This document shows positions 1-31,934 of a stretch of 31,934 bases of DNA, in pieces (the first letter of the stretch is position 1; the number at the start of each line of letters is the position of its first letter). Source of the stretch: a virus. The notes below the pieces were generated by a model. The model saw only the letters and a list, made by a program, of their open reading frames with translations, searched no databases and was not told the origin of the DNA. The DNA is taken from the IMG/VR virus record IMGVR_UViG_3300035698_001964, positions 1-31,934 of that record; one strand, 5' to 3'. The position numbers were made by a program, and so were the translations under genes.

Positions 1-266
1 GATAAATCCCAGTAAGGGTGGTCATAACTCATCTGTAGGTCAAAGAATCCACCTTTACCTGGCAGAAAAGCAGAACTGGTAGAACCACCATATAATTGAG
101 TTCCCCCACTTCCATCTTGTATTGTAACCTTAGTATAATCTGCTGAAGAAGTTTCGTTATTATCAAACATTATACCCACTATATGGATATATTGAGTTCC
201 AGTTGGAGCAGCTATTACTGCTGTTCCTGTTGTTATACTAAATGGTGCTGCTGTTGGTGTTGCCAT
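1..266 (-). CDS. partial virion (tail or head decoration) protein, N-terminal 88 residues
   Basis: The gene runs off the low-coordinate edge, so only its first 88 codons are visible. It starts ATG at 266 behind an A/T-only leader with no Shine-Dalgarno sequence. The visible protein is rich in Thr, Ala, Gly and Ser, with alternating beta-type stretches such as QYIHIVGIMFDNN and YTKVTIQDGSGG. This composition is common in phage virion proteins. It is the last gene of a run of virion-like genes that follows the portal. I recognise no specific family. A structural role is inferred from composition and position only. Confidence 0.6.
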   Translation of the reverse strand, partial: MATPTAAPFSITTGTAVIAAPTGTQYIHIVGIMFDNNETSSADYTKVTIQDGSGGTQLYGGSTSSAFLPGKGGFFDLQMSYDHPYWDL

Positions 267-286
267 ATATTTTTATTATTCGTAAA

Positions 287-1381
287 CTATGAATTTCTTT
301 TTTCAACTTTACTACCAACTCCAACTCTTAAATAAAGTAAAGCAGATAAATCATCATTTATTGTAAGTGTCATCTTGTCAGCATTCTCTGATTTAAGTAT
401 TACATCTTCGTTAAATTGAACGTTTATAGCTACCCAAGAATTTGTTAAATCTCCACCACTACCTGTGATAGTTGCATTACTTAAACTCATAAAATCAACA
501 AACTTGTTAAGTGTTGCAGTAGTTGTAGTTATTCCATCTTCTATTCTCTTATAATCAATACCAGATGTTAATGCTACTCCTAATAGATTATCATAAGGAA
601 TACTTGGTTGAGTTCCAGCTACTACTGTACTAACAAAATCATCAGCTACTACTATCTGAAAACTCTTAACGTGCAACCAAGTTCCTAAGTCTGGCTCTAG
701 TGTAAATACAACTGGAGTTCCTGATTGTTCTATTTGAATATCATCTATATAAAACTTTGCTTTTCCATCTTTTGCTTCTCGTTCAAATCTAACTGTATCA
801 ATAGTTAATCCAGTTAAACCCATATCTACAAAAGGTATATAAATTTTATGCCAAGTATCAGTATCTGTATAATCAAAGTAATCACTTAAATCTACTTTAG
901 TTCCTACTTGTGCTGGTGTACCAGTAGATAACCAACCATAAAAATCTACTGCATCTCCTATCTTCCAATCTTTATCAACATAAATCCACATAGTGAATCC
1001 TATATAATTTGTTAAAACTTGGTCACTACCTTTATCTATTTCAAATATTTCTCCTACTGGTAAATCATCACATTTAATACTCTTAGTTCCACCTGTTGTA
1101 TGGTTCTGGTCTGTACTATCATAAACAGTCTTACTTCCAACAACATCTTGTGCAGTCCATAAACCACCATCATCTGTTCCATCGTGAATTTCAATTGCAG
1201 TACCACCAAAAGCACCATCTTGATTCATCTCAATACCATAAGTAGAATTAGAAAAATATCCCAACTTATTATCATATGTTTTAAGTGGTCTTGTAGCTAC
1301 AACTAAAGCGTTTTTTTCATCCTCATCAACTACATTTGCCACTAAACCAGTGGCTGGGTCTTTTATATTACTTTTAATCAT
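287..1381 (-). CDS. virion protein with a carbohydrate-binding-module-like beta-sandwich
   Basis: A 364-residue protein with no signal peptide or membrane segment. Residues of about 55-220 resemble a jelly-roll carbohydrate-binding or concanavalin-like domain: a surface strand (FTMWIYVDKDW), a loop, WHKIYIPF, and the strand FYIDDIQIEQSG, which is typical of the last strands of such domains. The C-terminal part is beta-rich with alternating charged strands. It sits 10 bases after the preceding virion-like gene and is probably co-transcribed with it. Such domains on phage proteins often bind surface glycans, but that role is inferred here. It could equally be a capsid decoration protein. Confidence 0.6.
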   Translation of the reverse strand: MIKSNIKDPATGLVANVVDEDEKNALVVATRPLKTYDNKLGYFSNSTYGIEMNQDGAFGGTAIEIHDGTDDGGLWTAQDVVGSKTVYDSTDQNHTTGGTKSIKCDDLPVGEIFEIDKGSDQVLTNYIGFTMWIYVDKDWKIGDAVDFYGWLSTGTPAQVGTKVDLSDYFDYTDTDTWHKIYIPFVDMGLTGLTIDTVRFEREAKDGKAKFYIDDIQIEQSGTPVVFTLEPDLGTWLHVKSFQIVVADDFVSTVVAGTQPSIPYDNLLGVALTSGIDYKRIEDGITTTTATLNKFVDFMSLSNATITGSGGDLTNSWVAINVQFNEDVILKSENADKMTLTINDDLSALLYLRVGVGSKVEKRNS

Positions 1382-1391
1382 ATACTATTTC

Positions 1392-1964
1392 TTATCCAAT
1401 TTCTAAACCGTGATAATTAAATATAACTGTTCCATTAACTGTTGCTGCTGATGTATCACACCAAATTGTCATTGTTGAGTTCTTTGGTAAAATTAAATCT
1501 TGTTCAAAATTAAATGTATCTGTTGCGGCTTCTCCTATGAACTTAAATCTTTCAAGTTCACTTCCACCTGTTATTGTTGATGTAGCACCATCTAAGTCTG
1601 CTCCCTTTTCAAATGTTCCATCTGCTGACTTTCCACTACCACCGTTTAAATTAACTGGTGTAAGTGCTGTTGCAGATAATCTTGTTCCTTTATCATTAAT
1701 TTGCACATATACTTCACAAGCAGCACTAACATATATCTTAATTCCTTCTACACATAAATCAGTGTCTGAGTCATTTACCATATAAAATATACAATCATCA
1801 TTAGCTGTTGGCGATTGTGAAAAGTAAACATTATACGCTTCTCCGTGTAAATGATTAACGTGATGTTCATTTGATGATGTAATACAGTCTGTTAAAAGTC
1901 TATTCTCTTCACTTACTCCAGCAGAATATCCTTTACCTTGACCATCTTCTATTTGTAACCCCAT
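1392..1964 (-). CDS. virion protein, paralogue of the next upstream gene
   Basis: A 190-residue protein starting MGLQIEDGQGKGYSAGVSE and continuing ENRL. The pattern DGxGxGYxAGVSExNRL is shared with the neighbouring gene at 1987-2568, so the two are paralogues at least at the N terminus. Similar N-terminal tags (DGTG...AKV...NRL) occur on many phage virion proteins. The rest is beta-rich, with several strands ending in VIFNYHGLEI. No enzyme motif is visible. The start lies behind an A/T-only leader. Its position after portal and repeat protein fits a minor head, neck or tail component. Confidence 0.65.
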   Translation of the reverse strand: MGLQIEDGQGKGYSAGVSEENRLLTDCITSSNEHHVNHLHGEAYNVYFSQSPTANDDCIFYMVNDSDTDLCVEGIKIYVSAACEVYVQINDKGTRLSATALTPVNLNGGSGKSADGTFEKGADLDGATSTITGGSELERFKFIGEAATDTFNFEQDLILPKNSTMTIWCDTSAATVNGTVIFNYHGLEIG

Positions 1965-1986
1965 ATATTTATAATTTAATTATTTA

Positions 1987-2568
1987 TTATTTATCCTCCA
2001 TAAAGCCACGAACAATTATAGTAGCCTCACCTGTTTCTTCTCCTGTCATTTGAAATGATATTGTATCATTAGCCCCTAAGATAATTGCTCCACCTATATC
2101 AAGACGTGTGCTTCCTTGTGCTAACAATAAATTTAATCCAGCAGAACCACCAGCAATGGTCATTCCACCAGCTCCTTCATCCCAATATTCAACAGTTAAA
2201 TCAAATGTATTATTACTTGACCTGTTTAGATTTCCAGCTGAACCTGATGTGTTATTTCCTGTTGGTGCTGAACTTGCAAACCATATTTGAAAACCTAAGG
2301 CTGTATTAGAAGATGCTGTTCCACCATTCCAACTAGGTCTTACATCTGTAATTACCATATTCTGAGTAGTGCTTATATTTTTTATATACAATACTCTTTC
2401 ACCACCTGATGTTACTGTAAGTTGTGGTGTTGTTATTCCAAATGCTCCTTCTCTATCTCTTGATTCATAATAGATTCTTGGAGATGTAGCACAACTTGAA
2501 TTTAATCTATTGTGCTCACTTACTCCAGCTAAATATCCTCTACCTTTTCCATCTTTTATTTGTCCCAT
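1987..2568 (-). CDS. virion protein, paralogue of the next downstream gene
   Basis: A 193-residue protein starting MGQIKDGKGRGYLAGVSEH and continuing NRL, the same N-terminal tag as the gene at 1392-1964. The body is beta-rich (VTSGGERVLYIKNIS; QNMVITDVRPSW; TISFQMTGEETGEATIIVRGF) and has no catalytic signature. The bodies of the two paralogues differ much more than their N termini, which suggests that the shared tag is an attachment or assembly module. The ATG is preceded only by A/T-rich sequence. Role inferred from context: a virion protein expressed with the portal operon. Confidence 0.65.
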   Translation of the reverse strand: MGQIKDGKGRGYLAGVSEHNRLNSSCATSPRIYYESRDREGAFGITTPQLTVTSGGERVLYIKNISTTQNMVITDVRPSWNGGTASSNTALGFQIWFASSAPTGNNTSGSAGNLNRSSNNTFDLTVEYWDEGAGGMTIAGGSAGLNLLLAQGSTRLDIGGAIILGANDTISFQMTGEETGEATIIVRGFMEDK

Positions 2569-2581
2569 ATATTTATTTATA

Positions 2582-3889
2582 TTAATTATCTATATCTTCA
2601 TCTTTCAAAATAGTATCTGTTAAGAGTGCCATTTGAAGACTTATTTTTTTTAATTCTATTAACATTTGCTCCATTAACTCTTCTTGAGTGAAATTTACTG
2701 TTACTTGTTTTTCTTGACCACCTTCTGTAACTTGAGCATCTTCTAACAATTCTTCTAATTCGTCCGTATCTACTTTTAATTCTTTACTAGCATTAACTTG
2801 TAAGTTTTGTTTATTACCATCAGTATCTTCACCTGCCATTGGTATAGCATCTGAAGCTCCAACTGGATTTTCTTCTTCTGAGTTAGATACTACATACTTA
2901 TCTCCATCACCAACAACGTGGACTTGTTGTCCAGCTACGTTCTCGAAACTTGCTGTATATAATTTATCTGTATCTCCAACTACTGCTGCATCAGTATCTC
3001 CACCATCACTTCTTTCTGCTACAAGTATAGTTGTACCAGCTACAAGACCAACTGTTTTTGGACCACTAGGAGCACCATAGGTTGTTGGCATCTGTATTTT
3101 AGGAATAAGACTATCTATAAACTTACCTTTACTATCTACTAATCTAACAGCCAAAGCTTCTTTCGGGTCTTTATGTTTACTAGCATCTACCTTAAGAATA
3201 ATCTCAGATAGTGTTACATTTAGTTTAGTTGTAAATGTATCTATATCTAGTGGACTATACCAATTTGGTTTCTCTATCTTAAATTGCTTTGGAAAATTAC
3301 TTACCTTAAGTGATTTAGGGTATTCTTTTGGCTTATGTAAATTAGAAATCTTAAATGATTCAGGAAACTTTTCAGGCGTGTGAAGGTTAGAAACTGTAAT
3401 CTCTTTAGGGAACTTGTCAGGTGTAGGCAAATTACTTACTTTTATCTCCTTTGGAAATTCCTTTTGTTTCTCTGGCTTTGGAAAATTAGTTACTTCCATC
3501 TTAGTAGGAAATTCCTTACCATAAAGTTTCTCAAGACCCTCTGCTATCTTTCTCAATTCCTTTAGTGATTCTGTATCATCATTGGCTTTAACTACTTCTC
3601 CTATAGCTAATCCTATATTATTAAGCTTTTTAATTACAGCATCAAAAGACTTGACCTCTTCTGAGGTAAGTTTACTTGATTCTGAAATTTTTGAGTTAAT
3701 TGTACCGAGGTCTTTTAATGCTTTGAGTAACAGTTCGTTCCTCTCTTCATCTTTATTATCCTTATTATCTAAACTTTTAACAATGTCACTTAATAACCTA
3801 ATAGATTTCTTAACCTTTAGTTCTTTACTTGGTTTATCACCAGTAACTTTCTCAACCTCGGTAAGTAATTTATTAGTCTTATCGTTCAT
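2582..3889 (-). CDS. repeat-containing virion-associated protein
   Basis: A 435-residue protein. Residues 1-125 are charged and helical, probably coiled-coil. Residues 127-207 hold about five or six imperfect units of 15-16 residues built on FPKxIxVSNLxxPxK. The remainder is beta-rich, and residues of about 385-430 are again helical and acidic. Repeats of the V-x-N-F-P type are common in phage virion proteins. Its ATG lies inside the last codons of the portal-MuF gene (11-base overlap), so translation is probably coupled. This would be the usual place for a scaffold, protease or capsid gene, but it resembles none of these, and no major capsid protein is recognisable in the window. Confidence 0.65.
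   Translation of the reverse strand: MNDKTNKLLTEVEKVTGDKPSKELKVKKSIRLLSDIVKSLDNKDNKDEERNELLLKALKDLGTINSKISESSKLTSEEVKSFDAVIKKLNNIGLAIGEVVKANDDTESLKELRKIAEGLEKLYGKEFPTKMEVTNFPKPEKQKEFPKEIKVSNLPTPDKFPKEITVSNLHTPEKFPESFKISNLHKPKEYPKSLKVSNFPKQFKIEKPNWYSPLDIDTFTTKLNVTLSEIILKVDASKHKDPKEALAVRLVDSKGKFIDSLIPKIQMPTTYGAPSGPKTVGLVAGTTILVAERSDGGDTDAAVVGDTDKLYTASFENVAGQQVHVVGDGDKYVVSNSEEENPVGASDAIPMAGEDTDGNKQNLQVNASKELKVDTDELEELLEDAQVTEGGQEKQVTVNFTQEELMEQMLIELKKISLQMALLTDTILKDEDIDN
3269..3511 (-). repeat. tandem 15-16-residue coding repeats (FP-x-VSNLP type)
   Basis: Inside the 435-residue protein, codons 127-207 encode successive units such as FPKEIKVSNLPTPDK, FPKEITVSNLHTPEK and FPESFKISNLHKPKE. The unit length is conserved and the hydrophobic I/V-x-V-S-N core alternates with a Pro-Lys-rich turn, as expected for an extended beta structure. 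The codons have diverged, so this is an old protein repeat rather than a recent DNA duplication. Confidence 0.75.
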
Positions 3890-6332
3890 CTTGCTTTTCG
3901 TTAATAGTCTCTATTAGATTATCTCTAAGCTCTTTAAGATTTAACTTTAAATCTTCTGCCTCTGATAATTCTTTATCTGTCTTATCTGCCTTATCATCTA
4001 ATTCTACTGAACGTCTTTCTAATTCTTTCTCTTTAGCCTTTAGGTCTAATTCCTTTTGAGTAGGTTTCTTAACCTTTGGCTTTTGAACTGTCTTAGTAGG
4101 AATAAATACTGGCTCTATATCACATTCACAATTAGCGTGTAAAGGTGGTGTTGGTATATCTTCATAATCAAATACTATTCCATTAACACTGCCTCCTTTA
4201 CTAAGAAAGTTACCATCTAATGGTGCTGTCTTACCTTCTAAAGTAGAACATTCTGGGCAAGGCTTAGGATTTGTAATCCATCTCTTACCTTCTACTATTT
4301 CAGAATCTTTGAATGCTTGTTCTGTAGCACGAGTATTATATTTAAGTGTTTCTGTTCTAGCTATAGCTACTGCTCTTTTTTCTTCAGCTTGAACAAAGAT
4401 AGTTCTAACTCTCTTTTCTATCTGTACCATATCTTCACTATTAGCTAGACCATCTACAATAGCTTTCCTTATTTTAGAGTTAGTAGTCTTAGTTACATTA
4501 GATGCAAACTTACGTCCTTCAGCCTTTATAAGTTTAGATACTTCTGCTCTTGAGGTATCCATTGTCATATCTAAGCCAAGTGCTACAAGTGTTTCATTAC
4601 CAGCATCTTCGAATAACTCCTCTAATATAGGTAGAGTCAATCCAAGAGTAATTTCTGTTTCTTTTATTACGTGTAACCTGACATCATTGTATACTGTTTC
4701 TGAATCTAACTTAAATGCTTTATGCTTACTGAATTTAGGCAGAGTCTTTTTCCTTTGTTCTCTGAATAAATCTATCATCTTCTTCTGCATCTTTGGAACA
4801 AAACTTAAAAATATATCATTCTTCTTTTTCCAAAAACTTTTTACTTGTTCTTCTGTCCAATGAACTCTATTCTCATCTTCTTTCTCTGACTTTTCATTAG
4901 ACTTATACTGTTCCCAGATAGCCTTTTTAATCTCTGCTTTATATTCTTCTCTAACATTTTGAATTTTAAAATAAACTTTACTTCGTGACCTCATTTCACG
5001 AATTCTATCTTTATGTATTTCTGCTAATAACTTTTTCTTATCTGTAATCTTAAGCTTAAGCTTTAATGATTTAACTGGAGTTTCCTTACCACCACTAGTA
5101 TCTTGTGGTGTTCTATCTATTGACAAAGGTGCAACGTTCATCGGTAGATAAACTTCATCTCCATTTTCTACATCTGGTAAACCATACTTTTGTCTTGCTT
5201 CATTGATAGTATAGATACCTGCTTTAACTCCTTCAGTAGTAATTCTTGATTTAGTTTCTTCATCATCTGGTACTGGACTATCATAATCTAAGAACATATT
5301 TTCTGTTCCTGGAAAATTAGGTAACAAGAATTCGTTTAACTGTTGAACTAAACGTTCCATCTTTGGCTTAATACAATATCTTGCAAATATATATTGACCT
5401 GCTTGAGCTGATGCAAAGTTTACACCATCTGTTTGTGATACAACTGACTTTGGTACTCTGAATATACCTAATATCTTATCTCTTATAAATTTAGACTGTT
5501 CTAAAAAGTCCATATCTTTTTGTGAGAAACCTGCCTTTTCAAATTTCATATCACCAAAAAGAACCATAAGATTATGGGCTTTATCCGTACCTTGATGTAA
5601 TTTTTTAATACTAGCTTTTAACTCATCTTTCTGTTCATCAGACATTTGCTCAGTATCTACACTAAGGATAGAGTCTGGTCTAGCAGAATTCTTATAAAAA
5701 TTAATATTCCAATCTTCTGAGTAGTTATCTATATCAATACTTCTTGCTGCCATACTCATAGTACCTTTACCTCTAAACGGATTTGAAGGGTCTGGGTATT
5801 TCAAAAAGATAACTTCTTCTGGTTGTAGAGTAACAGTCTTGCCTTGTCCTATATCATACTTATAACCAGCTATTAATTTATCTTTATCTGTAATAGGTGT
5901 AATCCTATCTGGTTTCAAGAAGTATATACCTACTATCTTTTGTCCTTTTCTATCTAAGAACCAAGGACTTTCACCAGTTAAGTCAAGATATGCTTGCGTT
6001 AGCCAAAAATGGTCAAACTTTGTAGTAAAATCATTAACTCTATACAAAAGGTCTAGAACTTCGTGTTCATCTACCTCTTCAACCCCTTCTTTACTATATT
6101 TATATAGCTTAATGCTCATACTTCCTAATTCATCGGCTATAACTGTAACACAACTTCCAGCCCAACCTTGAACCTCTTGTAAGTATTCTCTTTGCTTCTT
6201 GGATATATTATTTTCACCGTAACCATATCCTTGTGCTTCATAACCAGTGGGCTTAAAGGTACTAACACCTTCTTTAGCAGATGGACTGAATACATTTTTG
6301 ATTCTTCTCCAAATATTATTTTTCTGTGCCAT
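3879..6332 (-). CDS. portal protein fused to a MuF-type head morphogenesis domain
   Basis: An 817-residue protein. Residues of about 40-420 match the HK97-type portal family: an early WAGSCVTVIADELGSMSIKL segment, the GKGTMSMAARSIDIDNYSED region, a clip region, and the stem-to-wing segment FRVPKSVVSQTDGVNFASAQ. Residues of about 430-745 carry a MuF (Mu gpF-like) domain with the diagnostic ARTE (658-661), the CPEC pair and PPLHANCEC. The final 60 residues are a charged coiled coil. The portal forms the dodecameric DNA gate of the capsid, and MuF proteins are minor head proteins linked to portals. Separate genes are usual, so this is a natural fusion. The next gene starts within its last codons. 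Confidence 0.92.
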   Translation of the reverse strand: MAQKNNIWRRIKNVFSPSAKEGVSTFKPTGYEAQGYGYGENNISKKQREYLQEVQGWAGSCVTVIADELGSMSIKLYKYSKEGVEEVDEHEVLDLLYRVNDFTTKFDHFWLTQAYLDLTGESPWFLDRKGQKIVGIYFLKPDRITPITDKDKLIAGYKYDIGQGKTVTLQPEEVIFLKYPDPSNPFRGKGTMSMAARSIDIDNYSEDWNINFYKNSARPDSILSVDTEQMSDEQKDELKASIKKLHQGTDKAHNLMVLFGDMKFEKAGFSQKDMDFLEQSKFIRDKILGIFRVPKSVVSQTDGVNFASAQAGQYIFARYCIKPKMERLVQQLNEFLLPNFPGTENMFLDYDSPVPDDEETKSRITTEGVKAGIYTINEARQKYGLPDVENGDEVYLPMNVAPLSIDRTPQDTSGGKETPVKSLKLKLKITDKKKLLAEIHKDRIREMRSRSKVYFKIQNVREEYKAEIKKAIWEQYKSNEKSEKEDENRVHWTEEQVKSFWKKKNDIFLSFVPKMQKKMIDLFREQRKKTLPKFSKHKAFKLDSETVYNDVRLHVIKETEITLGLTLPILEELFEDAGNETLVALGLDMTMDTSRAEVSKLIKAEGRKFASNVTKTTNSKIRKAIVDGLANSEDMVQIEKRVRTIFVQAEEKRAVAIARTETLKYNTRATEQAFKDSEIVEGKRWITNPKPCPECSTLEGKTAPLDGNFLSKGGSVNGIVFDYEDIPTPPLHANCECDIEPVFIPTKTVQKPKVKKPTQKELDLKAKEKELERRSVELDDKADKTDKELSEAEDLKLNLKELRDNLIETINEKQDER

Positions 6333-6336
6333 ATTT

Positions 6337-6591
6337 TTATAAATAATTTTTCTTTTTGTTAATTATCTCTAAGTATTTAGAAAAATTATTACTATTTGCT
6401 ATTCTGATTTCTTCAAACTTATAAATCTTATTACATATGCCACACATTATTTTACCATCTCCTATATCCAAAAGCTTAGTCTTGAATAATACAACACCTT
6501 TTGCATTACATCCCAAGTTCGGACACTTCCATATATAGTACTTGTCCATATCTCGTAGATTTTCTTTTGTAAAATTATCTATAGTAGACAT
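6337..6591 (-). CDS. small zinc-ribbon protein
   Basis: An 84-residue protein with two cysteine pairs, CPNLGC near residue 24 and CGIC near residue 51, spaced as in a zinc ribbon. The rest is charged with an Asn/Lys-rich C terminus. It lies between a glycosyltransferase gene, whose stop codon overlaps its start at 6591, and the portal gene that begins 5 bases later. No specific family is recognised. It may bind nucleic acid or protein. Confidence 0.65.
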   Translation of the reverse strand: MSTIDNFTKENLRDMDKYYIWKCPNLGCNAKGVVLFKTKLLDIGDGKIMCGICNKIYKFEEIRIANSNNFSKYLEIINKKKNYL

Positions 6592-7439
6592 TACTTCTTA
6601 ATAGATTTTATTAAATCTTGAAACTCTTTAACACTAATATTAATATCCCAACTATCTTTAACTTCTTGTAACCTTAGCTTAGATTCCTTCTTTCTTTCAT
6701 CTGCTGAAATAAATTTCTTAAGGTCTTCTACACTAGTAGCCACTGGCATTCCTAATGCCCAAGCTGTGATAGTTTTATTTGGAGATTTATATTTAAACTT
6801 ACCTTTAACACTAAATGGATTAACTACTATATCTCCTTCAAGTATATCTCTATTCACTGTATCTGCTGACCAAGATAAGTTTCTTAGTTCTATATCACCT
6901 GCTGCTGTTGCTGGCAAATGAAATCCACCATCTGAGATAACTATAAGATTTAACTTAAGTTTCTTTAAAAAATGAACTACTGGTTTGAGTAAATCAAAAT
7001 TACTAGAGTAACCATACCATACAACTGTCTTTGCGTCATTTTCGTGAAACTTACGTGCAGTATGTTCTGATAAATCTATTCTATCTGGTATACATAATAC
7101 TGGTTTCTTAGTGAATTGTCTGACAGATTCTGCTAATGCTTCCGTAGATGTTGTTATAGCATCTACTTCTTCTATCATTTCTTTAGTTCTATAAGCCCAA
7201 TGTAACCAATCTGGGTCACAAAGGTCTAATATCTTTACTCCTTTAAAGGCTTTGGCGTGGTCTACAAAGTATGCTTTCTGGTATATAACAGCATCGTACT
7301 TTTGCCCCATCTTGAATAGTTCAGCCTCTTCCCAGTATTTAGCCAACCATTTACCACGTATCCTTGAAGAACCAATATTCTTTCTACCGTGGAACTGCTC
7401 AAAAGACAGAATGCCGCATCTTTTATTTCCTTGTACCAT
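6591..7439 (-). CDS. GT4-like glycosyltransferase whose start lies in an HNH gene
   Basis: A 282-residue GT-B glycosyltransferase, short for the family. The N-terminal domain opens with CGILSFEQFHGRKNIGSSRI, followed by CDPDWLHWAYRT and the acceptor-side strand AITTSTEALAESV. The C-terminal donor domain is seen in VVWYGYSSNFDLL, LNLIVISDGG and SPNKTITAWALGMPVATS. The usual E-x7-E motif is replaced by a KSPNKTITAW stretch, as in some phage and bacterial relatives that lack it. The ATG is in the +1 frame within the last six codons of the HNH gene upstream (17-base overlap). The first residues (MVQGNKR) look like a cassette-supplied extension in front of a normal glycosyltransferase N terminus. 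Confidence 0.8.
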   Translation of the reverse strand: MVQGNKRCGILSFEQFHGRKNIGSSRIRGKWLAKYWEEAELFKMGQKYDAVIYQKAYFVDHAKAFKGVKILDLCDPDWLHWAYRTKEMIEEVDAITTSTEALAESVRQFTKKPVLCIPDRIDLSEHTARKFHENDAKTVVWYGYSSNFDLLKPVVHFLKKLKLNLIVISDGGFHLPATAAGDIELRNLSWSADTVNRDILEGDIVVNPFSVKGKFKYKSPNKTITAWALGMPVATSVEDLKKFISADERKKESKLRLQEVKDSWDINISVKEFQDLIKSIKK

Positions 7440-7977
7440 ATCCTTTTTTAGTTAAATTATGACACTTATAACATAATGTTTGTCCATTACTTATGTCCCA
7501 CAACTGTTTACATTTATAAGCTTCATCTTGCGAATTAATTTTATATTTATCTAGTAGTAAAACAAATTCAATTATATGATGTCCTTCTATTCTACCACCT
7601 CTTTTATTACAATTATGACAAGTGAAATCATCTCGTTCAAAAACTACTTTACGCCAATTTTTATATCTAAGTCCTTTTCTTAACTTTTCAGCTAAACAAC
7701 TTTTACCACCTAACCATCTATGATGTTTTTCACCAGTAGGGAGATTTCTTGTTTCACCTAACCATAGTCCTTTGCCTTTTCTAGCAATACTCATCTTAAC
7801 CTTAGATTCTTTACTATGCTTAGTATTATGAATAGGCATTGAGTGGTGTTTTAACCTTTCCTGAACTGCACATACTGAACATCGTTTAGATTTATACCCA
7901 GCTAAAGGCTTTTTACAGTCTAGACATAATCTATCAAACCTTGTCTTTTTAAATTGTCCTTTGTTATTCCTTTTCAT
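7423..7977 (-). CDS. HNH homing endonuclease with zinc finger and NUMOD3 motif
   Basis: A 184-residue protein. An N-terminal CLDC...CSVC zinc finger is followed by a NUMOD3-like DNA-binding segment (HSKESKVKMSIARKGKG, residues about 54-70). The C-terminal HNH nuclease contains FERDDFTCHNC, GGRIEGHHIIEF and NGQTLCYKCHNLT, with two zinc-binding CxxC pairs and the catalytic His in GHHI. Free-standing enzymes of this family cut DNA at specific sites and promote their own spread. The gene ends 17 bases inside the glycosyltransferase gene and begins shortly after a broken glycosyltransferase 5' end at 8024-8044. Closest relatives in the window are the HNH genes at 9144 and 20911. Confidence 0.88.
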   Translation of the reverse strand: MKRNNKGQFKKTRFDRLCLDCKKPLAGYKSKRCSVCAVQERLKHHSMPIHNTKHSKESKVKMSIARKGKGLWLGETRNLPTGEKHHRWLGGKSCLAEKLRKGLRYKNWRKVVFERDDFTCHNCNKRGGRIEGHHIIEFVLLLDKYKINSQDEAYKCKQLWDISNGQTLCYKCHNLTKKGYGTRK

Positions 7978-8023
7978 ATATTAAGAATAACATAGTCCAT
8001 AGCATTGTTCAAATGTAACTTTA

Positions 8024-8044
8024 TTAGAAACGTCCAACTTTCAT
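8024..8044 (-). pseudogene. remnant of a glycosyltransferase 5' end (locus C)
   Basis: A six-codon ORF, MKVGRF then TAA, starts 5 bases after the preceding gene. It aligns with KRCGIL near the start of the glycosyltransferase at 6591-7439. A little further on, in another frame (about 7996-8013), the codons read FEQCYG, against FEQFHG in the intact gene. Taken together this looks like a decayed copy of the glycosyltransferase 5' end left upstream of the HNH insertion. The match is short and is the weakest of the three such loci. Confidence 0.4.
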
Positions 8045-8048
8045 ATAA

Positions 8049-9068
8049 TTATTTAGTTAACACTTTTTTAATTAATTCAGCCCAATCTGTCTGGTATCTT
8101 TTATATCCAAAGATGCCTTTAGCCATAGCCTTACCAGCTTGTCCTATTTTGATTGCTCTATCGTAATCAGCCATTAGTTCTACCACTAAATCTGCTACCT
8201 TCTCTGGGTTTCTTGGTATAAGAAAACCATTAACTCCATCTTGAATAAAAGTATCTGCATCTTGATGTGGTGTAGTTAAAACACAACAACCAGATAACAT
8301 AGCTTCTGTTCTAGCTCTAGGCATACAACTTTCCTTAGTTGGATTTATATATAATAGACTTCTGCCTAAAAACTCTCTATATTCATCCCAATTCCTAAAT
8401 TGAGCATCTACTGTTATATGACAATGTTCTATGTCTCTTTCTTGGAGTGCTTCCTTAATACCTTTCAAGAAAAATCTATCATAGTACTTATCTAGTCCAC
8501 CTGGACTTATCATAGTAACTACTCTGGGTTCTTTCGGTAAGTCAAACCATTCGTCTGGATACATTCCGTGTATAATGGTTTCTGCTTTATCATTGTTTTC
8601 AAACCCCCATTGTCTTCTGGCTTTGTGAGAATTGAATACTACATAGTTATCGCCTAGAACTTCTTTGAGCTTCTCTATAAGTATACTTGACATTCCAATC
8701 TGGTCTTCTGTATAGCCTAAATCTTTATAGTTGTCCTCTTTGATATCACTAGGAAATAATTCTGGATAATAAGGTGTTCCGTGCATTATCAATATCTTTG
8801 GTATATCTGTAATCGTTTCATTCATATTTCTATAAACAGAACCTTTACCTCTATCCCATAGGTTTTCTTCTAAACATTGTTGGTCTAAATGTAGTATAGC
8901 CACATCTTGAGTTCCTGACTCGTAGTGAGGTACCCAATTTATATTGAACTTGGTAATCATATCACCACGTGGACCTTCTGCGTATGTTCTACGATGTTGA
9001 ATCAACCAAGACCAATCTACATCTGGTAATCTCATAAAATCATACTGATGTGCAACTAAATGTGCCAA
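8049..9068 (-). CDS. GT4-like glycosyltransferase body, out of frame with its N-terminal codons
   Basis: A 339-codon open frame encoding most of a GT-B glycosyltransferase. N-terminal segments include AHQYDFMRLPDVDW, VPHYESGTQDVAILHLDQQC and ILIMHGTPYYPELF. The donor domain includes VTMISPGGLDKYYDRFFLKG and CMPRARTEAMLSGCCVLTTP. The frame opens only after a TGA, and the first candidate start is a TTG with no ribosome-binding site. The natural N terminus (ending RILDVPWHI) is encoded immediately upstream in the other frame at 9056-9151, and a -1 shift near base 9059 would join them. Either one base is missing (mutation or sequence error), or translation restarts, or the gene is dead. Confidence 0.75.
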   Translation of the reverse strand: MAHLVAHQYDFMRLPDVDWSWLIQHRRTYAEGPRGDMITKFNINWVPHYESGTQDVAILHLDQQCLEENLWDRGKGSVYRNMNETITDIPKILIMHGTPYYPELFPSDIKEDNYKDLGYTEDQIGMSSILIEKLKEVLGDNYVVFNSHKARRQWGFENNDKAETIIHGMYPDEWFDLPKEPRVVTMISPGGLDKYYDRFFLKGIKEALQERDIEHCHITVDAQFRNWDEYREFLGRSLLYINPTKESCMPRARTEAMLSGCCVLTTPHQDADTFIQDGVNGFLIPRNPEKVADLVVELMADYDRAIKIGQAGKAMAKGIFGYKRYQTDWAELIKKVLTK

Positions 9069-9151
9069 GGGACGTCAAGAATGCGAACTGGCTCGTGTAG
9101 CCCAAATACATTCTCCTTTCCCTTGGCACTTTGTGTCTTTCCATTATTCAT
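9056..9151 (-). pseudogene. N-terminal codons of the frameshifted glycosyltransferase (recoded 5' end, locus A)
   Basis: A 31-codon ORF begins ATG at 9151, overlapping the last 8 bases of the HNH gene in the +1 frame, and ends in TAG at 9058-9056. It encodes NVFGLHEPVRILDVPWHI near its end, which is the expected start of the glycosyltransferase continuing in the -1 frame (AHQYDFMRLP). Its codons are GC-richer than the surroundings, for example CGC ATT CTT GAC GTC. A homologous but differently coded copy lies upstream at 9828-9893. Confidence 0.7.
9062..9129. repeat. 11-bp perfect inverted repeat bounding a GC-rich 68-bp patch
   Basis: The arms at 9062-9072 and 9119-9129 (GTGCCAAGGGA / TCCCTTGGCAC) are perfect reverse complements. 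The 68 bases they enclose are visibly GC-richer than the rest of the window. The patch covers most of the replaced glycosyltransferase 5' end, and the frame break lies 3 bases outside one arm. It could be a structural by-product of insertion, a small element, or coincidence. Confidence 0.6.
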
Positions 9152-9653
9152 TTGTTTGAATATTAATAATTATTTTTCCTACATTTTTATTATGTAGTCC
9201 TCTATGATGTTTCGTGCATAGAGTAATACCGTTCTCTAACTTATATCTATCCTTTATAAATAATCTAAATAACTTTATATGGTGTGGAACTAATACTCCA
9301 CCTTTCACTTTACATACTTGGCAAGTGTAATCATCTCTTTCGTACACTGCTTTACGCCATTGTTTCCATTCACTACTAGCCCTTGCCCTATGACTTTCAT
9401 CTGACTTACCACCTTTCCAGTTGTAATGGTCTTTTCCTTTACTGCCACATTGAGGTGCTGATATATCTTTATTCCAAGGTGGCTTATTGTACATTGGGTT
9501 ATTAACACCCATCTTAGATTTACTATTAGACTTAGCATTACCTTTGTTTGCACAATCAGTTGAACAATATCTAGTCTTATCTTTCTGGTATGGGTATTCG
9601 TAGTATTCCTTGCCACATAGTAGACAGTTCTTGTATATACCTTTCTTAGCCAT
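9144..9653 (-). CDS. HNH homing endonuclease
   Basis: A 169-residue protein. The N-terminal zinc finger is formed by CLLC and YCSTDC, residues about 10-34. A linker with PMYNKPPWNKD resembles the NUMOD3-type DNA-binding region of the other HNH genes. The nuclease core is WRKAVYERDDYTCQVCK, GGVLVPHHIK and NGITLCTKHHRGLH. The catalytic histidine pair and the CxxC zinc ligand are intact, so the enzyme should be active. It lies downstream of a truncated glycosyltransferase 5' end and a tiny zinc-ribbon gene, and its last codons contain the ATG of the replacement 5' end. Confidence 0.88.
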   Translation of the reverse strand: MAKKGIYKNCLLCGKEYYEYPYQKDKTRYCSTDCANKGNAKSNSKSKMGVNNPMYNKPPWNKDISAPQCGSKGKDHYNWKGGKSDESHRARASSEWKQWRKAVYERDDYTCQVCKVKGGVLVPHHIKLFRLFIKDRYKLENGITLCTKHHRGLHNKNVGKIIINIQTNE

Positions 9654-9702
9654 AATATTTGATTAATTATGTACTAAGATTAGAATATTCTAAACAAAAG
9701 GT

Positions 9703-9831
9703 CTAATTGGTGGGTTTTGGAAGCTTTATTCTGTACTCACAATCAAGACACTCGTAATAGTCATTTATTATAATCATATACCTATCTGCTTCCTTACAAA
9801 ATGGACATCTTCTTGGTCTTTCATTACTCAT
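9703..9831 (-). CDS. tiny zinc-ribbon protein
   Basis: A 42-residue protein with RRCPFC near the N terminus and ECLDCEYRIKLP near the C terminus, the two CxxC knuckles of a minimal zinc ribbon. Its ATG overlaps the TGA of the truncated glycosyltransferase head by four bases (ATGA), so it probably depends on translation of that remnant. It could be cargo of the HNH insertion or an older resident gene. About 50 bases of A/T-rich sequence separate it from the HNH gene. No further function can be assigned. Confidence 0.6.
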   Translation of the reverse strand: MSNERPRRCPFCKEADRYMIIINDYYECLDCEYRIKLPKPTN

Positions 9832-9893
9832 ACATCTAATATCCTAACATTCTTATCTAGACCAAATACGTTTTTCTTATTTTCTTTAGACAT
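9828..9893 (-). pseudogene. truncated glycosyltransferase 5' end (locus A)
   Basis: A 21-codon ORF behind an A/T-only leader, ending in the peptide NVFGLDKNVRILDV and then TGA. The last 14 residues match NVFGLHEPVRILDV of the replacement copy at 9056-9151 at 11 of 14 positions. Most synonymous sites differ, for example AGG ATA TTA GAT GTA here against CGC ATT CTT GAC GTC there. It therefore looks like the native start of the glycosyltransferase, cut off at the insertion point of the HNH cassette. Confidence 0.75.
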
Positions 9894-9905
9894 ATTTTTT
9901 ATTAA

Positions 9906-11540
9906 TTAATATCTATCTCCCCCATACATTTTTTGTAATCTCATCTTCATTTGTGCTATATCTTTTCTTCTTTTATCTTTACCATCTGCTCTTACAGTAA
10001 CATCTGCTAAAACATTTTCTAAATATATAGTTTGACCACCTTGCTTAGTCCAACGTGTTCGTATCTCTTGTGACATACCACCATATTTATCTATTCTTTC
10101 ACAAAACATTCCAAACTTCATAAACTCTTCTCTTGATACTGCACTGAAGTTTTCTACAAAGGCTTTTTTGTTAGCTCCTTTGTTTCCAAAGAACCAAACT
10201 TTTTTATTACCACCAAATGTTACATCTGATGCCTTATCTACTGATTCTGTTAAAAATAAACAAGCATTCTCATCTGGCTTTAATCTACTATCTATAAAGA
10301 TTAATGTATCCCCCTCTGCCTCTATAACACCTATGTTCCGAGCCATAGCGAGGTTATAACCGTCCTTTTTACCAGTAGTGAGTAGTTTAATAGTCATAGA
10401 CTGATTAAGCTTAGAAAACTCGATTATAGCTTCCAATGTTCCATCAGTTGAACCATCATCTACTATAATAGTTTCTAGCTTTGGGTGTGTTTGATTTTTT
10501 ATTCCTTTTAATAACTCCAATACACTATCTTTCCTATTAAATGTAGGAACTATTACTGAAGCTAATTTATAATCTGGTCTATATACTTGATTATATATTT
10601 TAGAGTACTCATAAGACATTCTCTGCTCAGTCATTATCTTTACTGTTTCCCAAGCATTAGACTTAAGTGTTTTCTGTAATTCTTCATCTACCATTAGACG
10701 TTTAATAGCTGCTTCTAGTCCATCCTCATCACCAAAATCTACCAATAGCCCATTATAGCCATCTTTTATAATATCTCTAGCTATACCAGACTGAGTAGTT
10801 ATGATAGGAACACCACAAGCCATAGCCTCTAGTAATTCCATTGTGCCTTCTTCGTAGTTATCGTCTGAAAAGCCAACATAACAAGTTAAACTTCTATAGT
10901 AATCTAATCTTTCCTCATCTGAACATTCCATAAAAGAGAAATTGATATTATCTTTTTCTTTTTCAGTAAACTTAGCCCAATAATCTGGTTTGTCGTGCTT
11001 ACCCATAAACATAACTGGGTAACCTGCTTTAATAGAAGCTGCTGATATTGCCTTAAGTCCCTTCCAAGGACATATCCTTCCTGCATATCCAACAAACTTT
11101 TCTTTTGGTATTGTTTTATCGTATGTAAACAATTCTTGGTCTACACCGTGATTAATAGCTGATACATTATCATAACCAAGGTCTTCTAGTAGGAGTCTTG
11201 TTTTATTTGTATGACAAACAATTCTATCTATACCCAACTCATTCCAATCAGCATATTTAAGTGCTTTATCTCTTTGGTTATGGTGGGTTAGTATAGACGT
11301 ATACTTTTTAAGAAATGGCTTTGCTTCTATTAACTGAGCAGCTGACCTGAAATATTCATAATGAATAATATCTGGCTTGAATTCTTTGACCACTTTTTCG
11401 AATTCATCTGCTAAAGAAATTGCATCTCTTGGGTGTACTGGCACAATCTTAAATGTGTGGTGTGGGTTATATTTGACCTTAGCTTGTGCTAAATGTCCTA
11501 TAGCCCAATTCAATACATCTGGTACTATTAAAATCTTCAT
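9906..11540 (-). CDS. two-domain glycosyltransferase, GT4 fused to GT2
   Basis: A 544-residue protein. Residues 1 to about 325 form a GT4 (GT-B) enzyme: the N-terminal strand MKILIVPDVLNWAIGH, then NHGVDQELFTYD, FVGYAGRICPWKGL and the E-x7-E donor motif in EEGTMELLEAMACGVP. Residues of about 329-544 form a GT2 (GT-A) enzyme: LASVIVPTFNRKDSV, IIVDDGSTDGT, ARNIGVIEAEGDTLIFID, with a DSR in place of a canonical DxD. Two linked transferases suggest addition of two successive sugars to one acceptor. Both domains look complete. The next downstream item is the truncated glycosyltransferase head at 9893. Confidence 0.85.
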   Translation of the reverse strand: MKILIVPDVLNWAIGHLAQAKVKYNPHHTFKIVPVHPRDAISLADEFEKVVKEFKPDIIHYEYFRSAAQLIEAKPFLKKYTSILTHHNQRDKALKYADWNELGIDRIVCHTNKTRLLLEDLGYDNVSAINHGVDQELFTYDKTIPKEKFVGYAGRICPWKGLKAISAASIKAGYPVMFMGKHDKPDYWAKFTEKEKDNINFSFMECSDEERLDYYRSLTCYVGFSDDNYEEGTMELLEAMACGVPIITTQSGIARDIIKDGYNGLLVDFGDEDGLEAAIKRLMVDEELQKTLKSNAWETVKIMTEQRMSYEYSKIYNQVYRPDYKLASVIVPTFNRKDSVLELLKGIKNQTHPKLETIIVDDGSTDGTLEAIIEFSKLNQSMTIKLLTTGKKDGYNLAMARNIGVIEAEGDTLIFIDSRLKPDENACLFLTESVDKASDVTFGGNKKVWFFGNKGANKKAFVENFSAVSREEFMKFGMFCERIDKYGGMSQEIRTRWTKQGGQTIYLENVLADVTVRADGKDKRRKDIAQMKMRLQKMYGGDRY

Positions 11541-11558
11541 ACAATTATTTGTTTTAAT

Positions 11559-11783
11559 TTATTTTATAATATGTTTATCATCATCTAATTTACATACCCA
11601 TTGACTATGATACTTGTCAAAAACGAATAGTCCTTTATCTAATAATAGGTTAATAGCGTCTAGTTCTGTAAAAATAAGCTTATTCTTATTTACTAATGGT
11701 AGATTAACCTCTGGTAGTCTATCTTTCTCTGGTGTTGGTTTGACTACTCTTTTTCTACCTCTTCTCTTTTTAACTAAATCCAT
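11559..11783 (-). CDS. small basic-N-terminus protein of unknown function
   Basis: A 74-residue protein if the ATG at 11783 (MDLVKKRRGRKR) is used. This start follows the typical A/T leader of this genome and avoids overlap with the methyltransferase gene. An ATG ten codons earlier is also in frame. The N terminus is strongly basic. The rest contains INLLLDKGLFVFDKYHSQWVC, possibly a small alpha-beta fold. No family is recognised. Confidence 0.5.
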   Translation of the reverse strand: MDLVKKRRGRKRVVKPTPEKDRLPEVNLPLVNKNKLIFTELDAINLLLDKGLFVFDKYHSQWVCKLDDDKHIIK

Positions 11784-11787
11784 AATT

Positions 11788-12387
11788 TTATAATTTACTA
11801 ATCTTATAACCAAAGAAGTATTTTAACCTCATTGGTATTCTCTCTAACTTATAACCTTTAAACAATTCCTCTATCTCTTCTGGTATAAATTGTTGTACGT
11901 GACTCCTACTAGCCTTAGTTATGTGTAAATCGTGGTCAGTTACTATTATACCAAACTTTCTAATATTTTTCATCATCTTGACTATTACTTTTGGGTCTTT
12001 CAAGTGTTCTATCGTATCTATACATACCATATAGTCAAATTCTATACCTCTATTGACAAACCCTTCTATTGTTTCTTGGTATACATTTACTTCTGGTACA
12101 CTTTCTCTAGTAATATCACAGCCAGTTTCATCCATATCTACACCAGTAACATTAAGCCCTATATCTACTAGTAATTGTGATATTCTACCATCTCCACAAC
12201 CTACGTCTACAACTGTTCCTATGTGTCCTTTCAATAGTGCTATGCCATCATCTACCATTTTCTTATAGTTAGATTCTGGTTTACCTGGGATTACTTTACT
12301 ATATAATCTCCAATGTAATGCACCTTGTGCCGCATACTTATCATATCTTTCTCCAAAATATTCTTTTATTATTCTTTTGGGCGACAT
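11788..12387 (-). CDS. class I SAM-dependent methyltransferase
   Basis: A 199-residue Rossmann-type methyltransferase. Motif I is VVDVGCGDGRIS (residues about 59-70), the acidic end of strand 2 is VTGVDMDETG, and motif IV/post-I is FDYMVCIDTIEHLKDPK, as in UbiG/Methyltransf_11 enzymes. The acceptor is not revealed, but relatives in glycan clusters methylate sugars. The gene overlaps the 3' end of the kinase-methyltransferase gene upstream by 19 bases, indicating coupled translation. Full length for the family. Confidence 0.85.
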   Translation of the reverse strand: MSPKRIIKEYFGERYDKYAAQGALHWRLYSKVIPGKPESNYKKMVDDGIALLKGHIGTVVDVGCGDGRISQLLVDIGLNVTGVDMDETGCDITRESVPEVNVYQETIEGFVNRGIEFDYMVCIDTIEHLKDPKVIVKMMKNIRKFGIIVTDHDLHITKASRSHVQQFIPEEIEELFKGYKLERIPMRLKYFFGYKISKL

Positions 12388-13541
12388 ATATAAAAGTCCT
12401 TTCCTGGTCCGTGGTCTGTAGTGTGTCCAGTACGGTCAATAATAAAATTCTTTTCTACTAATGCTTTTATCTCCTCTTCTGTTTTCCAGTTATTCCACTC
12501 TATGATAGCTGTCTCTTTACATAATTCCCATACAAATGATGGGTAATGTACGTGTCTAAACATAGATAAGTACATAACTATATCAAACTTTTCTATTTTT
12601 AATACTTTTCTTAAACTTTCCGTTCTTTCAAAGTTTAAATCCATTCCATAAAACTCAGCATTATAATAACCCAAGTGATTAGATACTAGGTCTGCTCCAG
12701 TAGCTGCTTCTTGAAAATCTACACCTACAGCTCTTTTTGCTCCGTGGTCTAGTGCGTATCTTACAAATAGTCCACCACTTGAACCTATATCTAATACTGT
12801 CTTACCTTTAAAGTCTATCTTGTCTAATCCCATCTCCTTAATACGTTTGTCCATTTTACGAGGACCTTTATTTATGTCTAGCTCTGGTACTGCGTGGTAA
12901 TATATTTTACCCCACTTTGTACCTTCTCTATACATTTCTTTTATCTTTGGTAAGTATTCATCGTTGAAAGCAAATGTCTGAAAGTCTACTAACTGTCCAT
13001 TAATAACGTCCCACTTAGATACATCTTTCTTAGCTACTTCAAATCCATATATTTTACCTAATGACATAACTTGTCCATAAACATAATATGCATCTTCGTG
13101 TTTAGTTTCAAAGTTAGCTATTATATCTGTATTTGCACTAACATCATATTGTTTATTAACTACTTGCCCTCTTAAGTCATCTGTAAGTTGAGCTAAACAT
13201 TTAACTCCTTTATATTCTATTAACAATAAAGCCCATACTCTAGGTGCTAGTCCGTGCATATGTGCTATATTCTGAATTCTAGTAGCTTCTAAAAAATTAG
13301 TATTTCTTCTTATCTGGTCACCTTTAGGGTTATCTCCCCAAGTAACATTTTCTATTTTAGTCTTATCTGTAACTGGTATAGTATGAAATACTTTTAACAA
13401 TAATCTTCTACCTTCTAAGCCAAACTCTTCTTTTAACCATTTTGGGCAATCATAGATAAAACAATGTTTACCTCTACCACCGAACTGTGTCTTTGGTAGT
13501 TTGAACTTATCATCTATTTTTATGTTTAAGTCGTATATCAT
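12369..13541 (-). CDS. kinase-like domain fused to a SAM-dependent methyltransferase
   Basis: A 390-residue protein. Residues of about 20-200 resemble a small aminoglycoside/lipopolysaccharide-kinase-like fold: a Gly-rich start (QFGGRGKHCFIY), RLLLKVF with a candidate ATP-binding Lys, NIAHMHGLAPRVWALL, and a catalytic-loop-like DVSKWDVINGQLVDFQTF in which D, N and the DF pair fit. Residues of about 245-390 are a class I methyltransferase with motif I VLDIGSSGGLFVRYAL and GVDFQEAATG. A kinase plus methyltransferase on one chain recalls enzymes that cap a glycan chain with methyl phosphate, but that is an analogy. It overlaps both neighbours by a few bases. Confidence 0.7.
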   Translation of the reverse strand: MIYDLNIKIDDKFKLPKTQFGGRGKHCFIYDCPKWLKEEFGLEGRRLLLKVFHTIPVTDKTKIENVTWGDNPKGDQIRRNTNFLEATRIQNIAHMHGLAPRVWALLLIEYKGVKCLAQLTDDLRGQVVNKQYDVSANTDIIANFETKHEDAYYVYGQVMSLGKIYGFEVAKKDVSKWDVINGQLVDFQTFAFNDEYLPKIKEMYREGTKWGKIYYHAVPELDINKGPRKMDKRIKEMGLDKIDFKGKTVLDIGSSGGLFVRYALDHGAKRAVGVDFQEAATGADLVSNHLGYYNAEFYGMDLNFERTESLRKVLKIEKFDIVMYLSMFRHVHYPSFVWELCKETAIIEWNNWKTEEEIKALVEKNFIIDRTGHTTDHGPGKDFYICRPKE

Positions 13542-14431
13542 AAGAATTTATTAAACTGTTTAATTATAACTTCATTTGAGTATTTTTTCATAGCATACTT
13601 TCTCCAACCAAGTGTATCTATGGGTTGTTTTAATATTTCTCCTACCTCTTCTATTCTATCATAAATATTAGCTTTTGGGTAAATTGTTTCTGCTCCAGCC
13701 CAATGTCTTACAATAGGTGTTAGTCCTTTAGCCATACCTTCTAATCCAGACCTACCAAAGCCTTCACTTATAGAGGGTAGCCATATATAATTTTTATTTT
13801 CAAGCCATCTTGACATTCCACTGTGGTCTACAAATGTATCATATATATATCTATCTGATGTTCCATCTTTTTCTAATCTCCATCTAACAAACTCTTCTAC
13901 TGGATGTCCATACTTCATAGGCTTACCTAAGTGATGTACTACTAAGTGTGGGTACATCTTCAATAGTTCTGGTATCTGGTCTACTCCTTTACGTCCAGTA
14001 ATGTTAGCTACTAATGCCACATTTCTCTTAGTTGCATTTGGTCTGTGTATTAATGTAAATTTATCAAAATCTACTGTTAATGATAACACTCCAAAGTTCT
14101 TTGGTTTATATTGTGGGTATCTTCTTTTAAAATATTCTAACTGGTGTGGTTGAAGTGCTAAAAACCAATTTATATTCTTCCACTTTATCTTATCTAAAGT
14201 TGGTCCTTCATATATTTCAACTCCGTGAGTGATAACTATTAGGTTTCTATGTTTATATTCACTAGCTGATGCTATAAGGTAAGATAGGTATTCTACAAAT
14301 ATTACATCAAAATCATCTGGGTGTTTTATTTCTGCATAAGTATCAAACTTTGTTACATCATAATATCTAGACAACATTTTTACGATAGGGAACTCACGTT
14401 TAGGATTACTTATGTATGCTATTCTAGCCAT
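13538..14431 (-). CDS. GT4 family glycosyltransferase
   Basis: A 297-residue GT-B glycosyltransferase. The N-terminal domain begins MARIAYISNPKREFPIVKML, with FDVIFVEYLSYL and LIVITHGVEIYEGP. The C-terminal domain has NVALVANITGRKGVDQIPEL and the donor-binding E-x7-E motif in SEGFGRSGLEGMAKGLTPIV. The family transfers a nucleotide-activated sugar with retention of configuration. The gene overlaps the kinase-methyltransferase by 4 bases and the GT2 gene by 8 bases, so the three form one translational unit. Confidence 0.85.
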   Translation of the reverse strand: MARIAYISNPKREFPIVKMLSRYYDVTKFDTYAEIKHPDDFDVIFVEYLSYLIASASEYKHRNLIVITHGVEIYEGPTLDKIKWKNINWFLALQPHQLEYFKRRYPQYKPKNFGVLSLTVDFDKFTLIHRPNATKRNVALVANITGRKGVDQIPELLKMYPHLVVHHLGKPMKYGHPVEEFVRWRLEKDGTSDRYIYDTFVDHSGMSRWLENKNYIWLPSISEGFGRSGLEGMAKGLTPIVRHWAGAETIYPKANIYDRIEEVGEILKQPIDTLGWRKYAMKKYSNEVIIKQFNKFL

Positions 14432-15050
14432 TTACTTTTGCTCCTACCTTACTAGTTAAATCTAATATACCTTGCTTTGTCCTATCACTAAATCCTCTAG
14501 CATTTAATATACTAGTGATACCACAATGTACTACTAATGTCTTATCTCTCATAACTGCTAACTTACCACCTTTGTCTATTACTCTCTGACATATAGCTGT
14601 TGTTTTTGTTTTATTCTCATCCCAAGGACCAACAGTTTCCCAAGTATCTTTACTCATTAACATACAGATACCAGGCATTACCTTTTCATTTATATTTATG
14701 TTTTCTCTTTCTTCTATAACTTTATGTCCCCAATAACTAGCTGCACCTAATATCCATACATCTGGGTTAGCTTCTAATTCTTTGACCATTTCTTTTAGCC
14801 AGTCTTTACTAAAATAAACATCATCATCTGCAAATACTATATAATCATAATCAAAATCTATTTCTTTGGCTTTCTGGTTTCTTAACCAGATATAATTAGA
14901 TTCGTTTCCTACTGTATCACTTGAGGTCATAAACTTATAATTTCTACCACAAGGATTATTAAAAAAACTTTCAATGGTTTGTTTAACCAGCTTTTCTCTC
15001 TTATCGTTATGAACGATTATTATTGGTATTACTTTTTCTTTCCTACCCAT
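14424..15050 (-). CDS. GT2-like (GT-A) glycosyltransferase
   Basis: A 208-residue GT-A fold protein. It has the opening strand VIPIIIVHNDKREKLVKQTI, then the nucleotide/metal-binding region YDYIVFADDDVYFSKDWLKEM with DDD at residues 75-77. The acceptor part contains PGICMLMSKDTWETVGPWDE, which matches the usual G-x-F-M-x-R/W-D-x-x-G-x-F/W-D pattern. It is compact but seems complete. Its start overlaps the 3' end of the methyltransferase upstream by 22 bases. Function: transfer of one sugar, specificity unknown. Confidence 0.82.
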   Translation of the reverse strand: MGRKEKVIPIIIVHNDKREKLVKQTIESFFNNPCGRNYKFMTSSDTVGNESNYIWLRNQKAKEIDFDYDYIVFADDDVYFSKDWLKEMVKELEANPDVWILGAASYWGHKVIEERENININEKVMPGICMLMSKDTWETVGPWDENKTKTTAICQRVIDKGGKLAVMRDKTLVVHCGITSILNARGFSDRTKQGILDLTSKVGAKVNG

Positions 15051-15580
15051 AATTTATCTCCTTTAAATTCTCCATCGAACTTTTCAAATGTTTTCTGATA
15101 TGATTCTCTTTGTGCATCGTGGACTATTAGTAATCCATCTTCTTCTAATAGTTTGAGTGCTTCTTCCATACATTCATTTCTATGATAACCGTCAACAAAT
15201 ATAACATCAAACTTTTTACCTAATGTAGACGGATACTTTATATAATCTACCATATTAGCTAAACCTCTTCTGTAATACCTTCTATCTTCTCCTTCTGGTA
15301 GTGGGTATTCAAACAGTTCTATATCTACCTTATCACTTAGACATAAACTTAAAGCCTTATCTTTCCATTCTTGTTGATTTTCTACTGACTGCCAATGAAA
15401 ATCTCTTCTAAGTGTGTATAAATAATTACTGAAATAAGATGTACTATTGCCAGAACCCCATTCTAATATTTCATAATGTTTGTCTATGTCAGATACTGCT
15501 TTTAATAAAGTTAATCTAAAGTGTGTAATATCTTCATCACACATATCTGGTGCGTCTAGTTTTTTTGAGTGTGTCTTCAT
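15029..15580 (-). CDS. class I methyltransferase (Methyltransf_24-like)
   Basis: A 183-residue protein with a nucleotide-cofactor loop YEILEWGSGNSTSYF (residues about 36-50), an acidic strand end near WQSVENQQEW, and KKFDVIFVDGYHRNECM followed by GLLIVHDAQRE. This pattern is typical of the Methyltransf_24/TylF-like group, many of which methylate sugars. It sits between a small basic protein and the GT2 gene with overlaps on both sides, so a role in the same glycan pathway is likely. The acceptor is unknown. Confidence 0.78.
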   Translation of the reverse strand: MKTHSKKLDAPDMCDEDITHFRLTLLKAVSDIDKHYEILEWGSGNSTSYFSNYLYTLRRDFHWQSVENQQEWKDKALSLCLSDKVDIELFEYPLPEGEDRRYYRRGLANMVDYIKYPSTLGKKFDVIFVDGYHRNECMEEALKLLEEDGLLIVHDAQRESYQKTFEKFDGEFKGDKLWVGKKK

Positions 15581-15879
15581 ACTTTTACTTTTTTATGTTT
15601 CTTTTTACTTCTACTTACTAATCTTTGAGGCTTAACTTTTATTTCAATCTCTCGTTCGCCTATCTTACCATATCTTTGATAGATTAATTTACTATCGATG
15701 TTTTCAACACATCTATTACCGTGATTTATTCTAGTAGCTATTTCTGTTTTCTTATCTATGGGTATTACTATATTTTCTTTAATCTTCTTAATTCTAGACT
15801 TTTTATTCCTAACTACATTTCTAGCCTTTTCATAGTTCTTTCTTTGCTTACGCTTTTTTAGTTGTCTTTTTGTCATCAT
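15577..15879 (-). CDS. highly basic protein of unknown function
   Basis: A 100-residue protein dominated by Lys and Arg, especially at both ends (KRQLKKRKQRKNYEKARN and SRSKKKHKKVKV). It has no membrane segment and no recognised domain. The composition suits nucleic-acid binding. It overlaps the gene upstream by 32 bases and the methyltransferase downstream by 4 bases. Confidence 0.55.
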   Translation of the reverse strand: MMTKRQLKKRKQRKNYEKARNVVRNKKSRIKKIKENIVIPIDKKTEIATRINHGNRCVENIDSKLIYQRYGKIGEREIEIKVKPQRLVSRSKKKHKKVKV

Positions 15880-16150
15880 CTTTACTTACTTTTAATAATA
15901 ACTCGTGGGCTTCATCTTCTGTAAACCCAAACTCTTTGGCTAAGGCCTTAACTATCATAAGGTCTACATACTCCTGTAGTTGCCTATCTATATTCTGGAT
16001 TATAAATATAAGTTTATTGTCATCGGCTATAATAACACTATTAATATCAATATCACTAATCTTAGCCACAACTTCATAGCCTATCCTATCCTTGAACTTC
16101 TTTGGTATTTTATCAAAGCTATTTTTTATTTTTTGTTCTATATAATCCAT
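15848..16150 (-). CDS. hypothetical acidic-C-terminus protein
   Basis: A 100-residue protein beginning MDYIEQKIKNSFDKIPKKF. The centre has a beta-hairpin-like region (EVVAKISDIDINSVIIADDN, then LIFIIQNID), followed by a helical part (MIVKALAKEFGFTEDEAHELLLKVS) and a charged tail. The ATG follows an A/T leader. No family is recognised. Confidence 0.55.
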   Translation of the reverse strand: MDYIEQKIKNSFDKIPKKFKDRIGYEVVAKISDIDINSVIIADDNKLIFIIQNIDRQLQEYVDLMIVKALAKEFGFTEDEAHELLLKVSKDDDKKTTKKA

Positions 16151-16151
16151 A

Positions 16152-16280
16152 TTATAAACTTATTTTAATTATGTCTTTAAACATTAGATATAGAAATAGA
16201 ATTATTAATATTGGTAATCCGAAATTTATAAATAAAGCTATAACACCAGTAACTAGTAAATCGAATAAATCTTTAAACAT
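16152..16280 (-). CDS. tiny single-pass membrane protein
   Basis: A 42-residue ORF whose ATG overlaps the stop region of the dehydrogenase-like gene (shared ATGTTTAA). Residues of about 8-34 form one long hydrophobic stretch (VTGVIALFINFGLPILIILF and onward) flanked by Lys/Asp. It could be a small holin-like or membrane-anchoring protein, but nothing nearby proves it. Confidence 0.5.
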   Translation of the reverse strand: MFKDLFDLLVTGVIALFINFGLPILIILFLYLMFKDIIKISL

Positions 16281-17118
16281 CTTTGTCTCCGTAAACTCCT
16301 TTAACTAAAGCTTGGTCTTTACCAGTTTCCTTTAGTAGTTCTAAATTCTTCTTAACTGTTAATCTCATTAAATCATTAGCAGTTTCATCTCCTACCATAT
16401 CTGCGTGAGATGTTCTAAATGCTTCAAAGTCCTTTATGAAACAATCCCCACCTGCTCCTCTACCTTTCTTATGTACTGGGTCTAAGTGAGTACGTCCTAT
16501 TCTTTTGTCTGCTGACAATGCTTCTTTGACTACTTCAAAATCTACATCTTTGTGAGCCTTAACCCAGTCATAAAATAGATTCATAAATACTACCTTATAA
16601 TAGAACCAACAGTTACCACCATACTTAACTAATTCTGCCTCTTCTGATTTCATTATCTGTTCATAAGGAGCTATAGGCAATACTGTCATTACTCTACCTG
16701 CTTGTTTAAATCCTTCATCGCTTGAATAACCTATAATGTTTCTTGCTGGGTTAGCTACATCATAAGCTGCTGTTGCTTCTGTAAGAAATTCTGGACTAAA
16801 TAATATAACCCTATCTGGAAACATTCCTTGTAGTTTCTTTGCTGTTCCAGGAAGCAAGGTAGACTTTAACAAGATAGTCTTACCTATACCCACTAGGGGT
16901 ATAACCTTTTCCAATATACTACTATCAAAGCCTTCTGGTGTAGTTGGTGTTGGGACACAGATATAAACTAAATCACAATCCTTTATCTTATCTTTGTTGT
17001 CTATGTATTCTGGCTCTAGTGAATATCTAACTATTTCATATTTAGTATACTTCTCATACCAACCTGCGTAGTTATTACCTATCCACCCTTGACCCACAAA
17101 TCCAATTTTCTTTATCAT
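16273..17118 (-). CDS. short UDP-glucose/GDP-mannose dehydrogenase-like protein
   Basis: A 281-residue protein. The N-terminal Rossmann domain has the NAD loop IGFVGQGWIG, then DLVYICVPTPTTPEG and LLKSTLLPGT, all typical of nucleotide-sugar dehydrogenases. The central domain contains FSPEFLTEATA, NPARNIIG and GAGGDCFIKD, with the catalytic Cys at 226. Family members usually run to about 400-450 residues. The C-terminal UDP-binding domain is missing, yet the neighbouring genes are intact, so this looks like a stable short form. It may oxidise a nucleotide sugar to a uronic acid or act on another substrate. Confidence 0.75.
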   Translation of the reverse strand: MIKKIGFVGQGWIGNNYAGWYEKYTKYEIVRYSLEPEYIDNKDKIKDCDLVYICVPTPTTPEGFDSSILEKVIPLVGIGKTILLKSTLLPGTAKKLQGMFPDRVILFSPEFLTEATAAYDVANPARNIIGYSSDEGFKQAGRVMTVLPIAPYEQIMKSEEAELVKYGGNCWFYYKVVFMNLFYDWVKAHKDVDFEVVKEALSADKRIGRTHLDPVHKKGRGAGGDCFIKDFEAFRTSHADMVGDETANDLMRLTVKKNLELLKETGKDQALVKGVYGDKDV

Positions 17119-17120
17119 AA

Positions 17121-17267
17121 TTATTTATCCTTAACTTTTAAATTATCAACTATGTGTTTAGAAATTTTATTTGCTAATTGTTGAGTTAATAAATTATCAA
17201 CATTAGCTCCTTCTATAATTATGCTTGTTTCATAGTCACCTATCTTTTCTTTTATTTCTATCTTCAT
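17121..17267 (-). CDS. hypothetical 48-residue protein
   Basis: A small ORF behind an A/T leader and 2 bases before the dehydrogenase-like gene. It encodes a beta-type start (MKIEIKEKIGDYETSIIIEG) and a helical, Lys-rich end (LLTQQLANKISKHIVDNLKV). The composition matches its neighbours. No family is recognised. Confidence 0.5.
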   Translation of the reverse strand: MKIEIKEKIGDYETSIIIEGANVDNLLTQQLANKISKHIVDNLKVKDK

Positions 17268-17278
17268 ATAATTTACAT

Positions 17279-17521
17279 TTAATTGTTTCTTTCTCTTATT
17301 ACTTTTCCACCGAATATTTTTAATATATCTTTAGTAAAATCATCAATGTCATATACTAGTCTTTGGTCTAATAGCCAATCGTGTTGTTTCCTGTTTATCT
17401 TATTAAAATTAAACAATGTCGTAATACTACTAAAAAACTGTTTATCAGTCATCTTCATTATACTTTCGTAGCTATGTAAGGTTAGTTTCTTAATGCTTTT
17501 CTTATGGGCATTAGTAACCAT
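17279..17521 (-). CDS. hypothetical 80-residue protein
   Basis: A charged, probably helical protein (KKSIKKLTLHSYESIMKMTD, then FNKINRKQHDWLLDQRLVYD). Its start overlaps the HU stop codon by one base, so it is likely translated with HU. No family is recognised. Confidence 0.5.
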   Translation of the reverse strand: MVTNAHKKSIKKLTLHSYESIMKMTDKQFFSSITTLFNFNKINRKQHDWLLDQRLVYDIDDFTKDILKIFGGKVIRERNN

Positions 17522-17832
17522 TATTTCTTTTTCTTTCTCTTGATGGCTTTGACCCTATTCTTAAGAGTATGGCTAACTTTGAACTTTACTATGTTCATTT
17601 CACCTACCTTAATTTTCTTAGTAATATCTTGAGGATTAACCACCATTCTTTTACCTCTTCTAGCTATACCTAAAGTACCTATGCCTTTTAGTCTGACCCT
17701 ATAGCCTTCTTTCAGCAATCCAGTTGTTCTTTCTGCTATCAAAGTAATTAACTCGGATACAAATTCTTCACTGACAATTAGTTCATCAGCTATTATCCTT
17801 GATAATTCTTTTGTATTTACTACACGTTTCAT
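17521..17832 (-). CDS. HU/IHF-family DNA-bending protein
   Basis: A 103-residue protein with the HU fold: an N-terminal helical dimerisation part (NTKELSRIIADELIVSEEFV), the strand VRLKGIGTLGIARRGKR, the DNA-intercalating arm with conserved Asn-Pro (VVNPQD), and the closing VKFKVSHTLKNRV. A Lys/Arg-rich tail extends beyond the usual 90 residues. HU proteins bend DNA and help packaging, replication or recombination. It overlaps the methyltransferase upstream by 4 bases. Confidence 0.85.
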   Translation of the reverse strand: MKRVVNTKELSRIIADELIVSEEFVSELITLIAERTTGLLKEGYRVRLKGIGTLGIARRGKRMVVNPQDITKKIKVGEMNIVKFKVSHTLKNRVKAIKRKKKK

Positions 17833-18428
17833 AACTTTGTCGCTTCAATTAGTGCTCCTATCTCGTGATGACAATTAGCTAATTTAGTTGGTCTCATACC
17901 TTCTAATCTATAGAACTCACGTAGACTATCCATAGACTTACCTTTAGCTATTCTTGTCCTAGTAAAGTCTACTCTAAATCCTGCCTCTTCTAATAACTTT
18001 TCTGCTCCATCTTTAGTATATCTTAGTAAATCCTTACCTAATGGATTATGAACTGGATACAGAAAATGAAATGATATATATAACTTACCACCTTGTTTCA
18101 ACATTGATGCTATATTTTTCATAGCTGTCATTGGGTCATACCAGTATTCTGTTACCTCTAAACAAAAAGCTATATCGAATCCTTCACCTATCATACTGTT
18201 TTCATTTACAGATAATCTAGATGGCTTATTCAAGTCCCAGATAATATCTGGCTTTTGCTTACACTCGTGTGGTTGTTCTAAGTCTAGTATCTTATATTCC
18301 TTAACATTCCAACTCTCAACTCTTTTAGTAATTGGGAGCTGTGAACCACCGATGTCAACTACTCTATCAGCATTGATGTCTAATACACCTATCCAGTCTT
18401 CTAATTGTTGTCTTGTCTTACTTCCCAT
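17829..18428 (-). CDS. class I SAM-dependent methyltransferase
   Basis: A 199-residue protein. Motif I is RVVDIGGSQLPITKR (residues about 22-36), followed by DLNKPSRL, then GFDIAFCLEVTEYWYDPMTA in the position of the conserved catalytic-side strand, and LKQGGKLYISFHFLYPVHNP. This is a Methyltransf_11-type arrangement with Gly-Gly-Ser in place of G-x-G-x-G. The start overlaps a tiny membrane-protein gene by 11 bases. The substrate is unknown. A sugar or lipid-linked intermediate is plausible from context. Confidence 0.75.
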   Translation of the reverse strand: MGSKTRQQLEDWIGVLDINADRVVDIGGSQLPITKRVESWNVKEYKILDLEQPHECKQKPDIIWDLNKPSRLSVNENSMIGEGFDIAFCLEVTEYWYDPMTAMKNIASMLKQGGKLYISFHFLYPVHNPLGKDLLRYTKDGAEKLLEEAGFRVDFTRTRIAKGKSMDSLREFYRLEGMRPTKLANCHHEIGALIEATKL

Positions 18429-18519
18429 ACTTTTTCATTATAATAATATAAAGGACTATCATACAGGTGGATAATATCGCACCTAGTATATAGCCAGTAA
18501 TTAATTCAGTGGCACACAT
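18418..18519 (-). CDS. tiny single-pass membrane protein
   Basis: A 33-residue ORF with one hydrophobic segment (TGYILGAILSTCMIVLYIII) and a short basic end. Unlike most genes here it has a purine-rich GAGGGGG ribosome-binding-site-like sequence about 6 bases before the ATG, which supports real expression. It overlaps the start of the methyltransferase by 11 bases. Confidence 0.5.
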   Translation of the reverse strand: MCATELITGYILGAILSTCMIVLYIIIMKKYGK

Positions 18520-18532
18520 ATACACCCCCTCT

Positions 18533-18904
18533 CTATTTTTTACTTAACTCGTTTAGCTTTTCAACTAATGGTCCATCTTTCTTTTCTATAAAAGAGATAT
18601 ATTCTATTATATCTGTATAGACACCTTGGTATTGGTCTAACTGTTTTTGAGCTTGAGTAGATTTGGCAATCATCTTTTCTAAGTTAGCAATTTTAGTGTG
18701 GTCTCTTTTGTCTTCGACTACCTTCTCACCTTTAGCGTCCATTACGACCTTTTCGTTTTCTGATTGTAACTGCTCTCTTAGAGCTACTTCTGGATACTTT
18801 TCTAATATGATATTAAAAAATGCCATATCAGTAGCTAATCCTAATAGCTTTTTTCTACGTTCTTTTAGAACTTCGTCTAAAAATTCTTGTACTTCTTTTT
18901 CCAT
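18533..18904 (-). CDS. coiled-coil protein of unknown function
   Basis: A 123-residue protein, almost wholly charged and helical: EVQEFLDEVLKERRKKLLG at the start and ANLEKMIAKSTQAQKQLDQY in the middle. It has no cysteine and no membrane segment. The ATG sits behind a long A/T leader with TAATTTAT-like repeats. It could be a scaffold-like or regulatory protein. No family is recognised. Confidence 0.55.
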   Translation of the reverse strand: MEKEVQEFLDEVLKERRKKLLGLATDMAFFNIILEKYPEVALREQLQSENEKVVMDAKGEKVVEDKRDHTKIANLEKMIAKSTQAQKQLDQYQGVYTDIIEYISFIEKKDGPLVEKLNELSKK

Positions 18905-18925
18905 ATAATTTTATTATTTAATTTA

Positions 18926-19087
18926 TTAATCTTTTATAAACTTATCTGTCCTATGTATCTTTTCTCCACTTTTAAGTTCTGCTGAATTACAATCAATCTC
19001 TATTGATGCGTGTGGATTACAATTATCATTTAACCATTTCATTGCTGGTTCAACAGCTTCTTCGAAACTTCCTTTTTCTGGTTCCAT
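18926..19087 (-). CDS. hypothetical 53-residue protein
   Basis: The ORF begins MEPEKGSFEEAVEPAMKWLN and ends in a Lys-rich tail. The region AMKWLNDNCNPHASIEID resembles small phage proteins of the DUF551-like or host-modifier size class, but no family can be claimed. It lies behind an A/T leader and is similar in size and spacing to its neighbours. Confidence 0.5.
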   Translation of the reverse strand: MEPEKGSFEEAVEPAMKWLNDNCNPHASIEIDCNSAELKSGEKIHRTDKFIKD

Positions 19088-19110
19088 ATATTTTTTATTT
19101 AATTATTTAT

Positions 19111-19272
19111 TTAAACTTTTACTATTTTAATTAGTCCACACTTCTCACAGATACAAGAAGCTACTACTCTTTCTTCTTGTTTTATTGTCTTATCACACGT
19201 AACTTTCTCCCAAACAGTTTTGATAATCATTCCATTTGGTAACCATTTATGTTCACATTCTTTTTCTGCCAT
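19111..19272 (-). CDS. small zinc-ribbon-like protein
   Basis: A 53-residue ORF with CEHKWLPNG near the start and SCICEKCGLIK near the end. Cys6, His8 and the CxxC at 43-46 could bind one zinc ion. It sits between two A/T leaders and is probably co-transcribed with the ClpP-like gene. Confidence 0.5.
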   Translation of the reverse strand: MAEKECEHKWLPNGMIIKTVWEKVTCDKTIKQEERVVASCICEKCGLIKIVKV

Positions 19273-19283
19273 ATACTTTATAT

Positions 19284-19853
19284 TTATTTAATTATTTTAT
19301 CTATTATACCAAACTTTAATGCTTCATCTGCTGTAATGAATATATCAATGTTACTTTCCATATACTTAGTTATTTGTTTAGTCGTTAACTTAGTCCTTGT
19401 CTTTAATAATCCAATCAACATTTTGTTTATCTTATCTATATATTCTGCGTCTTCTTTTAACTGTCTATTCTTAGCATAACCGAAGTCACTAGCTACTTCG
19501 TGAATCAGAATCTCTGAGTGCTTATGTGCTTGACGTTTACCTTTATGACCACATAGTAGTAATAATGCTCCTGCTGAATAGGCTTTACCTAAGACTACAG
19601 TATTTACTGGTTTAGGGCTAGAGTCTATCAAGTCTACTATTGGCATAAGAGCTTCTACTGCTCCACCATTACTATTGATATATATAGTTATCTCTTCTAC
19701 TGTCTTATCTTTGATTATATCTCTTAGGTCAAAGAACGTATCTTCTAACATTTCTTCCTCAAATTCAGAGTTGATAATAACCTCACCTTTCTTTTTGAGA
19801 ACAGCTCTTCTTTTAATGTTATTCTCTATAATCTTTTTCGTTATTTCCTTCAT
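19284..19853 (-). CDS. ClpP-like serine protease
   Basis: A 189-residue protein of the ClpP/crotonase-fold family. It has IYINSNGGAVEALMPI (the SxGG strand, residues about 58-72), the nucleophile Ser93 in GKAYSAGALLLL, catalytic His118 in SEILIHEVAS, and Asp170 in the SNIDIFITADEALKFGIID tail, so the triad appears complete. ClpP is about 195 residues long, so the length is normal. Phages often use such enzymes as prohead proteases, but those usually follow the portal. Here the gene is about 13 kb away among glycan genes. It may instead modulate host proteolysis. Confidence 0.85.
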   Translation of the reverse strand: MKEITKKIIENNIKRRAVLKKKGEVIINSEFEEEMLEDTFFDLRDIIKDKTVEEITIYINSNGGAVEALMPIVDLIDSSPKPVNTVVLGKAYSAGALLLLCGHKGKRQAHKHSEILIHEVASDFGYAKNRQLKEDAEYIDKINKMLIGLLKTRTKLTTKQITKYMESNIDIFITADEALKFGIIDKIIK

Positions 19854-19854
19854 A

Positions 19855-20031
19855 CTATTTTCTATTATCTACACTATTTAATTCTCTACACATAATGATT
19901 ATATTCCTTGTATCTTTATCTATACCTACCTGTAATTCACTATACATAATATCCCAAGTTTCATTAGTGACTCTAACCTTTGATGTTGGGTCTGTTTGTT
20001 GTAACTTTGCTATTAAGTCTTTTACTAACAT
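19855..20031 (-). CDS. hypothetical 58-residue protein
   Basis: The ORF begins MLVKDLIAKLQQTDPTSKVR and continues with VTNETWDIMYSEL. This resembles short phage proteins of the form 'tVkdLi..L...dpda.V.v', seen in many phages and of unknown function. It overlaps the end of the glycosyltransferase gene by 7 bases and ends just before the ClpP-like gene. Confidence 0.55.
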   Translation of the reverse strand: MLVKDLIAKLQQTDPTSKVRVTNETWDIMYSELQVGIDKDTRNIIIMCRELNSVDNRK

Positions 20032-20939
20032 AATTTTTTAAATAATTCTAAATATTCTTCTCCCATCTCATCTATAGTTTTAACTTTGTAAGCTGTAGCA
20101 AACTTTTTACTATTATCTATCTTGAGTATCCTACTGTTGTGGTATACCTCCATAGAACCACCTACTCTATTTAGATATAATGGTCTAACATCACAAGCCA
20201 TAGCTTCTAGTAGTGTATTCGGATATGCTTCACAAAAGCTTGGGTATAATAGATAATCACACTTCTTCATTAACAGAGCTATTGATTCTGGTCTTTCTAA
20301 TACTCCTATATAGTCTACTTGAGCATTTACATTCAAATCCCAATTAAATTGAGGATTTTCTTTGTATACTTTAGGAGAATTACCAGCGATTATTAACTTA
20401 GCTTTATTGTTCTTTCTCCATTCCATCTCAAACCAATATAACGCTTCTTCAAACCTTTTGTTTGGATTTGGGTTATAGTCTATATACAAATAAGTATTAC
20501 CATCTGAGAACCTATCTTTGTTATTAAAGAAATCTGAATCTACTCCGTTATTTATTGTAACTTCGTTATCGTTTTTAATAAAATAACCAGCAAATTCCTT
20601 AGCCCACTTAGACTGATAAACTACTGCTGAAGCAATATTACCAAACTCAGTAAGCCTTTCTGCTGGTTGCATCCGTTTATTCCTAGACTTTCTAGGTATA
20701 TTATCTATTCTTAATACTAATTTCTTACCTTGTTTTACTGCCTCGTGAACTAATCCTTTGTCCATAGCTGTTATACCAAACACAAAGATAATGTCACACT
20801 CTTGCCAAGTGTTAACGAATTGTACTTTGCTTTCTAGTGTTTTCTTAAAGTTTCTGAGAAAAGTATGCCCCCCACCAAGAGTACCACTACTCACGTTGGT
20901 TACATAAATTTTAATCTTTTCTATTTGCTTTACTTCCAT
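20025..20939 (-). CDS. GT4 family glycosyltransferase whose start lies in an HNH gene
   Basis: A 304-residue GT-B enzyme. The N-terminal part has KIKIYVTNVSSGTLGGGHTF, CDIIFVFGITAMDKG and VVYQSKWAKEFAGYF. The donor domain has YLYIDYNPNPNKRFEEALYW, KLIIAGNSPKVY, and the E-x7-E motif in CEAYPNTLLEAMACDVRPL. All expected segments are present. The first eight residues (MEVKQIEK) precede the natural glycosyltransferase start and are encoded inside the HNH gene in the +1 frame (29-base overlap). A differently coded, truncated copy of the same N terminus lies upstream at 21494-21538. Confidence 0.85.
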   Translation of the reverse strand: MEVKQIEKIKIYVTNVSSGTLGGGHTFLRNFKKTLESKVQFVNTWQECDIIFVFGITAMDKGLVHEAVKQGKKLVLRIDNIPRKSRNKRMQPAERLTEFGNIASAVVYQSKWAKEFAGYFIKNDNEVTINNGVDSDFFNNKDRFSDGNTYLYIDYNPNPNKRFEEALYWFEMEWRKNNKAKLIIAGNSPKVYKENPQFNWDLNVNAQVDYIGVLERPESIALLMKKCDYLLYPSFCEAYPNTLLEAMACDVRPLYLNRVGGSMEVYHNSRILKIDNSKKFATAYKVKTIDEMGEEYLELFKKLC

Positions 20940-21447
20940 AATTATCTGTTAATTTATGACACTTTTTACACAATGTCTGTCCATTACTTATTTCATATGC
21001 TAATTCTGGGTATTTAACAACTGCTTTAATATGGTGTGGTTCTAATCTACCTCCTCTTTCTTTACATTCTTGGCAAGTATAATCGTCTCTAATAAATACT
21101 GCCTTTCTCCATTTCTTCCATCTAACATCATCTTTTAGTATTTGAGATAAACTTCTTTTACCTCCATTATCATTCCAGGGCTTTTGACCCTTCTTAAAAC
21201 ATCCTTCAAATTTAGTATTCCAATTAGGGTGTCCTACCATACTTGACATCTTCTTACCTAAATGTGCATTTCTATTCTTTTCTTTCGCTTCTTCTGTATG
21301 TGGTTTATTGTGGGTAAATATACCAGACTTCTTGAAACATTCTTTTCCACAAAATCTAGGTTTTCTTGATATATGTGTAATAAACTTCTTACGACAGTAC
21401 TCACAAGTAAATTCTTTCTTTCGTGTTCCTTTCTTATAGTTATTCAT
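20911..21447 (-). CDS. HNH homing endonuclease with zinc finger and NUMOD3 motif
   Basis: A 178-residue protein. It has an N-terminal zinc finger (FTCEYCRKKF...FCGKECF), a NUMOD3-like helix (HTEEAKEKNRNAHLGKKM), and a C-terminal HNH nuclease: WRKAVFIRDDYTCQECKERG, RLEPHHIKAV and NGQTLCKKCHKLTDNYG. Its C-terminal sequence is close to that of the HNH gene at 7423, and in both a TATGG inside the last codons supplies the ATG of the following glycosyltransferase. Catalytic residues are intact. Confidence 0.88.
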   Translation of the reverse strand: MNNYKKGTRKKEFTCEYCRKKFITHISRKPRFCGKECFKKSGIFTHNKPHTEEAKEKNRNAHLGKKMSSMVGHPNWNTKFEGCFKKGQKPWNDNGGKRSLSQILKDDVRWKKWRKAVFIRDDYTCQECKERGGRLEPHHIKAVVKYPELAYEISNGQTLCKKCHKLTDNYGSKANRKD

Positions 21448-21493
21448 AAAGTTATTCTATATGAATTACGAGAGAAAGTAAAGTTTGCTGTTT

Positions 21494-21538
21494 TTAAAGA
21501 CTACCACTAGATGTATTTGATATATATACTTTTATCAT
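21494..21538 (-). pseudogene. truncated glycosyltransferase 5' end (locus B)
   Basis: A 14-codon ORF, MIKVYISNTSSGSL then TAA. It matches IKIYVTNVSSGTL of the glycosyltransferase at 20025-20939 at most positions, and the changes are conservative. The codons differ in part: AAT ACA TCT AGT GGT here, AAC GTG AGT AGT GGT there. It breaks off just before the GGGHTF loop. Its ATG overlaps the TGA of the AP2-HNH gene. It looks like the native gene start left behind by the HNH insertion. Confidence 0.75.
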
Positions 21539-22044
21539 ATAATTATATTTTGATAAGCAAGCTCACCATATAGTTCCTTTGCTTTTTTATTATACCAGAT
21601 TGCTGCTTCTTTTTCTGTATTACACATTTTTGTTAAACATATATATTCTAATGTTTTTCTTCTTCCTCTCTCAATCTGTCCTCTCCATATACCTGTTTTT
21701 TTATATTGACTAACACCTTTATGTTTTGATAAACAATCCTTTTGTTTCATAGCTCTTTGATTAGTACCAGAGATACCATTGGTCAATGTTGTTAAATTAC
21801 ATTTTCTAAAATCTAATCTATTACCGTTCTTCCAAGCAATAGGGTTATGACAACCTACTTTTCTAACAAAGATACTATTTTCCATAGTTAAATGATGCAT
21901 TCTATATTGTACTTGCCAGGACCTACAAACTGTAATTAATTTATTTTTATTTTCACGATAAGCCCAATCAAACCTATTAAGATAATGATAATCCTCATCA
22001 TCTACAATAGCATACTTACCCTGTGTTAAATTAATTCTTTTCAT
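21535..22044 (-). CDS. HNH endonuclease with AP2-like DNA-binding domain
   Basis: A 169-residue protein. The opening MKRINLTQGKYAIVDDEDYH and YHYLNRFDWAYREN is characteristic of phage HNH-AP2 enzymes. The nuclease part has YRMHHLTM and then CHNPIAWKNGNRLDFRKCNL, corresponding to the usual DHxNxNxLDNRxxNL with the Asp changed. It is followed by the AP2 signature SKHKGVSQYKKTGIWRGQI and EKEAAIWYNKKAKELYGELA. The altered first motif leaves activity uncertain. It belongs to a different HNH subgroup from the three zinc-finger enzymes but sits directly upstream of the same glycosyltransferase start. Confidence 0.8.
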   Translation of the reverse strand: MKRINLTQGKYAIVDDEDYHYLNRFDWAYRENKNKLITVCRSWQVQYRMHHLTMENSIFVRKVGCHNPIAWKNGNRLDFRKCNLTTLTNGISGTNQRAMKQKDCLSKHKGVSQYKKTGIWRGQIERGRRKTLEYICLTKMCNTEKEAAIWYNKKAKELYGELAYQNIII

Positions 22045-22066
22045 ACATTTTCTTTATTTACTTATC

Positions 22067-22360
22067 TTAAACACCTTGACTCATAAGCTTTTCATATTCA
22101 TCTACTATAGCTGTTTCAATGGCATCGCCACTTTCTTTAGTTATAGGGTGGAATATATTTATAGCATTTTCTCCTACTTTTTTATTTGGGTAAGTCAATC
22201 TATACCCACCTTTTAACTTTGTGTAAATTCCTATACTTCCTACATAGATTTTTTCATCTACTACGCAAGAGGCTAGGGCTACCAATCCGTTATTAGGCTT
22301 AATAGGTATTATTCTTACTTCCGTTACATTAGTATTTTCCTGGCTCATATTTGTACTCAT
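22067..22360 (-). CDS. spoVG: SpoVG-family DNA-binding protein
   Basis: A 97-residue protein matching SpoVG. It has VTEVRIIPIKPNNGLVALAS, then CVVDEKIYVGSIGIY, a Y-PNKK segment, and the signature FHPITKESGDAIETAIVDEY near the end. SpoVG proteins bind nucleic acid and affect many genes in Firmicutes and some other bacteria. Phage copies exist. The ATG at 22360, or the one four codons later, lies within the last codons of the deacetylase gene (32-base overlap), so the two are co-translated. Confidence 0.8.
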   Translation of the reverse strand: MSTNMSQENTNVTEVRIIPIKPNNGLVALASCVVDEKIYVGSIGIYTKLKGGYRLTYPNKKVGENAINIFHPITKESGDAIETAIVDEYEKLMSQGV

Positions 22361-22946
22361 TAATTACTTTAAGCAGTTTCTCTAGGTTGTACCATTCGTT
22401 GAACTTATCTATTTCCCAACTATGTGCCCAACAATGGAAATATCCATCTTCGTCTTTATCTGCTTTATCTAAGAGGTCTAGGGCATAGTCTAACCAAGCT
22501 TTACCTTTATACTCTCTTCTAGGGTAAATATGTACTGATGTACCAACCCTATATTTATTAAGGGGTAATAAGTAATTACCAACATCTACTGTCCTTGCAT
22601 ACTTAAACCCTACCTTTTCCACTGCTTTAGTTACATCTTCATTATATCTGCCTCTGGGATAACAGAAATGAATTATCTCCTTTCCTATTATCCCTTCGAG
22701 CCATTCCTTGTTCTCTACTACTTCTGCTTCTAGATTGACGCCTCTTAATAGTTTCATATCACGAGGGTGCGTAGTTGTATGTCCACCTATTATAAAACCC
22801 ATTTCATCTAAGCGTCTTATATCTTTTGGGTGTAACTTACAACTAGTTGGTATATAAAATATAGCTGGTATGTTGTACTTCTTAAACAACTCAGCTGTTT
22901 TTATATCCAATTCATCACCATCATCTATACTAAATATTAATTTCAT
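22329..22946 (-). CDS. polysaccharide deacetylase (carbohydrate esterase 4, NodB fold)
   Basis: A 205-residue protein with the CE4 motifs in order: SIDDGDE (catalytic Asp and metal-binding Asp, residues 6-12), GGHTTTHP (metal-binding His56 and His60), FCYPRGRY (motif 3) and HCWAHSWE (motif 5, His171/175). These enzymes remove N- or O-acetyl groups from glycans such as chitin, peptidoglycan or exopolysaccharide. No signal peptide is visible, so it may act in the cytoplasm on a precursor, or be released at lysis. It overlaps SpoVG and abuts the tiny basic protein gene (TAATG). Confidence 0.88.
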   Translation of the reverse strand: MKLIFSIDDGDELDIKTAELFKKYNIPAIFYIPTSCKLHPKDIRRLDEMGFIIGGHTTTHPRDMKLLRGVNLEAEVVENKEWLEGIIGKEIIHFCYPRGRYNEDVTKAVEKVGFKYARTVDVGNYLLPLNKYRVGTSVHIYPRREYKGKAWLDYALDLLDKADKDEDGYFHCWAHSWEIDKFNEWYNLEKLLKVINEYKYEPGKY

Positions 22947-23101
22947 TACCGTGCGTCTGTTATTAAGGCTTTTTTACCTCGCCATTTACCAGTACGTTTT
23001 ACTGTTCTGATAAACTGTCTTCTGTATTTGCCTGACTTTCTATTACTGTCAGACCTATACAATTTCCCTGAACCATTCCTTCTTCTTTTTACTTCAACCA
23101 T
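22946..23101 (-). CDS. tiny basic protein
   Basis: A 51-residue ORF rich in Arg, Lys, Ser and Gly (VEVKRRRNGSGKLYRSDSN, then YRRQFIRTVKRTGKWRGKKA). Its TAA overlaps the ATG of the deacetylase. The composition suits nucleic-acid binding, and there is no family assignment. The 62 bases upstream contain a perfect 16-base palindrome at 23113-23128, GTTAATAATTATTAAC. Confidence 0.5.
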   Translation of the reverse strand: MVEVKRRRNGSGKLYRSDSNRKSGKYRRQFIRTVKRTGKWRGKKALITDAR

Positions 23102-23163
23102 AACTATGATTTGTTAATAATTATTAACTCGTCATAGCTTTGGTATTAATTTTTAAATTGTTT

Positions 23164-23376
23164 CTAATCATCTGTTCTTTTATTAAATATTCTTCTTAAA
23201 ATATAACTTCTTATAATAGATATAGCTGTAAACCATAATCCTATTATAAAGTTATCTCCTAGTGGTATATCTATTCCAAAATATGGGAATATTATTATCT
23301 GGCTACCACAGGCTACTAAGTAACCTACTAATACATTCACAAAACTTTCTAATAAACTATACTTCTTTGCTTGCAT
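23164..23376 (-). CDS. conserved phage two-helix membrane protein
   Basis: A 70-residue protein with two membrane segments, residues of about 13-33 (VNVLVGYLVACGSQIIIFPYF) and about 42-60 (NFIIGLWFTAISIIRSYILR), and a short basic tail RRIFNKR. This matches a widespread phage family with the pattern ...SLVE...N...G...A...Q...FP.FG......N......F...S..RSY.LRR.F, which I recall being listed as DUF7220. Function unknown. Its start overlaps the stop of the upstream gene. Confidence 0.75.
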   Translation of the reverse strand: MQAKKYSLLESFVNVLVGYLVACGSQIIIFPYFGIDIPLGDNFIIGLWFTAISIIRSYILRRIFNKRTDD

Positions 23377-23756
23377 TATAACATTTTAATTACTTCGTCC
23401 ATTAGTTGCATAAACTGTTTTACGGAACTAACTTTGATTAACTTCTTGTCTTTTAGGTGTTTAATAAGCTCATAAGCTTGTTTACCTCTATCCTTTGCTC
23501 TCTCTTGACTATAAACTGGGTAGCTTTCCCTTATTATATAAGGGTAGTAATAACCCTGCCACCAGTCCCAACAACTAATGTTTCCATTGTATTCTGTTGT
23601 TGTACCGTTTTGTAAATTAACACCAGTTCCCATATTGAGTTCTAGTCCTACGTTACCACCACTAGCATTATAACTAGGCTCAACTGTAAATGTGAGATTA
23701 TCCCCAACATCTTGGTTGAGGCAACTCATAGTTAACTCTCTTTCCTCATTTCCCAT
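23376..23756 (-). CDS. hypothetical 126-residue protein, first gene after the structured non-coding region
   Basis: The N-terminal half is beta-type and Asn/Gly-rich (NLTFTVEPSYNASGGNVGLE). The middle has an aromatic cluster CWDWWQGYYYPYIIRES, and the C-terminal 55 residues are helical (KQAYELIKHLKDKKLIKVSS, VKQFMQLMDEVIKML). A similar helical tail occurs on several small phage proteins. The ATG at 23756 lies just inside the 1-kb structured region and has an AAGAG-containing purine stretch upstream. Role unknown. Confidence 0.55.
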   Translation of the reverse strand: MGNEERELTMSCLNQDVGDNLTFTVEPSYNASGGNVGLELNMGTGVNLQNGTTTEYNGNISCWDWWQGYYYPYIIRESYPVYSQERAKDRGKQAYELIKHLKDKKLIKVSSVKQFMQLMDEVIKML

Positions 23757-23828
23757 ACTCTTGTTCCTTTCCGACTTAACCGTGTATTACCAAAGTTAAG
23801 GCGTTGTTAATTTATTAATCTTCTAATC

Positions 23829-23957
23829 ACTGGGGTCATCGGTTTGACACTTTTATCACCGAAGTCATCGTTAACTCCTCTCTACGCATTTGAGAATCGC
23901 TACTCATTCGGCTTCTGTCTAGACTGACCGAGAGAGGTCTGACGACCTCACCCCAGT
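23829..23957. ncRNA. candidate structured element closed by an 8-bp stem
   Basis: ACTGGGGT at 23829-23836 pairs perfectly with ACCCCAGT at 23950-23957, enclosing about 110 bases that are clearly GC-richer than the surroundings. Inside are GAGGTC-TGAC-GACCTC (23934-23949), TGAG/CTCA around 23891-23906, and CGG/CCG-flanked segments. The strand cannot be decided from the pairing. It may be a structured leader of the gene at 23376-23756, a separate RNA, or a DNA site. Confidence 0.45.
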
Positions 23958-23989
23958 AACTAAAAGACTAATCTTTATTATTTCTTACT

Positions 23990-24110
23990 CTAGGTGCAAG
24001 ATGACAGTTGTCTCTACTATTAGCAAGGCTGTAGTTACACTTGCACCTTATCTTGCCAGTCTATAAATAGAGTGGCAGAGCTTTGATGTAACTTTTCATC
24101 TTGCGTCTAG
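23990..24110. ncRNA. candidate 121-nt structured RNA with a 15-bp closing helix
   Basis: Bases 23990-24004 pair with 24096-24110 over 15 positions. On the plus strand two of these are G-U pairs, while on the minus strand they would be mismatches. AGTTACA at 24033-24039 pairs with TGTAACT at 24087-24093. Within that, 24055-24076 is a hairpin GCCA-TCTAT / ATAGA-TGGC with one internal mismatch. GACA/TGTC at 24003-24012 adds a small hairpin. Nested helices of this kind are typical of a folded RNA. The G-U pairs hint at the plus strand, opposite to all genes here. Confidence 0.5.
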
Positions 24111-24113
24111 AAT

Positions 24114-24142
24114 AAAAAAATAGCCGACATAAAAGTCAGCTC
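24114..24142 (-). terminator. intrinsic (rho-independent) terminator
   Basis: On the minus strand AGCTGAC (24141-24135) and GTCGGCT (24128-24122) form a 7-bp stem with one G-U pair and a 6-base loop, followed after one A by seven Ts (24120-24114). The G-U pair exists only in the minus-strand RNA, which supports this direction. It ends whatever starts at the promoter 24704-24732. Confidence 0.8.
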
Positions 24143-24697
24143 TATAAAATTCCTCCAGATGTAGTTTCATTAAACATAATTATTTTATTTTAATAATATA
24201 CTTAGCCATTATCCCTATAGTCGATGAAACAATAGGGAGTGGCTCATCTAACCAGACATCCATTGATTCTGGCTTTTTATGTACAGTAACCTCAACTCGG
24301 TGAGTTTGGTTCTGCCATAATAACTAAATATATTATACCTAGCCCCCAATCAAACCTCCTCGAGAGCAAGTTCGATTGTGAGCAAATATCAATAAACAGA
24401 AAATGACAAAATGTTTATCGCCCAAATAACTTGGGAACTAGACATACTATACTGATTTAAAAGGTACGTGTGACTTTGTGAGTGGCTATTTTGAACTGTT
24501 TAATACTATATGTGGATAAATGTATATCTCACTTACAACTCGTCTTATATTATAAACTTTATATGACAACTACTAATCCCCTTACCTACTTATATGATAA
24601 CCAATCATCTATGAAAAAATTGAAATATATAAAATAACTACTTTAAGAGTTTTTTATTTAAAGACGAATTGTAAAGGAGCTATGTTTATATTGTTAT
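24114..24697 (-). ncRNA. candidate large structured RNA, about 580 nt, with its own promoter and terminator
   Basis: A 15-bp helix with two G-U pairs joins 24661-24675 to 24532-24546 (minus-strand RNA UUUACAAUUCGUCUU / AAGACGAGUUGUAAG). Further stems follow: 24421-24435 (CCCAA/TTGGG), ATAAACA/TGTTTAT at about 24392-24418, 24347-24378 (9 bp, one G-U), 24288-24311 (AACTC/GAGTT plus AACC/GGTT), 24252-24272 (CCAGA/TCTGG), 24204-24244 (7 + 5 bp) and the terminator hairpin. Three of the helices need G-U pairs that exist only on the minus strand. The size class and phage context recall ROOL/GOLLD-type RNAs, but I cannot confirm membership. A short open frame overlaps the 3' half. Confidence 0.55.
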
Positions 24698-24703
24698 GTC
24701 CTT

Positions 24704-24732
24704 AGACTAGCATAAAAATAACGATTTGTCAA
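24704..24732 (-). promoter_or_regulatory. sigma70-type promoter for the candidate large RNA
   Basis: On the minus strand a perfect TTGACA (24732-24727) is followed by a 17-base spacer ending TATGC and the -10 hexamer TAGTCT (24709-24704). The TG one base before the -10 box makes it an extended -10. It lies 20 bases past the stop codon of the large terminase, and the predicted start is near 24697. The promoter at 31377-31405 has the same spacing and the same TATGC preceding its -10. Confidence 0.7.
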
Positions 24733-24751
24733 TATTGGATTTTTACTATCT

Positions 24752-26371
24752 CTATGCCATAAACACTTCTGCCCCAGCAACATTAAAAACATTAACTGCT
24801 AACTTAGCATAATTACAAGCGTGGAATAAATGGTCTGGTCCACTTTCTATATAACTAGCTTTCTTGATACCTGCCGCATCTTCTTTGATTACTCTAACTG
24901 GTGCTTGTAAGTGTGCTTCAAATTCTAAATCTATATCTAAATTAGTTGGTAACTTTATCTTTCTATTCTTGAACTCTGCCACCATATGGTCAAGAGATAC
25001 TGTTCTGTTAGTATTTACTTTGTCTTTATCTACTTGCCAATATCTATCACTAGCTTTTAATTCAGCCATACCTGTATAGTAACACATTTTAACTTTTCCT
25101 TTATAGGCTGTAATGAATTCAGCTACTTTTCTGGTTTCTGGGAGTGCGTCTATAACTACACCTCTTACTTGAAACTTTTTCATTAGTTCTTCTAGTGAAG
25201 CTATTGGACCAAAGAAATCCTTAACTGAACCAAATGCTAGTATTCTGTCATCTGCATCTCTGACTACATAATGTAATTTAGAGCCTACATCAACACCCAT
25301 AAATGTTCCTTTGACATTTGTAACTGGTGCTTTAAAGTCTGTTTTACAAGCTAATATGTCAGAAGCATTAATCTTATCTCCTTTAGGTTCGTACGGTAAT
25401 CCTAGGTTCTGGTTATAAAACTGTTGCTGTTCTGCCTCATTGTCGCTGTGAAACGCTTTTATGAACTTTTTAATATCTAACCTTGGGGAATATAACTGAC
25501 TTACGTGATAGCCTCTGATGTCTCTCTCTGGAAATTTAGCTATCCACTTACCTTCTAATTGCCAAGGGACTATTGGTTTTCTACATTTAGCACATACTAT
25601 TCTGATGTTCTCGAAGTCTACATTAATCATATGGTCTAAGACCTGCCACTCACTACAATGGTTACATTTAACGTGTAGGTGCATTTGGTCTGATTCCATA
25701 AACATTTTATGAATACCAAAGTTCATATAAGTAGGGGTACTAGCCCATCTCTGCCATTTCAAAGTACTATGTTCTAATCTTTTATCAAAATAAGGTATGT
25801 TCTCTACTGTCATTCTATCTACCTCATCTACAAATATAGCGTCACCTGGAACTGATGTAATTTGTGACAAAGAGTTACTACCACGAAAGTAGACAAACCC
25901 TTTAGACATTTTCTTCAATCCTATCTTATCTGCGTGTTTTCCTAATATTCTTTTTGCTCTACCTGATACTTCACTGAGGTACTGACTATTGTTTATTGGT
26001 TGGTCTATTCTTTCCTGTACTAAATCTCCCATAGAACCAGTAGTTGGAAAAAAGTATAACGAATTGTATTCGTGTTGGTCTGGTAACCACAATGCTTCTG
26101 TAAGCATTCTTTCTGTTAAACCAGTCTGGGCTGATTTCATTATAACTATATGAGGATGCTGGTCTTCATAGATTCCAGTTAGATATTTATGTTCTACGAA
26201 ATCTAAAGGCTTACCTCTAGTTGTCCAATTGTCTTGTACCCATAGAAAGTAACCATTCTTCTTATTCTTCCACGATGTCTGCCTTCCTTTCTTCATCGTC
26301 TTCATCGCTTCCATTATCACTTTCTGCTTCGATAACAGCTTGTCTTCCTTGTTTTGTATATTTATCAGCAT
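24752..26371 (-). CDS. large terminase subunit, GpA type
   Basis: A 539-residue packaging motor protein. The ATPase domain has the Walker A-like MKSAQTGLTE (residues about 78-87), YFFPTTGSM, then FRGSNSLSQITSVPGD, Walker B DAIFVDEVDRM (about 177-187) and the coupling motif WASTPTY. A CNHC...CAKC zinc knuckle at about 236-263 is typical of the lambda GpA group. The nuclease domain has FMGVDVGSK (Asp361), GVVIDALPETRK (Asp408) and a late GPDHLFHACNYA. It cuts concatemers and drives DNA into the prohead. The ATG at 26371 overlaps the upstream gene by 110 bases. Starts at 26314, 26305 or 26296 are possible. Confidence 0.93.
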   Translation of the reverse strand: MLINIQNKEDKLLSKQKVIMEAMKTMKKGRQTSWKNKKNGYFLWVQDNWTTRGKPLDFVEHKYLTGIYEDQHPHIVIMKSAQTGLTERMLTEALWLPDQHEYNSLYFFPTTGSMGDLVQERIDQPINNSQYLSEVSGRAKRILGKHADKIGLKKMSKGFVYFRGSNSLSQITSVPGDAIFVDEVDRMTVENIPYFDKRLEHSTLKWQRWASTPTYMNFGIHKMFMESDQMHLHVKCNHCSEWQVLDHMINVDFENIRIVCAKCRKPIVPWQLEGKWIAKFPERDIRGYHVSQLYSPRLDIKKFIKAFHSDNEAEQQQFYNQNLGLPYEPKGDKINASDILACKTDFKAPVTNVKGTFMGVDVGSKLHYVVRDADDRILAFGSVKDFFGPIASLEELMKKFQVRGVVIDALPETRKVAEFITAYKGKVKMCYYTGMAELKASDRYWQVDKDKVNTNRTVSLDHMVAEFKNRKIKLPTNLDIDLEFEAHLQAPVRVIKEDAAGIKKASYIESGPDHLFHACNYAKLAVNVFNVAGAEVFMA

Positions 26372-27074
26372 AATAACTCATCACTTTTTTTAATGTCCCT
26401 TCATAGTTTTCATCATTGAAATCATTTTCTCCTAATCCCAACTTCTTCATTACTTCTTCTTGTTCTTCACTTACTATTATATTCTGTTGTGCAAATAACA
26501 CGTTCTGTTCCTGTTTAGGTGGCATTAAACCAAATCTTAGGGACAAGTCATCTAATTCAGATAAGTGCTTACTACTAGATTCTAGTGCTGATGTTAGTTT
26601 AGATATAGACTCAAACACTACTGTTGAGGGTATATTAGTTTTCTCCATTAACACTAAGGCTTTATCTAGGGCTAGTTGTGCTTTACTTACTGTATACTTA
26701 GACTTGTTATAGATTTTCATTCTTTGCTCAAAAAAGTTGAAATCCTTTAATGCTTTGATAATTCTAACTTCGTCTTTGAGTGCTAAAGCTATACTTTTAT
26801 TACTTTTCTCTTCTTCTATCTTTTTGACTTTCCTTCTAAAACTATTAGTCGTATCTTTATTAGGTATTTCTTCTGGTTTCAAATCAGGAAACTTTTCTGC
26901 CATCTTAATAAGAAACTTCTCTGCTGATATGTTTTCTATAATTAAATTATCTACAACAAAGTCTCTCATTCCTTTAACATTCTTCATAAGAAATGGTATT
27001 TTACCTCCGTGTTTCCTATAAAAATGAGCTTCTTCTAAATGTATATTCAATTGTTCTTTGCTAAGTGGACACAT
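26262..27074 (-). CDS. putative small terminase subunit
   Basis: A 270-residue, mostly helical, charged protein directly upstream of and overlapping the large terminase. Residues of about 40-90 (ISAEKFLIKMAEKFPDLK, then TTNSFRRKVKKIEEEK) could form a DNA-binding helix pair. The middle is coiled-coil-like (SKAQLALDKALVLMEKTN and SISKLTSALESSSKHLSELD). The C terminus is strongly acidic (ESDNGSDEDDEE). Small terminases recognise the packaging site and load the large subunit, and often have this helical layout. The call rests mainly on position, since no family signature is recognised. Confidence 0.45.
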   Translation of the reverse strand: MCPLSKEQLNIHLEEAHFYRKHGGKIPFLMKNVKGMRDFVVDNLIIENISAEKFLIKMAEKFPDLKPEEIPNKDTTNSFRRKVKKIEEEKSNKSIALALKDEVRIIKALKDFNFFEQRMKIYNKSKYTVSKAQLALDKALVLMEKTNIPSTVVFESISKLTSALESSSKHLSELDDLSLRFGLMPPKQEQNVLFAQQNIIVSEEQEEVMKKLGLGENDFNDENYEGTLKKVMSYYADKYTKQGRQAVIEAESDNGSDEDDEERKADIVEE

Positions 27075-27112
27075 TATATTTGTTTATAATACTATTACTA
27101 CTTAATACTACT

Positions 27113-27859
27113 TTACTCTTTATCTTCAATGGTAATTGTATCAACTCTTTTATCTGTGGTCAATAAATCAAATATTACATTATTCATATCCTGCTTTGAT
27201 ACTCCTACCCTATCTGCTAATGGTTTTATTACTTTCCATAATCTTTCGTCTGCTCTAATCCATACACTGTCTTTGCCACCATAGTCTATTATCATATAGT
27301 TACTGTCTAGGGTATCTCCGAATTCAGAAAATAATCTATTCAGTACACGACTTAAATCGTCTATGCTTTGGATTTCTTCCTTTGCCTCATCAAGCTTTTC
27401 TTGTATATCCTTTGGTAATCCAGCTCTAACTTCTTTGACGAATTTTTTAAGTTGGTCTTCTGTGGAAATAGTCATCATATCTAATGTCTTTTCCCTACCA
27501 TACTTCTTGATTAACCTTTCATATTCCTTTGTAAATATAATTGGATTTAATTCACCACGTCTAGCGTTATCTGATAGTGCGTCTGCTAAGGCTTCATCTC
27601 TATTTTCATAAGTACCAACATAAGCTGGTATTTCTTCAAAATCAAGATACTTTGCTGCCCTATATCTATGGTTTCCTTTAATTACTTCATAGACCTTACC
27701 GAACTTACCATCTTTGTTATGATATAGAACTATTGGCTGGTCAAAACCACGCTTCTTAATATTTGCTACCAAATCGTTAAAGGTCAATTCGTCCATTTGG
27801 TTCGGATTAACGTCTAACTCAACTATCTGATTAATCTTAATTTTTTGTACTTCGTTCAT
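27113..27859 (-). CDS. ParB N-terminal-domain protein
   Basis: A 248-residue protein. Residues of about 6-100 form a ParB/Sulfiredoxin-type domain: IKINQIVELDVNPNQMDEL, then LVANIKKRGFDQPIVLY and the nucleotide-binding signature IKGNHRYRAAKYL (residues about 61-72), with DNARRGELNP behind it. The C-terminal part is helical without a clear helix-turn-helix centromere-binding domain. Phage proteins of this type include regulators, nucleases and partition-like proteins. It overlaps the gene upstream by 23 bases. Confidence 0.8.
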   Translation of the reverse strand: MNEVQKIKINQIVELDVNPNQMDELTFNDLVANIKKRGFDQPIVLYHNKDGKFGKVYEVIKGNHRYRAAKYLDFEEIPAYVGTYENRDEALADALSDNARRGELNPIIFTKEYERLIKKYGREKTLDMMTISTEDQLKKFVKEVRAGLPKDIQEKLDEAKEEIQSIDDLSRVLNRLFSEFGDTLDSNYMIIDYGGKDSVWIRADERLWKVIKPLADRVGVSKQDMNNVIFDLLTTDKRVDTITIEDKE

Positions 27860-28037
27860 ATATTGGGTATTTACTAATTATTGTGTCTCTATATCCTTTA
27901 CTTAATACGTATTTATGTATTTCATAGCAAGTTGGTGCTCCAAAATACTTTATTGTCTTAGCTTTCCAAGAATCAGCTGCTTTTTGTATATGTTCCATTA
28001 GCTGTTCATAAGTAAATGAATTACCTAGGTCAGCCAT
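27837..28037 (-). CDS. 66-codon ORF, possibly the displaced 3' end of the truncated glycosyltransferase
   Basis: From ATG 28037 it encodes ADLGNSFTYEQLMEHIQKAA and AKTIKYFGAPTCYEIHKYVL. The same frame stays open upstream to about 28150, reading LDSVPEDIVFEKSLGSFKKF just where the preceding glycosyltransferase ORF stops. A -1 shift near 28110 would give QYLDSVPED and join the two. It may therefore be the C terminus of that gene rather than a gene of its own. Its end overlaps the ParB-type gene by 23 bases. Confidence 0.45.
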   Translation of the reverse strand: MADLGNSFTYEQLMEHIQKAADSWKAKTIKYFGAPTCYEIHKYVLSKGYRDTIISKYPIYERSTKN

Positions 28038-28105
28038 AGCTTCGTCTGAGAATTTCTTGAAACTACCTAGACTTTTCTCAAATACTATGTCCTCTGGGAC
28101 ACTAT

Positions 28106-28876
28106 CTAGTATTGTGGAGATACTTGCTGTGTAGTCATAAGTATTTCAGCATCTCTACCAGAACTAAAAAACTTCTCCATTAATTCTGCTGTCATTTGTG
28201 GGTACTTTTCTGATGACATTCTTGCTCCCCAGAATAATGAAAACTTATCATTCTTAGGTAAATCACAGTATCTGTCTAATTCTTCTATGTTCATTGGTAA
28301 CCCACGGACATAGTTTTTTTCATCTGCCTTTAAAAATGTTGCTGGAGATACGAATTTTCTTACTTGCTTATTTGCTTTATCTTTTTCATCTTGATTTAGA
28401 AACCAAGTATAGCCAGTAACATATCCATTAACCATAGCCTTTTTAAGCCCCTCGCTAGTAACTCTATCGGTACTAACTAAAGGTTCAAAGTTATGGACTG
28501 GCATTGTATATCTACGTCTGTTATCTGATAGACAAGAAGCAATATTATCAACTGCCATTGTTCTACTAGTTAAAACTGCGTCTATTGGATACTTTCCTGC
28601 TTTTCTAGAAAACATTCTATACATTTCATCTGGAGTTCTAGCCATTTCTCCATAGAAATCACCTAAATTCATTGATACCTCTAAATATGTTGCATTCTTT
28701 GGTAAGTTTGGAAGTTCTTCTCTAATCTCTGGAACTAGGAAATAAAAGTGAACTGGTAGCTTTGCCTTTTCTGTAAATTTAATTAAGTCAGCATATACTC
28801 TAAGATTGCTGTCGTGGTGGAATGTCGGCATTCCAAACAATGGTAATATAGCTACTCTAAGTGTCTTTCTATCCAT
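28106..28876 (-). CDS. glycosyltransferase-like protein, C-terminally truncated or frameshifted
   Basis: A 256-residue protein. The N-terminal domain has LRVAILPLFGMPTFHHDSNL, VHFYFLVPEIREELP and IDAVLTSRTMAVDNIA. The second domain starts with KFSLFWGARMSSEKYPQMTA and GRDAEILMTT, a typical first strand-helix-strand of a GT-B donor domain, and then stops. The E-x7-E region and the rest of the donor domain are absent. The frame change near 28110 (see the 27837 ORF) adds up to about 90 residues but still no donor motif, so part of the gene appears lost. Confidence 0.65.
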   Translation of the reverse strand: MDRKTLRVAILPLFGMPTFHHDSNLRVYADLIKFTEKAKLPVHFYFLVPEIREELPNLPKNATYLEVSMNLGDFYGEMARTPDEMYRMFSRKAGKYPIDAVLTSRTMAVDNIASCLSDNRRRYTMPVHNFEPLVSTDRVTSEGLKKAMVNGYVTGYTWFLNQDEKDKANKQVRKFVSPATFLKADEKNYVRGLPMNIEELDRYCDLPKNDKFSLFWGARMSSEKYPQMTAELMEKFFSSGRDAEILMTTQQVSPQY

Positions 28877-28880
28877 TTGG

Positions 28881-29015
28881 TTATTTTAATGTCTGCTTAA
28901 CTCTATCTAAACCTTCTTTAGTTGGTGGTTTCCCATAGCCAATCTTAATGGCTATTTGTTCAACTGTCATCCCCTTTCTGTGTAGTTTTTTTATTCTTTC
29001 ATTCTTTTCATTCAT
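28881..29015 (-). CDS. tiny helix-turn-helix-like protein
   Basis: A 44-residue ORF, mainly NERIKKLHRKGMTVEQIAIK followed by IGYGKPPTKEGLDRVKQTL. The spacing LHRKGMTVEQIAIKIGYGK resembles a resolvase-type or recombination directionality helix-turn-helix, so it may bind DNA. Its ATG overlaps the stop region of the glycosyltransferase upstream by 8 bases. Confidence 0.6.
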   Translation of the reverse strand: MNEKNERIKKLHRKGMTVEQIAIKIGYGKPPTKEGLDRVKQTLK

Positions 29016-30375
29016 ATTTTTTTATATATAACTTTAAAGCATTTGCTGCTGATTTATTTATAAATTTACTACTAGACAATTTATCGCTATCCATTAATCC
29101 ATCAATAGTTTTGATAAGTTCTTCATAACTATAATCCTTTATTACTTGATAGTCCAACTTTTCAATCAATCCGAATAAAAAGTGTGGTTTACTTTCCTCT
29201 ACACTTTTAAGTATCGCATCTTCAAAGATTTCTGTGTATGAATTTCCAGCTTCTTTACTTGCGTGTGTTTTAATTAAATAGCTTGACAAATCTTTACTAA
29301 TATTGGCTAATCCTTCTTTGTCTTTTTCGTACATTTTACAAGCATCTATGACCATTTTATCGAAACTAGCCTCTCCTTTAACTAAAAACGGATAATCCTT
29401 TGGTAATCTACTATCTAAACATTTTTCATTTATATAAATACCTACTAATCCTTTTATTCCCATTTGAATATAAGATAAGCCAGTACCTTCATAATCTGCT
29501 CCGTGAAAATAGAAATCACCTTTTTCTATATGTTCATAAAAATCAGCCCTACTACAATTTTCCTTTATAGTAATATAGTCCTTTCCATAGACTTCATCTT
29601 GTAAGTTCTTAGGGAATTTACCAATACCTATAAATAGAAGCTTTGCATTATGTCCTGCCATTCTAGCTAAATCAATAGACTTTATAAGCCAATCTATTCT
29701 TTTTCTAGACTTATGATGTGTTCCTGCGTGAACAAAAACTATTTCATCTCCATCAAACATCTTTTCTTTCTTTTTGATTTCATCACCATATACCATTGGT
29801 GGTGTATATCTTAGGTCTGTATTTAAGAAACTACTAGGAGATAGGTACTTTTTACCAATTTTACTAGCTACTTCTACATCGTGCTTTGTCAGAACCATAC
29901 ATTTAGTATCTAACATAGCATTTATAAGTGATGTTTCAGCCCATTTGTCCTTTATCCATTGAATATGCTTGTCTGCTAGTTCATCTATGAAACAAACAAT
30001 CGGTTCTTTGTAGATATAATCAAAAACAGAAAACTTTTCTTTAAAATAGGCTAAATTAAAATTAACTAACCACGGATAAAAATTGGTTAGTATAATATCG
30101 TAAGTGCCTCTATTCTCATAAAGGTACTTATAAGCACCATCATCTAGGTTTAGTGTTCCTTCTGAAACATTTGTTTCCCAAGACTTTTTTCCGTGCTCTT
30201 TTTTGTATGTAATTATGTTTACTTTTTCTATATCAGAAGCTTCATCAACACCTTCTGGTAAAAGTATATCTAGCTCGTATTTATTAACCCTACACATATC
30301 CACAATAGTCGCCACTCCACTACAGCCTAAAACATTCTTGCTTGTATGCAATTTGGGGAGATATAATATTTTCAT
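29008..30375 (-). CDS. GT4-like glycosyltransferase
   Basis: A 455-residue GT-B protein. The N-terminal domain starts MKILYLPKLHTSKNVLGCSG, with YDIILTNFYPWLVNFN and CMVLTKHDVEVASKIG. The donor domain has EIVFVHAGTHHKSRKRIDWL, NAKLLFIGIGKFPKNL, and GADYEGTGLSYIQMGIKGLV at the usual donor site, where the second Glu of E-x7-E is Gln. About 100 helical residues follow the catalytic part. The acceptor is unknown. It is the first glycosyltransferase of the transcription unit starting near 31370. Confidence 0.75.
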   Translation of the reverse strand: MKILYLPKLHTSKNVLGCSGVATIVDMCRVNKYELDILLPEGVDEASDIEKVNIITYKKEHGKKSWETNVSEGTLNLDDGAYKYLYENRGTYDIILTNFYPWLVNFNLAYFKEKFSVFDYIYKEPIVCFIDELADKHIQWIKDKWAETSLINAMLDTKCMVLTKHDVEVASKIGKKYLSPSSFLNTDLRYTPPMVYGDEIKKKEKMFDGDEIVFVHAGTHHKSRKRIDWLIKSIDLARMAGHNAKLLFIGIGKFPKNLQDEVYGKDYITIKENCSRADFYEHIEKGDFYFHGADYEGTGLSYIQMGIKGLVGIYINEKCLDSRLPKDYPFLVKGEASFDKMVIDACKMYEKDKEGLANISKDLSSYLIKTHASKEAGNSYTEIFEDAILKSVEESKPHFLFGLIEKLDYQVIKDYSYEELIKTIDGLMDSDKLSSSKFINKSAANALKLYIKKYE

Positions 30376-30385
30376 TTACGTTTTT

Positions 30386-31354
30386 TTAAAGCTTCTTTTT
30401 TAAAAACCACATTGAGATATCATTACACTCTTCTTTGATGGTTTCGTAAATTTTATTAAATTTTTGTCTATCCTCTTCTCCTTTGTATCTTTGTGTTGGA
30501 ACATTGAACCAATCTAGCTCTACTCCACTTATTATTTGTTTTTTAAAATTTGTTGACGAACGCATATGCCATATAATCTCTGTCATCAATACTTTATGGT
30601 CGTGCTTTGGATATAAGTCGTCCATCAGTTTTATAAGAAATGGCTTCCTTAATAGTATAGCAATTAATGGAGAACAATGGAAATCTACACCTTCAAGCTG
30701 TATATCGTTAATATCTGCTATCCCTACTTCATCGAATTTATAAGTATTGTATGTTTTGTAATATTTATCTAAATCCTTAGCTTTTATTCCTTTGTTAAAT
30801 CTATAAGCCCAAACTTTAGCCATTTCTGTAAATAACACCACATCTGACGATAATCCACCTATTTTTGAACGATATAACAATGCGTCAACTAATAACTTTT
30901 CCTTATCTTCAAGTTTTGTAAATAAATTGTATGCTCCATCATACTTTTTAACCTTTTCTACATCTGGGTTAATAGTTACGAAATCTTCTCTCCATTCTGC
31001 CTCTGCACAATCTGCAATAACATTGATAACTAATTCAGCATCTGCTTCTGTAAGTTGATATAGTTTTTTTGACGAACGCTTGATTAAATCTATCATCTCA
31101 TCAAGTCTTGGGTGTAAAACTACATCTTCCATAACTATAATTGGCATTCTTCTGAAAAAATCGTGTAAGTCATTATGTATAAGTGCTGATTTTACTCCTT
31201 TGATAGCACTTTCTACATCTCCTCGTCTTACTGCTTTCTGTATAGACGATTTCAATAATGATAGGGGTATCTCTTTTTGAAATAACTTAGCTCTATCTAC
31301 TATTTTTATTTCTTTACTTCCTTTTACATTTTCAAATAAGTTTGATGTTTGCAT
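30386..31354 (-). CDS. helical protein resembling the C-terminal domain of RarA/MgsA
   Basis: A 322-residue, all-helical protein. Residues of about 30-90 (LLKSSIQKAVRRGDVESAIK, DFFRRMPIIVMEDVVLHPRL) resemble the RarA/MgsA C-terminal helical domain, where a segment of the form 'LQKxIRRGDxxAA...RRLxxIAxEDVGL' is conserved. No P-loop is present, so it is not an ATPase. It may act in recombination-linked replication, or be a phage family that merely shares this fold. Its promoter lies at 31377-31405, and the predicted leader is only about 15 bases. Confidence 0.5.
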   Translation of the reverse strand: MQTSNLFENVKGSKEIKIVDRAKLFQKEIPLSLLKSSIQKAVRRGDVESAIKGVKSALIHNDLHDFFRRMPIIVMEDVVLHPRLDEMIDLIKRSSKKLYQLTEADAELVINVIADCAEAEWREDFVTINPDVEKVKKYDGAYNLFTKLEDKEKLLVDALLYRSKIGGLSSDVVLFTEMAKVWAYRFNKGIKAKDLDKYYKTYNTYKFDEVGIADINDIQLEGVDFHCSPLIAILLRKPFLIKLMDDLYPKHDHKVLMTEIIWHMRSSTNFKKQIISGVELDWFNVPTQRYKGEEDRQKFNKIYETIKEECNDISMWFLKKKL

Positions 31355-31376
31355 ACTTTTTTTTATTTATAAGATA

Positions 31377-31405
31377 ATTTTAGCATAGTTTAGCCTATTT
31401 GTCAA
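31377..31405 (-). promoter_or_regulatory. sigma70-type promoter
   Basis: On the minus strand TTGACA (31405-31400) is separated by 17 bases ending in TATGC from the -10 box TAAAAT (31382-31377), with an extended -10 TG. The -35 box overlaps the stop codon of the 47-residue ORF. It should drive the gene starting at 31354 and the operon beyond. The same layout is found at 24704-24732. Confidence 0.75.
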
Positions 31406-31545
31406 AATTTTAATCTTTTACTTACTCTTTTCTTTAATTTTTTATTTTGTTTAATTATTCCCGATTCTAGAATAACAGCAGTAATCATCGTACCACTAAA
31501 TAGTCCTAATATAAATGTTGCTATTATTTCTGTGTTTGTATCCAT
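31402..31545 (-). CDS. tiny membrane protein
   Basis: A 47-residue ORF with one hydrophobic helix (IIATFILGLFSGTMITAVIL) and a strongly basic C-terminal tail (QNKKLKKRVSKRLKF). It has an AAAGGAT ribosome-binding-like sequence before its ATG, unlike most genes here. The shape resembles small phage membrane proteins, but no family is certain. Confidence 0.5.
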   Translation of the reverse strand: MDTNTEIIATFILGLFSGTMITAVILESGIIKQNKKLKKRVSKRLKF

Positions 31546-31632
31546 ACTTATCCTTTCTTTTACTTAATTATTGTTTTTTAGCTTTATCAATAATAACCTC
31601 TTTTCTTATTATCTTATTCCCTTTAAGGTTGT

Positions 31633-31791
31633 TTATTTTGTAGTGGGTTTTTTACCTTCAACTTCATCTATTAATTCTTGTGGTGTTCCTAGTATAACAA
31701 ATTTACTAGCCATATTATTAGCAACCTCTTTTGGTAAATCTCTACCAATGTATAATACTTTGTCTTTTAATGCTTGTTCTAATGTTTTCAT
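31633..31791 (-). CDS. hypothetical 52-residue protein
   Basis: The ORF encodes MKTLEQALKDKVLYIGRDLP and MASKFVILGTPQELIDEVEG with a Lys/Thr-rich end. The ATG follows the A/T leader typical of the window. About 70 bases downstream have no ATG-started frame. No family is recognised. Confidence 0.5.
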   Translation of the reverse strand: MKTLEQALKDKVLYIGRDLPKEVANNMASKFVILGTPQELIDEVEGKKPTTK

Positions 31792-31823
31792 AATTTTATA
31801 CTTAGATTGCGGAGCAAGCTCCT

Positions 31824-31934
31824 TTACTTAGTTATTTCCCTGTAGGTTTTAGTAATACTTAATTTTGGTTCAATGTAATTTTTATACCAGCGAAAAACAA
31901 ACTTATCTATAAATCCCCAATCACATCCAGAACC
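31824..31934 (-). CDS. partial gene, C-terminal 36 residues
   Basis: The only open frame at this edge ends SITKTYREITK then TAA at 31826-31824. The visible part (GCDWGFIDKFVFRWYKNYIE) is aromatic and charged. Its identity cannot be decided. A 12-base palindrome-like hairpin GGAGC-TT-GCTCC follows the stop at 31811-31822. Confidence 0.55.
   Translation of the reverse strand, partial: GSGCDWGFIDKFVFRWYKNYIEPKLSITKTYREITK

Follow-up and report, generated by a model that had tools for sequence, protein, structure and literature searches.

A probable minus-strand, multi-domain noncoding RNA locus between the terminase gene and a small gene of a phage with tRNA-rich relatives

Results

Genes and features of the gap

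The window, that is, the whole 31.9-kb stretch of DNA that was analyzed (31,934 nt, an IMG/VR virus record), carries its genes on the minus strand. Its longest intergenic gap, 995 nt in length (23757-24751), is noncoding and is located between the gene for the terminase large subunit (TerL) on one side and a gene for a 126-aa protein on the other. This agrees with the initial annotation, according to which no other gap in the genome was this long. Open reading frames longer than 51 aa are absent from the gap, and the search for small open reading frames and protein homology in the gap identified neither homologues nor protein remnants. The features of the gap and its neighbors are as follows, in the order of the minus strand.

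24752-26371, minus strand: TerL gene, upstream neighbor (PHROG 675, E 1.6e-113)
24704-24732, minus strand: promoter-like site, with TTGACA at 24732-24727, a 17-nt spacer and the extended -10 sequence TGC-TAGTCT at 24709-24704 (predicted start at about 24697)
24524-24683, minus strand: domain D1, AT-rich, with an imperfect 23-nt closing helix of which 15 bp are uninterrupted (two G-U pairs)
24334-24446, minus strand: domain D2, with an alternative 16-bp closing helix (four G-U pairs) around a strong hairpin at 24378-24347
24193-24336, minus strand: domain D3, a four-way junction with three hairpins and an uninterrupted 20-bp closing helix (three G-U pairs)
24115-24141, minus strand: intrinsic-terminator-like hairpin (24141-24122) and the T run behind it
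23981-24119, minus strand, although less certain: domain b, with a 24-nt closing helix of 20 Watson-Crick pairs and two G-U pairs on each strand
23814-23972, minus strand: domain c, a multibranched head with four hairpins and an uninterrupted 23-bp closing helix (four G-U pairs), the strongest helix of the window
23376-23756, minus strand: 126-aa gene of unassigned function, downstream neighbor (homologues in the related contigs L014, L119 and L177)

Elsewhere in the window, two genes matched HNH endonuclease families (20911-21447 and 21535-22044). The alignment of 20911-21447 to the related contig L010 falls at a place to which 7423-7977 and 9144-9653 align as well, and these two segments may thus be HNH genes too. 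Another long segment in which no gene is clearly recognizable (31355-31934, 27% G+C) is located at the contig end and contains no strong helix.

Helices and fold statistics

We searched both strands of the whole window for base-paired helices with spans of up to 200 nt. The four best helices on the minus strand were all located inside the gap, and so was the best helix on the plus strand. The four consist of a 23-bp helix (23972-23950/23836-23814), a 20-bp helix (24336-24317/24212-24193), a 16-bp helix (24446-24431/24349-24334) and a 15-bp helix with two G-U pairs (24675-24661/24546-24532), the last of which is exactly the long-range helix described in the initial annotation. The best helix score was 47.2, as compared to a maximum of 34.4 across 300 shuffles that keep the dinucleotide composition, and the scores of the top four helices summed to 148, as compared to 83.6 +/- 7.6 in the shuffles. 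When the search was made strand-neutral and only Watson-Crick pairs were scored, the top four inverted repeats in the 32 kb again fell inside the gap. These close the domains at 24683-24524, 24336-24193, 24119-23981 and 23972-23814, and a weaker fifth helix closes 24446-24334. The closing stems across the five domains, most of which are multi-branched, are 15-24 bp.

The predicted folds were most stable for domains c (z -6.75 on the minus strand and -2.5 on the plus strand), D3 (-6.1 and -4.4) and b (-5.6 and -3.9), followed by D2 (-3.7 and -3.2) and D1 (-2.8 on both strands). The segment 24697-24114 as a whole gave z -3.9 on the minus strand and -2.9 on the plus strand. For the full transcript, the pair probability was at least 0.95 for the closing helices of D1, b and c (0.99 for c) and 0.99 for the D2 hairpin at 24378-24347. 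The closing helix of D3 reached a pair probability of only about 0.5 because alternative pairings compete.

Strand bias of the wobble pairs

In the four strongest inverted repeats and three weaker ones, the positions that are not Watson-Crick pairs include 16 that form G-U pairs on the minus strand, 3 that do so on the plus strand and 6 others. The natural explanation for this bias is selection on a minus-strand RNA, since selection at the DNA level would leave no strand bias. The minus-strand fold is also the better one for D2, D3, b and c, with D1 equal on the two strands and domain b ambiguous in strand. The claim of a structured, noncoding RNA locus on the minus strand, and the argument from wobble pairs that had been offered for its strand, thus stand: there is no open reading frame, the helices exceed those of all shuffles and the wobble split is 16:3.

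Promoter, terminator and extent of the locus

The promoter-like site combines a perfect -35 element and a 17-nt spacer with an extended -10 element that matches the consensus in three of six positions, which makes it a fair candidate only. The weak -10 element is also the reason why the site was not listed by the consensus scan, and the earlier label of a consensus promoter was therefore generous. The hairpin and T run of the proposed intrinsic terminator are present, but the one site found compares with 0.6 expected by chance in a stretch of this size. Since its T run overlaps the 5' arm of domain b, the RNA made by read-through would differ from the terminated one. Domains b and c are located 3' of the terminator and outside the segment 24114-24732. 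Thus, the structure that had been placed in this segment is found there, but the locus is larger than the approximately 580 nt first described, which cover about two thirds of the gap at its 5' side: the gap measures 995 nt and the structure reaches 23814.

Searches for homologues and known RNA families

Searches with blastn against phages and plasmids returned only short AT-rich matches to the RNA. Looking up 17-19-mers as exact strings in IMG/VR and in GTDB genomes gave no match except for one to a Planctomycetota contig, which is attributed to chance. Good relatives of the phage were identified by way of TerL (IMG/VR) and the neighboring genes, none of them with the RNA, and the TerL search of GTDB genomes gave none. 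No copy was recognizable in the relatives by blastn, by nhmmer or by blastn against the whole records. Covariance models of domain D3 (R1) and domain c (R2), run over 770 kb of relatives, recovered only the window itself and chance matches, and the domain c model found no copy in 14 full records. The best match to R1 (L012 286-427, 16 bits with filters off) also scores on the wrong strand, and was therefore read as reflecting a long helix alone and not homology. The RNA is an orphan within the sequence searched (phages, plasmids, IMG/VR patterns and 770 kb of relatives).

Across the whole window, no Rfam family reached its gathering threshold; when 23700-24800 was scanned with permissive settings, the matches that appeared all stayed below threshold and belonged to unrelated families. 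The suggested membership in the ROOL or GOLLD families found no support in covariance models: neither ROOL (RF03087, gathering threshold 99.1 bits) nor the conserved part of GOLLD (RF02032, 150 bits) matched at E values up to 10, although the ROOL model gave no match in the control genomes either. HEARO and OLE, which had been named along with these two for an Rfam comparison, group I and II introns, tmRNA and the other Rfam models gave no family-level match in the window, and no tRNA or tmRNA was found there with ARAGORN or Rfam. Both tmRNA and introns were dropped as candidates. An integron attC-type site was dropped since its core motifs were not seen by eye, and a retron or DGR RNA since no reverse transcriptase occurs among the window proteins searched.

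tRNA genes and long-stem domains in the relatives

Alignments of TerL identified approximately 14 contigs of the same clade (47-63% TerL identity), which share the genes for a polysaccharide deacetylase, an SpoVG-like protein and others. In these relatives, tRNA genes occur between TerL and SpoVG and in the surrounding sequence: 13 in L014, including a single cluster of nine just before SpoVG, and 24 in L119. The 24 tRNA genes of L119 (2447-10161) occupy a 14-kb part of a phage contig and flank TerL on both sides; approximately 300 nt of structured-looking noncoding DNA (9541-9858) is located within this array, between tRNA-Met and tRNA-Glu. The interval holds variable cargo, namely small genes, tRNA genes and other RNAs, and the name packaging region that had been given to it is therefore misleading.

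The noncoding DNA of the clade contains 15 domains of 60-200 nt with long closing helices in 29.4 kb. This corresponds to 0.51 per kb, as compared to 0.03 in Markov sequences matched in base composition and 0.17 in other phages, which were not so matched. Ten of the long-stem domains have fold z values of -4.3 to -8.9, and several are located directly beside a tRNA gene (L013 356-444, L120 5720-5808, L119 10166-10259 and L010 1255-1359, with z -5.6 to -8.9).

Domains of 80-110 nt with long stems, mostly three-way junctions, were seen at L017 4762-4851 and 4872-4981, L013 356-444, L120 5720-5808 and L121 3955-4033 (z -4.3 to -8.9); those of L013 and L120 lie just 3' of a tRNA gene. They possibly represent one small RNA family. 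Long hairpins with CCTCC loops, resembling an anti-Shine-Dalgarno sequence, are located just upstream of the deacetylase gene in L009 (6197-6259, with a near-consensus promoter in front) and L018 (12198-12297), and are possible small RNAs.

RNA A, a candidate new family upstream of TerL

Three relatives contain a noncoding RNA of approximately 345 nt upstream of TerL, here called RNA A.

L013 456-800: RNA A
L016 4819-5159: RNA A
L017 4987-5332: RNA A

Its predicted structure has 102 pairs, 24 of which are changed on both sides among the three sequences, and 97% of the cells are paired, as compared to 39-45% of cells and 0-4 such pairs when the partners were slid; because these three sequences also served to derive the structure, the counts are biased in its favor. 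The conserved strand is TTTGCAAAAATAAAAGATGAA, with a probable pseudoknot of the form GGCTC...CTTAA...GAGCC...TTAAG. Near-consensus promoters (TTGACT/TTGACA and TATAAT) were read directly from the sequence upstream of RNA A in L017 and L016. In Rfam, nothing scored above chance (best match manA, E 0.51), and RNA A is a candidate for a new RNA family. With default settings, its model (R3) did not match anywhere in the window.

RNA A and the RNA of the window belong to the same phage clade, are noncoding and share a long closing helix and long-stem domains, which in the case of RNA A precede it. They differ in fold and in the position of RNA A upstream of TerL, and the gap scores only 8.9 bits on the 346-position model with filters off.

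Discussion

Most safely stated, the gap is a noncoding RNA locus on the minus strand that has several domains and is specific to this lineage, and the clade to which the phage belongs carries its tRNAs and other structured RNAs in the same variable region. The explanation that we consider probable goes further and holds that the locus is of the tRNA-island type and encodes stable, trans-acting RNAs, a function that we infer. In its favor, the four top inverted repeats are all in the gap, wobble pairs are biased 16:3, the helices go beyond those of the shuffles and the D3 and c folds (z -6.1 and -6.75) are weaker on the plus strand. There is no open reading frame or protein homology, and the relatives have tRNA islands, an excess of long-stem domains and the compensated RNA A. 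Against it count the lack of a homologue, the weak -10 element, the near-chance terminator and the ambiguous strand of domain b.

In this explanation, transcription would start near 24697 and stop in part at about 24115, yielding an RNA of approximately 580 nt with D1, D2 and D3, and in part read through into b and c. At 15-24 bp, the long closing stems would either guard the RNA ends or serve as substrates for RNase III or another RNase that cuts double strands, and the domains, made during infection, would persist as stable RNAs. Instead of serving as leader or packaging site, they would act in trans by binding to proteins or RNAs of the host or the phage, and the locus would be the lineage's counterpart of the tRNA and small RNA islands in the same variable region of the relatives. 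Stable trans-acting RNAs guarded or processed by their stems are the most likely mechanism, as suggested by the stem lengths and by the neighborhood in the relatives. More tentatively, and with considerable doubt, the locus may represent a new class, in which tandem multi-branched domains with RNase-cut stems of 15-24 bp provide a set of stable RNAs that is exchanged between phages as tRNA-island cargo.

Phage T4 encodes RNA C and RNA D, stable structured RNAs of approximately 100-150 nt and of unknown function in its tRNA cluster. These are also stable structured phage RNAs kept together with tRNA genes, but T4 is an unrelated phage and the window has no tRNA.

Four other explanations are less likely than stable trans-acting RNAs, in the order given here. 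The transcript of approximately 580 nt might fold as a single unit and self-assemble into a cage or scaffold, like the ornate RNAs ROOL and GOLLD, phage RNAs that assemble into homo-oligomeric nanocages and are often located close to tRNA islands (PMC12286853). The length and setting are similar, ROOL being phage-encoded, multi-branched, linked to tRNA islands and about 580-660 nt (PMC12286853) and GOLLD a large phage RNA with the same link, and the palindromic loop GTCTAGAC at 23924 could kiss, although such palindromes are common by chance. However, the RNA matches neither model at any reported threshold, and the locus appears modular, with closing stems that are very long and uninterrupted, a structure that continues past the terminator and two of its best domains beyond that point. 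We therefore consider such an assembly unlikely.

A structured 5' leader is somewhat less probable again. RNA reading through from TerL or from the 24697 promoter would then control the 126-aa gene (start at 23756) via c, b or both, consistent with the end of domain c 57 nt short of the ATG, the terminator-like hairpin in the path and the co-directional genes. Yet almost 1 kb with five domains is far beyond the usual length of a leader, and homologues of the 126-aa gene occur without one; in L014, the preceding open reading frame stops 23 nt before the gene.

An element acting as DNA, such as a replication origin, a pac or cos site or a recombination site that folds as single-stranded DNA, would fit with inverted repeats that adjoin the terminase gene, but its selection would be strand-symmetric, in conflict with the wobble split and the better minus-strand folds of D2, D3, b and c, and we regard it as improbable. 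Least credible of all is a decayed gene or mobile-element remnant (an intron or HNH-linked element) that folds by accident, as the HNH endonuclease genes in the window might suggest, given that no Rfam intron family and no protein remnants were found and that the helices are far above the shuffles.

For most large structured phage RNAs no function is known; recent work has shown that ROOL and GOLLD assemble into cages made of RNA alone. The tRNA-rich regions of the clade hold several unrelated large RNAs, namely the five-domain orphan locus and the covarying 345-nt RNA A, and this suggests a class of phage cargo that is broader, and changes faster, than the RNA families catalogued so far. The locus supplies concrete sequences for tests of expression and processing.
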